Shown: positions 1 to 64,000 of the stretch, in pieces
Position numbering within the stretch: position 1 is the stretch's first letter
How the letters are laid out: each line of letters starts with the position of its first letter
Source: Limosilactobacillus caviae
GTDB taxonomy: Bacteria > Bacillota > Bacilli > Lactobacillales > Lactobacillaceae
Direction of reading: 5' to 3'
DNA: 64,000 nt
Assembly: GCF_014635905.1 (NCBI RefSeq)
Contig: NZ_BMDS01000001.1
Span: forward strand, 124,001-188,000
Position numbers and translations under genes: made by a program
Notes under the pieces: generated by a model
The model's database searches: none
What the model was told of the DNA's origin: nothing
What the model saw: the letters and a program-made list of their open reading frames with translations, nothing else

Positions 1-2433
1 TGTTGAAGGAAGAATAACTTTATTATCGCCTAAACGAACTTCACTAGCCTTCTTAGCTGCTTCATTTTGTTGAATTGTAGCTAATCGAACATTAAATTCT
101 TCTTCAAGCTTATCGTAAGCAGCCTTGTTTTCAGCTTTCAATGCATTAAGTACTTCATTACCATGAGCAACAACTGCTTGGTGTTGTGCTTGTAATTGTT
201 GAATTTGTGGTTCGATACTTGGTACTAATTCTGCAACCTTGGCAGCAAGTTTTTCATTTTCAGTTGTCTTTGCATTAGCAATCTTAGCATCGCGATCAGC
301 AGCAAACTTTTGAGCAGCTACTTGATCAGCCTTTACTAAGCTTTGGTAAGCATTATCTAATTGAGCCTTGTAAGCTTGAAGATCAACAGCGCCATTAGCC
401 TTAAGAGCATCATCACGAACGCTAGCAGCCTTAGCAACAGCAGCATCGTAATTAGCCTTTACTTGTGCCTTAGCACCATTGTATTGTTGTTCAAGCTTAG
501 CTAAGTTAGCTTGGTGTGTACCAGCTAAACCATCCAGAGCCTTTTGTGCTTGAGCCTTAACATTAGCTAAGTTCTGTTGTTCATTAGCAGTAGCTTTTTG
601 AATATCTTCAGCACTTGGTGTAACTGTCTTTGTACCTGCTACTTTGTCAACGTGGTGTTGAGCTGACTTGATAGCATTCAATTGTGCGTCAACAGTTGAA
701 GTACCCCAAATATTGCGGTTCAGAACTTCCTTAGTGGCGTTAACCTCATGATTAATGTTAAATCCAGTGTGATCAAACGTTACAGCATATGAAGGATTAC
801 TACGATCAGAAACCCCTGAACCATCCTTGATGGCCATTTCGTCAGTTAGCTTTTGGAAGCCAATTCCAACGGCACGAACACCAGCACGAAGAAGGTTGTT
901 TGCGTGTCCACCAATATGGGTTGGATTTACTAATTCACCATAGTACATACCTTGCATTGAATTGAAGAGATTAATAGCATAATTAAGAAGTGTAGGTGTA
1001 CCAGCTTGCATAGTAGTTAAGTTTTCATTAGTGTCACTGTAAACTATCTTGCCACTAAATTCGCTTGCTAAACTATTGTATAAGTTGCCAGTTACGTTAT
1101 TGATAATACTGCTATATGTAGCATCTTTAGGCATACCGCTTTGTTGAATAGTATGACTGTTATTATCAACATTGTACTTTGCCCGGTTAGCAGCTACTTG
1201 ATCAGCAATCTTGTCAGTAAGATCAGTACTTACTAAGTCAAGTGGAGCAACATTTGCAAAGCCATTATTCTTGTTTACTGCGTTATAAAATTCACGATAG
1301 TTTTGGAAAACATTGTTACGGAAACCATTTTCCCATGAAAGAGCTAATGCCCGTAATACTTGAATTTGGTTAGCTGTTAATCCATTTGCAGAAACTTTTT
1401 CAGAGTGATCATTATTAGCATCATAGCTTAATAGACCTGGTTGGAAGTCTAATGGCATTTCTGAAATATCATGTGGAGTTGATTCGGCAGCCTGATTTGT
1501 AATAATTGAACTATCTGGGTATTCGCCATAATAAGTGTTAGCAAATTCAGGATGAGTATAGGCAGATACAGGAATACCATCATTATATCCACGAACTTCT
1601 AGGTGAATTCCATAGTTCTTTACGTAATCAGGTACTTCAACATTGAGTTGTGGCTTAGTAACACGACCATTAACAACTACATTATTAGTTGTTGCTACAT
1701 CATAAGACTTGCTAGCATTAGCAGTTGCGGTAGCAAGAGAAGCTTCCGCATTCTTGATGTTTTCTGCGTTGGTAGCTTGTTGAGCGGAAACCTTACCTTG
1801 GTAAGCATTGTTTTCCTTAGCAACAGCTGTGTTGTAATCATCTGTAGCAGCTTGGTTTTGGCTTGTTTGAGCGCTGGCTGCTTCATTTACTGATTTCTGG
1901 TATTGTGCTTCAATATCAGAAACAACTTGTTGATTTGCAGCAGCTTGACTAACAGCTTGTGCGTACCGTTGGTCATTTGCTGCACGTTGAGTGGCTTCGT
2001 TTTGTTGTTGTGCGCTGATTTGTTGTTGATATTCAGCATTAGCAGCTGAAGTTTGTGCTTCAATGGAAGCGGCAGTTGAAGCTTGTGCCTGTGCAATAGC
2101 ACCAGCTTGTTGTTGTTCTAAGGCAGCATGACTAGCTTTTAATTGATCAATTTGTGCATTGGTCTGTGCGAGATCCGCAGCATTTGATTGCTCGTTAGCC
2201 GTGGCTTGTTGAGCTTCTTTACTATCATTAGCTGATTGCAATTGTGCGAGTTGCTGTTCAGCTGTTGCCTTAACTTGATCGTAAGTAACTTGGTTAGTAC
2301 TTACTTGTGCATTATTTTGACTATCATCGGCGTGTGCATTCGTCGTTGTAGTGGTGGTAACGACACCTGCAGTTAAGATTGCCCCCGCAACCAAAGCTGT
2401 TGAACGCCAATTATTTGTATTCGAATTTCTCAT
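1..2433 (-). CDS. SEC10/PgrA-type large surface protein, 3' end beyond window
   Basis: The frame is open for 811 codons from ATG at 2433 to the window edge, so the C-terminus, where a wall-anchor motif would be expected, is missing. Residues 1-36 form a signal peptide: basic start, hydrophobic core, Thr run, then NAHADD. Residues 40-260 are Ala/Gln-rich with coiled-coil character. Residues 270-580 form a globular domain ending in a GGHANNLLRAGVRAVGIGF-like stretch (about 510-535), as in CAP-like SEC10/PgrA surface exclusion proteins. A second Ala/Lys/Gln coiled coil follows. The likely place is the cell surface, with adhesion or aggregation a guess from the family. A GGGGG ribosome site precedes the ATG. 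The family call rests on recalled motifs. Confidence 0.75.
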   Translation of the reverse strand, partial: MRNSNTNNWRSTALVAGAILTAGVVTTTTTTNAHADDSQNNAQVSTNQVTYDQVKATAEQQLAQLQSANDSKEAQQATANEQSNAADLAQTNAQIDQLKASHAALEQQQAGAIAQAQASTAASIEAQTSAANAEYQQQISAQQQNEATQRAANDQRYAQAVSQAAANQQVVSDIEAQYQKSVNEAASAQTSQNQAATDDYNTAVAKENNAYQGKVSAQQATNAENIKNAEASLATATANASKSYDVATTNNVVVNGRVTKPQLNVEVPDYVKNYGIHLEVRGYNDGIPVSAYTHPEFANTYYGEYPDSSIITNQAAESTPHDISEMPLDFQPGLLSYDANNDHSEKVSANGLTANQIQVLRALALSWENGFRNNVFQNYREFYNAVNKNNGFANVAPLDLVSTDLTDKIADQVAANRAKYNVDNNSHTIQQSGMPKDATYSSIINNVTGNLYNSLASEFSGKIVYSDTNENLTTMQAGTPTLLNYAINLFNSMQGMYYGELVNPTHIGGHANNLLRAGVRAVGIGFQKLTDEMAIKDGSGVSDRSNPSYAVTFDHTGFNINHEVNATKEVLNRNIWGTSTVDAQLNAIKSAQHHVDKVAGTKTVTPSAEDIQKATANEQQNLANVKAQAQKALDGLAGTHQANLAKLEQQYNGAKAQVKANYDAAVAKAASVRDDALKANGAVDLQAYKAQLDNAYQSLVKADQVAAQKFAADRDAKIANAKTTENEKLAAKVAELVPSIEPQIQQLQAQHQAVVAHGNEVLNALKAENKAAYDKLEEEFNVRLATIQQNEAAKKASEVRLGDNKVILPST

Positions 2434-2535
2434 TTTAATAAACCCCCGTTTATGAAAAAATATTCAAAAGAAAATAAATTATTCATGCAAGGTTTATTGC
2501 TTAACGACTTAACAGTTCCTACTATATCAAGGTTT

Positions 2536-2580
2536 TCAGGGATTACAAGCGCTCGAATTTTTCAAACGATCGTTTTTGCA
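2536..2580 (-). promoter_or_regulatory. Promoter and palindrome upstream of the surface-protein gene
   Basis: Reading leftwards, TTGTAA and TATAGT are separated by about 16 nt, giving a long (about 90 nt) 5' UTR before the ATG at 2433. Just upstream lies the perfect palindrome AAACGATCGTTT (2564-2575), a plausible operator. The regulator is unknown. Confidence 0.45.
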
Positions 2581-3238
2581 TTTTGACTATTCACCTGTTA
2601 AGTATCCATACTTATAAGCTAAATTGCTGTTCATTAATCGCATGAACAAATTTTTGTTTATAGCAAAAATCCCGTCATTTCAATGTTTGTAAACTAATTA
2701 CACGATTAGTGAAATAAAGTTATTGGAAAACCAAATTCTTGTTTCCTAAATAACATTTAGAATCAAAAAAAAGTTTAAAAACTTTAAAACCGTTCCAGTG
2801 ATAATTATAGGTTACTAAATCACCTTTTATTTACTGCTAAAAGTACCTAAAAATCACCAAATTTTGATTTTACACTTCTTTGTTTTTGTCTTATATAAAG
2901 ACATTTGACGGTTAAAGCAACAGTTATTCCTACTGAACTTTTTATAATTTTAGCTCATTATTTAACAAGTGGTAACCTCACAAAGTCTTGATATATCGGC
3001 ATTTACCCAACTTACAATTCATAAGAACCTATCAATTGAATTGTCTTCCACCAAATGAATAAATGTGCTGATAAGTCAACGCTAGATTTAAGCTGATTTT
3101 TGCTTCATTTTCGCCTATTTTTGATGATTTTTGAGCATTTTACGGTTAAAAATCAGCGCTTATTTTCGTTCGTTTTATGCATATTATCATTTACAATTCT
3201 GCCTATTTACCCCAAACTAAAAGCAAAAGACTATATTA
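2581..3238. other. AT-rich intergenic region without a recognised gene
   Basis: About 650 bases between the surface-protein promoter and the racemase gene. It is very AT-rich. I see no good ribosome site with a convincing frame, no tRNA and no strong terminator. A short open frame at 3100-3282 overlaps the next gene and lacks a ribosome site. Confidence 0.5.
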
Positions 3239-3253
3239 AGGAGTTGACTTTAA

Positions 3254-4357
3254 ATGAGAGTCACGTCTGCAAGTCTCTATAAGATTAATTTACCCCTCCA
3301 ATCAATTTTTAGGACCAGTTTTGGTCAAATAAAAACAAAGGACTTCATCCTGGTTGCTCTTCAAGACGAGGACGGTTTCACTGGTTACGGCGAATGTTCC
3401 GCATTTAGTGTCCCTTTTTATACTGAGGAATTCAGGGATAGTGCCTACCTCTTGCTAAAAGATGTTCTTATTCCGACATTACTCAATCAAGAAATCACTA
3501 CACCTGTACAATTAACCAAGGCCTTCCGTACAATTAAAAGAAATAATATGGCTAAAGCTGCTATTGATACTGCAATGTGGGACCTGTATGCCAAAAGAAA
3601 ACACCAATCACTCGCAAAAGTAATCGGTGGCAATAAAAAAGAAGTATTAGCAGGCATTAGTATCGGAATCCAACCCTCACCTGCAATATTAGTGCAAAAG
3701 GTTCAGCAAGCAGTTAAAGCCGGTTACCAGCGAGTCAAGGTTAAAATCAAGCCAGAAGCCGACTATCAATATCTCAAAGCAGTCCGAAATGCATTTCCAC
3801 AGCTCATGTTAATGGCCGATGCTAATTCTGCCTATCAATTAAAGGACGCTGACCGCCTAAAACAACTTGATGAACTAGGGTTACTAATGATCGAGCAACC
3901 ATTAGAAAGCGATGACCTGCTCCATCACGCACGCTTACAACAACAGCTAACTACCCCTATTTGCTTAGATGAAAGTATTAATAGTCTCGCTGATGCGCAA
4001 GCAATGTACCAACTCGGCAGTGGACAAATAATTAACATTAAAGTTAGTAAGGTTGGCGGCTTGACCAATGCAAAAGAGATTCAGGCATTTGCGCAAAACT
4101 ATCATATAGATTGTTGGTGCGGGGGAATGCTCGGCTCTGGAGTTGCTCGAGCTGCTGATATTGCTGCCGCCTCACTCCCCGGCTATACCCTTCCAAATGA
4201 TATTTCCGCCTCCCAGCGTTACTTTGCTCATGATATTATCAACCCCCTAATTAGCTTAAACAATGGGAGATTAAAAGTCCCCGTTTCTCCCGGTCTTGGG
4301 TTCAATTTAGATTGGAATACCATTCATCGCTATACTATAGAAGAAAACAAACTTTAA
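3254..4357 (+). CDS. menC: Enolase-superfamily racemase, NSAR/OSBS subfamily
   Basis: 367 aa, the normal length for the mandelate racemase/muconate lactonising group. The N-terminal capping domain has RTSFG and a GYGEC stretch. The barrel shows the KVKIK lysines, the metal ligands in ADANSAY, EQPL and DESI, the second catalytic lysine in INIKVSK, and a C-terminal WCGGMLGSGVARA segment with LPNDISAS, typical of o-succinylbenzoate synthase/N-succinylamino acid racemases. Such genes are often labelled menC. No menaquinone genes are seen here, so racemisation of N-acylated amino acids is at least as likely. AGGAG lies 10 nt before the ATG. It is monocistronic, with a terminator after it. Confidence 0.8.
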   Translation: MRVTSASLYKINLPLQSIFRTSFGQIKTKDFILVALQDEDGFTGYGECSAFSVPFYTEEFRDSAYLLLKDVLIPTLLNQEITTPVQLTKAFRTIKRNNMAKAAIDTAMWDLYAKRKHQSLAKVIGGNKKEVLAGISIGIQPSPAILVQKVQQAVKAGYQRVKVKIKPEADYQYLKAVRNAFPQLMLMADANSAYQLKDADRLKQLDELGLLMIEQPLESDDLLHHARLQQQLTTPICLDESINSLADAQAMYQLGSGQIINIKVSKVGGLTNAKEIQAFAQNYHIDCWCGGMLGSGVARAADIAAASLPGYTLPNDISASQRYFAHDIINPLISLNNGRLKVPVSPGLGFNLDWNTIHRYTIEENKL

Positions 4358-4364
4358 ACGACAA

Positions 4365-4404
4365 AAAAGCACAAACTAACCCCTTTGAGTTAATTTGTGC
4401 TTTT
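4365..4404. terminator. Bidirectional terminator between racemase and clpL
   Basis: A hairpin with arms AAAAGCACAAACTAAC and GTTAATTTGTGCTTTT. A- and T-runs on the two sides serve both convergent genes. Confidence 0.85.
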
Positions 4405-4427
4405 CTAGTTACTATTAAGAAGGAAAA

Positions 4428-6650
4428 TTACTTTTCATCTTTCTTATCTTCGTCAGACTTCTTGTCTTCTTCCTTCTTTTCATCTTTTTCTTCAGATGGA
4501 GAAGTGTATTCTTTACTATCGTCTTTTTCTGCATCCTTAGCATCAACGATAACTAACTTGCCATCCTTCATTTCGGCTACCAGGTGCTTTACGTCAAGGT
4601 GATCAAGGTAGTAGTCAGTTACCTTATCACGAATTTCACGTTCAATAACCCGACGAAGCGGACGAGCACCCATAGCTTCATCGTAACCTTCATCAATAAG
4701 GTATTGCTTTGCAGCGTCAGTTACCTTAACATCCATGCCCTTCTTAGCCAATGTCCGGTTAACTTCTGCAAGCATCAAGTCAACAATCTTCTTCAAGTCT
4801 TCCTTAGTTAAGCTGTGAAATTCAACAATTGCGTTGAACCGGTTCAAGAATTCTGGACGGAAGTAATTAGTCAATTTCTTGATTAAGTCTTCTTCATCCT
4901 CATTATTCCCCATCTTAACTGGAGCATCGTTAGAGTATCCAGCGTTTGATGTTGCAATGATAACAGTGTTCTTGAAATCAATTGTGTTACCTTGGCCATC
5001 AGTTAAGCGACCATCATCAAGAACTTGAAGCAAGAGCGTAATAACTTGTGGGTTTGCCTTTTCAATTTCATCTAAGAGGATGATTGAGTAAGGGTGACGA
5101 CGAACTTTTTCAGTTAAGGTATTACCATTGTCTTCATAACCAACGTACCCGGCAGTAGCACCAATCATCTTAGATACGGCTGTCCGGTCAGAGTATTCGG
5201 ACATATCCAACCGAATAATGTCGTCCTTGCTACCAAACATATCAAGTGCTAATTGTTTAGCAAGTTCGGTCTTACCAACACCAGTAGGTCCAACAAAGAG
5301 GAAGCTGCCAATTGGTGAGTCGCCTTCGTCAAATCCAGCACGATTACGGCGAATGGCACGAGCAACTGCTTCCACGGCTTTATCTTGACCGATAACTTTG
5401 CCTTCAAGCCGCTTGTCCATGTCCTTCAAACGTTCAACGTCACTAGCACCAATCTTAGAAACTGGAATACCAGTCATTTGTTCAACTGCCTTAGCAACGT
5501 CTTCTGGAGTAGCAGTAACCTTGTCAGATTCAGAGTTTTCACTCAATTGCTTCTTCAAATCAGCAATCTTTTCCTTGGCTTCTTGAGCTGTCTTGTAGTC
5601 TTCTTTCTTAGCAGCAGCCTTTTGCTTCTTTTCTTCTGCTTCGATGTCCTTTTCAATTGCCTTAGCGTCCCGTGCAGGGTGCTTTGCTGCAAGGTGAGCA
5701 GCAGTCATATCAATTAAATCAATTGCCTTGTCAGGTAATGCGCGTTGTGGCATGTATTGAACAGAGTAATCAACAGCTGCTTGAAGAACGTCATCTGGTA
5801 ATTTTACATTGTGGTGACGTTCGTATAAGTCACGAATGCCTTTAAGGATAGCAACCGTATCAGCCTTGCTTGGAGCATTAACAGTAACAGAATTGAACCG
5901 CCGTGCCAATGCTGCATCCTTCATAATTGTATTACGGTATTCGTCTTGTGTAGTAGCACCGATAACTGTTAGTTCACCACGAGATAATGCTGGCTTAATA
6001 ATGTCAGACATACCCTTAGAACCGCTAGCGTCACCAGTTGAACCAGCACCAATAATTTGGTGAATTTCATCGAAGAAGAGGATAATGTTCCCTGCCTTCT
6101 TGACTTCATCAACTAATTTTTGCATGTTTTCTTCAAAACTACCACGATATTGAGTACCTGCTTCAAGGCCAGAAATATCAATACTAATAATTTCCTTATC
6201 CTTAATAGCAGCTGGTACATCGCCAGAAACAATTGCTTGTGCTAGTCCTTCAACAACAGCTGTCTTACCAACACCAGCATCCCCGACTAATACAGGGTTG
6301 TTCTTAGTACGACGGCTTAAAATTTCAGCAGTTTCTTGAATTTCTTTGTTCCGCCCGATAACTGGATCAAGTTCATGTTGCCGAGCTTCTTCTGTTAAAT
6401 TACGGCCTAATTTGTGTAAGATACTGTCCTTACCTTCATTAGGTTGAGGGCCTGGTTGACCTTGTTGAGGATTTGCACCGCCAGGCAATTGACCAGTTCT
6501 ACGATATTCAGCAAATTCTTCTGGTGTTACTTCACGACCATTAATTAGGTAACGCCGATTATCAGAATTGAAACCATTCATGCCACCCATTAATTGGTTG
6601 AAGATGTCATTCATGTCGTTGTCAAATGGATTCATTGGGTTTTGAGCCAT
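4428..6650 (-). CDS. clpL: ClpL, Hsp100 AAA+ chaperone ATPase
   Basis: 740 aa. It starts [12 protein letters not shown] and has the [16 protein letters not shown]-like N-terminus of lactobacillar ClpL. It lacks the N-terminal zinc finger of ClpE and the long N-domain of ClpC. Two AAA+ modules carry Walker A ([18 protein letters not shown]) and Walker B ([15 protein letters not shown]), with a short Lys/Glu coiled coil between them and an acidic Lys/Glu/Asp tail. The role is disaggregation and stress tolerance in the cytoplasm. The ATG at 6650 has GGAGG 8 nt upstream, so it is preferred over the TTG two codons earlier. I found no CtsR or CIRCE operator immediately upstream. Confidence 0.92.
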
Positions 6651-6768
6651 ATGCAATCCCTCCTCAATTAAATATAATTATTTTATTTTCTAAGTTTCGT
6701 AGTCTAAATATTCCGAGAGTCAGAAGTTAACGCATCTGATCTCCTGTGGCTACAGCAACGCCACAATC

Positions 6769-6990
6769 TTATTCGAGATAATGCTCTTCTAGTTCTTTAA
6801 GGACCTCCCACATACTCTTATCCTGAGCTTGCGCCAAGGCATCGAGATCACGTAGGTTTAGCGAGGTCGAACTAGACTGTGGTTTGTTAAACGATTTGTG
6901 TAAAGTCGTGTATCCGTAACCGGAACGTTTGGAAACTTGATAAATCGTCAAGTGGTTAACTTCCAAATAATGTTTGATGTCGATCCGCAT
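6769..6990 (-). CDS. Small HTH-like protein upstream of clpL
   Basis: 73 aa. The segment LTIYQVSKRSGYGYTTLHKSFNKP looks like the helix-turn-helix of an XRE/Cro-like fold, followed by an acidic helix (LKELEEHYLE). No known name is recognised. AAGGAAG precedes the ATG. The gene lies 118 nt upstream of clpL on the same strand, so the two may share a transcript from the promoter near 7020. A regulator of clpL is a natural guess and is not shown by the sequence. Confidence 0.6.
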   Translation of the reverse strand: MRIDIKHYLEVNHLTIYQVSKRSGYGYTTLHKSFNKPQSSSTSLNLRDLDALAQAQDKSMWEVLKELEEHYLE

Positions 6991-7014
6991 TGCTACCCAC
7001 TTCCTTTACGATTA

Positions 7015-7050
7015 ATATTATATCACATTTGTGGAGTAAAACAATAAAAA
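7015..7050 (-). promoter_or_regulatory. Promoter with CACATTTGTG palindrome for the HTH gene/clpL
   Basis: Leftward TTGTTT and TATAAT are separated by 16 nt, and the palindrome CACATTTGTG (7024-7033) sits inside the spacer. This placement suits a repressor site. Confidence 0.5.
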
Positions 7051-7199
7051 TAACCGAAAAATAATAAAAAAATTTGTATAATATAAATATAACGATTGAT
7101 TAAGATTGAATTAATAACTATTAATTTTTAGTATCCTTATTATATTTACATTTGTAGTCAATGGACGCTTTTATATTAATAAAATTTCTCAATTTATCA

Positions 7200-7227
7200 T
7201 TGACAAATATTAAAAAACGATTAGAAT
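7200..7227 (+). promoter_or_regulatory. Promoter of the leader-peptide/aminotransferase operon
   Basis: TTGACA (7200-7205) and TAGAAT (7222-7227) are separated by 16 nt. Transcription would start near 7234, about 25 nt before the leader peptide's ATG. Confidence 0.7.
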
Positions 7228-7259
7228 TATTAGTAATCAGTTAATCAAAGGAGGACATA

Positions 7260-7331
7260 ATGATGATCACTGCGACACTTCACTTACATCAAGCGTATGC
7301 CTTCTGGTTTAGCGAAATTACCATCCGCTAA
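7260..7331 (+). CDS. Leader peptide, 23 aa, aromatic/His-rich
   Basis: A strong AAAGGAGG site lies 7 nt before the ATG, and the frame closes at TAA 7329-7331. The peptide ends HLHQAYAFWFSEITIR, with Tyr13, Phe15, Trp16 and Phe17 consecutive or nearly so. The coding region is folded into RNA hairpins and is followed by an intrinsic terminator before the aminotransferase gene. That is the layout of ribosome-mediated attenuation. The peptide itself probably has no function beyond sensing charged tRNA for aromatic amino acids. A small secreted peptide is unlikely: there is no hydrophobic core or leader motif. Confidence 0.7.
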   Translation: MMITATLHLHQAYAFWFSEITIR

Positions 7332-7465
7332 CCAGCAGTGATTTTATCATTGTGGCGTTCTCGGATGAGCCCCAAACATCTGAGAGCCCCTTTTATACTC
7401 ATTCCAATCTGATCAAGGAGCCTTGGATGTTATATTCTATAGCATTCAAGGCTCCTTTATTTTGT
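7266..7465 (+). promoter_or_regulatory. Attenuator with alternative hairpins and terminator
   Basis: CTGGTTTAGCG (7304-7314) pairs with CGCTAACCAG (7326-7335), which contains the leader stop codon. GCAGTGAT (7335-7342) can pair either back to ATCACTGC (7266-7273) in the leader peptide's first codons or forward as CAGTGAT with ATCATTG (7346-7352). CTCGGATG (7360-7367) pairs with CATCTGAG (7377-7384). The last element is a 15-bp hairpin, arms 7415-7429 and 7443-7457, followed by TATTTTG, an intrinsic terminator. TCCAA (7403-7407) could sequester TTGGA in its 5' arm. The pairings are read directly; the switching order is inferred. Confidence 0.7.
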
Positions 7466-7496
7466 AAACTTACATATTATATAGGAGGAATTGGCA

Positions 7497-8684
7497 ATGC
7501 CAGCTACTAAAAAAGGAATTCTTAATCGTCTTAACAATAATTTTGCTAAACTTACTCCCGGCGGAATTCGTGAATTTGACTATCAAGCCAGTTCAATTCC
7601 CGGAATCATTAAATTAACCCTTGGCGAACCCGACTTTAATGTTCCAGACGCAATGAAGCAAGCCGCCATTAATAGTATTAATGACAACGATTCGCATTAC
7701 GCTCCTGGCAATGGGACTTTAGATCTTCGGCAAGCGATTGCTTATTTCATGCAGGATCGTTATCAGCTTAATTATGATCCTGAAAATGAAATTGCTGTGA
7801 CTGTTGGTGCAACGGAAGGTATCTACGCTTCTCTTTCTGCAATCATTAATCCAGGAGATGACATTCTGGTCGCAACACCAACATTTCCGCTCTACATGGT
7901 AGTTACTAAGATTTTAGGCGGGACCCCTGTCGAAATTGATACTAGTGCTGATAACTTTATTCTTACACCTGCTAAGCTCCAAAATGTTCTTGATAAACAT
8001 CCAAATGCTAAGGGGCTGATCCTAAACTACCCTTCAAACCCAACTGGTGTAACTTATACCAAGGCGCAAGTACAGGCTCTGGCAGAAGCAATTAAAGCAA
8101 CTAATTTAGTGGTTATTGCTGATGAAATTTACTCTGAACTGGTATACGACGGTCCTCACACTTCAATCGCCAGCTTTATTCCCGGTCAAACTCTTATCTT
8201 AAATGGCGCTTCAAAGTCACACGCCATGACAGGCTACCGAATCGGCTTCATCGCGGGGCCAAAAGAATTAATGAAGCCAGTTAGTGCAATCCACGCTATG
8301 ATGGTTACAGCCGCATCTGATCCTGCCATGGCCGCCGCTGTTGCCGCTTTTGGTACTGATGCAGGGAAAGAGGCCACTCTTAAAATGAAAGAAGCATACA
8401 AGCAGCGCCGAGATTTTGTCGTTGATGCGTTAAAGCAACTTGGTTTTGATATTACTACGCCAAATGGAGCCTTTTACATTTTCGCTAAGATTCCCGCTCA
8501 ATTTGGCAATAATGATCTAAAATTTGCTACCGACCTCGCCAATCAGGGAAAAGTTGCTGTAATTCCCGGTTCTTTCTTTGGTGCTGGCGGGCAAGGTTAT
8601 GTTCGTATTAGTTACGCTACTAGCATGGACACATTAAAGCAGGCAATGACTAATATCGCTGAGTTCATTAATAAGGAGGACTAA
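7497..8684 (+). CDS. PLP-dependent class I/II aminotransferase
   Basis: 395 aa, normal for the PatA/AraT group. Visible motifs are YAPGNGTLDLRQAI near the N-terminus, NYPSNPTG, ADEIYSELVY, the PLP Schiff-base Lys240 in NGASKSHAMTGYRIGF, and the C-terminal PGSFFG/GYVRISYA region with the carboxylate-binding Arg. It transfers amino groups to 2-oxoglutarate in the cytoplasm. The linked hydroxyacid dehydrogenase and aromatic-rich leader peptide suggest aromatic amino acids as substrate, an inference. The ATG at 7497 (GGAGG 8 nt upstream) is chosen over TTG at 7491. The following gene starts one base after its stop. Confidence 0.85.
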   Translation: MPATKKGILNRLNNNFAKLTPGGIREFDYQASSIPGIIKLTLGEPDFNVPDAMKQAAINSINDNDSHYAPGNGTLDLRQAIAYFMQDRYQLNYDPENEIAVTVGATEGIYASLSAIINPGDDILVATPTFPLYMVVTKILGGTPVEIDTSADNFILTPAKLQNVLDKHPNAKGLILNYPSNPTGVTYTKAQVQALAEAIKATNLVVIADEIYSELVYDGPHTSIASFIPGQTLILNGASKSHAMTGYRIGFIAGPKELMKPVSAIHAMMVTAASDPAMAAAVAAFGTDAGKEATLKMKEAYKQRRDFVVDALKQLGFDITTPNGAFYIFAKIPAQFGNNDLKFATDLANQGKVAVIPGSFFGAGGQGYVRISYATSMDTLKQAMTNIAEFINKED

Positions 8685-8685
8685 A

Positions 8686-9681
8686 ATGACTAAAATTTTA
8701 ATGACAAGTGTGCGGGATGATGAGCAAGCTGCCATTAAGGATTACGCACAGAAAAATAATATTGAAATCATTACAACACCGAAATTGATCGATGAGGCTG
8801 TTGACCTCACTACCGATGTCGATGGATTAGTAATCCAACAACGTAGCAGACTCCCCGAAGATATCTACGCTAAACTCCGTGCAAATGGTCTCAAACAAAT
8901 CGCCACACGGACTGCCGGTTTTGACATGATCAATATCAAGAAAGCCAATGCCAATGGTTTAACAGTGACTAATGTTCCAGCCTACTCACCGCGGAGTGTC
9001 GCTGAATTTGCGTTGATGCAGATTTTTCGGTTACTACGGAAATCTTACCGGTTCGACCATCAAGTCGCACAGAATGATTATCGTTGGTTTAGCGACGAAC
9101 AATCAGTTGAAATTCATACCGCTACAATTGGCATTATTGGTGTCGGACGAATCGGTGGAACCCTTGCAAAATTATTAAAAGCACTCGGCGCAACCGTACT
9201 TGGGTATGACACAAACCCACGAACTGATTTAGATGGGATTGTACAATTCGTTTCTAAAGATGAACTGCTAAAACGTGCAGATGTCGTAAGTCTGCATGTT
9301 GACTTAAACCCGACCTCAAAAGGACTACTTACTACTAAAGATTTTGCCCTAATGAAACCAACCGCTGGACTAGTGAATGCTAGTCGTGGCCCGGTTGTTA
9401 ATACCGCAGACCTCGTTGATGCATTAAAGAACGGAACGATTGCCGCTGCTGCCCTTGATACTTTTGAAGGCGAGGAAACTGTTGCTGCTGCTGACCGCCG
9501 TGAAAAAGGACTTGATGATCAGCCACTCGTTAAAGAATTACATGCCATGAACAATGTAATCCTTACTCCTCATATCGCCTTCTTTACTAACCTCGCTGTA
9601 CAAAACATGGTTGACTTTTCACTTGACGATACTCTTGCTATTCTCAACGGAAAACAGTCCTCACACGAAATCAAATTATAA
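8686..9681 (+). CDS. D-2-hydroxyacid dehydrogenase (D-LDH/hydroxyisocaproate type)
   Basis: 331 aa, the usual length for D-lactate dehydrogenase-like enzymes. It has the Rossmann motif GIIGVGRIGG, Arg234 in ASRGPVV, an acidic residue near 261 in LDTFEGEE and catalytic His296 in TPHIAFF. It reduces 2-oxoacids to D-2-hydroxyacids with NADH. Directly after an aminotransferase, it would turn phenylpyruvate-type oxoacids into phenyllactate or indolelactate, regenerating NAD+. That substrate is inferred from context; ordinary D-lactate formation remains possible. GGAGG overlaps the end of the upstream gene, so the two are translationally linked. Confidence 0.85.
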   Translation: MTKILMTSVRDDEQAAIKDYAQKNNIEIITTPKLIDEAVDLTTDVDGLVIQQRSRLPEDIYAKLRANGLKQIATRTAGFDMINIKKANANGLTVTNVPAYSPRSVAEFALMQIFRLLRKSYRFDHQVAQNDYRWFSDEQSVEIHTATIGIIGVGRIGGTLAKLLKALGATVLGYDTNPRTDLDGIVQFVSKDELLKRADVVSLHVDLNPTSKGLLTTKDFALMKPTAGLVNASRGPVVNTADLVDALKNGTIAAAALDTFEGEETVAAADRREKGLDDQPLVKELHAMNNVILTPHIAFFTNLAVQNMVDFSLDDTLAILNGKQSSHEIKL

Positions 9682-9686
9682 AAAAT

Positions 9687-9750
9687 AACACCCGTCATCT
9701 CTGAAATATCATGCAATCATTGCGCCATTTCAGTGTATTTGGCGGGTGTT
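9687..9750. terminator. Long hairpin after the hydroxyacid dehydrogenase gene
   Basis: AACACCCG (9687-9694) pairs with CGGGTGTT (9743-9750), and CTGAAAT with ATTTCAG inside. A T-run is present only on the minus-strand side, so termination of the rightward operon may be partial. Confidence 0.55.
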
Positions 9751-9825
9751 CGTACTAAGCAATTAATTTGAACTATAATAGGTGAAAAAGTAAACTATGA
9801 GTAACAACATGAGGAGGGCCTATCG

Positions 9826-10254
9826 ATGACAAAGTATAAAGTAACTGCTACTAAAACGACAACGGGGATGCAGGTATCAGCTGGTACACGCGGTTTTGAG
9901 ATTACTTTTGATGAACCGGGAAGCACTAATACAGGGATGAATCCAGTAGAAATTCTCTTAACTTCATTTGGGGCCTGCCAAGCAATTACCGCCCACGCAC
10001 TAGCCAATAAACGCAACTTTGACTTACAAGCCTTTTGGGTAACAATTGAAGGTAACCTTGATCGTGAAGATGTTACTGACGGCAAGAATGTCCGCAAGTT
10101 TACTGAAATTCACTACCAACCGCACCTAAGAAGCAGTGAATCCGATGAAGACATCAAGAAATTTCTTGCTGATGTTGCTGCTAAGTGTCCTGTTGAGAAT
10201 ACTTTAATTTATGGTACAAAAATTATTCAAGACGGTTTTGTAAAAGTTGATTAA
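9826..10254 (+). CDS. OsmC/Ohr-family protein
   Basis: 142 aa, typical length. The two redox cysteines are visible in SFGACQA (about residue 52) and KCPVENTL (about 125), the pair that reduces organic hydroperoxides in OsmC/Ohr enzymes. GAGGAGGG precedes the ATG by 8 nt. It stands alone between a hairpin upstream and a terminator downstream. It is probably a cytoplasmic peroxide or osmotic stress enzyme; the reductant and substrate are unknown. Confidence 0.85.
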   Translation: MTKYKVTATKTTTGMQVSAGTRGFEITFDEPGSTNTGMNPVEILLTSFGACQAITAHALANKRNFDLQAFWVTIEGNLDREDVTDGKNVRKFTEIHYQPHLRSSESDEDIKKFLADVAAKCPVENTLIYGTKIIQDGFVKVD

Positions 10255-10256
10255 TA

Positions 10257-10295
10257 AAAGCTCCGCACCACTTTGGTGGTCAACGGAGCTTTTAT
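10257..10295 (+). terminator. Terminator after osmC-like gene
   Basis: AAAAGCTCCG pairs with CGGAGCTTTT around a GGTG/CACC inner stem, followed by a short T-run. Confidence 0.85.
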
Positions 10296-10366
10296 GCATT
10301 CCATAAGTCATAATAATCTTGGTGCTTTCTCAATAGTTCTTGATGACTGCCTTCTTCAAATGCTAT

Positions 10367-10723
10367 TTATTTTTTGAACAGAATTCGTAAAGCGGCGAAA
10401 ATCCCGATTGCAGTACATAAAATACAAATAATCTCTTCGTAAATGTTGCTTGCTTTAGGAATCGCAATAATCCAAAAGAAAGTGACAATTATATAAATGT
10501 AGAAGTCAATATTTTTGTAGAATACTCGATTAAGCTCTAACTCTTTTCCTGGTCGCTTAAACACAGTCCATAAAACAGCAATAATCGACCCAATAAGAAA
10601 TACCGAGCAAACGGTTAATTCAAAAAGATTTTCTGCTTCTAATACTGGTTTAAACCACAATATAATAAAAAGTGAGTAAAAGTAGAAGTTAAAGCTCTTG
10701 TAAAACTGTTTATTGACTTTCAT
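10367..10723 (-). CDS. Small membrane protein with internal duplication
   Basis: 118 aa with no recognised family. Two halves of about 57 residues resemble each other: each starts with an (N/R)xFYK(S/N)xxFYxY segment, runs through two hydrophobic helices and ends with a basic LxxLFKK/VFKRP stop-transfer. Four membrane segments are predicted. GGGAGG precedes the ATG. The gene follows a TATAAT promoter with a pair of ATTCGTA repeats, the same element found before the pheromone cluster, so it probably belongs to that regulon. An immunity or accessory membrane protein is possible but unproven. Confidence 0.65.
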   Translation of the reverse strand: MKVNKQFYKSFNFYFYSLFIILWFKPVLEAENLFELTVCSVFLIGSIIAVLWTVFKRPGKELELNRVFYKNIDFYIYIIVTFFWIIAIPKASNIYEEIICILCTAIGIFAALRILFKK

Positions 10724-10760
10724 TTTAATTGCCTCCCACGGTAATTATCTCCATAATAAT

Positions 10761-10827
10761 ATTATAACTATAAAATTTAATTTTGATTCATTTTGCATTA
10801 TTCGTATACTTTTCTGCATAATTCGTA
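10761..10827 (-). promoter_or_regulatory. LytTR-type regulator site and promoter of the 118-aa gene
   Basis: GCATTATTCGTA (10795-10806) and GCATAATTCGTA (10816-10827) are direct repeats with a 21-nt period. A leftward TATAAT box (10761-10766) lies 28 nt from the nearer repeat. Two-turn-spaced repeats in the -35 region are the classic binding pattern of AlgR/AgrA/LytR regulators, whose gene is 80 bp away. Confidence 0.75.
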
Positions 10828-10859
10828 ATCGCTATCAATAAATTCTATAAAACATAAAT

Positions 10860-10897
10860 AAAGGTCCAAGTTTCGGTTTTACCGATCCTTAGACCTC
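10860..10897 (-). terminator. Terminator after the response regulator gene
   Basis: On the minus strand, an AGGTC...GACCT hairpin with inner ATCGGT/ACCGAA pairing is followed by TTTATTT. Confidence 0.75.
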
Positions 10898-10903
10898 TAT
10901 TAT

Positions 10904-11665
10904 TTACGCGTTTTCAAGAAAATCACTTAGCATTTTTACTTTACGGTAACTCACTGTAACTGTTAATTCCCGATCGCTACCAAAATAAACAAGCCGTTCT
11001 TTCTTACTAAATTCCTGAACTGCTAAGGGATTTATTAACGTACTTTGATTTACCCTTAATAAACGATCGTCAGTTATTTTTCTTAATTCACCATGATATT
11101 CGATACGAATATTTTTACCCACAATTCGTAAACGACGGTTTTCATTTTTGACTGATTCAATATAGTATAGATCGTCAAAATTAACCTGCCTTTTTACACC
11201 ACGCATCGGTTCATAAGTAAATTTATCTTGCTTTTTTTGACCACCATTTATATAGCTCTGGTATCGCAAATATGCTTCATCGATATCTTCCCGTAAACGG
11301 TCAGTAATCGAGGTAATATCCTTTCCCTTTGAAATATAATCAAGTGGTTCAATTCGTCTTGAAACAGTGTGCAGTAAATATTTTTTATAAGCCGTTACAA
11401 AAACTATTTCAGCAAATGCTGCCTTTTTACGGATGTGTTCCGCAACATCTATACCACTAATATCATCATCTAATTCAACATCCAAGATTGCAAGATAATC
11501 TTCATTATCTACTTTTCTAATTACTTCTTGCGGATCAGCAGTTTGTAACCACACTTTCATATCATAGCTATGTGGTGTTTCATTAATCATTCGTCGCTGG
11601 GTTACCAACTTCTCAACATAATCAGATTGATAATCATTATTCTCTAAAATAATTACTTTTAACAT
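10904..11665 (-). CDS. LytTR-family response regulator (PlnC/AgrA type)
   Basis: 253 aa. The receiver domain (residues 1-125) begins MLKVIILENND with the acidic pocket, and has the phospho-acceptor Asp in LAILDVELDD and the lysine in YISKG. Residues 140-250 form a LytTR DNA-binding domain, with YYIESV, the RxNQSTLINP-like loop and ELTVTVSYRKVKML. It is activated by the adjacent kinase and should bind the 21-nt direct repeats at 10795 and 15631. The ATG lies 7 nt after the kinase stop, and its ribosome site is inside the end of the kinase gene. Confidence 0.9.
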   Translation of the reverse strand: MLKVIILENNDYQSDYVEKLVTQRRMINETPHSYDMKVWLQTADPQEVIRKVDNEDYLAILDVELDDDISGIDVAEHIRKKAAFAEIVFVTAYKKYLLHTVSRRIEPLDYISKGKDITSITDRLREDIDEAYLRYQSYINGGQKKQDKFTYEPMRGVKRQVNFDDLYYIESVKNENRRLRIVGKNIRIEYHGELRKITDDRLLRVNQSTLINPLAVQEFSKKERLVYFGSDRELTVTVSYRKVKMLSDFLENA

Positions 11666-11672
11666 TTTATTC

Positions 11673-12977
11673 TCACTTTCCTTGAATAAAACAAGTCATA
11701 ATAATTACCTTCTCTTTAACTTCTGCAGAAAATGAATAACGATCATCATTATCCACAAGTTGCGTAATATTTGATAAACCGATTCCTTGATGGTTCTCCT
11801 TTTCTGAATGTTCAAATTTCATAGCCTTATTAAGGTCAAGTGTCTTTTCTAAAGAATTAGCAACCACTAATTCATAATTTTCTTCATCATGTCTTAGCAA
11901 AGCAATTTGAATATATGGTCTCTTTTGGTTAGAAGTAGCCTCAATCGCATTATCTAACAAAATACCAATAATCCGTGCCGTCTTTACTTCAGAACCAGGT
12001 AAACTGTCTATTTTCGCATTAACTTCAATTGCAAGCGGAATTTCTTGTTCAACTATTCTATAGGCTTTTTCTTTAATCAGATTGCGCAATCCTGAAATAT
12101 TTAACCTACTCAATGATTTGTCAATTCCCTCATAATTCTTACCATCAATATTAGTTTGTAAGAATGCCGATAACAACTGATTTGCTTTTTCATCATTGTG
12201 GTCACGAATATAACCTTGAACACTAAGAAGCATATTCTTCATATCATGCCGTTCGCGACGAAAATCTTCGTATTGAGCGTTAACTTTTTGGGCAGTCTCT
12301 ATCTGGTTTCGATAGCTGTTTATTAATTGCTGTTGTCGTTGGGCTTTCGCATTACTACGAATAAAACTAACAAACCCTATTCCACCAACAAAAATGATTA
12401 TGAGGTACATTATTAGCATCAATGGAGCATATTCATTAGCTATCCCATCTTTCTCAGCAACCACAGTTAACCAAATATATAGGAGAAAATAGATAGATGT
12501 TATCTTCCATAAGCGAACTGGACGCGGGAAGTTAACTATAAACCATGTTAATCTTGGCCTAATTAATTTTATAACAATTATTCCAAATATAATTGTAACT
12601 AGCAAATCATTAAATGGAATTAACCATCCTAAAATAAATATATTTGACTTTCCTTGCAAAAATAAAGCATAAGTATAATGATCTACCAAGTCAAATAGTG
12701 ATGACATTATAACTCCAACAAACATAGCAAATATATTATTCAAAACTATGTAAGTATGTGCCCCTATTCTATCAAATAGCCATAAATATATAACTACGAA
12801 TAGAATATATAATGACGCAATTAGTGTCGGAATAGATGTAATAAATAAACTAACTAAAAAGTCAACTACCATAATCTTAATAGTAAAACTGTTAGTTAAG
12901 AATCTATATATAATAATTATCTCAGCAATATTTAAGAAGTCAGCTATAACTGATTGAAAAAAAGTTAAATGTATCAT
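11673..12977 (-). CDS. HPK10-type peptide-pheromone histidine kinase
   Basis: 434 aa. Residues 1-210 hold about six membrane helices, as in AgrC/PlnB receptors. A coiled coil then leads to the phospho-acceptor motif FRRERHDMKNML. The C-terminal GHKL ATPase has an N-box ILLDNAIEA and a G-box GIGLSNI. It should sense the mature peptide outside the cell and phosphorylate the LytTR regulator. Its ATG directly follows the pheromone stop codon, indicating translational coupling. No separate ribosome site is needed or seen. Confidence 0.9.
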   Translation of the reverse strand: MIHLTFFQSVIADFLNIAEIIIIYRFLTNSFTIKIMVVDFLVSLFITSIPTLIASLYILFVVIYLWLFDRIGAHTYIVLNNIFAMFVGVIMSSLFDLVDHYTYALFLQGKSNIFILGWLIPFNDLLVTIIFGIIVIKLIRPRLTWFIVNFPRPVRLWKITSIYFLLYIWLTVVAEKDGIANEYAPLMLIMYLIIIFVGGIGFVSFIRSNAKAQRQQQLINSYRNQIETAQKVNAQYEDFRRERHDMKNMLLSVQGYIRDHNDEKANQLLSAFLQTNIDGKNYEGIDKSLSRLNISGLRNLIKEKAYRIVEQEIPLAIEVNAKIDSLPGSEVKTARIIGILLDNAIEATSNQKRPYIQIALLRHDEENYELVVANSLEKTLDLNKAMKFEHSEKENHQGIGLSNITQLVDNDDRYSFSAEVKEKVIIMTCFIQGK

Positions 12978-13103
12978 TTACCGTTTTCTACCAGATCTTG
13001 TTAGGAACCATCCCCATCCACTTCTAACCCTACGGCTACTCTTTCCACCCATAATTTTAATTAATTCTGAATTCGATAAAACTTTATATGATTTTTTAAA
13101 CAT
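12978..13103 (-). CDS. Double-glycine pheromone precursor (PlnA-like induction peptide)
   Basis: 41 aa, with GGAGGAG 6 nt before the ATG. Residues 1-20 are a double-glycine leader (Leu9, Leu15, Met18, Gly19-Gly20, matching the LSxxELxxIxGG consensus). The predicted mature peptide is 21 residues, begins KSSRRVRSGWGW, ends in RSGRKR and carries about +8 charge. Plantaricin A also starts KSS and has a WGW motif. It abuts the histidine kinase gene, the standard layout of class II bacteriocin three-component systems. Export would need a C39-peptidase ABC transporter, and none lies in this window. It could double as an antimicrobial peptide, given its charge. Confidence 0.88.
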   Translation of the reverse strand: MFKKSYKVLSNSELIKIMGGKSSRRVRSGWGWFLTRSGRKR

Positions 13104-13131
13104 AATTCTCCTCCAAATAAATAACAATTAC

Positions 13132-13287
13132 CTATTTAATTAGGATTTCAGCAATATTAGCCAAAATCAACATGACAATAAACACTAATAAATTCAACGG
13201 TCCAGCGTGCAAAATACAATACAGTAAAACTAATCCAATATAAAACAGATTAATAATTATTAGATTTTTCTTCGTTTCTAAGTTCAT
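13132..13287 (-). CDS. 51-aa hydrophobic peptide in the pheromone cluster
   Basis: 51 aa, unrecognised. It has a basic start (MNLETKK) and two short hydrophobic segments (about residues 8-27 and 30-50) separated by HAGP, ending EILIK. AGGGG lies 8 nt before the ATG and overlaps the stop of the upstream small gene. It is packed between the 32-aa gene and the pheromone gene, 28 nt before the latter. An immunity-like or transport-helper peptide is conceivable; nothing in the sequence decides. Confidence 0.55.
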   Translation of the reverse strand: MNLETKKNLIIINLFYIGLVLLYCILHAGPLNLLVFIVMLILANIAEILIK

Positions 13288-13297
13288 TAAAATACCC

Positions 13298-13396
13298 CTA
13301 TTTTACAAACCCCTGAGATAAAGCAAAAGAAATAATAATTGTTATTACAAAACAAATTACCGCAATCATTATTGCGCGTTCAGCACTTGGACGCAT
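13298..13396 (-). CDS. 32-aa single-helix membrane peptide
   Basis: 32 aa, unrecognised. MRPSAERA is followed by one long hydrophobic helix (residues 9-26) and a short SQGFVK tail. AAAGGAG lies 9 nt before the ATG and overlaps the stop codon of the L,D-transpeptidase gene, so the two are probably co-translated. There is no double-glycine motif, so it is not a pheromone precursor. Confidence 0.55.
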   Translation of the reverse strand: MRPSAERAIMIAVICFVITIIISFALSQGFVK

Positions 13397-13410
13397 GAAT
13401 AAATTCTCCT

Positions 13411-14805
13411 TTAGTAGATAATTACAGGTTCGTTTTTCTGTAAATCATGGAATGCTTCTCCAGCAACATCTGGATGCATGTTGATGCATCCATGTGATCC
13501 ACCACCTTTAGCCATATATGCATGTTTCGACCAGTCATGTCGCCAGCTTGCATCGTGGAAACCACACCCACTATCGGTAAACGGTGACCAGTACTGTACC
13601 TTGCTGGCATATTTTGAGCCATCATCATTTAACCCTCGGAGAACAGACGGTGTCTGTTGATACATGATATACCAAACACCCTTAGGCGTTTCATTATCCT
13701 TATTATTTGTCCCACTAACAATGTCAGTACTAAGAACACATTTACCATCTTTATAAAACCATGCATGTTGATCAGCTATCGAAACTTCAGCATAGGTATC
13801 ACCAATCCCGTTATTAGACGTGGTATTATATCCTGTTCCATGCTGGTTATAGCCTTTACCGTATATGTCACTCTTTGCATTTACCGTCTGTTTATTGTCA
13901 ACCAGTGCATTAGCAAGAGTTTCACCAGCTTGCTTTTTACTAATCTTCCATCCATATGAGCCTGCATCTGTTGTCTTAATTACCGACCCATCATGAGTTT
14001 TAAACTCAAAGGATTTACCAAGGGTTGACTGCTTATTATTGATTTCATCAACTTTAGAATTAGCTGCAGCTGTATCAAAATGATATTTGCCATTTTGATA
14101 TGTTGCTCTAGTAACTATGTCAGTACAATTTAGTCGATATTTTTTATCTTGCACTTGATATGTCACAGTTCGTTTTGATAACTGTTCAAGTTTGACTTTC
14201 TCATTTTGAACAGTTTTACTATTTGCCGAAAGCGGAGCTTTATAAATTGGTTTTAATCTAACTGTCCCACTAACAATTTCTTTTTCAAGCTTCTCATGCA
14301 ATCCATCTACACTATACTGGGTTCCACCGACTGCTGGTCTGACCTGTACACTGCCATTCTCATACACTGCATAAGCATCGATTGGAGCTTTTCGACCATT
14401 ATTTAGTTCATTCACCCTTCGACTAACTGCCTGATCAATCTGTGGAATCACATTTTGATTAAAGTCTTGAGGCTTCACTAAAATATTCTTTGATTTAGCC
14501 GATGGAAAAAATGTATATTGACTGCGTAATGCATTTTTTACTTTTTGTTCATCAGCTTTACTAAATTTCGCAACTGGTTGCTTTTCTGCATATACTAAAT
14601 CACTATTTACATATATTTTTGGTGATCGTGGATTATTTTGTAATTTTTTCAAGGCTTGCTCAGCAGTTAAACCGCCAACCGCCACATTATCGATACTAAC
14701 ATTTTTATTAAAGTGACGATGCTGATGGATTGTCATGCAACCTACTACCAGCACTAACAAGCATAGTATGATTATTATTAGCCGTTTAATAGATAAATTA
14801 CGCAT
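13411..14805 (-). CDS. L,D-transpeptidase (YkuD) with peptidoglycan-binding domains
   Basis: 464 aa. A membrane anchor (residues 8-28) precedes two PG_binding_4-like domains (about 40-330, with the VGGLTAEQA motif) and a YkuD catalytic domain with the SHGCINMH signature, active-site Cys440. It remodels or crosslinks peptidoglycan on the outer face of the membrane. The ATG at 14805 has GGAG 8 nt upstream; an ATG ten codons earlier has none. It lies between a secreted Ser/Thr-rich protein and the pheromone genes, with the next ribosome site overlapping its stop. This suggests it is part of the quorum-sensing transcript. Confidence 0.88.
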   Translation of the reverse strand: MRNLSIKRLIIIILCLLVLVVGCMTIHQHRHFNKNVSIDNVAVGGLTAEQALKKLQNNPRSPKIYVNSDLVYAEKQPVAKFSKADEQKVKNALRSQYTFFPSAKSKNILVKPQDFNQNVIPQIDQAVSRRVNELNNGRKAPIDAYAVYENGSVQVRPAVGGTQYSVDGLHEKLEKEIVSGTVRLKPIYKAPLSANSKTVQNEKVKLEQLSKRTVTYQVQDKKYRLNCTDIVTRATYQNGKYHFDTAAANSKVDEINNKQSTLGKSFEFKTHDGSVIKTTDAGSYGWKISKKQAGETLANALVDNKQTVNAKSDIYGKGYNQHGTGYNTTSNNGIGDTYAEVSIADQHAWFYKDGKCVLSTDIVSGTNNKDNETPKGVWYIMYQQTPSVLRGLNDDGSKYASKVQYWSPFTDSGCGFHDASWRHDWSKHAYMAKGGGSHGCINMHPDVAGEAFHDLQKNEPVIIY

Positions 14806-14907
14806 AAAAGTACTCCAACTTAATAATTTAAACATAGAAATGCCCTACACACTAACAAAAATAGTCGTAGGGATTTTGGGGAAATTAAAACACAATTTTC
14901 TTCATCT

Positions 14908-15558
14908 TTATTTTACATTCGTAACCTGATACTGTCCATTACCATTTGCTTTGTAATAAACGGTTTTGCCATTATATGTTACATAGTTATTGCCTTCCTT
15001 GGCATTCTTATAGAACTCTTCTGCAGATGTATTGCTGTCAACTACTCCCGCTTTTTGGGCGGCGCGGTAGCTAAAGTTCATCCCATCTTGAACCATCACA
15101 GGTTGTTGTGGCCGTACTGAATGAGTACTCCTTTGTGATGCTGCTTGACGGTGAATTTGCTTTACCGTTGTTGCACCATTACTTTTACGGTAAGTTGAAA
15201 CAGTGTTTTGACTTTGGTTACTATTAGCAGCCACTGATTGAGTAGTACCTGCATTATTATTGTTATTTTGTGCCGACTGGGTAGTGTCTGCGTTGTTTAC
15301 TGGTGCTGATGAATTAGCGGATTCTCCATTATCATCCCCAGCAGTCGCACTATTACTATCTGCCTCATCAGTTGAACTGTCTTTCTTTGCTTCCTTATGA
15401 TGTTTCTTAGAGCTGCTTGTACTTAGCGTCTCAGTTTTTGTTGGTTTATCTGCTACTACATCCTTAGATGACGATGGGCGTAATAGCATGTAGCCTCCGC
15501 ATACTACGATAATTACAACCAATAATGAAACGATGATTAATTTACCCCTGTTTTTCAT
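14908..15558 (-). CDS. Secreted/anchored Ser/Thr/Asn-rich protein, first gene of pheromone cluster
   Basis: 216 aa with no named family recognised. A signal anchor (residues 5-26, no lipobox Cys) precedes about 110 residues of low-complexity Ser/Thr/Asn/Gln linker. The compact C-terminal domain (about 155-216) contains MNFSYRAAQKAGVVDS, then AEEFYKNAK, then YNGKTVYYKANGNGQYQVTNV. It resembles a wall-spanning linker with a small ligand-binding tail. GAGGAG precedes the ATG. It is the first gene after the GCAnnATTCGT repeats at 15631. Confidence 0.7.
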   Translation of the reverse strand: MKNRGKLIIVSLLVVIIVVCGGYMLLRPSSSKDVVADKPTKTETLSTSSSKKHHKEAKKDSSTDEADSNSATAGDDNGESANSSAPVNNADTTQSAQNNNNNAGTTQSVAANSNQSQNTVSTYRKSNGATTVKQIHRQAASQRSTHSVRPQQPVMVQDGMNFSYRAAQKAGVVDSNTSAEEFYKNAKEGNNYVTYNGKTVYYKANGNGQYQVTNVK

Positions 15559-15595
15559 AGCTCAAATGCTCCTCAATAATTACTTTTATCCCTGT

Positions 15596-15663
15596 AGTAT
15601 ACCTAAATATTTGCTTTTATAGGTCAATTTGCAATATTCGTAGCGTTTTTTGCAGAATTCGTC
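15596..15663 (-). promoter_or_regulatory. LytTR-type regulator site and promoter of the pheromone cluster
   Basis: GCAATATTCGTA (15631-15642) and GCAGAATTCGTC (15652-15663) repeat with a 21-nt period. The leftward -10 box TATACT (15596-15601) is 29 nt from the nearer repeat, nearly the same geometry as the site at 10795. Autoinduction of the pheromone operon is the likely role. Confidence 0.75.
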
Positions 15664-15689
15664 GTATTTCGCTGAATATTTTACTAAAA

Positions 15690-15740
15690 AGTAAAGAAAT
15701 AGTAAAGAAGCGTTTTCATCATAAAAAATGAGCGTATAAT
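15690..15740 (+). promoter_or_regulatory. Rightward promoter with WalR-box-like repeat
   Basis: TTTTCA (15713-15718) and TATAAT (15735-15740) are spaced 16 nt apart. Just upstream, AGTAAA-N5-AGTAAA (15690-15706) is close to the WalR consensus TGTWAH-N5-TGTWAH, differing in the first base of each half. Confidence 0.45.
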
Positions 15741-15771
15741 GACGATGATTAAATTTTTGGAGGGGTTTAAC

Positions 15772-17085
15772 ATGAAAAGGGTTAAACTATTTAGCGCTGC
15801 ATTAGCCGTAGTTACCGGATTATCATTTGCCGAAGCTAATGCCAATGCCGCTCAACGTAGTAACAATAATACAAACGACGTTAATGAAATTGGTTCACTT
15901 ATTTATTCCAACGCATACGGACAAAATTATGTTAATGATGCTCATAGTATTAGCGTCTTCAAAGATAGTAATGGACGTTATGGAATTGGCCAAGGAACCG
16001 CTGATAGTACTGCTTTCTTCAAAATTAACAATGATGGTACAGTTACAATATGGCAGATAAAGGGCGATCCTAATACGCCAACTTATAAGCAAGGCTATAC
16101 TAAGAAGACCGTGCCAATTTCTAGTCTCCAAAAGTCCGAAAATCAGACTTCGACACAAAAAGCCACGATTAACCATGCAATCTCATCGATCAAAAATAAC
16201 CCATCAGCAACACCAACGCAAAATAGTCAATCAAGCAACGCTAACTCTAATGCTCACCAATTACTTCAAGATGGACAAGTAGTCGATGACTTAGGATTAC
16301 AACTTTACAACCGTTACTATGGTACTGCTTATCAGAGTCCAAGCTTGAACGTTTTCAAAGACAGTAACGGACGAATGGGAATTGGTCGTGGAAGTTATAA
16401 CAATACCATTTACTACAAAATCAATAGTGATGGTAAAACAATGACCGTTTGGCGACCAGTTTCTGGTGCTAATACTTCGGCTGCTAAACAACAATACACA
16501 ACTTCTACTGTCTCTCTGAGCTCACTCGGCTTTAACCCAGATGGTCAGCCTAGTTCACAGGCAAGTTCAAATAGTAGCAGTACAGCAAACCAAGCTAATG
16601 CTAATTCTGCTTCCACAAATAGCCAATCAACGCAATCTAGCTCTGCCACTAAGACAAAGACAGCTGATCCTGCAATCACTAGTGCCCGTCCAACCGCTAA
16701 GGAAAATCAACAAGTCGCCAAAAATGCTAACAAGAAAATCACTGTTCCTTCTTCCCAAGGCAAGGAAACTCTCTCTTACTACAAGATTGCTGCACTAGTT
16801 TATGCAAAAGTATATGGCGCTGACCGGCTTGGTAGTAACCAGGGATTGCAATTAACCATGAACAAAAATCATTCTCGTTTTATCCTTGGTGAAGGAACTG
16901 CTGATAGCACCCTTCTTTTCCGTGTAAATCAAGGAAAGAAAACCGTAACAGTATGGACGCTCAATGATAGTGATCGAACAACGAATAAAAACACATACGA
17001 AATCAGCTCACTAATCAACGAATTCTATGCTACTAACGACCAACAGACCCTTGTTAACGAGACTGCTCAATCATTGAAGAAATAA
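15772..17085 (+). CDS. Secreted protein with three copies of an approx. 80-residue domain
   Basis: 437 aa. A signal peptide ends near NANAAQ (about residue 26). Three homologous units follow at about 35-118, 165-250 and 335-425, each with a Y(S/N/A)xxYG start, an FKDSNGRxGIGxG-like core and a VTVW strand. They are joined by Ser/Asn/Gln/Ala-rich linkers. I recall such repeats in L. reuteri as a family of uncharacterised secreted proteins. The ATG at 15772 (GGAGGGG 7 nt upstream) is chosen over one at 15739 that overlaps the -10 box. It is divergent from the pheromone cluster and shares its intergenic region. A cell-surface or extracellular role is likely; the function is unknown. Confidence 0.75.
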   Translation: MKRVKLFSAALAVVTGLSFAEANANAAQRSNNNTNDVNEIGSLIYSNAYGQNYVNDAHSISVFKDSNGRYGIGQGTADSTAFFKINNDGTVTIWQIKGDPNTPTYKQGYTKKTVPISSLQKSENQTSTQKATINHAISSIKNNPSATPTQNSQSSNANSNAHQLLQDGQVVDDLGLQLYNRYYGTAYQSPSLNVFKDSNGRMGIGRGSYNNTIYYKINSDGKTMTVWRPVSGANTSAAKQQYTTSTVSLSSLGFNPDGQPSSQASSNSSSTANQANANSASTNSQSTQSSSATKTKTADPAITSARPTAKENQQVAKNANKKITVPSSQGKETLSYYKIAALVYAKVYGADRLGSNQGLQLTMNKNHSRFILGEGTADSTLLFRVNQGKKTVTVWTLNDSDRTTNKNTYEISSLINEFYATNDQQTLVNETAQSLKK

Positions 17086-17126
17086 GGATTGTAACATAAA
17101 TCCTATTATTGATATAAAACGCAAAT

Positions 17127-17169
17127 GGCCTCTAAAGCTCGGTAAAGCCGAACTCTAGAGGCCTATTTT
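17127..17169. terminator. Terminator between convergent genes
   Basis: GGCCTCTA pairs with TAGAGGCC around a CTCGG/CCGAA inner stem, followed by ATTTTTG on the plus strand. Confidence 0.8.
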
Positions 17170-17203
17170 TGCTCACGGGGCGTGGCGCTTCTGTCATGTT
17201 CCC

Positions 17204-18433
17204 TTATTTTAGGATATCAATTAAGTTCTTATTAGCTGCTTGCCGCGCTGGTAAAATTCCGAAAATTAAACCGACAGCAGCCGATGTTCCAAATGCCAAT
17301 AAGAAAGCGTTAAGTGAGACGTGGGCATGGATATGAATACCACCGCCACCTATCGCGTTTGATAATAGCGGTGCTAGTAGGTGAGCTAATCCGGCCCCGC
17401 AGAGGAACCCTAGCAATCCACCAGTTAACGTTAGAATTACGGCCTCGACTAGGAACTGCATCATAATATTAAATGGCGTTGCTCCCACCGCCAGTCGGAT
17501 TCCGATTTCCTGTGTCCGTTCCGAAACTGAGATGTACATCATATTCATAACACCGATGCCGGCAATAAATAGTGAAATTGCCGCAATAAAGCTAATGAAT
17601 GTTGTGATAATGCTCATTTGCGATGAGAATTGTTTCAACGCTTTTTCCATATCTAAGTATTGATAACTTCCTTGAGGCGCAGCTGGACTATTATTCTTTA
17701 AGTATTTAGCTACTTTTCGTGAAATTGCACTTGCATTAGCTCCTTGACTAAATGTCAGCTTAAGTGTATTCCCCTCTTTTGCACTATCGCTTTGATAATA
17801 TAGCTTTTTTGGTAGTAACAGGTCAACGCCATAGGAATTTTGATTTCCATCATCTGTAAATTGTTCCTGCGTTTTATATACTCCCGTGACCGTGTAAGTT
17901 ACATTGTTCGCTGTTACCGTTGTTCCAATAGCATTTTGCGCTGATCCGTATTGCCGTTTAGCAACCTTTTCACTCATTAACGCATTGGCTTCACCGAGTT
18001 CAAGCTCATTTTTAGTAAAATTCTTTCCCGCAATTAAGCTTACACTATGCGTTGGCTTTTTCAGCAAACTCAACGTTACAGTTTTAGTCGTATCACCAAT
18101 ATCCGCACGAGTTGAAATATTATCAGACTCTTGTTCTATTTCGGCTTTCTTAATCTCGCCACCGAATTGGGTATTAATATCCGTCAGTTGCTCTTGTGTG
18201 AAACCATTAATCGTCGAATTAACATTGTCCGGATTGTAGGCAATTTCAGTCGTTTGCTGACCTTGCTTAGCATTGTTGCCAAACTTATCATACATTGTTT
18301 TAGTAATTCCATCCCCGATTCCAAGAATAGCAATTACCGCCGCAATTCCGATCATAATTCCAATAATCGTGAGAAAACTCCGCTTTTTATTTGCCTTTAA
18401 GGATTGGATAGCAGACTTAAATAGCTCAATCAT
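17204..18433 (-). CDS. MacB-type ABC transporter permease
   Basis: 409 aa. One N-terminal membrane helix (SFLTIIGIMIGIAAVIAI) precedes a large extracellular MacB_PCD domain (about 45-270). Three C-terminal helices form the FtsX-like permease, including GIGVMNMMYISVSERTQEIGIRLAVGA. It is the third gene of a membrane fusion protein-ATPase-permease operon that would export a peptide, drug or toxin by mechanotransmission. The start at 18433 overlaps the ATPase stop by 8 nt. Substrate unknown. Confidence 0.88.
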   Translation of the reverse strand: MIELFKSAIQSLKANKKRSFLTIIGIMIGIAAVIAILGIGDGITKTMYDKFGNNAKQGQQTTEIAYNPDNVNSTINGFTQEQLTDINTQFGGEIKKAEIEQESDNISTRADIGDTTKTVTLSLLKKPTHSVSLIAGKNFTKNELELGEANALMSEKVAKRQYGSAQNAIGTTVTANNVTYTVTGVYKTQEQFTDDGNQNSYGVDLLLPKKLYYQSDSAKEGNTLKLTFSQGANASAISRKVAKYLKNNSPAAPQGSYQYLDMEKALKQFSSQMSIITTFISFIAAISLFIAGIGVMNMMYISVSERTQEIGIRLAVGATPFNIMMQFLVEAVILTLTGGLLGFLCGAGLAHLLAPLLSNAIGGGGIHIHAHVSLNAFLLAFGTSAAVGLIFGILPARQAANKNLIDILK

Positions 18434-19124
18434 TTGCATTTCGTTCACCATCCTTACTATCGCTAACAACACGGCCATCAATAATTTTAATTACTCGGTC
18501 ACACTGTTCTGCTACATGCGGATCATGAGTCACCATAATAATCGTAGTTCCTTCTTCACGATTAAGACGCTTAAAAAGATTCATGATTTCTTGACTTGTT
18601 TCTGTATCCAAAGCTCCCGTTGGTTCATCCGCAATCAAAAATTTAGGATGTGTTGATATTGCCCGGGCAATAGATACTCGTTGTTGCTGTCCACCAGACA
18701 TATTTTTAGGAAGTTGGTTCTCATAGCCTGCTAAACCAACTTGTTTAAGAACTTCAGATACCCGTGAGCCAATCTCTTTTCGGCGCTTACCAGCGTATAA
18801 TAACGGCAATGCGACATTATCTGCAACGGTTGACTCCCGTAAGAGTTTAAAGTTTTGGAAAACGAAGCCAACATTTTGATTTCGCAAACTCGAGAATTGT
18901 TTTCGCGTATAGTCGTGGATTGGGTGATTTTGGTAAAAGTATGTCCCCTCAAAATCATCATCAAGAAACCCAATAATATTAATCAATGTTGACTTCCCTG
19001 ATCCAGATTCACCAATGATCGCCACTAACTCGCCTTGCTCGATACTAATATTGATATCGTGAAGAACGTGAAACCGATGATCACCCTGCCGGTAGTACTT
19101 ATTGATGTTTTTTAATGTGATCAT
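18426..19124 (-). CDS. MacB/LolD-type ABC transporter ATPase
   Basis: 232 aa. It has Walker A GESGSGKST, a Q-loop in FVFQNFKLL, signature MSGGQQQR, Walker B LIADEPTGALD and the H-loop VTHD. The ATG at 19124 overlaps the stop region of the adaptor gene. It drives the permease encoded immediately downstream. Confidence 0.92.
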   Translation of the reverse strand: MITLKNINKYYRQGDHRFHVLHDINISIEQGELVAIIGESGSGKSTLINIIGFLDDDFEGTYFYQNHPIHDYTRKQFSSLRNQNVGFVFQNFKLLRESTVADNVALPLLYAGKRRKEIGSRVSEVLKQVGLAGYENQLPKNMSGGQQQRVSIARAISTHPKFLIADEPTGALDTETSQEIMNLFKRLNREEGTTIIMVTHDPHVAEQCDRVIKIIDGRVVSDSKDGERNAND

Positions 19125-19125
19125 A

Positions 19126-20208
19126 TTAATCAACCTTCGCGTTATCTTTAAGCTTACTATTAGGGTTCGTCACAATTCGGTCACCTGCATCGACACCATC
19201 TGTCACAATATATGAACTATTAAATGCATGACCGCTAACCTCGGTCTCTCGTACCCGATCATTTGCTCCGACAACAAAAACTTTGCCATGGCGAACAGCA
19301 GACTTAGGAATTTGGACCCCGTCTTGCTTAACCGAAGCTTTAGCGGTTTGTCCTGCCATAAACTTATTAGCATTCACATTTGCAGTTACTTCATATTTGG
19401 TATTATTTCCAGAATTTTTAGTTGGAATTGTTGCAAGGTAGCTGACCTGGGTATCAGCGGTTCGTTTTGTTGCCAATGCCGTTACCTTAATATTTATACT
19501 TTGGTGCAATTTACTGTAGTCATATTCTGAAACTTGACCAACAAACTGGAGGCTATCTGAATAAAGCGTAACTACCGGCTCATTTTGTTTTGACTGGTCA
19601 ACCGTGACATAACCAGCAAAAGGTGCTGTTAAGGTTTGGTTGACTTTACTTGAAGCAGTATTAAGACGCTGCTGAGTTGATGCTACGCTTGCTTGCGCAT
19701 CAGCATAAGCATTTTGGGCCTCATTTAATTGGCTTTGAAGATCTGCATACCCTTCATCTCCACTGGTCATTCCATTGAGTTGCTGACGAAGGTTATTTAC
19801 TGTTTGTTGCTGCGCATTCATTGTTCGCTGGCTCTTGCTAAGATCCGCTTGAAGTTCAGCGACACTATCCTGTGTATTGCTATTATGCATAGTTAAAATA
19901 GCTTCACCTTGTGTTACATGATCGCCATCTTTAACATTTAAACTTTGTAAGTTTCCTGAGGGTAGCGTTAATGTCTGTGTCTGAACCGGTTCAATTTTTC
20001 CAGTCAGATTAAAGTCTGTTTGTGATGTTACCTTTAAGACATTATATTCTGTTTTCTCAGCCGCTTTTTGTGCATTATTATGACGTACTGCAATCACAAT
20101 AAGCAATAAAATGATAATAACTCCGCCTATTGTAATCCATCGGCGGCGACGGGTTGCAAATAGTCTCCGCAATCGTGGTTTCCGCTGGCTGTTTCTTTTC
20201 GCAGTCAT
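19126..20208 (-). CDS. HlyD/MacA-like membrane fusion protein
   Basis: 360 aa. An Arg/Lys-rich N-terminus and one membrane anchor (about 22-44) are followed by a biotinyl-lipoyl half-motif (VKDGDHVTQGEAIL), a coiled-coil hairpin rich in Gln/Ala (about 110-190), the second lipoyl half (LTAPFAGYV) and beta-barrel/MP domains. GGAGG 9 nt before the ATG at 20208 fixes the start nine codons inside the longest frame. It is the first gene of the MacAB-like operon. Confidence 0.88.
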   Translation of the reverse strand: MTAKRNSQRKPRLRRLFATRRRRWITIGGVIIILLLIVIAVRHNNAQKAAEKTEYNVLKVTSQTDFNLTGKIEPVQTQTLTLPSGNLQSLNVKDGDHVTQGEAILTMHNSNTQDSVAELQADLSKSQRTMNAQQQTVNNLRQQLNGMTSGDEGYADLQSQLNEAQNAYADAQASVASTQQRLNTASSKVNQTLTAPFAGYVTVDQSKQNEPVVTLYSDSLQFVGQVSEYDYSKLHQSINIKVTALATKRTADTQVSYLATIPTKNSGNNTKYEVTANVNANKFMAGQTAKASVKQDGVQIPKSAVRHGKVFVVGANDRVRETEVSGHAFNSSYIVTDGVDAGDRIVTNPNSKLKDNAKVD

Positions 20209-20298
20209 GTGTAAATTCCTCCAAATAGTAATCATATTATAGTTAGTTACTTATGTAAGTAAGTATATAAGTAAGAGAATATAATTGCAAGAATCGAT

Positions 20299-20586
20299 TT
20301 ATTGATTATTTCTAGCCGCCTTTTTAGTAGTAAGTAAGTTAATAACACCAAAAGCACATAATGCTAGGCAGACCAGCAAACTTTCATGCAGTGCCAGTAA
20401 AACAATTCCTACTAGTATTATGAAGCTTCCCTGAATGTACCAATATTTTTCTTTAATGTTGTCTAAAAAATAAGTTATCCCAATTACAAAAAACATCCAG
20501 CCAAGACCATTATCGTTACTTAACCAACTGCCAATCGCTATGATAACAAATAATAAACCCAAAATATTATTTCCCTTGTTATTCAA
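20299..20586 (-). CDS. Small four-helix membrane protein
   Basis: 95 aa from a TTG start with GGAGAG 7 nt upstream. Four hydrophobic helices (LLFVIIAIGSWL, MFFVIGITYFL, GSFIILVGIVLLAL, SLLVCLALCAFGVINLL) end in a basic tail. It resembles LiaI/LiaF-type membrane domains, a loose likeness. It lies about 90 nt before the efflux operon on the opposite side of a promoter-bearing gap. Function unknown. Confidence 0.55.
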   Translation of the reverse strand: MNNKGNNILGLLFVIIAIGSWLSNDNGLGWMFFVIGITYFLDNIKEKYWYIQGSFIILVGIVLLALHESLLVCLALCAFGVINLLTTKKAARNNQ

Positions 20587-20699
20587 TCTTTCACTCTCCA
20601 CCAATTATTAGATTTTTCTAATTATATCAAATATTCCTTTTACCGCAATATTGCTTACCATCTACTCTTCAAGAATTTATTCTCCATTTCCTGGGAAAT

Positions 20700-20729
20700 A
20701 AAAAAGCGTCATCCTTATTAGAATGGCGC
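20700..20729 (-). terminator. Terminator after aldehyde dehydrogenase gene
   Basis: Minus-strand GCGCCAT pairs with ATGACGC (one G-T pair), then TTTTTT. Confidence 0.75.
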
Positions 20730-20735
20730 CATTTT

Positions 20736-22109
20736 CTATTGTCGTGCTTCATAAATTAAGTGCTTATTCATAAATTCATCAATACCATAACTACTAAGCT
20801 CTCGACCATATCCAGAATTCTTCACTCCACCAAATGGTAACTCTGGAAGAGAGGCCCAACCTGCATTGATCCAGCTCATCCCAGTTTCAATTTTGGCTGC
20901 TACTCGCTCAGCATGATCATAATCTTTACTAAATACGGTATTTCCTAAACCATAGCTTGAATTATTTGCTAGTTCAATAGCCTCTTCTTCAGATTTAACC
21001 TTATAAACTGACGCTACCGGACCAAACATTTCAGTATCAAAAATTGGATTATCTGGTGTAATGTCAGTCAAAATTGTCGGCATAAAGAACTGCCCTTCAA
21101 GATCGACTGTTTTATTACCGTAATATATCTTTGCACCGTTTTTCACTGCTAAATCAACTTGTCCTTGAAGCTTATCCTTGGCTTTCTTTGAAGACAAGGG
21201 AGCTAAGGTAGTGGAAGGGTCAAGCGGATCACCCATTTTAACTTTTGAAAAAGCATCCTTCATTATTTCTAGAAAACGGTCATAGTCTTTTTCAAGAACG
21301 ATAAACCGTTTTGATGAGGTACATACTTGCCCTGCATTATAGAGTCGCGCTGCTGGAGCAACTTTTTCAACGAGGTCCCAATCTGCATCATCCAAAATGA
21401 TAAAAGCGTCATTTCCGCCTAACTCCATCGTATTCTTCTTTAAGTTTGCGCCGGCTTCTTTAGCAACAGTAGCACCACCACGTTCAGAACCCGTTAAGCA
21501 AACTCCTGCAACCCTTTTATCCGCAATTGCTTTATTTACTTGGTCGTAAGATAAGAAAAGATTGGTTAAACTGCCTTCAGGAGCACCTGCTTCTTTAACG
21601 GCATCCGCAAAGGCTTGAGCAGAAGCTGGACAATTTGAAGCATCCTTTAAAATCATTGGATTACCAACGATAAAGTTAGGAATGAATACCCGTGCAATCT
21701 GATAAAATGGGAAATTCCATGGTTCAACTGCAACAAGAGTCCCTAATGATTGCTTAATGACCTTTGCCCGACCACTAGTTGTTGCAATAATATCTGGTGC
21801 TAAAAACTTATCAGCATTTGCTACATAATAATCACAAAATGAAGCACATAGGTCAACTTCGCCTTCCGCTTCACCGATTAATTTCCCCATGTCTTTTGTC
21901 ATAATCGTTGCATATTCTTCACGTCGTTCACGTAAAATATGGCCAAGCTTTAAGATTACCCGCTTACGTTCCTCAAGGTCATTATGCTTCCACCAATCTA
22001 AGTATAGTTGATGGGCTGTCGCTAATGTCTGTTCTAATTCTTCATCTGTAGTATTTTCAAATGTCTTCTCAACTTCATTAGTATATGGATTAATTGTTTG
22101 ATATGCCAT
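20736..22109 (-). CDS. NAD(P)-dependent aldehyde dehydrogenase (succinate-semialdehyde type)
   Basis: 457 aa, the short ALDH form common in Gram-positives. It has VEPWNFPFYQ, the catalytic Glu in MELGGND, the catalytic Cys in NAGQVCTSSKRF and a C-terminal PFGGVKNSGYGRE. It oxidises an aldehyde to the acid; succinate semialdehyde is the usual label for this subfamily, but the substrate cannot be told from sequence. GGAGG lies 7 nt before the ATG, and a cre-like site is just upstream, suggesting CcpA control. Confidence 0.85.
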   Translation of the reverse strand: MAYQTINPYTNEVEKTFENTTDEELEQTLATAHQLYLDWWKHNDLEERKRVILKLGHILRERREEYATIMTKDMGKLIGEAEGEVDLCASFCDYYVANADKFLAPDIIATTSGRAKVIKQSLGTLVAVEPWNFPFYQIARVFIPNFIVGNPMILKDASNCPASAQAFADAVKEAGAPEGSLTNLFLSYDQVNKAIADKRVAGVCLTGSERGGATVAKEAGANLKKNTMELGGNDAFIILDDADWDLVEKVAPAARLYNAGQVCTSSKRFIVLEKDYDRFLEIMKDAFSKVKMGDPLDPSTTLAPLSSKKAKDKLQGQVDLAVKNGAKIYYGNKTVDLEGQFFMPTILTDITPDNPIFDTEMFGPVASVYKVKSEEEAIELANNSSYGLGNTVFSKDYDHAERVAAKIETGMSWINAGWASLPELPFGGVKNSGYGRELSSYGIDEFMNKHLIYEARQ

Positions 22110-22124
22110 AATTGTTCCTCCTTA

Positions 22125-22139
22125 ACTAAGCGCTTACAT
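22125..22139 (-). promoter_or_regulatory. cre-like catabolite site
   Basis: Minus-strand ATGTAAGCGCTTAGT matches WTGNAANCGNWNNCW at all but one conserved base. It lies 15 nt upstream of the aldehyde dehydrogenase ATG, a position suited to CcpA repression. Confidence 0.55.
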
Positions 22140-22406
22140 TTTATAACTAATCAATAGACCAATTCAACTAATTTCACTCTAATTTTTTCGACATTTGATA
22201 CTAGTTAAGTTCATTACATAACAATATATCGTTATAAAAAGTGCATATGTCTAGTAAACACTAATTATTAAAGCACTCCTTGTTCGCTCACAAATTTCAC
22301 CTATACCAATTAGTGAATTTAAAATTTTACAAAAGTCTTTTGGTTAGCGTCTTATACAAAAATAGGCTAGGATTAATTTAGATACATGTAGAAAGGATGT
22401 TTTTCA

Positions 22407-23219
22407 ATGGCAATCAAAATTTATGCATTCGGTGGCGGTCAAATGGTTGAAGCAATGCTACGAGCCGCTTTAAAGAAGGGAATTATAAAAGCTGAAACCA
22501 CAGGAGTTACTGATATTTCAGCTGACCGAGTCAATTATTTAACTGATACTTATCATTTTCAAGCAAGTCAACAACCTGACTGGACAGCAATTACTGCTGC
22601 TGATCTTGTAATTCTTGGTGTACGGCCACAAGACGATTGGCAGCAAATCATGAAAGAACTAGTCAACCATGATTATGCCAAGGACGTCCTTTCAATTATT
22701 GCTGGAGTGACCGTTAAACAACTCGCTAGTCAGGCTGATCGTTTTGCAATTACGCGGATCATTCCTAATACTTTAACTGATGTCGCAATGGGCTATAGCG
22801 GTGTTGTTAAAAACGATCGTGCTAACCAAACAGTTATCGAGGAATTTCTAAACAGCTTCGGAAAAGTCGATTATATTGATGAATCCTTGCTAGATGTATT
22901 TACTGGATATGGTGTTGCAGGTCCAAACTATATCTATAATTTTCTAATTAGTTTTACAAACGCGGGCGTGCTTGCCGGAATGCCTCGTCAGCAAGCTAAC
23001 AAACTTGCCCTTGAGAACCTACGTGCCGCCGCTGCATTTGTCGAACAAAGTGGAAAGCACCCAGCAGAACTACTCGATATTAATAATTCTGCTGGGGGAG
23101 TAGGAATTACTGCTCAACATGAATTAGATAAAAGCTCATTTTCAGCTGGAATTGAAAATGCTGTTCTTGCTGCTGTTAACCGTACGAAGGAATTAGGCAA
23201 ACAAAATAAGGGTGATTAA
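22407..23219 (+). CDS. Pyrroline-5-carboxylate reductase-like protein
   Basis: 270 aa, the ProC length. The N-terminal Rossmann motif is FGGGQM (GxGxM type). The middle has SIIAGVTVKQL and RIIPNT, and the C-terminus has the substrate-loop sequence SAGGVGITAQHELDKSSF, equivalent to the P5C-reductase GGMT signature. In the family it reduces pyrroline-5-carboxylate to proline with NADPH. Divergence in the signature and linkage to a VOC protein leave another imino or keto substrate possible. AAAGGAT precedes the ATG. Confidence 0.75.
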   Translation: MAIKIYAFGGGQMVEAMLRAALKKGIIKAETTGVTDISADRVNYLTDTYHFQASQQPDWTAITAADLVILGVRPQDDWQQIMKELVNHDYAKDVLSIIAGVTVKQLASQADRFAITRIIPNTLTDVAMGYSGVVKNDRANQTVIEEFLNSFGKVDYIDESLLDVFTGYGVAGPNYIYNFLISFTNAGVLAGMPRQQANKLALENLRAAAAFVEQSGKHPAELLDINNSAGGVGITAQHELDKSSFSAGIENAVLAAVNRTKELGKQNKGD

Positions 23220-23220
23220 G

Positions 23221-23997
23221 ATGACAGAAACATTAAATTGGGATCACACAATGATTGACGTGACTAATCTTAAAGATGCAATTGATTATTTTAATTCTAA
23301 AGGACTTTCATTCGCTCCTGGTGGCAACCATGAATATTGGGGTACCAAAAACGCGCTAGATTATTTTGGACTTAACTATATCGAGCTTTTAACCGTTGCC
23401 AATAAAGAAAAAGCCAAGGCGTTCCCATATCAAAATAATTCTGCTATTCATGATGCCGTGGAAGATTACTTCGATGGTATTCAGCGAATAACAACGATCG
23501 CAATTCGGACTACCGATATTATGGAGACTCACCGTCGACTAAAGGAACTCGGTCTTGATGTCGGGAAGATCACCGATGGGAAACGAATTAATCCTGCTGG
23601 GAAACTAATTCAATGGAAAATCTTTTATGTAAATGATGAACTTGCCAATCACCTTCCTGCTCCGTTCTTTATTCAATGGAACAAAGATGATGATAAGCGT
23701 CGTGAAGACCTGAAGAAACAAGGATTAATCAAGTTCCATCCGGCTGGTGACCTGTTTGTTAAGCAAGCTATATTTAATGTCACCGACCCCGAAGAAGCAG
23801 CTAAGCAATGGTCGGCATTATTACAAGCAGAAGTAGTAAGAGAAGGCGATACCTTTACAGTTAATATTGGTAATAAGCAACTTGTCTTTACTGCTGGTGT
23901 TGAAAATCGCTTATTCAAGCTCATTTTCCATGGAGCTAAACAGCCCGAAAAATTACAACTAGGACAGATTCGTTTTGAACTAACTACTAATGAATAA
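23221..23997 (+). CDS. VOC-fold (glyoxalase-like) protein
   Basis: 258 aa. The N-terminus WDHTMIDVTNLKDAIDYF starts a vicinal-oxygen-chelate beta-alpha-beta module, a second module begins near residue 170 (KQAIFNVTDPEEAAKQW), and GGNHEYWGT supplies likely metal or ligand residues. The family covers dioxygenases, lyases and binding proteins, so no activity is assigned. The ATG directly follows the ProC-like stop, with AAGGGTG inside that gene as ribosome site. The two form one operon. Confidence 0.7.
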   Translation: MTETLNWDHTMIDVTNLKDAIDYFNSKGLSFAPGGNHEYWGTKNALDYFGLNYIELLTVANKEKAKAFPYQNNSAIHDAVEDYFDGIQRITTIAIRTTDIMETHRRLKELGLDVGKITDGKRINPAGKLIQWKIFYVNDELANHLPAPFFIQWNKDDDKRREDLKKQGLIKFHPAGDLFVKQAIFNVTDPEEAAKQWSALLQAEVVREGDTFTVNIGNKQLVFTAGVENRLFKLIFHGAKQPEKLQLGQIRFELTTNE

Positions 23998-24000
23998 ACA

Positions 24001-24043
24001 AAAAATCCATGCGAAGATTTCGAGAATTTCCACATGGATTTTT
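24001..24043. terminator. Bidirectional terminator between VOC gene and dhaT
   Basis: AAAAATCCATG pairs with CATGGATTTTT, with CGAAGATT/ GAGAATTTC between them. Confidence 0.8.
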
Positions 24044-24062
24044 ATTTTAAATTAATTACTTA

Positions 24063-25235
24063 TTAGTAAATGCCATCGTAAGCCTTTTGGTAAAGCTTTA
24101 CAACATCTTCAACAGTACCCTTACGTGGGTTAGAGAAGGCATTACCATCCTTGAGGGCATTCTTAGCCATCATTTCAAAGTCTTCTGGCTTAGCACCGAT
24201 TTCCTTGATTGATGCAGGAATACCAACAAGCTTGCACATTTCACGCATACCATCGATTGACTTTTGAGCAGCTTCGTAAAGCGTAAGGCCAGTAGTATCG
24301 TAGCCCATAACCTTAGCTAATTCTGCAAACCGTTCTGGACATGCAATTAAGTTATATTCTTCAACAGTAGTCAAAAGCAGAGCACAGCAAACACCATGAG
24401 GAGCATCATATTGACCGCCAAGTTGGTGAGCCATTGCATGAACATAACCGAGGTTAGCGTTATTAAAGGCCATTCCGGCAAGCATTTCAGCTTCAACCAT
24501 CTTTGTCCGTGCTTCAACATTGTGACCATTAGCAACTACTTCTGGCAAAGCAGTTTGGATTAATTGAATTGCTTCTTTACATTGACTATCAGTAATTGGG
24601 TTGTGGTCAACTGAAACATATGGTTCGATAGCTTGAACAAAAGCGTCACAACCAGTAGCAGCAGTGATGTCTTGTGGAATATCAAGCATTAACATTGGAT
24701 CGTTGAATGATACCAATGGAATGTTACGCCATGAAACAACAACGAACTTCAAGTGTGTCTTTTCATTTGTGATAACAGCGTGACGGGTTAATTCTGAACC
24801 AGTACCTGCTGTTGTGTTAACAGCCATTAATGGTGGAAGCGGATTATCCAAAGTTTCAATTCCGGCAAGCTTTGAAATGTCGTCACCGTTAGTTAAAACA
24901 ATTCCAATACCCTTACCACAATCATGAGCAGAACCACCACCAACAGTAATGATTGAGTCACAGTTTTCATCTTGGTACATCTTCTTACCAGCTTGAACAT
25001 TACGAATCTTAGGGTTTGGTTCAACACCAGTAAATACAACGTAATCAACACCGGCCTTTTCCAATGCAGCAGTTGTTTGCTTAACAGGACCGTTATCAAT
25101 CTTAGATAAACCTTCAGTAGTAACAATTAATGGCTTGTGCATATTGAGCATCTTTGCACGATCACCAATTTTAGCAATAACACCAGGACCAAAGAAGTTA
25201 ACGCTTGGCATTAAGAAATCAAATTGTCTATTCAT
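24063..25235 (-). CDS. dhaT: Iron-containing alcohol dehydrogenase, 1,3-propanediol dehydrogenase type
   Basis: 390 aa, the DhaT length. It starts MNRQFDFLMPSVNFFGPG, with the nucleotide motif GGGSAHDCGKGIG, TTAGTGSE and iron ligands in the ATGCDAF region and HAMAHQLGG...DAPHG. It reduces 3-hydroxypropionaldehyde (reuterin) to 1,3-propanediol with NADH, regenerating NAD+ during glycerol co-fermentation. L. reuteri is known to carry such an enzyme outside the pdu cluster and close to dnaA, which fits this position. GAGGAGGG lies 7 nt before the ATG at 25235, so an earlier ATG is rejected. Confidence 0.9.
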   Translation of the reverse strand: MNRQFDFLMPSVNFFGPGVIAKIGDRAKMLNMHKPLIVTTEGLSKIDNGPVKQTTAALEKAGVDYVVFTGVEPNPKIRNVQAGKKMYQDENCDSIITVGGGSAHDCGKGIGIVLTNGDDISKLAGIETLDNPLPPLMAVNTTAGTGSELTRHAVITNEKTHLKFVVVSWRNIPLVSFNDPMLMLDIPQDITAATGCDAFVQAIEPYVSVDHNPITDSQCKEAIQLIQTALPEVVANGHNVEARTKMVEAEMLAGMAFNNANLGYVHAMAHQLGGQYDAPHGVCCALLLTTVEEYNLIACPERFAELAKVMGYDTTGLTLYEAAQKSIDGMREMCKLVGIPASIKEIGAKPEDFEMMAKNALKDGNAFSNPRKGTVEDVVKLYQKAYDGIY

Positions 25236-25277
25236 TAAAATACCCTCCTCATGGCATTTGAATACGATACCATTATC

Positions 25278-25292
25278 ATGCAAGCGTTTTAA
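25278..25292 (+). promoter_or_regulatory. cre-like site upstream of dhaT
   Basis: ATGCAAGCGTTTTAA matches WTGNAANCGNWNNCW except at one base and lies about 45 nt upstream of the start codon. Catabolite control of dhaT is plausible. Confidence 0.5.
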
Positions 25293-25452
25293 TTTTGCAA
25301 TAGAAACATTTTGATTTTTGATGCATTATCACCCAATTTGTAATAATAATTTTGCCTAATTCACTACAAAATCACGCTGTTTGTCATAATATTCACAAAA
25401 TCAGTCATTTTTGCAATAATGTCCTACAATAATTTGCTACTCCAATCACAAA

Positions 25453-25989
25453 CTAAAACAATTTATTTTCAAAAGCAGTACCGAGGAGTGCAACCTGTGA
25501 ATTATATGTGTTTAGTTTACGATCGGCAGTCGCAATTGAATCATCCGGCATTAAGCTAATTTGTAAATTAACGGGAAGCGGCGTCATCTTCAAGCCAGTT
25601 ATAACCAGTTTCATTGCAATTTGTGCTTGCGGTCCGCCATGTCCGCCAAATGTTACTAGACTAACCGGTTTGTCTCGCCATTCTTTACCTAAATAATCAA
25701 TGGCGTTCTTCAAAACTGCTGGATAGCCCCAATTGTATTGCGGAAAAACGAATACAAAACCATCGTAGCTTTGAACCAATTCGCTCCATTTTCGTGTCTT
25801 TTCGTGAATATATAGTCCCAAATAAGGAATTTTAGGTTCATTCATCATCGGTAAATCAATTTCTTTTAAGTCAATAATGTCAAATTGAACCTTTGTACTT
25901 TTCTTTAGTTGAACTTTTAACCAATCAGCTACTTGCATACTCCGCCGATTAGGACGAACACTGCCAACAATAATTCCAACTTTTTTCAT
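25453..25989 (-). CDS. NADPH-dependent FMN reductase
   Basis: 178 aa. The flavodoxin-like start IIVGSVRPNRRSMQVADWL binds the FMN phosphate. FVFPQYNWGYPAVLKNAIDYL is the conserved flavin and dimer region, followed by VTFGGHGG. This is typical of azoreductase/chromate reductase-like proteins. GGAGG precedes the ATG. It is monocistronic. Confidence 0.87.
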   Translation of the reverse strand: MKKVGIIVGSVRPNRRSMQVADWLKVQLKKSTKVQFDIIDLKEIDLPMMNEPKIPYLGLYIHEKTRKWSELVQSYDGFVFVFPQYNWGYPAVLKNAIDYLGKEWRDKPVSLVTFGGHGGPQAQIAMKLVITGLKMTPLPVNLQISLMPDDSIATADRKLNTYNSQVALLGTAFENKLF

Positions 25990-26048
25990 TACCTTTGCCT
26001 CCTTTTAATATCTTCATTTTAATAGCTTTTTTGAAAAGGTAAAAGAAA

Positions 26049-26083
26049 AACGAGGACCTGAGCTAATCCCAGTCCCCTCGTTT
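26049..26083 (-). terminator. Terminator overlapping the 64-aa gene's end
   Basis: Minus-strand AAACGAGG...CCTCGTTT hairpin with inner ACTGGGAT/AGCTCAGGT pairing, followed by TTCTTTT. Confidence 0.7.
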
Positions 26084-26257
26084 CTTATGATAAAAAGCCC
26101 AATCAATTTTATATTTTGGTCGTTTTACCTGCCACCAAGTTCGTAACTGTCTTGCTCTAAATTGGTAGCGTTCAAATTCATCGTTCTCTATCCTTGTCTC
26201 ATCAGGTAATGTCAGCGGTGTTTCGGCCGTTATATTCGCACTTGCTCTTTCTTGCAT
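26063..26257 (-). CDS. Small protein whose signal-peptide-like sequence precedes the first ATG
   Basis: From the ATG at 26257 there are 64 codons: MQERASANITAETPLTLP, then an acidic stretch, then a basic, aromatic tail ending FYHKKRGDWD. The same frame stays open upstream to a TGA at about 26327. It encodes FKIRIKRYQIILFGILAIAG just before the ATG, a good membrane or signal segment, but with no ATG, GTG or TTG in it. Either an ATT codon at 26314 is used or the start codon has been lost. Family not recognised. Confidence 0.45.
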   Translation of the reverse strand: MQERASANITAETPLTLPDETRIENDEFERYQFRARQLRTWWQVKRPKYKIDWAFYHKKRGDWD

Positions 26258-26427
26258 GACAAATATCCCTGCTATGGCTAGTATCCCAAAAAGAATTATT
26301 TGATAACGTTTAATCCTTATTTTAAATCAAATCCTTCAGTTCTTACATTGCAATCAACTGTCACTATAATTACTATACCATCTTCACCGGCTTTAAATAA
26401 TTACCTAAACAAAACTCAATAAATTCT

Positions 26428-26907
26428 TTACTTATGATATGGCAAGCCATTAATAATGGTAAAAGCCCGATAAATTTGTTCACTTAAAACTAAACGCATT
26501 AACTGGTGCGGTAAGGTAAACCGTCCAAATGATATTTGTGTATCTGCTCGTTTCAAGACTGCTGGACTCAATCCTAATGAACCGCCAATAACAAAAGTAA
26601 TATCGCTATGACCATAAGTCGTTAATTTATTGATCTCTTTAGCAAATTCTTCAGACGTACGTTCCTTCCCCTTAATCGCAAGCGCATATACATATTCACG
26701 ATCTTTAATTTTATCAAGGATTCGTTCTCCCTCTTTTGCCATCACTTCATCCATCTCAGCTTGACTCAATGATTCAGGCGCTTTTTCATCAGGAACCTCG
26801 ACAATTTCAAATTTACAATAGCGTCCTAAGCGTTTAGCATACTCAGCAATTCCCGCTTTAAAATACTTTTCTTTCAATTTACCCACACCAATAATTTTTA
26901 TATTCAA
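26428..26907 (-). CDS. rlmH: 23S rRNA pseudouridine-1915 N3-methyltransferase RlmH
   Basis: 159 aa, the exact RlmH length, from a TTG start ([14 protein letters not shown]). The SPOUT knot is seen in [14 protein letters not shown] and [23 protein letters not shown], ending in the conserved LPYHK. It methylates helix 69 of 23S rRNA with SAM. Starting at the upstream ATG would add 16 non-conserved residues. The region in front is packed with DnaA boxes. Confidence 0.93.
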
Positions 26908-26929
26908 GATATCCACTACCTTCCACAGT

Positions 26930-27241
26930 TTATCCACAAAGTTATCCACAGGCAATTACAGACTTTAATACTTTTTCCGAATGTTCGGTTAATTTTTTGT
27001 TAAAAAAGCGTTTTCTTAAAAAGAAGTTATCCACAGTTATCTACAGGAACGGTTGTTCATCATCAATTCTCAAATCCCTTGTGTCTGTAAGGATAAGTAA
27101 TTACAATTATCAAAGTATTCCACTTATCCACATTATACCAGTCAGCCTGTGGATAACTTGTGAACAACAATATTTATTAATATACCAACATTTATAAAAT
27201 TAATTTAAATTTAGTGCTAGTTATCCACCGACTTATCCACA
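26930..27241. promoter_or_regulatory. DnaA-box cluster upstream of rlmH
   Basis: Perfect TTATCCACA boxes occur at 26930, 26942, 27027, 27124 and 27233, and one in reverse (TGTGGATAA) at 27148. One-mismatch copies are at 27037 (TTATCTACA) and 27221 (TTATCCACC). That is eight in 312 bp, about as dense as oriC, yet about 35 kb from it. There is no gene in 26908-27374. A DnaA-titrating or initiation-modulating site is likely, since comparable clusters exist near the B. subtilis origin. Confidence 0.85.
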
Positions 27242-27374
27242 AGTGATTTCACAGTATTATTTTAACGTATTTCTAACGATTTACAACACAATCTGTGGTA
27301 AACATACAACGCAATGTCATCTGACGAATATTAAATTATATGGTTTTTAGATTATTCGGGATTTTAACTTCAAA

Positions 27375-28361
27375 TTACTTAAAAATAATTCCATGTTGTT
27401 CTGCTTCCTGCTGGAAATCTGCCGGAACCTTTATTCCTAGTTTATGAGCCTGCTTTAAATTAAGAACAGGTTCTCCATGATGATAATCATTAACTGCCAG
27501 CTGTCCTGCTTTTTCACCTTTCAAGATGCGGGCGGCCATTTTTCCTGCTGCTTTACCTTGTCCATATTGACTAAGGCTAATTGACGCTACTCCACCATCT
27601 TTGACCATTGTATCGGCACTAGGAAAGACCGGCTTATTTACTGCATTCGCATTTTTTACTAATACTCCCATCGATCCGGCAATTATATTGTCACTTGGAA
27701 CAATAACAGCATCAACCTTACTCAACATCGTTTGCGAAGTCTGATCCAGTTCATTAGCATTTGCGATCGTATAAGTTTTTAAATTAACGTGTAATTTACG
27801 CGCGGCTTTAACCATTGTTTGATACTGGCTTTCAGAAGACGTATCACTTGATGTATAAATTACCCCAAGCGTCTTAATATCCGGTATAAACTTCTTTACT
27901 AACGCAACTTGTTGTTCACTGGGATTAACATCATGCACGCCAGTAACATTGCCACCTGGATTTTTTTCATTCTTTACTAGCCCGGCACCAACCGGATCAC
28001 CAATTCCTCCCATCACTATCGGAATATCCTTAGTTGCATTAGCAAGGGCCTGGCAAGCTGGAGTTGTAATACCAACAATAACTTTTGCATGGTCATTTAC
28101 TAATTTGTTTGCCATCGTATTTAGATTTGCTTGATCGCCATTCGCATTCTGATATTCAATTTTTATATTCTTTCCGTTTCGGTATCCTTCTTCCGCTAAA
28201 CCCGCAACAACCCCCTTTTGTATTTGATCTAACGCTGGATGATGTATCATCGTTAAAATCCCTACTACCGGCTTTGTGGTTCGCTGATGAAGTTTTAAAA
28301 GTCCAAAATAGCCCCCAACTATAACAATTCCGACAATAATGTATCTCATAATTCGTTTCAT
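27375..28361 (-). CDS. Tryptophan/tyrosine-type ABC substrate-binding protein (TrpX-like)
   Basis: 328 aa of the periplasmic-binding-like I family (ABC_sub_bind). It has VVGILTMIHHPALDQIQKGVVAGL, EYQNANGDQ, GIGDPVGAGLV, TGVHDV and LGVIYTSSDTSSE. The N-terminal helix (residues 5-22) has no lipobox Cys, so it is probably membrane-anchored. In streptococci TrpX binds aromatic amino acids for a TrpXYZ importer; here no permease or ATPase gene is adjacent. GGAG precedes the ATG at 28361. The upstream leader peptide with a Trp codon supports a tryptophan role. Confidence 0.82.
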   Translation of the reverse strand: MKRIMRYIIVGIVIVGGYFGLLKLHQRTTKPVVGILTMIHHPALDQIQKGVVAGLAEEGYRNGKNIKIEYQNANGDQANLNTMANKLVNDHAKVIVGITTPACQALANATKDIPIVMGGIGDPVGAGLVKNEKNPGGNVTGVHDVNPSEQQVALVKKFIPDIKTLGVIYTSSDTSSESQYQTMVKAARKLHVNLKTYTIANANELDQTSQTMLSKVDAVIVPSDNIIAGSMGVLVKNANAVNKPVFPSADTMVKDGGVASISLSQYGQGKAAGKMAARILKGEKAGQLAVNDYHHGEPVLNLKQAHKLGIKVPADFQQEAEQHGIIFK

Positions 28362-28383
28362 CACTATCTCCACCTTTCAAAAT

Positions 28384-28555
28384 AAAAAGGAGCTCCACGT
28401 TCGGAACTCCCACTATTTTTCAGTGAAATAGAAAAAGCCCGTACGTGAAATCCGTACAGGCCCTGTTTGTACATGATAAAGAAGCCGGTACAGATATAAT
28501 CTGTGAATTAACCCAGGTCATATCTGTACAACAGCTATCCCTGAGTTACCGGCTT
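28384..28555 (-). promoter_or_regulatory. Attenuator with competing hairpins and two tandem terminators
   Basis: Plus-strand coordinates. AAGCCGGTA (28482-28490) can pair with TACCGGCTT (28547-28555). TAACCCAGG (28509-28517) can pair with CCTGAGTTA (28540-28548). GTACAGATAT (28488-28497) can pair with ATATCTGTAC (28520-28529). These overlap and cannot all form at once. Towards the gene follow a terminator with arms 28437-28445 and 28453-28461 plus T5, and a second with arms 28389-28396 and 28403-28410 plus TTTTTATTTT. Confidence 0.7.
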
Positions 28556-28593
28556 TGCCAACTACTATTCAATTGGAAAGTTTGATAGCTCAT
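28546..28593 (-). CDS. Leader peptide, 15 aa, with Trp codon
   Basis: MSYQTFQLNSSWQSR, with GAGGAG 8 nt before the ATG. The single Trp is codon 12, and the stop codon lies inside the 5' arm of the CCGG hairpin. Position and structure match a ribosome-stalling leader for tryptophan-responsive control of the downstream binding-protein gene. One Trp codon (plus Tyr and Phe) is fewer than in classical trpL, so the amino acid sensed is inferred. Confidence 0.62.
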   Translation of the reverse strand: MSYQTFQLNSSWQSR

Positions 28594-28667
28594 TTGCTTT
28601 ACTCCTCATAAACGAATTAAGTTTAGTTTAATGGCAAGTAATTTAAAAGTCAATGAGATCTTTTTAA

Positions 28668-29165
28668 TCAAGCATATTGATGGGCAATTTTTCCACAAAC
28701 TGCGGCCACAATTGCAGCAAGAATATCATCAATAAATGTATTTACGTGAACCTTATCATGGTCGAATTTTGCGATAATACCATTCTTTACCCTGTCGAAG
28801 TAGCCAAAGTTTGTTGTGCCGATTGTCCCATAGATATTAGCAATCTGTAAGGCAAGGGTCTCGTCTACTCCAAACACCCCCGCATCGTTTTTTATAATGC
28901 TTGCTAAGGGTTCGTCTACCTTTCCTTCTTCAGTAAGTCGATCAAGCTCAAGGGCGACCATCGCACTATTTAGTAATTCACGCTTATGCATTGTATCGAT
29001 CAAGAATTTTTGACATGTTTCTAACGTTAAATCTGGTTCAAAGTCTTTTTGGGTTTCATATACGATTTTAGCTAGTTCATTTAAGTCTACACCACGTTCT
29101 TTTAAGCGGTTTACTACAAATTCATATGCCTTTGTATCGGGGTATTTAAACCGTGGATTATTCAT
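28668..29165 (-). CDS. Phosphatidylglycerophosphatase A-like protein
   Basis: 165 aa, PgpA/YutG-like, with GVFGVDETLALQIANIYGTIG, NFGYFDRVKNGI and a conserved VNTFIDDILAAIVAA that supplies acidic metal ligands. In Firmicutes this soluble version is assigned to phosphatidylglycerol phosphate or related phosphatase activity, which is less certain than for the E. coli membrane enzyme. It sits between the htrA operon and the TrpX-like gene. Confidence 0.75.
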   Translation of the reverse strand: MNNPRFKYPDTKAYEFVVNRLKERGVDLNELAKIVYETQKDFEPDLTLETCQKFLIDTMHKRELLNSAMVALELDRLTEEGKVDEPLASIIKNDAGVFGVDETLALQIANIYGTIGTTNFGYFDRVKNGIIAKFDHDKVHVNTFIDDILAAIVAAVCGKIAHQYA

Positions 29166-29231
29166 TTTACCCACTATCCTTTATATTAATAATCTATATT
29201 ATACCGCTCTTTAATCAGTGGAGTTTAATCT

Positions 29232-29260
29232 AAAAAGGCTGAGAGTTTTCTCCCAGCCTC
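29232..29260 (-). terminator. Terminator of the wal-htrA operon
   Basis: Minus-strand AGGCTGGGAG pairs with CTCTCAGCCT, followed by TTTTT. Confidence 0.85.
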
Positions 29261-29267
29261 TAATATT

Positions 29268-30548
29268 TTAATTATTCTCTTGTTGTGAATCATCGGTTGA
29301 CGTTGTATCAGCACTCTTTGTTAAGTGTAAAGTAGCCGTGTGCTCCTGACCATCATGGTAGTATGTCACTTTTGCTGTTTCACCAACCTTGTACTTATAT
29401 AATGCAGCCTTCAATGAACCCGTATCTGTAATCTGAGTATCGCCAAGTTTTGTGATAACATCATACTTCTTTAATCCAGCAGTATCTGCAACTGATCCGC
29501 TATTTACATCCATAATTACTACCCCTTTGCTTACGCTAGTTGGTAGTTTCAAGACTGATTGCTGCTGGTCTGAAGTTACATTACTAAGATCTACCATGCT
29601 AATTCCTAATGATGGACGGGTAATTTTTCCATCCTTAATTAACTGGTTGATAATTGTTACTACTTCATTACTTGGGATAGCAAAACCGATCCCTTCAACT
29701 GAGGATCCCTGTGTATCTGAGGAAAGTTTCATTGAGTTAATTCCGATAACTTGACCAGCCATGTTAATTAATGGGCCACCGGAATTACCAGAGTTAATAG
29801 CTGCATCAGTTTGAATAACCGATGTTAACGTTCCATCAGTTCCAGCCTTTAACGTCCGATCTTTTGCGGAAATAATCCCTTTAGTTACTGTGTTGGCATA
29901 TTCACTTCCCATTGGTGAACCGATTGCTAGAACATCTTGTCCCGGGACAATTGAGTTAGAGTTACCAAAGGATGCGATTGTCTTAACATTTTTAGCATTA
30001 ATCTTTAGGACAGCTAAGTCTGTTGCCGAGTCAGCACCAACTAAATCAGCATTAACTTTTTTACCATTGCTTAGAATTACTTGAAGGGCATTTGAACCTT
30101 TTACAACGTGGTTATTTGTTACAACATAAGCAGAGTCACCGCTCTTTTTATAAATAACTCCAGACCCTTCACTAGCTGTTTCTAGCTTATTGTCATTTGA
30201 AGAGCTGCTACTGCTGCCATTAGCACTACTATTGCCATAACCAAAAATGCCTAAGGTACCATTTGACTGTTGAACTTTTTGCTTATTAATAACACTAACA
30301 ACAGCACCTTGAACTGACTTATACGCTTGTGAAGCCTCACCGTTCAAGTCCGCTTTGTTTTTATTAACCTTTGTCCCGCCAGACTTGTTAGAACCGGTTG
30401 GAACCCGAGTACTTGCTACTTCCTCATGATGTTGTACTAAGTTGTTAATTCCTAATGCAATTCCACCACCAATCAGGCCGGCAAGTAACCCAACAACGAT
30501 TACTCCCAGCCATAAGCGGTCTTTAAAAGCCTGTTTTATTTTCTTCAT
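29268..30548 (-). CDS. htrA: HtrA/DegP-like membrane-anchored serine protease
   Basis: 426 aa. A membrane anchor (about 12-36) and a Ser/Asn-rich linker precede a trypsin-like domain with catalytic His in VVTNNHVV, Asp in DLAVLKI and Ser in GNSGGPL. One PDZ domain (about 310-400) contains KYDVITKLGDTQITD. It degrades or refolds damaged secreted proteins outside the membrane. The ATG at 30548 has GGAGGG 7 nt upstream. It follows walJ in the wal cluster, the usual lactobacillar order. Confidence 0.93.
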   Translation of the reverse strand: MKKIKQAFKDRLWLGVIVVGLLAGLIGGGIALGINNLVQHHEEVASTRVPTGSNKSGGTKVNKNKADLNGEASQAYKSVQGAVVSVINKQKVQQSNGTLGIFGYGNSSANGSSSSSSNDNKLETASEGSGVIYKKSGDSAYVVTNNHVVKGSNALQVILSNGKKVNADLVGADSATDLAVLKINAKNVKTIASFGNSNSIVPGQDVLAIGSPMGSEYANTVTKGIISAKDRTLKAGTDGTLTSVIQTDAAINSGNSGGPLINMAGQVIGINSMKLSSDTQGSSVEGIGFAIPSNEVVTIINQLIKDGKITRPSLGISMVDLSNVTSDQQQSVLKLPTSVSKGVVIMDVNSGSVADTAGLKKYDVITKLGDTQITDTGSLKAALYKYKVGETAKVTYYHDGQEHTATLHLTKSADTTSTDDSQQENN

Positions 30549-30651
30549 CAATCAACCCTCCGATTAAAGAATTGCTATCTTCAAGTTACAATTTAAATAT
30601 GAAAAATATTTGAATAAAGTTAATAAAAAACGTGATATCTTGGTATTTTTC

Positions 30652-31458
30652 CTATAACGTCATTAATTTACTAGGAGTCTCCGGCTCGGCATCTTGTAAT
30701 TTAAAGTCATGGTCAACACCAAAATCATGCTGTTCCATTAAACTTGCAACCGTTAAGTGCGCTAAAGAACGCATATTATTATGCTGACTGCGATGACCGA
30801 GAAAGATCTCTTTAGTTCGTCGACCAATCACGCTCATTAATGCATCTGCACCTTCTTCATTTGAAAGGTGCCCTTCATCCCCTAAAATCCGTTGCTTTAG
30901 CGGCCATGAATAAGGACCCATCCGTAGCATTTCTGTATCATGGTTGCATTCCATTACGTAGGCATCCGCATTTCGAATTGTTCCTTCAACTCGGTCAGAT
31001 ACATACCCAGTGTCTGTAAGAATACAAAAAGTTTTGTTATTATGGTGGACCTGGTAAAACTGCGGTTGAGCTGCATCATGCGATACGGCAAAACTTTCAA
31101 TATCCATGTCACCTAAATCTTTAACCGTATTAGGGGCGATAACGTGCTTTTGTTCTAACGGAATCTTACCAACCTTATCAGCCATCGCTTGCCACGTTCC
31201 CTCATTGGCATAGACGTCCATGCCATAACGACGAGCTAATACCCCGACACCATGCGTATGGTCACTGTGTTCATGCGTTACAAAAATTGCATCGACGTCT
31301 TTTAATGACCGATCAATCTTTTTCATTAAGTTCTCAATTCGCTTACCGCTTAACCCGGCATCAATTAAGATTCGATGGTTACGCGTTTCCAAATAAGTTA
31401 CATTTCCCGTACTCCCACTCGCAAGTACACTATAACGTAATGGATCCGTTTCTGTCAC
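30652..31458 (-). CDS. walJ: WalJ (YycJ) metallo-beta-lactamase-fold hydrolase
   Basis: 268 aa with a GTG start after GAGGAGG. THEHSDHTHG is the HxHxDH zinc motif; further ligands are in VMECNHD and HLSNEEG, then LGHRS. The family has been linked to coordination of cell division with replication and to DNA end processing. It is the fifth gene of the wal operon. Confidence 0.92.
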   Translation of the reverse strand: MTETDPLRYSVLASGSTGNVTYLETRNHRILIDAGLSGKRIENLMKKIDRSLKDVDAIFVTHEHSDHTHGVGVLARRYGMDVYANEGTWQAMADKVGKIPLEQKHVIAPNTVKDLGDMDIESFAVSHDAAQPQFYQVHHNNKTFCILTDTGYVSDRVEGTIRNADAYVMECNHDTEMLRMGPYSWPLKQRILGDEGHLSNEEGADALMSVIGRRTKEIFLGHRSQHNNMRSLAHLTVASLMEQHDFGVDHDFKLQDAEPETPSKLMTL

Positions 31459-31475
31459 TTAAAGTTCCTCCTCAA

Positions 31476-32318
31476 TTACTTATTATTTAACGAATTAGTA
31501 TTCACACTATCTGGTGTCTCTTTCATTACCGTACTATTAAACGCATTAACTTGTAGCTGCTGGATTGCCCCTGAGTTTTTAGTCTTAATTTCAACAATCC
31601 ACGTTGGAACATATACTGATTTGTCATCCGTAGTCGTATTAAGCAATTTAGAATAACTTAATGTAGCCCACCGAATTCGGGAGTTGTTTGGTATTTGGTT
31701 ATGTTTATATAGCCAAGTAATTGCCCTTCGTTGACTGATGGTATTTGACCGCTGACGTAAAACTTCTACATCTTGTAGATAAGTCTGGGTATAACCAGTT
31801 ACCTCATGATCAGAATTTATCCGAAAGCGAATTTGCCCATCATTTGATATTAACGGCTTATCTTCAAGAACCTGGGTGTAGACAATAGTATTTTTATCAG
31901 ATAGCTCTTTATTGTAACGATAATGATCACCTAAGCTAATCATCCTTTTGTTCTTTAGTAGTCGGTTAATCCGTTGAACCGTATTATCTGCGGAAACTTT
32001 AATCGGTTTATCAAATTCACTCGTTAGTGTTCCAGATGTAAATCGAAAATTCTGGTTGTGTAGCTTATCCGATTCTTGTTCTAAAACGCCGCCATCTGTT
32101 GAGCGTTTTCCAGCAATGTAATATCCTGTTTGCTGCTTGTTAGAAAGATTCCCGTAATTGATTGAATCATTACGCATCTCTTTAAGAACCGTAGATTGCC
32201 GATTTTGTTGACCATTCGATACTGTAAACCTAGTTTCTAAAATTAACGAACTACCAACAAAAATATCAAAAAGCAGAAAGGCGAGAATAAATATCCATTG
32301 AATACGTTTAAAATTCAT
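31476..32318 (-). CDS. walI: WalI (YycI), regulator of WalK
   Basis: 280 aa. One N-terminal membrane helix (IFILAFLLFDIFVG) is followed by an extracellular YycI domain with the family's FDxPI and YTQVLEDKPLI-type segments. With WalH it restrains the WalK kinase through transmembrane helix contacts. It lies directly after walH. Confidence 0.9.
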   Translation of the reverse strand: MNFKRIQWIFILAFLLFDIFVGSSLILETRFTVSNGQQNRQSTVLKEMRNDSINYGNLSNKQQTGYYIAGKRSTDGGVLEQESDKLHNQNFRFTSGTLTSEFDKPIKVSADNTVQRINRLLKNKRMISLGDHYRYNKELSDKNTIVYTQVLEDKPLISNDGQIRFRINSDHEVTGYTQTYLQDVEVLRQRSNTISQRRAITWLYKHNQIPNNSRIRWATLSYSKLLNTTTDDKSVYVPTWIVEIKTKNSGAIQQLQVNAFNSTVMKETPDSVNTNSLNNK

Positions 32319-32330
32319 TCATTACCCCTC

Positions 32331-33626
32331 CTACTTTTCCAATTCCGTGTACTCAACCCAATGACCACGATATTTAATAAAGTATGTTGGCACCAATTTA
32401 ACCACATGATTGTTAACACTGTTGCTCTTCCAAATATATCCAACACGCAAGTCTTTAATATCGCGCATTCGATTAGTAGCGTGTAATTGGTTAATAACTT
32501 CAGTGCTTGACGGAAGCTTGACCATCTGGTGATCGATTGGCAGCGGAACCTGTAAGCTATACAGGCTCAACCAATATCGTTCATTACCGCTACTAGTTGA
32601 CTCTAAAGTCACCTCACCATATCCATCGCTGTTAAAAATCGGGAAACTATTAACATATGCTCGATAATTCAATCGCCGACCTTGTTCACTTACTTCATCA
32701 TACCGTAAATTATCAAGCGGCATCCCAATTGCAGTCAATTTATTATAGAAATGCGAGAAAATCTGACTAGTTGATTCACGGTCATCCTTGCTTAAATAAT
32801 TCTCATACTTAAGAGTTCCGTTTTGGCGATTATAGATTAAACGGCGGTTAGTTCCATCAGTATATGTCGTCTCATTTCCGTTTTTATTAGCGGTAATCGT
32901 TGTATGCTGATTAGTACTCATCAAACTAGCGCTTAACGTATCAATGTTTTGCGCAGTAATCTGATATCCTAACTCTGGTAATTCAAACGAGTGCGGATAC
33001 ATCATAACGGCAACTCCATTAATAATTTTATGGTCGACCGGTATCTGCTCCATTGACGTTAATAAGCGTCTAATATGGCTAAAGTTCCCCTTTTCAACCC
33101 GTACACGATACACACTATAATGATGATCCCCAAGTAAATAAATCTCATGCTGCCCATTTAAAGGAATAACAATATGATTAATCTGATTTACCCGGTCTGT
33201 ATCAATCGATTGCGAAAATGTCTCATTAAATACAGAACTGGGAACTTCATCAGGATACGTCAGCATTAATGAATTTCGACGACGTAAATAACTTAAATAA
33301 ACGTCACTGTTATTCTGCTTAACAACATTTGTCCGTCCTAGTTTCCAACTCTCTAATTCTCGTTTTACACTTAAAATTAAATTGGCTTTAGGGCTATGGA
33401 GCTGATTCTGGCTACCTTTTTTATTTGTCTCAATTGCTTTTGTCGGTAGGTAAACATCTCCCATTGATTGCGGGGTATATTGCGACTGATTATTACTATA
33501 ACTCTCGTGTCGCGCCCCTTCATAAGGAAACGGATTTGTCCAAACAATCCATGAAATGAATAAACTAAGAAGCACAACAACCGTTAAAGCGATTGATTGC
33601 CAATTACTTTTCAGTTTCCTCATCAT
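32331..33626 (-). CDS. walH: WalH (YycH), regulator of WalK
   Basis: 431 aa. One N-terminal membrane helix (SIALTVVVLLSLFISWIVW) and a large extracellular YycH domain. The ATG at 33626 lies inside the last codons of walK with GAGGA upstream; the longer frame from 33653 is unlikely. The overlap indicates translational coupling. Confidence 0.9.
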   Translation of the reverse strand: MMRKLKSNWQSIALTVVVLLSLFISWIVWTNPFPYEGARHESYSNNQSQYTPQSMGDVYLPTKAIETNKKGSQNQLHSPKANLILSVKRELESWKLGRTNVVKQNNSDVYLSYLRRRNSLMLTYPDEVPSSVFNETFSQSIDTDRVNQINHIVIPLNGQHEIYLLGDHHYSVYRVRVEKGNFSHIRRLLTSMEQIPVDHKIINGVAVMMYPHSFELPELGYQITAQNIDTLSASLMSTNQHTTITANKNGNETTYTDGTNRRLIYNRQNGTLKYENYLSKDDRESTSQIFSHFYNKLTAIGMPLDNLRYDEVSEQGRRLNYRAYVNSFPIFNSDGYGEVTLESTSSGNERYWLSLYSLQVPLPIDHQMVKLPSSTEVINQLHATNRMRDIKDLRVGYIWKSNSVNNHVVKLVPTYFIKYRGHWVEYTELEK

Positions 33627-35469
33627 CCCAGTCTTCCTCCTCGTAAGGTACATACGGCAAGGAGATATAGAATGTCGATCCCTTGCCTTCTACACTATCA
33701 ACCCAAATTTGTCCGCCAAGCATATTGATAACTTCCTTAGAAATAGCTAACCCAAGGCCAGTTCCACCTTGTTTCCGGCTTCGTGCCTTATCAACCCGGA
33801 AGAAACGGTCAAAAATACGCCCAAGATCTTTGCGGGGGATTCCCAATCCCTGGTCAGTGATGCTCAAAATAACATGATTATGCGTTTCCAATAAGCGCGT
33901 AGTAATTACTCCGCCATCTGGTGAATACTTAATGGCGTTATTCATGATATTATCAATTACCTGAGTGAATTTATCAGTATCAATCTCAACCCATAAATCC
34001 TTTTTAGTAAAGTAACGTTCGATGGTATACTTCTTCTTTTTTGGATCTTCTTCTTTTTTGATAATCATATCGAAGCGGTCCAAAATATAGTTAAAAAGCT
34101 CATTAATATTAACGTATTCCAGATTAAGCTTTGTTGTTCCGGCATCCATCCGTGACAAACTCAAAAGGTCATTGATCATCCGAATCATTCGATCAGTCTC
34201 ATCTTGAACAACCTTTAGAAATTTCGGTGCTATTTCTTTATCCTGCCAAGCACCATCACTTAAGGCATCAACATAACTACGTACACTCGTCAATGGTGTT
34301 CGCAACTCATGAGAAACATTTGAAACAAACTGCTTTCGTTCACGTTCTTCTTTTTGCTGACTAGTAACATCATGAAGCACACAAACCAGTCCGCTTACAA
34401 ATCCGGATTCACGTTGAATTGGTGAGAAATAAGCGTTCAAAATCAAATTATTTCCAGAATTGGACATATCAATGATCATTTCCCGCTGCTCGCTATTTAC
34501 AAGTTGCCGAACAGTATAATCATGCCGAATATCTAGAACGTCAATAATTGATTTACCGATTAAATCGTCTTCGTTTTCAACGCCAAGTAATTGTAACGCC
34601 ATGTTATTAACGATCGTCACGTTTCCGCGGCGGTCAGTTGCCAGCACCCCATCTGACATATGCGATAGGATACTATCTAACCGCCGCCGTTCTGAATCAG
34701 TTGACTCCTGAGCTTCTTCAACTCGGACTGATAGATTATTAACTGCTCCGGCTAACTGTCCTAGTTCATCATTTCCTAAAACTTTTACCTGTCCAGAATA
34801 ATCACCACGGGCAATCCGCAATGTTTGTTTACGCATTTCTTCAATCGGCCGCGTTATTTCCTGGGAAATTATTATTGCCAAGATCAAACTAAGGACAATC
34901 GTAATCATGGCAGCAGAAAGATAAACAAAGGTAATGTTATTAATATTAGAATAAACACTCTCTAAGCTAGCACGAAGATAAACAGCTCCAACAACGTTAT
35001 TATTACTATTATCAACCAGCGGGATAACGTTTACGTAATAGCGTGTATGATTAGAGTTATCATACAAGTTTTCGGTATGCGAACGATTATTTAAGAGGGT
35101 CGCTTTGATTGCTTGATCAGTCGTCTTTTGACCAATTGCTCCCCGATTATCCGCGTTACTCGTCCCGCGAACAACGCTCTTACTGTCAACAACCCGAATT
35201 TCAGAGATGTTATTATTATTAACTTCAGAAAGGATTTGATTAATCTGCTTATTCGCCTTTTTGGTATCTGAACGGGCCAGTTGTTCTGCTAAAGAATTAT
35301 CGACATACGATGGCAATTCAATTGTTTGTTTAAACGTATTAAGGTTTTGGTGTTCCAATTGACGCACAAAAACCGCCCCCACACATTCAAGCGTTAACAT
35401 CAAAATTAACACAAATACGAGAGCGATTTTAAACCGAATCGATTGATAAAATTTTAATTTGCTGTTCAC
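33604..35469 (-). CDS. walK: WalK sensor histidine kinase
   Basis: 621 aa with a GTG start. There are two membrane helices (about 12-32 and 180-202) around an extracellular sensor domain, then HAMP, a cytoplasmic PAS domain (LDSILSHMSDGVLATDRRGNV), HisKA with NVSHELRTPLTS, and a HATPase with NAIKYSPDGG, DQGLGIP and GTGLGLAI. It is the essential kinase for cell-wall homeostasis. It is encoded 13 nt after walR. Confidence 0.95.
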   Translation of the reverse strand: MNSKLKFYQSIRFKIALVFVLILMLTLECVGAVFVRQLEHQNLNTFKQTIELPSYVDNSLAEQLARSDTKKANKQINQILSEVNNNNISEIRVVDSKSVVRGTSNADNRGAIGQKTTDQAIKATLLNNRSHTENLYDNSNHTRYYVNVIPLVDNSNNNVVGAVYLRASLESVYSNINNITFVYLSAAMITIVLSLILAIIISQEITRPIEEMRKQTLRIARGDYSGQVKVLGNDELGQLAGAVNNLSVRVEEAQESTDSERRRLDSILSHMSDGVLATDRRGNVTIVNNMALQLLGVENEDDLIGKSIIDVLDIRHDYTVRQLVNSEQREMIIDMSNSGNNLILNAYFSPIQRESGFVSGLVCVLHDVTSQQKEERERKQFVSNVSHELRTPLTSVRSYVDALSDGAWQDKEIAPKFLKVVQDETDRMIRMINDLLSLSRMDAGTTKLNLEYVNINELFNYILDRFDMIIKKEEDPKKKKYTIERYFTKKDLWVEIDTDKFTQVIDNIMNNAIKYSPDGGVITTRLLETHNHVILSITDQGLGIPRKDLGRIFDRFFRVDKARSRKQGGTGLGLAISKEVINMLGGQIWVDSVEGKGSTFYISLPYVPYEEEDWDDEETEK

Positions 35470-35482
35470 AATGGTTCAGCCT

Positions 35483-36190
35483 CTAATTCTGATCAGGATT
35501 TGCTAGGTAGTAACCAACACCACGCCGGGTAATTAGCCATTGCGGGTGACTGGGATTATCTTCAATTTTTTCACGAAGCCGTCGAACAGTAACATCGACT
35601 GTTCGCACATCACCAAAGTAGTCATATCCCCACACTGTTTGAAGTAAATGTTCACGATTAATAACTTGACCGATATGTTGTGCCAAATAGTGCAGCAATT
35701 CAAATTCACGGTGTGTCAAATTAATGTTCTCACCCCGTTTAGTAACCGTATATGCTTCTGGATGAATTGTCAGGTCCCCAATTTGAATATCAGTGTTATT
35801 ATCTTCTTCAGCAGGTGCCTTAAGGGTAGCCTGCCGCCGTAAATTTGCCTTAACACGGGCTACTAATTCACGATTTGAAAATGGCTTAGTGACATAATCG
35901 TCTGCACCAAGTTCAAGGCCAAGGACTTTATCTAGTTCTGAATCTTTAGCCGTTACCATAATAATCGGCATTGTATGTTTAGCTCGGACACGCTTTGCTA
36001 CTTCAAGCCCATCAATCTTAGGAAGCATTAGGTCGAGGATAATCAAATCAGGATTTTCTGCTTCAACTTGCTCTAACGCAGCTTCACCATCATAGGCTAC
36101 GACAACTTCATATCCTTCTTTTTCAAGATTAAATTTGATGATATCAGAGATCGGTTTTTCATCATCAACAACTAAAATTTTTTTTGCCAT
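35483..36190 (-). CDS. walR: WalR response regulator
   Basis: 235 aa. The OmpR-type receiver [12 protein letters not shown] has phospho-Asp in LIILDLMLP and Lys in YVTKPF. The winged-helix domain has [38 protein letters not shown] and RGVGYYL. It controls peptidoglycan hydrolase and surface genes. The ATG at 36190 has GGAGGG 10 nt upstream. It is the first gene of the six-gene wal-htrA operon. Confidence 0.95.
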
Positions 36191-36354
36191 ATCAATAGTT
36201 CCCTCCATTGGGTTAATTGATTCAATACTTTAAATCTGCTATATATCAGTGCCTCTATTATAGCACAGGGAAAAGTTCCATAAATATTTTCCAAAAATAT
36301 TTGACATTTAATATTAAGCAGGTTAAAATGATTGAGTATTCTGTTAAAGAATAT

Positions 36355-36427
36355 GGGCAGTTAGCTCAGCTGGCAGAGCAACGGACTCTTAATCCGTGGG
36401 TCCAGGGTTCGATCCCCTGACTGCCCA
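36355..36427 (+). tRNA. tRNA-Lys (CTT), copy 1
   Basis: 73 nt. The acceptor GGGCAGT pairs with ACTGCCC, with a D-arm AGCTCAGCTGGCAGAGC, anticodon stem ACGGA/TCCGT with loop CTCTTAA (anticodon CTT) and T-arm CAGGGTTCGATCCCCTG. CCA is not encoded. It is identical to the copy at 38939. Confidence 0.97.
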
Positions 36428-36439
36428 TCAGAGGTTTAC

Positions 36440-36470
36440 AGCGACTGGGATTTTATCTCGGTCGCTTTTT
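36440..36470 (+). terminator. Terminator after tRNA-Lys copy 1
   Basis: AGCGAC(TGGGA) pairs with (TCTCG)GTCGCT, followed by TTTTT. Confidence 0.8.
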
Positions 36471-36500
36471 GTATATGTTGGAAAACTTAATTCTGTTCAA

Positions 36501-36541
36501 AAAACGACCAAGATCGGCTAATAAGCTGATTTTGGTCGTTT
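36501..36541 (-). terminator. Terminator after ABC exporter gene
   Basis: AAAACGACCAA pairs with TTGGTCGTTT around a GGCTAATAAGCT loop, with a T-run on the minus strand. Confidence 0.8.
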
Positions 36542-36545
36542 GTCT

Positions 36546-38267
36546 TTATTTAAATTGATCATGAACATATTGAGCATAAAGCGGTGTTGATTGCAGCAAC
36601 TCTTGATGCGTTCCAGAACCTGAAATAGTTCCATTTTCAATAAAGTAAATTTTATCTGCATCAACAATTGTACTTAAACGGTGGGCAATTACTAATGTTG
36701 TCCGTCCTTGCATTAAGTCACCTAAAGCCTTTTGAACCATTGCTTCAGATTCGGCATCCAAACTTGCGGTTGCTTCATCGAGCATCAGAATCTTTGGATC
36801 ACGAAGGAAGGCCCGTGCAATTGCAATTCGTTGCCTTTGACCACCAGATAGTTTAATCCCGCGCTCACCAATTTCTGTTTCTAGTTTATCGGCCATATTA
36901 TTTACGAACCCATCTGCGTATGCCATCTTCAATGCTTTCCATAATTCCGTGTCACTTACTGTTCGCCGTAGTCCATAGGTAAGGTTATCGCGAATCGTTC
37001 CTGGCATTACAGCGGCATCCTGACTAACGAGACCGATTTGTTCCCGCCATTTGGCTAAGTCTAATTTCTCAACGTTTTCATCGCCAATAAGAATCTTTCC
37101 GGCGGTCGGTTGATAGAACCGTTCGATCAACGAGAAGATCGTTGTCTTACCACCACCTGAAGGTCCTGCAAACGCGACAACCGCATTTGGTTTAGTCTCA
37201 AAATTAATATTCTTCAGTATTGGCTTATCCGGTTCATAAGAAAAGTCAACATTCTCAAATTTTAACGGTTCAGTTTCAATATCTTTTTCAACCTGATCTT
37301 CGTCAAATTCTTCTGGTTCTGCCAACATCTGCTGAATCCGTTCAGTCGCACCACTTGTCTTAGCCATATTAGTAAAGAGCTGACTAACTGTAATAATTGG
37401 TCCAAAAATTTGGAAAAGGTACATTAAGAACGAAACTAATGCTCCCATCGTTATTTGACCATTCATTACCCGAATTGCACCATAACCAAGCACGATTAAG
37501 AACATTAACATCATCAGCATATTTGTAATTGGTTGGGTCGCAGCGTTAATCAACGCTTCTTTCATCCCAATTCCATACAAGTTATCAATTCGCTGGCTTC
37601 CTTTAGCGAGCTCATGTTCTTCACCATTTGATGACTTTACTAGACGAACTTCACTTAATACATCAGTTGAATCACTAGCAAATTTAGCAAGCTCATCTTG
37701 ACGCACACGCCCAATTTTACGTGAGTAGTTCATTATTGGCATCATTACTATCATTATCAATGGTACAGCAACAAACATTAATAAGGTCATTCGCCAATCC
37801 ATTGCTAACATAATTACTAATGCCCCAAGAAACTGTAAAATTGAGGTCATTGCATTAGGAAATGTTGAAGCAAGAAGCTCCTTAACCTGTGAAGTATCAT
37901 TTACCAGTCGTGAGCTTATTTCCCCGGTTTTCACATTGTCGAAGTATTTTACCGGCATTTTAAGCAGTTTTTGCCACAATTGTTTACGTAACTTAGCAAC
38001 AACGTTTTCGCCAAAAATACCAAGTAATACTCCTGATAACGCACTAGTAATTAGTCCAGCAATAAAAATAACAACTGTTAACGTAGCTAGTGTTGGACTA
38101 ATGTGCCGAAAATCGTTAATCAATTTCTGGGCTAGTTGCGGAACAAATAAATTTGCTCCAGTAGAAACCAACCCTAAAAGAATCCCCACTACCAGTTTCA
38201 AATATTGTGGGTGTAATTGGTTAATTAGGCTAAAGAATTCCCGAAAATTAAATTTATTTCTTTTCAA
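36546..38267 (-). CDS. ABC half-transporter exporter (multidrug type)
   Basis: 573 aa with a TTG start (AGGAGG upstream). Six membrane helices occupy residues 1-310. The ATPase has Walker A GPSGGGKTT, Q-loop GLVSQDAAVMPG, signature KLSGGQRQR, Walker B ILMLDEATASLD and H-loop IAHRLST. It resembles BmrA/LmrA-like homodimeric exporters. The upstream MarR gene and shared TTAGnnnnCTAA sites suggest drug- or phenolic-inducible expression. Confidence 0.88.
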   Translation of the reverse strand: MKRNKFNFREFFSLINQLHPQYLKLVVGILLGLVSTGANLFVPQLAQKLINDFRHISPTLATLTVVIFIAGLITSALSGVLLGIFGENVVAKLRKQLWQKLLKMPVKYFDNVKTGEISSRLVNDTSQVKELLASTFPNAMTSILQFLGALVIMLAMDWRMTLLMFVAVPLIMIVMMPIMNYSRKIGRVRQDELAKFASDSTDVLSEVRLVKSSNGEEHELAKGSQRIDNLYGIGMKEALINAATQPITNMLMMLMFLIVLGYGAIRVMNGQITMGALVSFLMYLFQIFGPIITVSQLFTNMAKTSGATERIQQMLAEPEEFDEDQVEKDIETEPLKFENVDFSYEPDKPILKNINFETKPNAVVAFAGPSGGGKTTIFSLIERFYQPTAGKILIGDENVEKLDLAKWREQIGLVSQDAAVMPGTIRDNLTYGLRRTVSDTELWKALKMAYADGFVNNMADKLETEIGERGIKLSGGQRQRIAIARAFLRDPKILMLDEATASLDAESEAMVQKALGDLMQGRTTLVIAHRLSTIVDADKIYFIENGTISGSGTHQELLQSTPLYAQYVHDQFK

Positions 38268-38286
38268 AGTATAAGCCTCCTAACAA

Positions 38287-38338
38287 TTAACTATCTAACT
38301 ATTTAAGACGACTTATATTAAAACACGTAGATATCTAA
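38287..38338. promoter_or_regulatory. MarR-type operators between marR-like and ABC genes
   Basis: TTAACTATCTAA (38287-38298) and GTAGATATCTAA (38327-38338) match TTAGnnnnCTAA with one change each. They sit in the 5' region of the ABC exporter gene. Confidence 0.5.
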
Positions 38339-38354
38339 CTGTCAATAATTTAAA

Positions 38355-38789
38355 TCATCTTTTTAGCTCATTATTGATATTCATCATACTTTTAATTACT
38401 GCATCAATCGTTTCTTCATCGAGTTGCTCAACAATTTGCTGGTATGCTTGATCAAAAACATCCTTTATTTGGCTAGTCTTTTCGATTCCTTCTTTAGTTA
38501 AGAAAATCCGTTTAATCCTAGCTGATTCATTATCATTTCGACGAACAATATAACCATCACGTTCAAGATTTTTTAGCATATTTGTAATACTTGCATTTCG
38601 GATATGGAAGTAGTCGCCTAGTTCGCGTTGAATAAGCCCTGGATGGTCCTTAATGTACAATAATGTCCGCGCTTGCTGCGGAGTAAGCGTCAACTGTGGA
38701 GTAAGAGTGGTAAAAAAATGATGCATATTAATCATATATGTTCGTAGCAGACGATTCATGTACTCAAATTTATCTTTTTTCGATGCCAT
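38355..38789 (-). CDS. MarR-family transcriptional regulator
   Basis: 144 aa. The winged helix-turn-helix has LTPQQARTLLYIKDHPGLIQRELGDYFHIRNASITNMLKNLERDGYIVRRN, and helices at both ends form the dimer. The ATG at 38789 has AGGAG 7 nt upstream; an earlier ATG at 38822 lacks one. It probably represses itself and the adjacent exporter until bound by a ligand. Confidence 0.9.
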   Translation of the reverse strand: MASKKDKFEYMNRLLRTYMINMHHFFTTLTPQLTLTPQQARTLLYIKDHPGLIQRELGDYFHIRNASITNMLKNLERDGYIVRRNDNESARIKRIFLTKEGIEKTSQIKDVFDQAYQQIVEQLDEETIDAVIKSMMNINNELKR

Positions 38790-38831
38790 AAAATCACTCC
38801 TAAGGTTAATTTTTACTAACAATTATAACAG

Positions 38832-38843
38832 TTAGGCGTCTAA
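38832..38843. promoter_or_regulatory. MarR-type operator upstream of its own gene
   Basis: TTAGGCGTCTAA is a perfect TTAGnnnnCTAA palindrome about 43 nt before the marR-like ATG, suited to autoregulation. Confidence 0.55.
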
Positions 38844-38938
38844 GTATATATCAATTTAGAAAATTAATAAATAAATTTCAAAAAGTACTTGCGAAATTCA
38901 ATTTAAGTTGATATTATTATTTATGTTGTCAAAGACAT

Positions 38939-39011
38939 GGGCAGTTAGCTCAGCTGGCAGAGCAACGGACTCTTAATCCGTGGGTCCAGGGTTCGATCCC
39001 CTGACTGCCCA
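38939..39011 (+). tRNA. tRNA-Lys (CTT), copy 2
   Basis: Identical over 73 nt to the copy at 36355, including the lack of encoded CCA. The flanking promoter and terminator sequences differ, so each copy is transcribed separately. Confidence 0.97.
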
Positions 39012-39020
39012 TCTTGTAAA

Positions 39021-39050
39021 AAGGTCATCGATTTATCGGTGGCCTTTTTT
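39021..39050 (+). terminator. Terminator after tRNA-Lys copy 2
   Basis: AAGGTCATCGAT pairs with ATCGGTGGCCTT (G-T pairs), followed by TTTT. Confidence 0.8.
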
Positions 39051-39192
39051 GTTTACTTAATATTTATTGGCAAATAGTCTAAAAGCCACAGTCACTAGCA
39101 TTGCAACAAATCATTGCTAGACTTTCAATCACCAATTCTATATTCTTATACCAAAATTCAAATATATTTATAGAATACGAGGAGTAATTAAA

Positions 39193-39745
39193 ATGTCTTT
39201 TGGTGAACAAATTAAAAATCAGCGTGAGCGACTCGCCTTGACTCAACAAATAGTTGCTGATAACTTGCACATTACGCGACAAACACTTTCTAAATGGGAA
39301 AATAATAAAAGCTACCCCGATTTAAAAATGCTGTTTGCTCTTAGCGACTTATATCACGTTTCAGTTGACTCACTGTTACGAGAAGATAAAGATCTAACAA
39401 GTTATTTAAATCGTGACAAAGCGGCTCAAGCATTCAACATTATCCGAGGATTATTTTGGTTGCTCATCGGCCTTTACTTCTCCAATTCCACTAACTACTG
39501 GTCACACATCTTAATTCCAATCTTGCTTGTTGTTATTATGGAATACTTATTTTTCAAGGAGTCATTTTTTTGGAAAACATCGGGAAAAAGAACAACATTA
39601 TTCTATTTTGGGATATTTATGGACAGCAGTAATGATCATCACTGTAATTTATTGTATTATCAGCAAACAATTTAACTTGCTATTATTCTCAACAATATTA
39701 GCTATTTACTTTTTCTTTTATCCACATATGTTTAAATCAAATTAA
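39193..39745 (+). pseudogene. XRE-family membrane-linked regulator, frameshifted
   Basis: The first frame gives an HTH_3 domain (residues 1-65: FGEQIKNQRERLALTQQIVADNL, ITRQTLSKWENNKSYP), then two membrane helices, but ends in a polar, unlikely tail at 39675. Shifted by one base, the frame continues as GYLWTAVMIITVIYCII plus another helix and stops at 39745, just before a terminator. An extra base near the TTTTGGG run (about 39609-39616) would explain this. GAGGAG precedes the ATG. Intact relatives are XRE regulators with membrane-spanning C-termini. Confidence 0.7.
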
Positions 39746-39783
39746 AGAAGGACTTGTGGTTTTTTACTACTAGTCCTTCTTTG
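39744..39783 (+). terminator. Terminator after XRE gene
   Basis: AAAGAAGGACT pairs with AGTCCTTCTTT, and a T-run follows. Confidence 0.85.
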
Positions 39784-39812
39784 TAATTTTTTAAATATTA
39801 AGATAAGACATA

Positions 39813-41132
39813 TCACTTCTGCTCAATCAAAATCTGAATTATATGCTGCTTAGGACGTTTGGAAACTATTTTGATTGCTCCAAGTTCTTCTAATTCTTTA
39901 ATTGCTAACCGGGTTTTTGTCATTGGATAACGTTGGCTACTCTTCTTCAAAATTTTAATAATATCATTATCTTTAATCCCTAGGCTTTGCTGATTAGTAA
40001 AAAATTCCGATTGCGCAAAAAGATACAAAATTTCACAATACAATTTATCAGGTAAAGCGGTGGCCTTTAACAATTGATGATGTTCCTCTACCCACTGCTT
40101 AATAATTTGTTTAGCATTATTTAGCTTTTCTCGAGACTGGCTTAAAATATCAATAGTCTTTTCTTGCTGACTTACCAATATCTCTAGAAGTTTCTGAATA
40201 AAAAATGTTAAGTCTGCCCTATTATCGGCTTTATCGGCATCTTTAAAGACTTTATAGTATTGCTGAACATTGTTGTGAATCGCAGTAGCAACCGAAAAGC
40301 CGGTAAAACGATCAAACTTATTTGCAATATATGACGACAAAAGGTATCGTCCCATTCGGCCATTGCTGTCAAGAAATGGATGGGTATTTTCAAAGAAAAA
40401 GTGAGTGACAAGTGCCTTATAAATTGATGGAGTCTCATCATTGTTCATATATTCAATTAATGCTGTTAATGCAGTCTGGATTGCAATCTCAGTAGTTGGT
40501 GGCTGATGAACGGTCTTGATACCATCACCAATAGAAAGGATTTCGTTATTAGGAAGTTTGTCACGAAAAATTGTTCCATTTGGCAACCGGCCTTTATCAA
40601 TTTCTCCATTTAATAAAGAATCATATATTTTTCTAAAATCTTGAAGTTCATAAATCTCAACCTTTTTCCCTGACTGTGTGCGTTGATACATTTTAATAGT
40701 TGAACCAAGCCGTTTTTTCGATACATGATCACTACCGTCTATCTGTTGATTATTTTCTTGAATAACGGTACTAATTTCAACACGACTCGTTTTTACCCCT
40801 TCAATCTCATTAGTATAAAAGATCTCAGAAAGTAACAAAGAATTTAGAAATTGATTAATTGCGATTTGAGGAAGTGTGATAGAAATATTTTTTATTGCCT
40901 TAGAATTTCGTCTAAGCTGATCTGCCAAGTTTTGTATTTCTGGTAAGGGGAGATAAAAGATAGGATACTTATTCGTCTGAGTACCATCACGATAATTAAG
41001 TAAAGGAAAAAGGGTTGTTCTTTGACTGGTATATCCATTTAACCGACTTTGATATTCATTTTCAACAGCGTTTAAATCGTTAGTCTTATCTTTGATAAAA
41101 TACTTATATTTGGACAACGGCAGGTATTTCAT
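39813..41132 (-). CDS. Fic-domain protein with N-terminal inhibitory motif and C-terminal HTH
   Basis: 439 aa. An N-terminal segment with TNEIEGV fits the [ST]xxxE[GN] inhibitory helix that blocks ATP in class II Fic proteins. The Fic loop is HPFLDSNGRMGRY with catalytic His251; the usual Gly after the acidic residue is Ser here. The C-terminus (about 380-439) is a winged-helix-like domain. Fic enzymes transfer AMP or related groups onto Ser/Thr/Tyr hydroxyls. It stands alone, with no separate antitoxin gene. Target unknown. Confidence 0.85.
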   Translation of the reverse strand: MKYLPLSKYKYFIKDKTNDLNAVENEYQSRLNGYTSQRTTLFPLLNYRDGTQTNKYPIFYLPLPEIQNLADQLRRNSKAIKNISITLPQIAINQFLNSLLLSEIFYTNEIEGVKTSRVEISTVIQENNQQIDGSDHVSKKRLGSTIKMYQRTQSGKKVEIYELQDFRKIYDSLLNGEIDKGRLPNGTIFRDKLPNNEILSIGDGIKTVHQPPTTEIAIQTALTALIEYMNNDETPSIYKALVTHFFFENTHPFLDSNGRMGRYLLSSYIANKFDRFTGFSVATAIHNNVQQYYKVFKDADKADNRADLTFFIQKLLEILVSQQEKTIDILSQSREKLNNAKQIIKQWVEEHHQLLKATALPDKLYCEILYLFAQSEFFTNQQSLGIKDNDIIKILKKSSQRYPMTKTRLAIKELEELGAIKIVSKRPKQHIIQILIEQK

Positions 41133-41196
41133 TGATTACGCACCTTCCTTAATGCTAAAAACATTCTTTTTAGAATAATTATATTAAAAGTCTAAC

Positions 41197-41234
41197 ATAA
41201 TAACCCCCGAAAATCGATTTTCGGGGGTTATTAT
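41197..41234. terminator. Perfect 38-bp palindrome upstream of the Fic gene
   Basis: A run of ATAATAACCCCCGAAAATC and its exact reverse complement meet with no loop. It is GC-rich in the middle with AT-rich ends, as in a bidirectional terminator. It could also be a protein site or a cruciform. Confidence 0.55.
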
Positions 41235-41280
41235 CATTATAGGATTAAATATAAACGTTAAAAACAACAATCCTTGCATT

Positions 41281-41305
41281 AAAAAAGGATGTCATATGGC
41301 ATCCC
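41281..41305 (-). terminator. Terminator after PPK2 gene
   Basis: Minus-strand GGATG/CATCC hairpin followed by TTTTTT. Confidence 0.75.
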
Positions 41306-41311
41306 CTTCAT

Positions 41312-42190
41312 TTATTTACTTTCATCCATCAATTCTTGACGTGCTTGCTTAAGGCCCATTTCTTGTTCTGGTGAAACCTCTGGATATGCGAGCGGCAAAC
41401 TATTGATCTTCTTTGTTAAAATATCGGATACAATTAGTCGTGAGTACCACTTATCATCAGATGGAATAACATACCATGGATTTTTCTTCGTAGCTGTTGC
41501 ATTAATTGCCTTTTCATACGCTTTTTGATAATCATCCCAATATTGGCGTTCACGAATATCAGCCGCAGAGAACTTCCAATTTTTCTCAGGCGTGTCAATT
41601 CGAGCTAAAAATCGTTTCTTTTGTTCCTCTTTTGATACATGAAGGAAGAACTTTACGATTAAGTAGCCATTACGAGTTAAGTAGTCCTCATATTGGCGAA
41701 TATCTTCATAACGGCTATCAAAGAATTTATTATTTACATCATCAATAGAATCAATTCCAGGCAAGTTAGCATTTACAACTATTTCGGGGTGAACGCGCGA
41801 AACCAGAACATCTTCATAGTACGAACGGTTAAAGATTCCAATATCACCCCGCATCGGCAATTCACGAGTAATTCGCCAGAGATAATCATGCCGCAATTCA
41901 CGTCCAGTCGGCTGCTTAAAGTTAGCTACCTTAAATCCCACTGGGTTCACACCAGCAAAAGTATGAGAAATCATACTATCCTTACCAGCCGCATCCATCG
42001 CTTGAAATACGACTAATACCCCATAGTGACGTCGCGCATACATCATTTTTTGCGCATCCTTAATCGACTTTACATTTTTCTTGATCCTCTTTTTAATCTT
42101 TTTTAATTCATCAGCAGAATCTTTTACCTTAGTTGGCGCTTTATTTATATCAAAATCTTTTCCGGTATAACGATACTTTTTAGTTTTCAT
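41312..42190 (-). CDS. ppk2: Polyphosphate kinase 2 family phosphotransferase
   Basis: 292 aa, typical for one-domain PPK2. It has a Walker A-like AMDAAGKDS, the lid arginines in PTGRELRHDYLWR, and a Walker B-like FNRSYYEDVLVSRVHP. It moves phosphate between polyphosphate and nucleoside mono- or diphosphates, so it can make ATP/GTP from polyP. The ATG at 42190 has GAGGTG 7 nt upstream. It is monocistronic with its own terminator. Confidence 0.88.
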   Translation of the reverse strand: MKTKKYRYTGKDFDINKAPTKVKDSADELKKIKKRIKKNVKSIKDAQKMMYARRHYGVLVVFQAMDAAGKDSMISHTFAGVNPVGFKVANFKQPTGRELRHDYLWRITRELPMRGDIGIFNRSYYEDVLVSRVHPEIVVNANLPGIDSIDDVNNKFFDSRYEDIRQYEDYLTRNGYLIVKFFLHVSKEEQKKRFLARIDTPEKNWKFSAADIRERQYWDDYQKAYEKAINATATKKNPWYVIPSDDKWYSRLIVSDILTKKINSLPLAYPEVSPEQEMGLKQARQELMDESK

Positions 42191-42395
42191 CAGCATTCAC
42201 CTCATTGCTTTTAATTTACTTTCAACTACCATCATAGCAAATCTCTTACAATTTCGTTAATGTAAACTACTAGAATATATAACTCCTATATTTTAGTTAA
42301 AGTTACTTTCAGAACGATATTAAATATAAAGTTATTTTTCCCATTGCATTTTTCATCAAATTTCAATAAAATAGTTACGTTAAATTTATATATTT

Positions 42396-42447
42396 AGGGT
42401 CACTTGTGAAGATACCAGCCAACCTCCTTCACGAATGGCCCTTTTTT
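42396..42447 (+). promoter_or_regulatory. Terminator-like hairpin in the 5' leader of the MATE gene
   Basis: AGGGTCA...GTGAAG (42396-42411) pairs with CTTCAC...TGGCCCT (42427-42442) and is followed by TTTTTT, then the ribosome site. AT-rich promoter elements end immediately before it, so the transcript would begin almost at the hairpin. This could be an attenuator or a short ligand-sensing RNA; it matches no riboswitch class I can recall. Confidence 0.5.
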
Positions 42448-42466
42448 GTTTAAAAGGAGTTTTTAC

Positions 42467-43795
42467 GTGGAAAATTTATTTTTAAAAGCACCTGTTAAGC
42501 AAGCTTACTTTAAGCTCGCATTACCGGTAGTGCTCGGAATGATCACAACAATGATTTATAACTTAGCTGACACGGTATTTGTAGCTAAAACTGGTGATCC
42601 CAAAATGGTCGCTGGGGTTACCATTGGTGCTCCGTTATTTACTTTTCTTCTTGCAATTGCCGATATTTTTGGTTTAGGCGGTAGTTCGGTAGTTTCACGA
42701 TTGCTCGGTGAAAAGAATGTTCATTTAACAAAACGGGTTACTAGTTTTTGTTTATATTGCTCAATCATTACCGGAATATTATTAACGGTATTTTTATTAG
42801 CTTTCGAGCGTCCAATTCTGATGATGTTAGGTGCTAAAGCTGGAACTTATGCAGACGCAGCTAACTTCTATCGAGTATTAAGCGTGGGGGCTGTTTTTGT
42901 AATATTTTCGATTGTGCCACAAAATTTAATTAGAACAGAAGGCCTGGCTACTCACGCCATGATCGCTGCAATTACCGGAACCGTGATCGCAATTATTCTG
43001 GACCCTATTTTCTTATTTGTTTTCAAATGGGGAACAACCGGGGTCGCTCTTGCCAATGTTATCGGCTATGCTTTTACTGACATCGTACTATTAGTAATGA
43101 TTTTTCGTTATGCCCGATATGTCTCACTTAATCCGCGCTTAACTAAAATTAATCTACACACAATTACAGAAGTTATTGCAATTGGAATTCCTGGTTCTAT
43201 TACCAATTTTGCCTTAACTTTCGGGATGGCATTGCTTAATTCATCACTGGCGTTCTACGGTGCTGATATGGTCGCCGCAATGGGAATCGTTCAAAAAGTA
43301 TATTCAGTTTTGATTTTAGTAATTGTTGGTTTTGCCTTTGGTGCCCAACCATTGATTGGTTTTACTTACGGTGCAAAGGAATGGTCAAGGCTTCATCAAA
43401 TACTACGGTTTGATTTTCTTGTTCAAATTGTTTACTCAGTTGTCGTTGGGGGCGTTTTAATTATTTTTGCCAAGCCAATTATTAGTCTCTTTATGCGCCA
43501 ACCAGTAATCGTTAACGCTGCAAGCGAAATGTTATTAGCAACTATTATTACAACCCCGCTAGTTGGTTTGATACTGGTTTATACTACGGTCTTTCAATCA
43601 ATCGGTAATGCTTTTGGTGCTTTCTTAATGTCCATCTCTCGTCAAGGGGTTATTTATTGGGTAGTTTTAGAAGTATTACGACATTTAGCAGGCTATACCG
43701 GGATTATCTGGGCACAAGCAATTAGTGATATCATTACTTGCCTACTCGGTTACTTCCTATACAGACTGACTTTCAATTGGCAGAAAAAGAAGTAA
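42467..43795 (+). CDS. MATE-family efflux transporter
   Basis: 442 aa from a GTG start with AGGAG 7 nt upstream. Twelve membrane helices in two homologous halves start with VKQAYFKLALPVVLGMITTMIYNLADTVFV, the typical NorM/MepA opening. It exports cationic drugs or metabolites using Na+ or H+. It is monocistronic between a leader hairpin and a terminator. Confidence 0.9.
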   Translation: MENLFLKAPVKQAYFKLALPVVLGMITTMIYNLADTVFVAKTGDPKMVAGVTIGAPLFTFLLAIADIFGLGGSSVVSRLLGEKNVHLTKRVTSFCLYCSIITGILLTVFLLAFERPILMMLGAKAGTYADAANFYRVLSVGAVFVIFSIVPQNLIRTEGLATHAMIAAITGTVIAIILDPIFLFVFKWGTTGVALANVIGYAFTDIVLLVMIFRYARYVSLNPRLTKINLHTITEVIAIGIPGSITNFALTFGMALLNSSLAFYGADMVAAMGIVQKVYSVLILVIVGFAFGAQPLIGFTYGAKEWSRLHQILRFDFLVQIVYSVVVGGVLIIFAKPIISLFMRQPVIVNAASEMLLATIITTPLVGLILVYTTVFQSIGNAFGAFLMSISRQGVIYWVVLEVLRHLAGYTGIIWAQAISDIITCLLGYFLYRLTFNWQKKK

Positions 43796-43822
43796 TCAGC
43801 GATAATTATCCTAAAAAATTCT

Positions 43823-43876
43823 AAAGAGCTAACGATCAGGGAAGAATAACAGTTTTCCCTAATTGCTAGCTCTTTT
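43823..43876 (+). terminator. Terminator after MATE gene
   Basis: AAAGAGCTA pairs with TAGCTCTTT, with AGGGAA/TTCCCT inside. Confidence 0.75.
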
Positions 43877-43942
43877 ATAAATATCAAATTAGCGCCGTTA
43901 AGAAGCTTAGCTAATTCTAGTATTTTTTATTTCTCTTAGGTA

Positions 43943-45394
43943 TTAGATATTTTCTGGATGCCGCTGAATGTAAACAACTTTTGTATCAGTACATTCAAGA
44001 ATTCCGTGCATTCCATCAGATCCACCAATACCTGATTCCTTAACTCCTGCATGATAACCTTGCATAGCCTCAAAGTAATTTCGGTTAACATATGTCTCGC
44101 CGGCTTGAATTTCGTTAATTGCATAGGCTGCACGGTCAAGACTCTTCGTAAAGATACCGGATGTTAGGCCCATCGTACTATCATTACACATCTCAACTGC
44201 TTCTTTAAGGTTCTTGAATGTCATAATTGGCAGAACAGGTCCAAAGATTTCATCCTGAATAGCTGAATCTTTTTGCTTACAGTTACTGATAATCGTTGGT
44301 TCGTAGAAGAATCCTTTTCCTTCTGCAGGCTTACCACCGACAAGTACTTTTCCGCCTTCTTTAATCGCCTGCTTTACTTGACGATCGACTTCTTCAAGGG
44401 CTTTGCGATTAATTAGCGGACCCATGCCGATTTCAGGATTTTCAACCGTATCACCGTAAGTAATTGCCTTAACAGCATCAACAAGTTTTTGAGTAAACTC
44501 TTCTGCAACATCTTCTTGAACATAAACTCGTTGAACATTATTGCAAAGCTGTCCATTATTATCATAACGTGAATTAACAATATCAGTGACCGCTTCATCC
44601 AGATCAGCATCGTCACATACAATTGCGGGAGCATTTCCGCCTAGTTCAAGTGATACTTCACCAATATGTTCAGCAGCGGCCGCCATAATTCGTTTACCAG
44701 CATTAACTGAACCTGTTAAACTAGCCATTCCGACCTTAGGATTCTTTGATAATTCATTACCAACAACAGAACCTGGACCAGTAACAAAATTAACGACTCC
44801 AGCAGGAAGCCCGACTTTATCACATAGCTTTGCAAACTCTAGTGCGCCAATTGGGGTATCAGAACTCGGCTTTAGAACAACCGTGTTTCCTGTTACCAAA
44901 GCCGGTGCCATCTTCCGCGCAATTAGGAAGAATGGGAAGTTCCAAGGAAGAATCCCCGCAATAACACCAATCGGCATCCGCTTTAGCAAGATCGTTTCAT
45001 TACGATTATCAGACTGAATGACTTCACCTTTATATGTCCGTCCTGCAGCAGCCATATAATCAAAATAATCAGCAGTGAACAATACTTCTGTTTTTGCTAA
45101 GGACCGGATCTTACCTTGTTCTTCTTGAAGGTTCTTAATCCATGGTTCTGGATCTTTACGAATCTCATCAGCTAATTTATGAAGATAACTGCCACGTGTT
45201 GGTGCTGGAACCTGGTGCCAAGATTTCTCAGCTTCAAAGGCTGCATCAATTGCCTCGCGTGTTTCTTCAACGGTCGCACTTGGTACTGTCCCTAAAGTTT
45301 CCTCGTTATTAGGATTAATAACCGTAATCTCTTTACCAGAATTCGTGTCAACAAACTTACCATTAATGTACATCTTATAATGTGGCATACTCAT
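43943..45394 (-). CDS. NAD(P)-dependent aldehyde dehydrogenase (AldA-like)
   Basis: 483 aa, full-length ALDH. It has GILPWNFPFFLIARK, the catalytic Glu in SLELGGNAP, the catalytic Cys in NNGQLCNNVQRV and C-terminal GGSDGMHGILEC. Similarity to AldA suggests lactaldehyde or glycolaldehyde, but the substrate is not fixed by sequence. It follows the zinc alcohol dehydrogenase gene by 37 nt, so alcohol to aldehyde to acid oxidation is a natural pathway. Confidence 0.85.
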   Translation of the reverse strand: MSMPHYKMYINGKFVDTNSGKEITVINPNNEETLGTVPSATVEETREAIDAAFEAEKSWHQVPAPTRGSYLHKLADEIRKDPEPWIKNLQEEQGKIRSLAKTEVLFTADYFDYMAAAGRTYKGEVIQSDNRNETILLKRMPIGVIAGILPWNFPFFLIARKMAPALVTGNTVVLKPSSDTPIGALEFAKLCDKVGLPAGVVNFVTGPGSVVGNELSKNPKVGMASLTGSVNAGKRIMAAAAEHIGEVSLELGGNAPAIVCDDADLDEAVTDIVNSRYDNNGQLCNNVQRVYVQEDVAEEFTQKLVDAVKAITYGDTVENPEIGMGPLINRKALEEVDRQVKQAIKEGGKVLVGGKPAEGKGFFYEPTIISNCKQKDSAIQDEIFGPVLPIMTFKNLKEAVEMCNDSTMGLTSGIFTKSLDRAAYAINEIQAGETYVNRNYFEAMQGYHAGVKESGIGGSDGMHGILECTDTKVVYIQRHPENI

Positions 45395-45431
45395 AATTTT
45401 TGCTTCCTTTTTATCGAATTAATCCAGCATT

Positions 45432-46556
45432 TTAATATTTATCAGGCTTATAATCTTTGTCAATGATTAGTACAGGCTTAATTGTCTTACCTGATACAGA
45501 GTCCGCATTAGCTTCATTAATTTGATCAAAGTCATAGAACTTCTCTGTCTTATCAAAGTCAAACATTCCCAACTGATAGAACTTAATGAGTCGTGGAATA
45601 TCAACTTGAGGAATTGAATCACCCATGTTAACGCCCACGATTGTCCGATCACTTGGACAAAGGTCATTCCATATATCAACGTCAATGTGGTTAGCAGTAA
45701 CAGCAATCGGAGCTAATGTACCACCTTGTGCCAATGCTTGGATTGCATCTTCCATCACAGCAGTAGCACCAGTTGTATCAACCGCGTAATCAACACCCTT
45801 GCCATCAGTTAATTCCATAATCTTCTTAACCATATCTTCATTGGCAGTATTGATTGTGTCAGTGGCACCCAACTCTTTAGCTAACTTAAGTCGTGAATCA
45901 TGACGATCAATAGCAATTACCGTTGTACATCCTGAAATTTTACCAGCCATCATTGCTGCTAAACCAACTGCTCCGGTTCCAACAACAGCAATAGTAGAAC
46001 CTGGTTCCGGTTTCAAGGTATTAAAGACTGTACCAGAGCCAGTTACATATCCACAGCCTAGAGGACCAAGCTTCCGTAAATCAAGACTTTCTGGTACCTT
46101 AACCGCATTTCGTTCTCGAACAATTGTAGTAGTAGTAAATGATGATTGATCAAACATATCGTCAACCTGATGACCATTTTCTGTAAAGTGGGCACTTCCA
46201 TCTGGCCGAACTCCGGATAAATTATTTGCGGCATAGTTCAAACATTTTGTTGGCTTGCCTTTAAGACAATTAATACAATTCCCACAGCCATAGAATGATA
46301 GTACAACATGGTCACCGGGCTTGAAATTCTTTACTTCCGAACCAACTTTTTCAACAATTCCTGATCCTTCATGACCGAGGATAATTGGATAACCAATTTC
46401 GGCATCCCCTTTTCGTAAGGCTTCATCGGAATGGCAAATACCAGTTGCAACCATGTGAATTTGAAGATCATCTGGTTGTAACTCTGCCAATTCAACATCG
46501 TCACGAATATCAAACTTTGCACCTTTTTCATCAACAATAGCAGCTTTGATTTTCAT
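45432..46556 (-). CDS. Zinc-dependent long-chain-type alcohol dehydrogenase
   Basis: 374 aa MDR family, aryl/primary alcohol type. It has catalytic zinc ligands in TGICHSDE and GHEGSG, the four structural-zinc cysteines in CGNCINCLKGKPTKC, and the Rossmann motif VVGTGAVGLAAM with an acidic IDRHD end that favours NAD. The substrate is probably a primary or aromatic alcohol. It is first in a two-gene operon with the aldehyde dehydrogenase. AGGAG precedes the ATG. Confidence 0.87.
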   Translation of the reverse strand: MKIKAAIVDEKGAKFDIRDDVELAELQPDDLQIHMVATGICHSDEALRKGDAEIGYPIILGHEGSGIVEKVGSEVKNFKPGDHVVLSFYGCGNCINCLKGKPTKCLNYAANNLSGVRPDGSAHFTENGHQVDDMFDQSSFTTTTIVRERNAVKVPESLDLRKLGPLGCGYVTGSGTVFNTLKPEPGSTIAVVGTGAVGLAAMMAGKISGCTTVIAIDRHDSRLKLAKELGATDTINTANEDMVKKIMELTDGKGVDYAVDTTGATAVMEDAIQALAQGGTLAPIAVTANHIDVDIWNDLCPSDRTIVGVNMGDSIPQVDIPRLIKFYQLGMFDFDKTEKFYDFDQINEANADSVSGKTIKPVLIIDKDYKPDKY

Positions 46557-46750
46557 AACATAACATCTCCTAAAATGTTTGACAATCTCTACAATGTTTA
46601 TGTTATCACAAATAAATAAAAATACTTAATCATTTGAAAGTGGTTATTATAATTGGATTTGTTACACACTTACTTAGAGTAGTGGATATTATTACTTTAT
46701 GTTTGTGAAACTTTTTTCAAAAAGTCCTAAGAAAAAGAACTTTGAACATT

Positions 46751-47077
46751 CTAGTCCACAGTTCCCTTCTTCATAATATCAACTTCCATTGGCCGATATT
46801 TACGATGTTTTAATTTGCCAATCTTGTGTTCACGGCCATCGTTGACTATAAACTCATCAACAGCACCACAATGCTCACAGACAACAACGATTTGATATCG
46901 CTGTGAGTCATCATTATTAGTATCCATCCAATTTCTTTCAGCAATTACTAACGGTTGTTCATGGCAACGATAGCATGAGATTGCTAGTTCACATTCTTCC
47001 CTAAAAGGGTCTCCTATTTTTCCTACCATTCCATAGCGATCTTCACCATGTACATTATCAAAATTATTGTAAAACAT
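46751..47077 (-). CDS. Small zinc-ribbon-like protein downstream of MFS gene
   Basis: 108 aa, no named family recognised. Cys35-x2-Cys38 and Cys65-x2-Cys68 form a probable zinc ribbon, followed by a basic HRKYRP segment. There is no membrane segment. It starts 13 nt after the MFS transporter gene and is probably co-transcribed with it. Confidence 0.6.
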   Translation of the reverse strand: MFYNNFDNVHGEDRYGMVGKIGDPFREECELAISCYRCHEQPLVIAERNWMDTNNDDSQRYQIVVVCEHCGAVDEFIVNDGREHKIGKLKHRKYRPMEVDIMKKGTVD

Positions 47078-47089
47078 TCGATCACTTCT

Positions 47090-48280
47090 TTAATATTCAA
47101 CCACTTTTGCACGTTTTATTTTAACAACTAGGAATACTATTATTTCCATTACAAAAATTGAAACAGCACAAATAATGAACAAAATATGATATGAAGTAGC
47201 TTCAATCATCAATCCACCAAAAAGCGGTCCAATTGCCTTACCGATTGATGAGAATGCATTCAAAATCCCTTGATACTTACCCTTAACTGCTACTGGAGAA
47301 AGGCTATTAACTATCGCAGGCATTGTTGGTAAAGCAGTTGCTTCCCCAATAGTCAAAATAACCATTGCGGCAACAAACCAACTATACGAATGGGCATGTA
47401 ATAAGAGGACGAAGGAAAAACCGATTGTAAACATCCCGATAAATACTTGAGCATATGGTCGGTTAACCCAGCGATTGAGCCAAGTAATTCCAAGCTGGAA
47501 GACAACAATTAAAATCCCGTTTAATGTCCATAAAAGGCTATATTTTGTCATTGAGATTCCTTGATCAGTCATAAATACTGACAAGTTGCTTGCCCATTGC
47601 TCATACATTGTCCAAATCACAACAAGAGCAACAAAGAAAATCCAACTGATCCATAAATTAGCCTGTGGAATTTTAACGTCAACTGCTCCAGCCTCCCCAT
47701 CATCAGTTTTCTCTGCTGTTTGGTGGTTATCCTTAAAGAAGAAGATAACTACCAAAGAAAACATTGTGTAGAGAATCGTTGTAATTAAAAACATGGGAGA
47801 TACATTACCCTTTGCATACTGGTAAAGCGGGCCAACAATCGTCGTACCTATCACCATCCCCAGGTTATTAGCAAAGTACAGCATGTTAAAAACGTAGCGG
47901 CCGTCACGACCGGACCGGGTAGCGAAAGAATTAACCATGGTAATAATCCAACCGTTAAAGAAGCCAATTACAGTTAGTAAAATTCCATAAATCGGCCACC
48001 CATTAAAAAAGATCATAATGGCCATTACCACAGTCGCCAGCAATGTCCCGCCAATCATTAATTTACGGGGATTAGTTCGGTCGAATAGCATCCCACTAAT
48101 GTAACTACCGACAACATTTGCTCCCGAATAAAAGAGCAGCACAATTCCTGAAACAGTTAACGACTCGTGTAACTGTTCGTGAATATAAATTGTTGTTAAT
48201 GGCCACACAAAACTGTTTCCAATACTTCCAAGAAACATTCCTAATAGCAGCCATTTTAACTCTACGCCTTGACGGTTCAT
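47090..48280 (-). CDS. MFS transporter (drug efflux type)
   Basis: 396 aa with twelve hydrophobic helices and the motif-A-like loop GMLFDRTNPRKLMIGG between helices 2 and 3. It resembles DHA1-type exporters in lactobacilli. GAGGAGG precedes the ATG. The zinc-ribbon gene follows on the same transcript. Substrate unknown. Confidence 0.85.
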   Translation of the reverse strand: MNRQGVELKWLLLGMFLGSIGNSFVWPLTTIYIHEQLHESLTVSGIVLLFYSGANVVGSYISGMLFDRTNPRKLMIGGTLLATVVMAIMIFFNGWPIYGILLTVIGFFNGWIITMVNSFATRSGRDGRYVFNMLYFANNLGMVIGTTIVGPLYQYAKGNVSPMFLITTILYTMFSLVVIFFFKDNHQTAEKTDDGEAGAVDVKIPQANLWISWIFFVALVVIWTMYEQWASNLSVFMTDQGISMTKYSLLWTLNGILIVVFQLGITWLNRWVNRPYAQVFIGMFTIGFSFVLLLHAHSYSWFVAAMVILTIGEATALPTMPAIVNSLSPVAVKGKYQGILNAFSSIGKAIGPLFGGLMIEATSYHILFIICAVSIFVMEIIVFLVVKIKRAKVVEY

Positions 48281-48350
48281 TGTTTACGCCTCCTCAATTA
48301 CTATCATACCGTTTATTTTCTATAAAAACATTTTTAATGTCTTAAGCGCA

Positions 48351-48391
48351 CTAAAAGGGCTACCTCAGTTTTTAACTGAAATGCCCTCTTA
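48351..48391 (-). terminator. Terminator after dnaB
   Basis: Minus-strand AGGGC/GCCCT hairpin with inner TCAGTT/AACTGA, followed by TTTTA. Confidence 0.75.
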
Positions 48392-48402
48392 GAATTTAGT
48401 TT

Positions 48403-49794
48403 TTAATTATTATCTTCAGGGATATAAGAAATCGAAGTGAATTTATTATATGACTTTGCAAATAGTAATTTAACCGTCCCACGCGGACCACTACGATTCT
48501 TCTCAATGATGACTTCAACCTCACTAGCATTAGAACCATCATCATCTTGATTATTTCCCTGGTTATTATTATCCTCTGAGTCCTCATCATGCTCATAATA
48601 ATCATCACGATAAAGGAAACTTACAATATCCGCATCTTGTTCAATTGATCCCGATTCACGAATATCAGAAAGGACTGGTCGTTTATCTTGCCGCTGTTCA
48701 ACTCCCCGTGACAACTGAGAAAGTGCGATTACAGGGACTTCCAATTCCTTCGCTAACTTCTTAAGTTGTCGAGAAATTTCTGAAACTTCTTGTTGCCGGT
48801 TATCAGGATTGCTTCCTTCAATTAGCTGTAGATAATCAATTACGATTAGTCCTAGATTACCCTTTTCTTTGGCCAATCGCCGACAACGTGCACGGATTTC
48901 CGCCACTTTAATTCCTGGGGTATCATCAATATAAATACTTGCATTACTCAACGCTCCAGTCGCGATGAATAAACTCTGCCATTCATCTTGACTAAGCTGA
49001 CCAGTCCGCAAATGATTAGCATTAATATTACCTTCAGCACAGAGCATTCGGTTTGCCAATGATTCAGCACCCATTTCCAGGCTAAAAATCGCTACAGTAT
49101 TATCAGTTCGTGTGGCAACATTTTGGGCAATATTAAGGACAAATGCCGTCTTCCCAACCGCTGGACGTGCTGCAATGATTACCAATTCATCTTTATGAAG
49201 TCCGGTTGTCATCTCGTCTAATTGTGCATAGCCAGTCGATAATCCTGTGATTTCTGAGTCCTGACTCGACAAATCACTAACATGCTCAATCGACTGTTGA
49301 AGTACGTCGCTAATGCTTTGAAAACCAGTCTGACGGCTATTTTCTGAAACCGCCATAATTGCCTGTTCAGCATGGTCAAGCTGGTCAGTAACACTATCAT
49401 TGCCAGCATAACTATCATTTATGATTTTGGTTGCTGTATTGATTAATCGTCGAGAAATTGCCTTATCATGCACAATTTTAGAATAATAAACTACATTTGC
49501 AGCCGTCGGAACCGCTGTTGCAAGTTCAGCAATATAAGCAACACCACCGACATTTTCCGTTTGATTATCCTGATCAAGGACGTTTTTCATTGTTAACGGG
49601 TCAATCGGCTGATCCTCATCATTTAATTGGATCATCTTTTCAAAAATAACTTGATGAGCCTTGCGATAAAAATCCTGCGGCTCCAGATACTCCATCGCAT
49701 CTGCCAACGCGTTTTTACTCAAAAAAGCAGCTCCTAGAACTGCTTTTTCTGCTTCAATATCGCGTGGCTCTTCTTGCACTGGTGCATTATCCAT
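48403..49794 (-). CDS. dnaB: Replicative DNA helicase DnaB (DnaC in Bacillus naming)
   Basis: 463 aa. The N-terminal domain (EAEKAVLGAAFL) is followed by the RecA-like helicase core with Walker A AARPAVGKTAF, Walker B LIVIDYLQLI and the arginine-finger region SQLSRGVEQRQDKRP. An acidic Asn/Asp/Glu-rich insertion lies near residue 410. It unwinds DNA at the fork. It is last in the gdpP-rplI-dnaB group. Confidence 0.95.
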   Translation of the reverse strand: MDNAPVQEEPRDIEAEKAVLGAAFLSKNALADAMEYLEPQDFYRKAHQVIFEKMIQLNDEDQPIDPLTMKNVLDQDNQTENVGGVAYIAELATAVPTAANVVYYSKIVHDKAISRRLINTATKIINDSYAGNDSVTDQLDHAEQAIMAVSENSRQTGFQSISDVLQQSIEHVSDLSSQDSEITGLSTGYAQLDEMTTGLHKDELVIIAARPAVGKTAFVLNIAQNVATRTDNTVAIFSLEMGAESLANRMLCAEGNINANHLRTGQLSQDEWQSLFIATGALSNASIYIDDTPGIKVAEIRARCRRLAKEKGNLGLIVIDYLQLIEGSNPDNRQQEVSEISRQLKKLAKELEVPVIALSQLSRGVEQRQDKRPVLSDIRESGSIEQDADIVSFLYRDDYYEHDEDSEDNNNQGNNQDDDGSNASEVEVIIEKNRSGPRGTVKLLFAKSYNKFTSISYIPEDNN

Positions 49795-49827
49795 GACGAT
49801 ACCGCTCCTTAAATCTATTAATCCTCA

Positions 49828-50280
49828 CTACTTTTCCGCAATGTGAACGCGAATTTGAGCTTCGACTTCTGGGTGAAGCTTAATTGGAACATTAACGTAG
49901 CCAAGAGCCTTAATTGGGGCTGCAAGCTCAATCTTTCGCTTATCGATTTTAAGGTCAAATTGTTTTTGTAAAGCAGTAGCAATTTGCTTTGTTGAAATTG
50001 AACCAAACATCCGGCCATCTGTACCGGCTTTTCCACTCAATTCTACAACCGTATTGTCATCTTCAAGGACCTTCTTCATGCGTTTGGCATCTGCTAATTC
50101 TTCAGCAGCATGTTTTTCTTCTGCACGTTGTTGTCCCTTTAATTGGCTCATTGCTGCCTTAGTAGCTTGCTTAGCCAAACCACGCTTAATTAGGTAGTTT
50201 TGTGCATAACCATCTGGTACTTCTTTAACTTGACCACGTTTACCGCGACCACGAACATCTTGCGTAAAAATAACTTTCAT
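49828..50280 (-). CDS. rplI: 50S ribosomal protein L9
   Basis: 150 aa. It has MKVIFTQDVRGRGKRGQVKEVPDGYAQNYL and the long central helix characteristic of L9. The ATG at 50280 has GAGGAG 8 nt upstream. It starts 5 nt after gdpP. Confidence 0.97.
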   Translation of the reverse strand: MKVIFTQDVRGRGKRGQVKEVPDGYAQNYLIKRGLAKQATKAAMSQLKGQQRAEEKHAAEELADAKRMKKVLEDDNTVVELSGKAGTDGRMFGSISTKQIATALQKQFDLKIDKRKIELAAPIKALGYVNVPIKLHPEVEAQIRVHIAEK

Positions 50281-50285
50281 TATGA

Positions 50286-52304
50286 TCACTCCTCTGTTTC
50301 ATCTTGCTCTTTGTCAGACTTTGTTAGGATATCAACTAACTCCTGCTTAACCTGAGCAATAGTTTTATCACTGATTTGCGTAGCTGCATTTGCAAGGTGA
50401 CCACCGCCGCCCATCTCTTCCATAATTACTTGGACGTTAATATCACCCATTGATCGCGCAGAGATACCTATTTTACCATCTGCACGCTCAAAGATTACAA
50501 ATGATGCTTCAATTCCACTCATCTGAAGTAACATATCAGCAGCTTGGGCAGCCGTTACAGGATCATATACCTGTCCTTCTTCACCCGTACATAATGCTAT
50601 TTTATCATTTATTTCAGCTCTTGAGATTAAATGATTACGCTTCATGAAAGTTTCTGGATTTTCTTTCATAAACGATTGAATCATTAGTCCATCTGCTCCA
50701 GCGGACCGTAAGTAACTCGCCGCATCAAAAGTCCGCGTACCAGCACTCTTAGTAAAGGACTTTGTATCGACCTGAATCCCTGTTAGCATTGCCGTAGCTT
50801 CAAGTTTATTTAAACCTTTTCCTTCCCGTGGCTGATATTCAAACATTTCTGTAATCAGCTCACATGTTGATGATGCATACGGTTCAATATAAACAAGTAA
50901 TGGATTTTCAGGGAAATCTTCGCCACGCCGGTGATGGTCAATTATTACAAGTCGATTTTGCATTCGATCATATAACTCTGGTGCAATGGTAATTCCTCGC
51001 TTAGCATGGTCAACCATGACTAATAAACTGTTGTTATTGACTTTTTCTAATGCATCACTTGGCGAAATAATGTGGTCTTTAATTGTTTGATAATTATCTA
51101 TTTCGTGCATAAGGCGTCGGATATCAGAATGCGGATGTTCATCATCTATTACAATCCAGCACTCTTTACCGTTCATCTCAGCAATCCGCCGAATCCCTAA
51201 GCAGGCACCAATTGAATCCATATCAGGGTTGGTATGCCCCATTACAAATAATTGATCTGATTGCGCCATTAATTCTTGTAAGGCCTGGCTGATCATTCTT
51301 GCCCGAACTCGAGTACGTTTTTCCATCGGGTTAGTCTTTCCACCGTAGAAACGTGCTTCTTGGTCTTGAGCCCGCACAACTACTTGGTCCCCACCACGAC
51401 CTAGTGCAAGGTCAAGGTTATTTTGGGCTGTGTCAGCGAGCTTTATTAAGTCATTTTCGCCATAAGCAATTCCCACACTAAGAGTTACCGGCGAATTTTG
51501 CTTAGACGTATTTTCACGAATAACATCAAGAATCTTAAACTTCTGCTTTTCTAATTCTCTTAGTGATGCTTGGTGACCGATGATCAAATAATTATCATCA
51601 TCAATAACCTTCATTAATAGGTGATTCTCAACGGCCCAATCACTTATTTCAGAAGTAACATAATTATGAAGATTTGAAACATCAGAATCATTCATCCCCT
51701 GAATTAATTCATCATAATTATCTAAATAAATATTTCCAATAAAGATTTGTTCATCCTTATACTGGGCACTTATTTGTTCATACTTTGTAATATCTAGTAA
51801 ATAGACTACTTGACCATGATGTTGAACTAGAAATTCAAATTGATGATTTCGCCAAGTTACTACCTGTGTCTTCTTATCATCCACATATTTTTTTATTAAT
51901 TCTGCTAGGTCCGCATCAACATCTGCAATCGGTTTTCCTACAACAATCTCCAGGTTAAAATAACGTGCCATATATGGATTGATCCATTCAACTTCATGAC
52001 GTTGATTTAACATAATCATTCCAACCGGCATTTCTAATAATGCTTCTTGTTGTCCACTTTGAACCTTATATGTTAATTCATTCAAATATCCATGAGTATC
52101 GACAACTAACTTTTTTAATCGCTGTATACTAATAGCTCCACCAACAACTGCAACTATTAACACTATAATTCCAATAATCCAGTTATCCATAAACCCTAAA
52201 ATAAGTCCGATAACTGTTAAAATCCCAATATAGCAGATATTCCAGCGGACGGCAGGGTGTTCAAAATAGAACTCCCAATTTTCACGACTGAAAAATTTTT
52301 GCAT
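50286..52304 (-). CDS. gdpP: GdpP, cyclic-di-AMP phosphodiesterase
   Basis: 672 aa. Two membrane helices (about 25-65), a PAS-like domain, a degenerate GGDEF domain (about 170-300) and DHH-DHHA1 catalytic domains follow in order. The DHH domain has GHTNPDMDSIGA, VDHAKRG and IDHHRRGED, and the C-terminal motif is GGGGHLANAA. It hydrolyses c-di-AMP, controlling osmolyte and wall homeostasis. It is followed closely by rplI. Confidence 0.95.
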   Translation of the reverse strand: MQKFFSRENWEFYFEHPAVRWNICYIGILTVIGLILGFMDNWIIGIIVLIVAVVGGAISIQRLKKLVVDTHGYLNELTYKVQSGQQEALLEMPVGMIMLNQRHEVEWINPYMARYFNLEIVVGKPIADVDADLAELIKKYVDDKKTQVVTWRNHQFEFLVQHHGQVVYLLDITKYEQISAQYKDEQIFIGNIYLDNYDELIQGMNDSDVSNLHNYVTSEISDWAVENHLLMKVIDDDNYLIIGHQASLRELEKQKFKILDVIRENTSKQNSPVTLSVGIAYGENDLIKLADTAQNNLDLALGRGGDQVVVRAQDQEARFYGGKTNPMEKRTRVRARMISQALQELMAQSDQLFVMGHTNPDMDSIGACLGIRRIAEMNGKECWIVIDDEHPHSDIRRLMHEIDNYQTIKDHIISPSDALEKVNNNSLLVMVDHAKRGITIAPELYDRMQNRLVIIDHHRRGEDFPENPLLVYIEPYASSTCELITEMFEYQPREGKGLNKLEATAMLTGIQVDTKSFTKSAGTRTFDAASYLRSAGADGLMIQSFMKENPETFMKRNHLISRAEINDKIALCTGEEGQVYDPVTAAQAADMLLQMSGIEASFVIFERADGKIGISARSMGDINVQVIMEEMGGGGHLANAATQISDKTIAQVKQELVDILTKSDKEQDETEE

Positions 52305-52465
52305 ACAAGTCCTCCCAAAATAGCTCTAATTTGACTATTAATCGGATAAATCTATCATATCACATCAATTACTTAGTCCAAAGATTATATCATCTAATGA
52401 TTATCAATGTGTTAAAAAGTTAGTGTATCAATCATAAACTTTTAGCGAAGACAATTGTAGTTTAA

Positions 52466-52506
52466 AATAATAAAGAGGCTGAGCAAATCCCGGCCTCTTT
52501 ATTATT
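52466..52506. terminator. Terminator after rpsF-ssb-rpsR
   Basis: AATAATAAAGAGGC pairs with GCCTCTTTATTATT with T-runs on both sides. Confidence 0.88.
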
Positions 52507-52522
52507 TTTATTTTCGCGGAAA

Positions 52523-52759
52523 TTAATCTTCTGCAACGAATGGCAAAAGACCCATGATCCGTGCACGCTTAATAGCGATAGTTAACTTACGTTGGTTCTT
52601 AGCACTAGTACCAGTTACCCGACGTGGCAAAATCTTACCACGTTCAGAAATGAACCGACGTAATAAATCAGTGTCTTTGTAATCGATGTATTCGATGTGG
52701 TTTGCGGCGATAAAGTCGACCTTACGACGACGACGACCGCCTCGACGTTGTTGTGCCAT
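52523..52759 (-). CDS. rpsR: 30S ribosomal protein S18
   Basis: 78 aa. It has [12 protein letters not shown] and the conserved [29 protein letters not shown]. It binds S6 in the platform. It is the last gene of the rpsF-ssb-rpsR operon. Confidence 0.97.
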
Positions 52760-52791
52760 GAAATTACCCTCCTATTCTGAGTAAAAATTAT

Positions 52792-53358
52792 TTAGAATGG
52801 TAATTCGTCATCTGCTAAGTCGATGGATTGACCACCATCATCACTGCTTCCAGGGAACTGGTTGCCAGCATTTTGATTGTTGTCGAAACCATTACCTGCA
52901 TTAGGTGACGGATTACTTTGAGGAGCATTATTTCCAGGTTGTGGTTGGCTGCCATATTGTGGAGCTTGTGCACCACCAAACGGTTGCTGGTTATTAGCAA
53001 ATGGCTGTTGAGCACCTTGTTGGTTCATGCCACCATTTTGACGCGGCTCCAACAGGGCAAAATTATCAACAACAATTTCGGTAACATAAACACGGTTACC
53101 CTGTTGGTTTTCATAATTTCGGGTTTGAATGCGCCCTTCAATTCCAACAAGTGAACCCTTATGCGTAAAGTTACTAAAGTTTTCAGCGGACTTACGCCAA
53201 ATAACGCAATTGATAAAGTCAGCATCACGATCACCATTTTGGTTTCGGAATTGCCGATCAACAGCTAGAGTAAATGAAACAACTGCTGTCCCGCTGGTTG
53301 TGTACCGCAACTCGGGATCTCTTGTTAAACGCCCAGTTAAGACTGCACGATTAAGCAT
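52792..53358 (-). CDS. ssb: Single-stranded DNA-binding protein
   Basis: 188 aa. The OB fold (1-108) is followed by a Gln/Asn/Gly/Pro-rich linker and the acidic tip DDELPF that recruits replication and repair partners. It lies between rpsF and rpsR. Confidence 0.97.
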
Positions 53359-53393
53359 AGATCTTTCTCCTCTCTTAATTTATTGACAATTAA

Positions 53394-53690
53394 TTAAGCA
53401 TCAAGCTTAACAATCATGTGACGTAGGATATCATCACTGAACTTAGCTAAACGATCAAATTCGTTTAAAGCTTGGTCAGAGTCAGTAGTTAAGTTTACCA
53501 CGTGGTAAGTACCTTCAGTGTACTTAGCGATTGGGTAAGCGAAACGACGAGTTGACCAATCCTTTGAGTCAGCGATTGTTGCACCATTGTCCGCCAAGAT
53601 CTTGTCGAATCGGTCTACCAATTCGCTCTTTGCAGATTCTTCGATATCAGGACGAATGATGTAAGTAATTTCATATTTGCGTGTTTCCAT
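53394..53690 (-). CDS. rpsF: 30S ribosomal protein S6
   Basis: 98 aa. It starts [16 protein letters not shown] and contains [20 protein letters not shown]. It is the first gene of the operon. A 5' leader with two hairpins precedes it. Confidence 0.97.
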
Positions 53691-53703
53691 GAATGTTACA
53701 CCT

Positions 53704-53815
53704 CCTTATGGACTCTGGCTCTTCTTACTATTTGAGAAGAACAAGGAAAGTAGACGTCTGTACGTATACTCACAGACATAAAATATAGCATAAAATTCTA
53801 TTTAAAACAAGGAAC
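53704..53815 (-). promoter_or_regulatory. Promoter and structured leader of rpsF
   Basis: Leftward TTGTTT and TATATT boxes lie near 53810-53787. The RNA then contains GTCTGT/ACAGAC and CTTCT/AGAAG hairpins before the ribosome site. S6:S18 autoregulatory leaders occur at this place in Firmicutes; I cannot confirm the conserved binding bulge. Confidence 0.4.
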
Positions 53816-53893
53816 ATCTAATAAGAAAATCCTAAATGTTGCGGTCACTATAAATATATATACGTAAAATCTCTACTTTTCCATTTTTATTTT

Positions 53894-56410
53894 TTAATTT
53901 TCTGTTGGTTGATTTTCTGAATTAGCTGTGTCTGTTACTTCTTCTTTTGGAGATTCAGCTTCTTCACTGTCATCTTCTTTATCAACCTTAGCAATCGTAG
54001 CTACTCGGGCTCCATTATCCATCTTAATCAAATGTACCCCAACAGCTGAACGTCCAGTTTGTGACACACTCTTAATACCAAAACGAATAATCACACCTTG
54101 ATCAGTAACAAGCATAATATCTTCGTCACCATTAACAGTTGTCAAACCAACTAATGGCCCATTCTTTTCAGTAACATTAACAGTCTTTACACCAAGACCG
54201 CCACGACCTTTAATTGGATATTCTGACGCCGCTGTCTGCTTTCCGAATCCATTCTCACTAATTACTAGGACATTACTGCCTGGATTAAGAGGAGCAGCAC
54301 CAATTACATAGTCTTCACCACGCAAGCGAATTCCACGAACCCCAGCTGCACTTCTTCCCATCGACCGAACAACTGATGACTTAAAGCTAAGAGCATATCC
54401 ATTATGAGTTCCAATAATCATTGGTTGTTCATCACTAATAACTTCCACATCAATTAATTCATCATTTTCATGAAGGTTGATTGCCTTTAGTCCATTACTC
54501 CTAATGTTCTTAAATTCCGTTACTGGCGTTCGTTTAACCGTTCCATACTTGGTAGTAAAGAAGAGATATTTATCATCATCATTAGTTTCATGTGAAACAT
54601 TGATAACGGCGCTAATCTTTTCTTTATTATTAATACCAAGAAGGTTAATAATCGGAATACCTTGTGCAGTCCGGCCATATTCTGGAACCTCATATCCCTT
54701 CATCGAGTATACTTTCCCAGAATTGGTGAAGAAGAGGAGCATATCGTGAGTAGAACTAGAAATTAACTGCTCAATAAAGTCATCTTTATGAACGCCCATC
54801 CCTTTAACACCACGTCCACCACGATGCTGTGACTTAAATTCGTCTACTGGTAATCGTTTAATGTATCCGTTGTGAGTTAAAGCAACAATGATGTCTTCTT
54901 CCTCAATTAAATCTTCGTCTTCAATATTGGTAATGTCACCAACTTGCAGTTCAGTCCGTCGTTCATCTCCAAACCGCTTTTGGATTTCCATTAATTCGTC
55001 ATAAATAATTTGGTTGATACGTTCACGGTGAGCAAGAATATCTTTGTAATCAGCAATTGCGGCCATTAATTTTTGATATTCATCCTCAATCTTCTCACGC
55101 TCTAATCCTGTCAAACGAACTAGCCGCATATCGAGAATGGCTTGAGCTTGACGATCTGATAAACCATAGTTACTCATCAGTTCATTCTTTGCGACTTCAC
55201 TCGTTTGAGAACTACGAATAATATTAATAATCTCATCGATATGATCTAAGGCAATTCTTAATCCTTCAACAATGTGTGCACGATTTTGGGCTTTCTTTAA
55301 TTCAAATTCTGTCCGCCGACGAACTACCGCTTCTTGGTGTTCAAGGTAATATTGCAGAATTTGCTTAAGACTTAAGATCTTTGGAGCACCATTAACGATT
55401 GCAAGCATATTAAAATTAAAGGTCGTCTGCATCAAAGTCATTTTATATAAATTATTTAAGATAACTTCTGCACTTGCATCACGACGGACATCAATTACAA
55501 TTCTCATCCCATCACGGTCAGTTTCATCATTAACGTCTGTAATTCCATCAATATCCTTATTGCGCGCTAATTCAGCAATCCGTTCAATCAACTTAGCCTT
55601 ATTAACCATATACGGAATTTCATGAACAATAATCCGTTGTTTACCGTTCTTTTGTTCTTCAATATCAACTTTGGCACGAACAATAATTGTTCCGCGACCA
55701 GTCTCATATGCTTTCCGTATACCAGACTTACCCATTACAACTCCGCCAGTTGGAAAATCAGGTCCTGGAATAGCCTTCATCAATCCTTCAGTTGTAATGT
55801 CTGGATTATCCATCAACAGGTGAAGACCATTAATAACTTCACCCAAATTGTGTGTGGGAATGTTAGTTGCCATCCCAACGGCAATTCCTGAAGCACCATT
55901 AACTAATAAGTTTGGAAAACGAGCTGGTAATACATCCGGTTCTTTTTCAGTACCATCATAATTGTCATGGAAGTCAACGGTGTTTTTGTTAATATCACGA
56001 AGCATTTCAACAGCAATCTTACTCATCTTTGCTTCGGTATAACGCATAGCAGCTGCTCCATCCCCGTCAACAGACCCGAAATTTCCGTGACCATCAACCA
56101 GCATGTAGCGGTAACTGAAGTCTTGGGCCATTCGTACTAATCCTTCATAAATTGAAGAATCACCATGAGGGTGGAATTTACCCATTACGTCCCCAACAAT
56201 TCTGGCAGACTTTTTATATGGCTTATCCGGGGTAACCCCTAATTCATTCATTCCGTATAAAATCCGGCGCTGTACCGGCTTTAATCCATCACGAACATCT
56301 GGAAGCGCCCGTGAAACAATAACACTCATCGCATAATCTAGGAATGAGTTTTTCATCTGGCTCGTAAGATTTACATCCGTGATCCGATTAGGCATATCAT
56401 GTTCAGCCAA
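53894..56410 (-). CDS. gyrA: DNA gyrase subunit A
   Basis: 838 aa with a TTG start after AGGAGG. It has [28 protein letters not shown], the quinolone-resistance region HGDSSIYE, the active-site Tyr in AAMRYTEAK and six C-terminal beta-pinwheel repeats. The acidic tail ends in Pro/Thr/Glu. It breaks and rejoins DNA in the A2B2 gyrase. Confidence 0.97.
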
Positions 56411-56452
56411 TGTCGTTCCTCCTTTTTCGCATTAGTAGTAAACAACAGTCAA

Positions 56453-58402
56453 TTACAAGTCAAGGTTTTCAACAAACTTCGCATTTTCCTCAATGAAATC
56501 GCGCCGTGGTCCAACCTTAGTTCCCATTAGCATTGGGAAAATCTTATCTGCCTGTTCTGCATCATCTAATTTCACTCGTAACAGGTGCCGATTTTCTGGA
56601 TCCATTGTGGTTTCCCATAATTGTTCAGCATCCATTTCCCCTAATCCTTTGTACCGTTGAATAACTGGCTTGGGACTAGGTTGAAGCGAGCTTACTACTT
56701 GTTCCAATTCTTCATCAGAATCAATATATTTCACAAACTTACCTTGCCGAACCTGATATAGCGGTGGCTGAGCAATGTAAACATAGCCATGGGTAATCAT
56801 CGGTTTCATAAAACGGTAGAACAAGGTTAATAATAATGTCCGAATATGGGCACCATCAACATCCGCATCGGTCATAATAATCAGCTTATGGTAATTGGCC
56901 TTAGTAATATCAAAGTCATCCCCAAAGCCAGTACCTAATGCCGTAAATAGTGAACGGATTTCATCGTTAGCTAAGACACGATCAAGGGTTGCTTTTTCAA
57001 CATTTAAAATCTTCCCTCGAATTGGGAGAATTGCCTGAGTCAACCGAGACCGCCCTTGTTTAGCAGAACCACCGGCTGAGTCCCCCTCGACGATAAATAA
57101 TTCTGAAATTTCTGGATCCTTACTTGTATTATCTGCTAACTTACCAGGCAAGTTGCTAATTTCAAGACCGCTCTTTTTACGAGTAACCTCACGAGCCCGT
57201 TTAGCTGCAACCCGTGCTTTAGAAGCCAGTTGCCCCTTTTCAATAATTTGCCGTGCTTCATCTGGATGTTCTAATAAGAAACGATTAAATGTCGCAGCGA
57301 AAACGTGGTCTGTAGCTGTCCGTGCATCTGAATTACCTAATTTAGTTTTGGTCTGACCTTCAAATTGCGGATCAGGGTGCTTAATAGATACGACTGCGGT
57401 TAAACCTTCACGAACGTCATCACCTGAAAGCGTCTCGTTATTTTTAAGTATGCCTGCCTTATGTCCATAATCATTAATTACGCGGGTAAGAGCCATCTTA
57501 AACCCTGTTTCGTGGGTCCCACCTTCATAAGTATGGATATTATTAGTAAAAGTTAAAAGATTACTGCGGTACGAATCAGTATATTGTAAAGAAACTTCAA
57601 CCGTAATGTCATTTTCTTTACCCTCAACATAAATTGGCGGATCAAATAAAACATTTTGGTCTTCATTCAAATATTCAACATAGTGACGAATTCCGCCTTC
57701 ATAATGGAATTCCTTACGCTCATGATCTTCTTTACGCAAGTCTTCAATCGTAATCTTTAGCCCTTTGTTCAGGAAAGCCAACTCTCTTAAACGATCTGTT
57801 AACGTTTTAATGTTATAAGTTGTTGTTTCACGGAAGATTTCCGGATCTGGCTTAAAATGAACCGTCGTACCATGTTCTGTTTCTGGAAGCCCTTCTTCAA
57901 TTACTTTCATGGAAGACTTAACATGACCGTGATCAAAGTCCATGTAATACCGTTTTCCTTGACGGGCAACCTTTACATCTAGTTCAGTGGATAAAGCATT
58001 AACTACTGATGCACCAACACCATGCAGCCCACCTGAAACCTTGTATCCGCCACCGCCAAATTTACCACCAGCGTGCAGAACCGTGAAAACTGTTTCCAAT
58101 GCAGACTTGCCGGTTTCCTTTTGTGTATCAACCGGAATACCACGTCCATTATCCTTAACGGTGATACTGTTGTCGGGATTAACTACCACATTAATTTCAT
58201 CACAAAATCCAGCGAGTGCTTCATCAATCCCATTATCAACAATTTCCCAAACAAGATGGTGGAGTCCTTGGGCTGATGTTGACCCAATATACATCCCTGG
58301 ACGTTTACGAACTGCATCTAATCCCTTTAAAACCTGAATTTGACTAGCATCATATTCGCTAGCCAATTCCTCTTTGGTTTCTTTTTGTTGCTCGTTGCTC
58401 AC
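56453..58402 (-). CDS. gyrB: DNA gyrase subunit B
   Basis: 649 aa with a GTG start overlapping the recF stop. GHKL ATPase motifs are [18 protein letters not shown] and [14 protein letters not shown]; the TOPRIM domain has [13 protein letters not shown] and DADVDGAHI. It is co-transcribed with recF and gyrA. Confidence 0.97.
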
Positions 58403-59523
58403 TTTACTTCCTCCTTATTCAAAGTGCCGTGCTCAATTTCAAAGATTGTGGGTTCATTAATTAACTGACGGGCAACATCACTTAGACTTGTCGTCGTTAA
58501 AAAAGTTTGAACTTTATTCTGAATTGCCGTTAACAAGTGTGTCTGCCTAATCGTATCGAGTTCGGATAATACATCATCTAACAACAATAGCGGATATTCA
58601 CCCGTTTGTTCTTTCATCAAATCAATCTCTGCTAATTTAACTGACAATGCAGTAGTACGCTGCTGTCCCTGCGACCCAAACGCCTGAACATTTTTATCAT
58701 TTACTAGAAAACGAATATCATCACGGTGAGGGCCATAAATTGTCGTTCCCTGTTCAATTTCACGCTGCTCATTATCCTGATACAGCTTAAAAAGTGCTTG
58801 ATATGCTTCTTCAACTGTTGTTTCATCACTAACCTTTAATTGATTAACATATTCAAGCCGCAATGTTTCCTTATTTAACGAAATCTCGCGATGAAGGTCT
58901 GCAGCCCATCCTTCAAGATGTTTTAAGAAATGTTGACGTGCCACAATTACTTCCGCACCAAAAGCAGCAAGCTGATCAGATAATACGCCTAGAAGAACAC
59001 GATCAGTTTGTTGCTTATATTTTAGTTGCTTTAAATATTTGTTTTTCTGTCGCAACAATGCACGATATTGTCCAGCATTATAAAGATACTTGCTACTCAT
59101 CTGACTAAATTCACGATCCATAAAATGGCGCCGCAGTGCAGGTGACCCTTTTACGAGTGTTAGGTCTTCTGGGGCAAATAATATTGCGTTTAGTTGACCG
59201 ACATATTGTGATAATCGGGCTTGTTCTAAGTGGTTTACCTTGGCTTTTTTCCCCTTACTTGTAAACTGTAGCTCAAGAGGAATCTTGCCGGTGCTTTTTT
59301 CAACAATCCCGCTTACTAATGCTGATTTTTCCTGCCAATTAATAAGCTCATGATCATTACTTGTCCGATGACTCTTAGTCAACGAAAGAACATAAATCGC
59401 CTCTAGCATATTTGTCTTGCCTTGTGCATTATGTCCAATTAAAACGTTCACTCCAGGATTGAAGTGAACGGTAAGATCCTGATAATTTCGAAAATGATGT
59501 AAATGCAATTCCGTCAGAATCAT
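58399..59523 (-). CDS. recF: DNA replication/repair protein RecF
   Basis: 374 aa. It starts [14 protein letters not shown], with Walker [10 protein letters not shown], an SMC-like signature in [18 protein letters not shown] and Walker [13 protein letters not shown]. It loads RecA at gaps together with RecO and RecR. It follows yaaA by 8 nt. Confidence 0.96.
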
Positions 59524-59531
59524 ATTTATCC

Positions 59532-59762
59532 CTACTTACTCTTAATAACAAGTAATTGGTGATCAGGAATTTTAATTTTGTCTTCAGGATACAATTTACG
59601 TCCACGCCGATCATCTGGTTCATCATTTACTAATACAGCAGTTTCTTTTAAGAACCATTTTGCTGCTCCACCAGTCGGAATGATTCCTTCTTCCTTGAGT
59701 AACTGTCCGAGTGTAATAAACGGACTGTCAATCAATACCGTCTTTTCTTCCAATATTTTCAC
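59532..59762 (-). CDS. yaaA: S4-domain RNA-binding protein YaaA
   Basis: 76 aa with a GTG start. The S4 fold has ITLGQLLKEEGIIPTGGAAKWFL, VLVNDEPDDRRGRKLYPED and KI. It is conserved between dnaN and recF in Firmicutes and binds rRNA or tRNA. Here dnaN is separated from it by an opposite-strand gene. Confidence 0.93.
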   Translation of the reverse strand: MKILEEKTVLIDSPFITLGQLLKEEGIIPTGGAAKWFLKETAVLVNDEPDDRRGRKLYPEDKIKIPDHQLLVIKSK

Positions 59763-60025
59763 CTACTTTTGTAAGTATATTATACCACATTATTCACCCT
59801 AATTTTGCGTTATTAGCCTTTCTAAGCGCATTAACTTAATTTAGTCTTTTTTATCAAAATCAAGTTAAAATGGCTCTACGTTCAAATTTTTAATATATGC
59901 TAAGAATATCAGTTAAAAATAATTTATTGGCAACGCATTTTGCATGTATTACTTAAGTCAATTACTTGTATTGAAACTAAAAACAGGGTAATAATTATTA
60001 AAAATGATTATGGAGGTAAAGTAAC
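59763..60025. other. AT-rich gap holding divergent promoters
   Basis: About 260 bases between yaaA and the SDR gene, both starting from here. No further gene or structured RNA is evident. Confidence 0.4.
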
Positions 60026-60820
60026 ATGGACTTAGGATTAAAGGGTAAGGTAGCCTTAATTACCGGCTCTACTAAAGGAATCGGTAAGGCTATTGCAACC
60101 GAAATGGCAAAAGAAGGCACGAACGTTATTATTAATGGTCGTAAGCAAAAAGATGTTGATGCGGTTGTTAATGAGATCAAAGAGCAATACCCTAATACGA
60201 CCCCGCAAGGAGCACCCTATGATATTTCCCAAAAAGATCAGCGCCAAGAATTATTTAATGCTTTTCCAGAAGTTGACATTTTAGTTAATAATATGGGCAT
60301 TTTTAAACCAATGGACTATTTCGATATTTCAGAAGAAACGTGGCAGCATTTTATCGATGTTAATTTTTACTCTGGAAATGCTCTTGCAAAATTTTACCTG
60401 CCTCAAATGCTGAAAAAAGATTTTGGCCGAATTATTTTTATTGCAAGCGAAGAAGCAGTTATGCCATCAGGTGAAATGCCACAATACAGCTTAACGAAAA
60501 CAATGAATCTCTCATTAGCAAAGAGTCTTTCAAAATTAACTAAGGGAACTCACGTAACAGTTAATACAATAATGCCAGGTTCAACACTTACGGAAGGTGT
60601 CCAACAAATGCTGGTCGACATGTACAGTAATACAGATATTCCAGAAAACGAATGGGAAAGCGACTTTATGAAAAATCACCGGCCCCTTTCACAAATACAG
60701 CGATTGATTCGCCCAGAAGAAGTCGGCCGATTCACCGCCTTTGTAGCTAGCCCTTATTCTTCATCATTTTCTGGAGAAGCACTCCGACTCGATGGCGGAC
60801 TGGTACCAACACTCTTCTAA
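60026..60820 (+). CDS. Short-chain dehydrogenase/reductase
   Basis: 264 aa SDR. It has the cofactor motif TGSTKGIGKAIA, LVNNMGIF, the catalytic Ser in FIASEE and the YxxxK pair in YSLTKTMNLSL, and a C-terminal GEALRLDGG. An Arg/Lys pattern after strand 2 (NGRKQ) suggests NADP. GGAGG precedes the ATG. It lies on the plus strand inside the normally unbroken dnaN-yaaA-recF block, which points to a later insertion. Substrate unknown. Confidence 0.88.
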   Translation: MDLGLKGKVALITGSTKGIGKAIATEMAKEGTNVIINGRKQKDVDAVVNEIKEQYPNTTPQGAPYDISQKDQRQELFNAFPEVDILVNNMGIFKPMDYFDISEETWQHFIDVNFYSGNALAKFYLPQMLKKDFGRIIFIASEEAVMPSGEMPQYSLTKTMNLSLAKSLSKLTKGTHVTVNTIMPGSTLTEGVQQMLVDMYSNTDIPENEWESDFMKNHRPLSQIQRLIRPEEVGRFTAFVASPYSSSFSGEALRLDGGLVPTLF

Positions 60821-60840
60821 AAACAAATTCAAATTTAAGC

Positions 60841-60884
60841 AAAAAAGCAACTCAAGGAAAATTAACTTCCCGGGTTGCTTTTTC
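60841..60884. terminator. Bidirectional terminator between SDR gene and dnaN
   Basis: AAAAAGCAAC pairs with GTTGCTTTTT, with GGAA/TTCC inside. Confidence 0.85.
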
Positions 60885-60886
60885 TA

Positions 60887-62029
60887 TTAGAATGTCCGCA
60901 CTGGTGTAATCAGGTGAACAAAATTTTCTTGATCTTCTGTTGGAACTAATGTAAACGGCCGCAACGGTGAAGTAAATGAAATCTTAATCGTTGCTTGACC
61001 GAATGAACGCAATGCATCTTTCATGTAGTTTGGATTAAATGAAATTTCAAGGTCATTTCCGTTTAAGGCGCTTGTCGTAACCTCTTCTTCAACCATCCCA
61101 ATATCAGGAGAATCGCCACTAATCCGCACAAGATTTTCTGACGGCTTTAAACTTAACTTAACAACGTCATTACGACTTTCGTGAGATAAAAGCGAAGCCC
61201 GTTCGATTGATGCTAGAAAACTACCTGCTTCAAGTTCCACCGTGGTATCAGCAGTTTTAGGAATCAACTGACTAGTTTCCGGATAATTTCCTTCAAGTAG
61301 TCGTGAATAGAAATGAGTATTTCCAAAAATGAATAATACTTGGTTTTCGGTTACTTGCATTTGAACATCTTCGTGAACGTCGCTGATCATTCCCGAAAGT
61401 TCTTCCATACTCTTTCCTGGAATAATCACGTCAAAGTCGATTCCATTATCAATATTTTCTAAAACCACTTTCCGTTGTGCTAAACGGTGGCTGTCAGTAG
61501 CTACAGCAGTCAAAATACCATCTTTTAAGGTCATGTGAACCCCTGCTAAAATTGGTCGGCTCTCTTGTTTTGACACTGCAATTACCGTTTGGCGAATCAC
61601 TTCTTTGAGAATGTCATTAGGAAGCGTCACAGTTTTATCGGTTTCGACCTCTGGTAAGTGAGGGAAGTTTTCCGCATCTTGACCATTAATTTGAAACTTT
61701 GCAGAACCAGAAGTGATATCGGCTTGGAAACCGCTTGTAACTTCAATAGTTACTTTCTTATCTGGAAGTTTTTTTACAATGTCACTAAAGAAACGTGCTG
61801 GTAAAACAATTGCTCCCGTCTCTTCAATGGACAAATCGTTATCTGTGTTGTTAGCATCAATAACACTTTCAATTGTGATATCTGAATTGCTACCAGTTAA
61901 CACAATGTTGTTTTCATTAACAACCATTTTTAATCCAGTAAGAATTGGAATAGTAGTTTTAGATGAAATAGCACGTAAGACATTATTTAATTGACTAATA
62001 AATGCTGTTCGATTAATTGTAAAATTCAT
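60887..62029 (-). CDS. dnaN: DNA polymerase III beta sliding clamp
   Basis: 380 aa. It starts MNFTINRTAF and has three clamp domains; family segments include VLPARFFSDIVKKLP, GVHMTLKDGILTAVATDSHRLA and the C-terminal LVPTEDQENFVHLITPVR. AAGGAC precedes the ATG. Confidence 0.97.
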   Translation of the reverse strand: MNFTINRTAFISQLNNVLRAISSKTTIPILTGLKMVVNENNIVLTGSNSDITIESVIDANNTDNDLSIEETGAIVLPARFFSDIVKKLPDKKVTIEVTSGFQADITSGSAKFQINGQDAENFPHLPEVETDKTVTLPNDILKEVIRQTVIAVSKQESRPILAGVHMTLKDGILTAVATDSHRLAQRKVVLENIDNGIDFDVIIPGKSMEELSGMISDVHEDVQMQVTENQVLFIFGNTHFYSRLLEGNYPETSQLIPKTADTTVELEAGSFLASIERASLLSHESRNDVVKLSLKPSENLVRISGDSPDIGMVEEEVTTSALNGNDLEISFNPNYMKDALRSFGQATIKISFTSPLRPFTLVPTEDQENFVHLITPVRTF

Positions 62030-62039
62030 ATGGTTCAGT

Positions 62040-62203
62040 CCTTTTTTGAGTGGATATATATATATTTAATTAATAATTTAAAATATAGTAGTAGTAGGGC
62101 TTGTTAATATTGTGGATAACTCGATAAAAGCTAAATATAATGAGTTATCCACCTGTTGATAAGTTGTGGATAACTTTGAGGATAAAAATAATAGTTATCC
62201 ACA
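62040..62203. promoter_or_regulatory. oriC, downstream part: DnaA boxes, DnaA-trio and AT-rich unwinding region
   Basis: Boxes: TGTGGATAA at 62111 and 62165, TTATCCACC at 62145, TTATCCACA at 62195, and TGTTGATAA (one mismatch) at 62154. Read leftwards, the box at 62119-62111 is followed by a GCCC patch and four CTA triplets (62097-62086), then by an AT-rich stretch with a TATATATATA run (about 62050-62080). This is the order of the B. subtilis basal unwinding system. Confidence 0.85.
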
Positions 62204-62205
62204 AC

Positions 62206-63528
62206 CTATGAGCGAAGTTTAGCTTTTAATTTTGTAATATCATTTTGTAAGTCGGTATCTTTTTTCAGTCCTGCTTCAATTTTATCGATTGCATGAAGGA
62301 CTGTGGTATGGTCTTTTCCACCAAATTCGTTACCAATTTTTGGTAGTGAAGAATCGGTAAGTTCGCGTGAAAGATACATGGCTATTTGTCGTGGCATGAC
62401 GATTTGTTTAACCCGTTTTTTACCGAGGATGTCGCTTTGGGTAATATTGTAGAAATCAGCAACTTGTTTTTGAATAGTTGCAATTGAAATCTCAGTTTTT
62501 GCTTCGCGATGAAGACCCTTTAATGCTTGAGATGCTAGGCTAGGTGTAATCCGTTCGCCACTAAGATTAGCAAAGGCTTGTACTTTTGTTAGTGCACCTT
62601 CAAGTTCACGAATATTGGTATCGATCTGACCAGCAATATAGTTAAGGGTATCGTTACCAATGTCAATATGGTCCTCTTCAACTTTGCTGCGTAAAATGGC
62701 AATTCGTGTTTCTAAGTCTGGTGGCGTAATTTCTACTGTTAAGCCCCAGCGGAAACGAGATACAAGGCGGTCTTGTAGTTCTGGAATCTCATTAGGAATG
62801 CGATCAGAAGTCATGACGATCTGCTTTTTACGATCATGAAGGGCATTGAAGGTATTAAAGAATTCTAATTGTGTCCCTTCCTTATTGGCTAGAAATTGAA
62901 TATCATCAATTAGCAGTAAATCTAGGTTACGATATTCTTCCCGTAATTGTTCAGTTGTGTTGTTACGAATAGCATTAATGTAGTCGTTTGTAAAATCTTC
63001 GCTAGTAACGTATTTAACGCGCGCATTTGGATTAACTTGCAGCATATGGTTACCAATAGCTTCCATTAGGTGCGTCTTGCCTAATCCAACACCACCATAA
63101 ATAAAGAGCGGATTATAAAGACTACCTGGACTTTCAGCAACAGCGAATGCTGCAGCGTGAGCCATTTTATTTCCTTCTCCAACAACAAATGTTCCAAAAT
63201 TATAATGAGGATTTAATGGAGTATCCATTTCGAAAGAAGGGGTTATGTCGTCTTGCGTTTTTTTATTTGTGTAGGTAAATTCTCCCTCTAAAATATAATG
63301 CGGCTCTACGGAATGGCCTAACTCACGCTGGGCGAAATCCTTAAGCTGCGTATTTAAATTTTTGCGCCAAAAATCGCGGTGCACCGGAGTGGGCACCTCG
63401 ATTTCTAGTTGATTTTGAGAGAGAGAAATTGCTTTTGCCGGAGCAATCAAAGTGTCAAAGGTAACCGGAGTGGTATCTTGACGAAATGAATTTTGGATCG
63501 CTTCCCACAGAGAATCGAGCTCAGTCAA
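62206..63528 (-). CDS. dnaA: Chromosomal replication initiator DnaA
   Basis: 440 aa with a TTG start (AGGGGG upstream). Domain I has LWEAIQNSF, the AAA+ core has GGVGLGKTHLMEAIGN and LLLIDDIQFLA, and the C-terminal DNA-binding domain IV has KRVKQIVMPRQIAMYLSRELT and GGKDHTTVLHA. It binds the boxes on both sides of its gene. Confidence 0.97.
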   Translation of the reverse strand: MTELDSLWEAIQNSFRQDTTPVTFDTLIAPAKAISLSQNQLEIEVPTPVHRDFWRKNLNTQLKDFAQRELGHSVEPHYILEGEFTYTNKKTQDDITPSFEMDTPLNPHYNFGTFVVGEGNKMAHAAAFAVAESPGSLYNPLFIYGGVGLGKTHLMEAIGNHMLQVNPNARVKYVTSEDFTNDYINAIRNNTTEQLREEYRNLDLLLIDDIQFLANKEGTQLEFFNTFNALHDRKKQIVMTSDRIPNEIPELQDRLVSRFRWGLTVEITPPDLETRIAILRSKVEEDHIDIGNDTLNYIAGQIDTNIRELEGALTKVQAFANLSGERITPSLASQALKGLHREAKTEISIATIQKQVADFYNITQSDILGKKRVKQIVMPRQIAMYLSRELTDSSLPKIGNEFGGKDHTTVLHAIDKIEAGLKKDTDLQNDITKLKAKLRS

Positions 63529-63880
63529 AATAATTCCCCCTAAAGTATTAAATTACAAACGGTATTTTATCATTACATAGCGAAGTTTTCCACAACCAAG
63601 TGAAGAATAATAAAAAAGTTTACACAACGCTGTGTGTAAAATACTAATATGCCTGTGTAAAAACTCAAAATTAATAGTTTGTGTAGAGTTATCCACAAAA
63701 ATATGTTGATATAGGTTGTTGATATAATAGCAAAAGTAAGAGTTATCAACAACTAAAAGGGTACTTGTGGATAACTTTATAAACAGGTGTGGATTTGGGG
63801 ATAAGGGCTGAATAACCCTGTTGATAACTTGTCCACAAAAGCAAAAATTACACAACGCTGTGGATTATTTATCCCGTTTT
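63529..63880. promoter_or_regulatory. oriC, upstream part: DnaA boxes and dnaA promoter region
   Basis: Boxes: TTATCCACA at 63689, TGTGGATAA at 63766, and one-mismatch copies TTATCAACA at 63743, TGTTGATAA at 63819, TTGTCCACA at 63829 and TGTGGATTA at 63859. A 15-nt direct repeat TTACACAACGCTGTG occurs at 63620 and 63848. No gene is present. Confidence 0.85.
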
Positions 63881-63916
63881 GTTAATAACCAAAAAATTTT
63901 AAATAAAAATTCAACG

Positions 63917-63945
63917 TTTATTAATTTCATTAAGTGTGGTATACT
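63917..63945 (+). promoter_or_regulatory. Rightward promoter, probably of rpmH
   Basis: TTTATT and TATACT (63940-63945) are separated by 17 nt. In Firmicutes rpmH lies divergent from dnaA at this place, and its coding region would begin past the window end. Confidence 0.5.
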
Positions 63946-64000
63946 ACCAAAGTATGTTTGAAGAGATCGTCTTTTTAGACTCTAGAAACCAAACCACTCG

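What the first reader, a model, noticed from the sequence alone, without database searches (positions are those of the whole stretch)
7200..7496. Aromatic-codon leader peptide and attenuator before an aminotransferase-hydroxyacid dehydrogenase operon
A promoter, a strong ribosome site, a 23-codon ORF with Tyr-Ala-Phe-Trp-Phe, mutually exclusive hairpins and a strong terminator precede two genes able to turn aromatic amino acids into aryl-lactates. Lactobacilli usually use T-boxes for amino-acid sensing, so ribosome-mediated control of phenyllactate/indolelactate formation would be new. The two His codons could add a second signal.
Basis: partly seen in the sequence, partly recalled or inferred. 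Interest (0 to 1): 0.75.

Follow-up and report, generated by a model that had tools for sequence, protein, structure and literature searches.

The report
Aromatic-sensing leader peptide transcription switch
A tiny gene rich in phenylalanine, tyrosine and tryptophan codons sits in front of an enzyme pair in gut and food lactic acid bacteria and probably lets the ribosome switch those enzymes on when aromatic amino acids run short.

Summary
Window 7200-7497 has a promoter, ribosome site, 23-codon leader ORF (MMITATLHLHQAYAFWFSEITIR), alternative hairpins and a terminator before an aminotransferase / D-2-hydroxyacid dehydrogenase pair. In the genus, 36 of 38 aminotransferase orthologues carry such a leader; 37 of 80 named loci do, in five named genera. 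Across 48 distinct peptides only an aromatic cluster is constant, and its residues swap among Phe, Tyr and Trp (AYAFWF, AFYYWFW, FYFWYF, YLAWFFF). This points to sensing of charged aromatic tRNAs, not to an arrest peptide. Five alternating helices covary: a relay form of classical attenuation in which a stall means read-through. So the operon should be ON in aromatic starvation, the opposite of simple induction of aryl-lactate formation. No prephenate dehydratase was found in 39 genus genomes that carry the aminotransferase, which suggests salvage of aryl-keto/hydroxy acids. A histidine signal is not supported. Equilibrium folding shows the switch in about half of the representatives, not in the window's own sequence. 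No experiment was possible. Ten literature searches listed no earlier description.

The parts
7200..7227 (+). sigma-A-type promoter (TTGACA, 16 nt, TAGAAT)
   Evidence: TTGAC and most of the -10 region conserved in A1
7247..7254 (+). ribosome binding site AAAGGAGG of the leader
   Evidence: GGAG-type site in the relatives
7260..7331 (+). leader peptide ORF MMITATLHLHQAYAFWFSEITIR, 23 codons plus TAA
7296..7310 (+). control codons Tyr-Ala-Phe-Trp-Phe
   Evidence: aromatic at position -3 in 48 of 48, -1 in 44 of 48, Trp in 44 of 48, aromatic at +1 in 47 of 48 distinct peptides
7304..7314 (+). segment 1 (5' arm of leader hairpin, overlaps the control codons)
7324..7342 (+). segment 2: pairs with segment 1 (core 7326-7335) or with segment 4
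7354..7367 (+). segment 4: pairs with 2 or 5
7377..7390 (+). segment 5: pairs with 4 or 6
7415..7434 (+). segment 6: 5' arm of the terminator, or antiterminator with 5
7438..7464 (+). segment 7 and T-rich tail of the intrinsic terminator
7497..8684 (+). class I/II PLP aminotransferase (probably aromatic; araT-like)
   Evidence: PF00155, best NCBIfam PRK07309 below its cut-off; nearest solved chain 4my5
8686..9681 (+). D-2-hydroxyacid dehydrogenase (fldH-like)
   Evidence: PF02826/PF00389, below the NCBIfam cut-offs; nearest solved chain 4xkj, an enzyme that reduces phenylpyruvate to D-phenyllactate (PMC4580590, passages)

Best explanation
A ribosome-mediated transcription attenuator that reads the supply of charged tRNAs for Phe, Tyr and Trp together. 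When aromatic amino acids suffice, the ribosome finishes the leader and covers segments 1 and 2. Then 4:5 forms, 6:7 forms and transcription stops before the aminotransferase. When an aromatic tRNA is uncharged, the ribosome stalls on the cluster in segment 1. Segment 2 then pairs with 4, 5 is free to pair with 6, and transcription runs through. Without translation, 1:2 forms and termination is again favoured. Shown here: conservation of ORF, cluster, helices and terminator, and covariation of both states. Inferred: the stall, the read-through and the physiological direction. Likely purpose (inferred): getting aromatic amino acids from aryl-keto or aryl-hydroxy acids in bacteria that seem unable to make phenylalanine.
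For: Leader in 36 of 38 genus orthologues and in 37 of 80 named loci. Aromatic identity is interchangeable while the cluster is fixed. A hairpin of -17 to -31 kcal/mol with a T-rich tail precedes the structural gene in 40 of 40 extracted leaders. Helices 2:4 and 5:6, not used to define the segments, beat at least 95% of shuffles in 19 of 22 representatives each and at least 90% of cross-species pairings in 14 of 22 each; forbidden pairs 1:4, 2:5, 4:6, 2:6 beat the shuffles in 2, 1, 2 and 0 of 22. In A2 (17 sequences) OFF pairs have 58 double-change cells against 25.5 shuffled, ON pairs 41 against 17.2; 0 of 500 shuffles reach either. With the ribosome on the aromatic codons mean P(4:5) is 0.65, near the stop codon 0.92; shuffling segment 2 removes the dip (0.80-0.91 at the cluster; 0 of 25 rounds as low). 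Where the aminotransferase pair is gone from the locus (L027, L028, L030) the aromatic codons are gone as well.
Against: In the window's own sequence (L002) equilibrium P(4:5) stays 0.9 with a stalled ribosome. Only 12 of 22 representatives drop below 0.5; 14 of 22 beat their shuffles, two of these (L023, L083) by dips of little size. Pairing of segment 4 separates cluster codons from other codons no better than when segment 4 is shuffled. In the ON state the count of further pair types is not beyond shuffles (68 of 500 reach it). A study grew L. reuteri in BHI with 1 mM Trp and saw 5 of 6 araT genes rise (PMC9685921, section 6 read); which locus did not rise is not given in that section. Two of 38 orthologues lack the leader (G034, G042). 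No expression data.
Confidence: 0.85

Rival explanations
1. A nascent-chain arrest peptide (TnaC-like, recalled) senses a free aromatic amino acid or metabolite and turns the operon on when it is abundant, as a catabolic operon would want.
For: The dehydrogenase's nearest solved relative makes D-phenyllactate; 5 of 6 araT genes rose with Trp in one study.
Against: No residue outside the cluster is constant, 2 to 9 residues follow the Trp-aromatic pair, and order and kind of aromatics change. An arrest peptide should keep specific residues and a fixed stall site.
Confidence: 0.07
2. A constitutive upstream ORF and terminator with no amino-acid response; the ORF only insulates or sets a basal level.
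For: No expression data; the window sequence shows no equilibrium switch.
Against: Retained aromatic cluster in one frame only, covarying alternative helices, co-loss with the operon.
Confidence: 0.05
3. Same attenuator, but the physiological job is not salvage: aromatic starvation is only a proxy for general amino-acid shortage or for redox balancing by the dehydrogenase. (This competes with the purpose, not with the mechanism.)
For: A dehydrogenase motif follows in 29 of 37 named leader loci; enzymes of this family act broadly on keto acids (PMC6303947, passages).
Against: In one W. confusa and one Leuconostoc inhae locus tested with Pfam the next gene is a PTS_EIIC_2 membrane protein; the only codon cluster kept is aromatic.
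Confidence: 0.3

Closest known systems
Leader-peptide attenuators of enteric bacteria (E. coli pheL-pheA; trp, his, thr operons)
   Same: Short ORF with control codons, alternative RNA helices, terminator, stall means read-through (mechanism recalled; pheL annotation seen).
   Different: Mixed, interchangeable Phe/Tyr/Trp codons; five alternating helices where the classical scheme (recalled) has three; aminotransferase-hydroxyacid dehydrogenase target in apparent Phe auxotrophs.
Leader-peptide attenuators in Firmicutes: hisS/hisZ and his operons, S. aureus ilv-leu (PMC2965389, PMC9413887, PMC5794164; passages)
   Same: Same mechanism type in Gram-positives.
   Different: His or Leu/Ile codons, other genes, other orders; for histidine genes of Lactobacillales the passages report T-boxes.
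T-box riboswitches (RF00230)
   Same: Also sense tRNA charging (recalled) and are common in the same genome (28 matches).
   Different: No ORF needed. Neither Rfam scan matched a T-box in 7150-7500.
araT-fldH gene pair of L. reuteri (PMC9685921, passages and section 6)
   Same: Aminotransferase directly adjacent to a phenyllactate-dehydrogenase-like gene, as here; that it is the same locus is likely, not shown.
   Different: That paper discusses indole derivatives; the terms leader peptide, attenuator, terminator, riboswitch, T-box and starvation do not occur in its main text.

Membership tests
Ribosome-mediated (leader peptide) transcription attenuator | Short ORF with its own ribosome site upstream of the operon | tested here: met
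   (ORF and site conserved; translation itself not measured)
Ribosome-mediated (leader peptide) transcription attenuator | Cluster of codons for the sensed amino acids, conserved as amino acids | tested here: met
Ribosome-mediated (leader peptide) transcription attenuator | Mutually exclusive antiterminator and terminator helices, supported by covariation | tested here: met
   (pair counts made on A2 only, not on A1)
Ribosome-mediated (leader peptide) transcription attenuator | Intrinsic terminator before the first structural gene | tested here: met
   (40 of 40)
Ribosome-mediated (leader peptide) transcription attenuator | Ribosome on control codons shifts RNA to the antiterminator state | tested here: inconclusive
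   Equilibrium folding: 14 of 22 representatives show a segment-2-dependent dip (12 below 0.5), the window's own sequence does not; one related measure failed its control
Ribosome-mediated (leader peptide) transcription attenuator | Read-through rises when the cognate aminoacyl-tRNA is scarce | not testable with these tools
   needs reporters
T-box riboswitch | Match to the T-box covariance model | tested here: not met
   no T-box in 7150-7500 although 28 matches exist in the genome
Arrest peptide (TnaC-like) | Conserved specific residues and fixed distance to the stall site or stop codon | tested here: not met

The most novel reading that the evidence does not exclude
The araT-fldH operon of gut lactobacilli, seen as a producer of aryl-lactates and AhR ligands, is in fact a starvation-induced scavenging operon. 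A pan-aromatic ribosome switch turns it on to regenerate Phe, Tyr and Trp from aryl-pyruvates or D-aryl-lactates in Phe auxotrophs; aryl-lactate release is the reverse flux when amino acids return.
Probability: 0.35. Interest if true: 0.75.

Novelty: new member of a known kind. Interest (0 to 1): 0.6.

Why it matters
It shows a leader-peptide attenuator with pan-aromatic control codons and a five-helix relay, kept in several genera of lactic acid bacteria and standing in a genome with 28 T-box matches. It makes a sharp, cheap prediction about when relatives of L. reuteri express the araT-fldH pair linked to indole- and phenyllactate: in aromatic starvation, not in excess. That bears on food fermentation metabolites and on host AhR signalling.

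Tried and rejected
His codons as a second signal: rejected, not conserved. T-box or other Rfam family: no T-box; the five sub-threshold hits belong to two microRNA families, sok and a plastid intron, read as chance hairpins. Second leader in other genomes suggested by short DNA hits (53-93 of the query): these start a long ORF that looks like a membrane protein by eye, not a leader. Short promoter hits L027, L028, L030: the aminotransferase pair is absent from the locus; a promoter, non-aromatic short ORF and terminator-like hairpins remain before an OsmC-like ORF. Exact AYxFWF pattern across the family: 9 of 396 genomes, one genus of 40; other genera use other orders. A looser aromatic pattern across the order was too noisy (239 of 395 genomes, reversed control also frequent); recurrent hits in another family lie upstream of an rpoB-like ORF (recognised by eye) and are not leaders. 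It did yield one true-looking leader outside the family, G599 (MSNSLKLKQANFYYFWFFTIDL). Among 26 aminotransferase loci of that family the script found it plus two other short ORFs (L221, L223: TTG starts, scattered aromatics) that I dropped by eye. The metric 'any upstream pairing of segment 6' was uninformative. The first contrast of cluster against other codons looked significant (footprints 9, 12 and 15), but for pairing of segment 4 it failed its control, so I do not use those p-values. Script hits L120 and L149 were dropped as spurious (L149 inspected; L120 has the same upstream short ORF as L088/L089). Segments were defined by folding 1 with 2, 4 with 5 and 6 with 7, so these three pairs are partly circular; 2:4 and 5:6 are not. 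L005 (start of the aminotransferase interrupted) and L025 (contig edge) were dropped by the extraction, so 40 of 42 leaders went on; (duplex tests), 57, 77 and 78 used 22 of these 40 (redundant ones removed). One search used the 40 plus 15 chosen, one per species or so.

Full report
What is there. The region 7200-7497 holds a promoter (TTGACA-16-TAGAAT), AAAGGAGG, a 23-codon ORF at 7260-7331, and a terminator stem at 7415-7457 with a T-rich tail. The aminotransferase starts at 7497 and the D-2-hydroxyacid dehydrogenase at 8686. The RNA folds far better than shuffles (z = -7.6). Its aminotransferase is 88% identical to that of Lactobacillus sp. 0.1XD8-4 and 80% to that of an L. reuteri strain, so this is a Limosilactobacillus near, but probably not in, L. 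reuteri.

Conservation in the genus. The DNA stretch finds matches, short ones included, in 35 of 50 genus genomes. Twenty-five of these are full leaders: 23 have the core AYxFWF and two have AYDYWF. Searching instead with the aminotransferase gives 38 orthologues at 56-100% identity, one per genome; the remaining listed matches are 35-53% and taken as paralogues. Of the 38, 36 have a leader: 24 of the above (G027's leader sits at a contig edge and its gene is not seen) and 12 with other aromatic orders, such as AFYYWFW, AFYAYWF, TFYFWF, VYYCWFW and YLAWFFF. The two exceptions are G034, where the gene abuts another gene directly, and G042, where only 107 bases of contig lie upstream.

Beyond the genus. 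Of 161 family genomes, 15 had close relatives of the aminotransferase (E <= 1e-142); of the ten outside the genus, five show a leader. In the named collection, 37 of 80 loci have one: Limosilactobacillus, Weissella confusa, Periweissella beninensis, many Leuconostoc, Furfurilactobacillus and one uncultured lactobacillus. The other 43 show none; many are more distant copies, but some Weissella, Leuconostoc and Convivina copies of similar identity (53-57%) also lack it. One leader lies outside the family (G599); its aminotransferase is closer to that of Leuconostoc fallax (about 50%) than to the best relative in its own family (48%), so transfer is possible.

What is conserved. I compared 48 distinct peptides from 55 leaders. 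Counting from the Trp, position -3 is Tyr or Phe in 48 of 48, -1 is aromatic in 44, position 0 is Trp in 44 (Lys in 4 Leuconostoc), and +1 is aromatic in 47. All have Phe and Tyr, 44 have Trp. No other position is constant, and 2 to 9 residues follow the Trp-aromatic pair among the 40 extracted leaders. His occurs in 21 and twice or more in 6. The other two reading frames show no such cluster. This fits sensing of tRNA charging for all three aromatics, Phe and Tyr above all.

The switch. All 40 extracted leaders have a hairpin of -17 to -31 kcal/mol with a T-rich tail before the structural gene; the finder looked for such a hairpin, so this is presence, not a test against chance. Segments were defined by folding. 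In 22 divergent representatives the pairs 2:4 and 5:6, which were not used for the definition, beat at least 95% of shuffles in 19 of 22 each; their mean duplex energies are -16.6 and -16.0 kcal/mol within a sequence and -11.3 and -10.2 between sequences, and they beat at least 90% of cross pairings in 14 of 22 each. Pairs the model forbids (1:4, 2:5, 4:6, 2:6) beat the shuffles in 2, 1, 2 and 0 of 22. On alignment A2 (17 sequences, aligned by sequence alone; pairs taken from one member, L075), the OFF pairs show 17 pairs with double changes (12.4 shuffled, 5 of 500) and the ON pairs 15 (9.7 shuffled, 0 of 500), with covariation scores of 0.319 and 0.376 against shuffled 0.182 and 0.216 (0 of 500 each). 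The count of further pair types is weaker: 7 of 500 for OFF, 68 of 500 for ON. A structure taken from one member leans to itself on the percentage paired; sliding the partners by one to three columns lowers every measure. Alignment A1 was not counted. The order of helices gives the logic: 1:2, 4:5 and 6:7 together (OFF); 2:4 and 5:6 together (ON).

Ribosome position test. Hiding the RNA under a ribosome on the aromatic codons lowers P(4:5) to a mean of 0.65 from 0.92 near the stop codon in 22 representatives. With segment 2 shuffled the value at the cluster stays 0.80-0.91, and 0 of 25 rounds reach the real one. Fourteen of 22 beat their own shuffles, but in two of these (L023, L083) the dip is small; 12 of 22 fall below 0.5. 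The window's own sequence does not: its 4:5 hairpin stays at 0.9. A related measure, pairing of segment 4 before 5 is made, separates cluster from stop codon better than its control (0.41 against 0.23-0.29) but does not separate cluster from other codons better than its control (0.17 against 0.11-0.20). So folding supports the direction across the family, not for this one sequence.

Natural losses. In G042, G001 and G011 the aminotransferase pair is absent from this locus (G042 keeps an aminotransferase elsewhere, without leader). The promoter and hairpins remain before an OsmC-like ORF, but the short ORF has no aromatic codons (L027, L028, L030).

Function. The aminotransferase belongs to PF00155 and falls below every curated NCBIfam cut-off among the 25 of 73 families shown, so its substrate is not proven; the dehydrogenase too is below its cut-offs. 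The dehydrogenase is nearest to 4XKJ, which reduces phenylpyruvate to D-phenyllactate (PMC4580590, passages). L. reuteri was reported to have araT directly next to a phenyllactate-dehydrogenase-like gene (PMC9685921, section 6). Prephenate dehydratase was found in 3 of 60 genomes searched, all three in the genus and all three without the aminotransferase orthologue: 3 of 11 genomes without it and 0 of 39 with it, counting G027 as a carrier; some of these genomes are incomplete. Counting G027 as lacking, Fisher gives p = 0.011; the genomes are related to each other, so this is weak statistics. Carriers therefore seem unable to make Phe. Starvation-ON control then makes sense for salvage of aryl-keto or aryl-hydroxy acids. 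In one W. confusa locus the aminotransferase is followed within a few bases by a PTS_EIIC_2 membrane protein and not by the dehydrogenase; Leuconostoc inhae has the same family next. A dehydrogenase motif follows in 29 of the 37 named leader loci (in L103 only at +334). The salvage purpose is inference.

Known or new. The same genome has 28 T-box matches, 15 over the cut-off; for histidine genes of Lactobacillales T-boxes are described as the most common control (PMC9413887, passages). Leader peptides in other Firmicutes are described for histidine genes (PMC2965389, PMC9413887; passages) and for ilv-leu in S. aureus (PMC5794164; passages). Ten full-text searches listed no paper whose title or abstract start describes an aromatic leader-peptide attenuator in Lactobacillales; several lists were capped (for example 10 of 183 papers, 12 of 47), and subscription papers, including Panina et al. 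2003 (seen only as a reference), could not be read. I file it as a new member of a known kind, with two unusual traits: interchangeable pan-aromatic codons and a five-helix relay.

Noticed in passing
window 7396-7413: TACTCATTCCAATCTGAT between segments 5 and 6 is almost invariant in the AYxFWFS group and partly survives in operon-less remnant loci L027, L028, L030; the switch model gives it no role.
   Followed up: no
window 28425-28530 (-): Rfam trpB motif (RF04312, 85.8 bits) just upstream of an ORF at 27375-28373 (-) that looks like a transporter substrate-binding protein by eye.
   Followed up: no
L005 / L057 (G037): The leader is intact but the aminotransferase match has two in-frame TAA codons.
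   Followed up: no
L113:4206-5246, L123:4339-5418: A PTS_EIIC_2 (PF13303) membrane protein follows the leader-aminotransferase unit in W. confusa and Leuconostoc inhae where the dehydrogenase would be: possible transporter of the salvaged acids.
   Followed up: partly
L027, L028, L030: Remnant leader: promoter, short non-aromatic ORF and terminator-like hairpins kept before an OsmC-like ORF where the aminotransferase pair is absent.
   Followed up: partly
L090, L091 (G157, G101) and named L117, L119, L132: Leuconostoc-type leaders in which the Trp codon is replaced by Lys (YYFKYF, FYFKYF), leaving a Phe/Tyr-only sensor.
   Followed up: no
L209-L212: Recurrent U-rich stretch reading FYFWFFF upstream of an rpoB-like ORF in another family of the order; may be the Lacto-rpoB element (name recalled, not tested), not a leader peptide.
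   Followed up: partly
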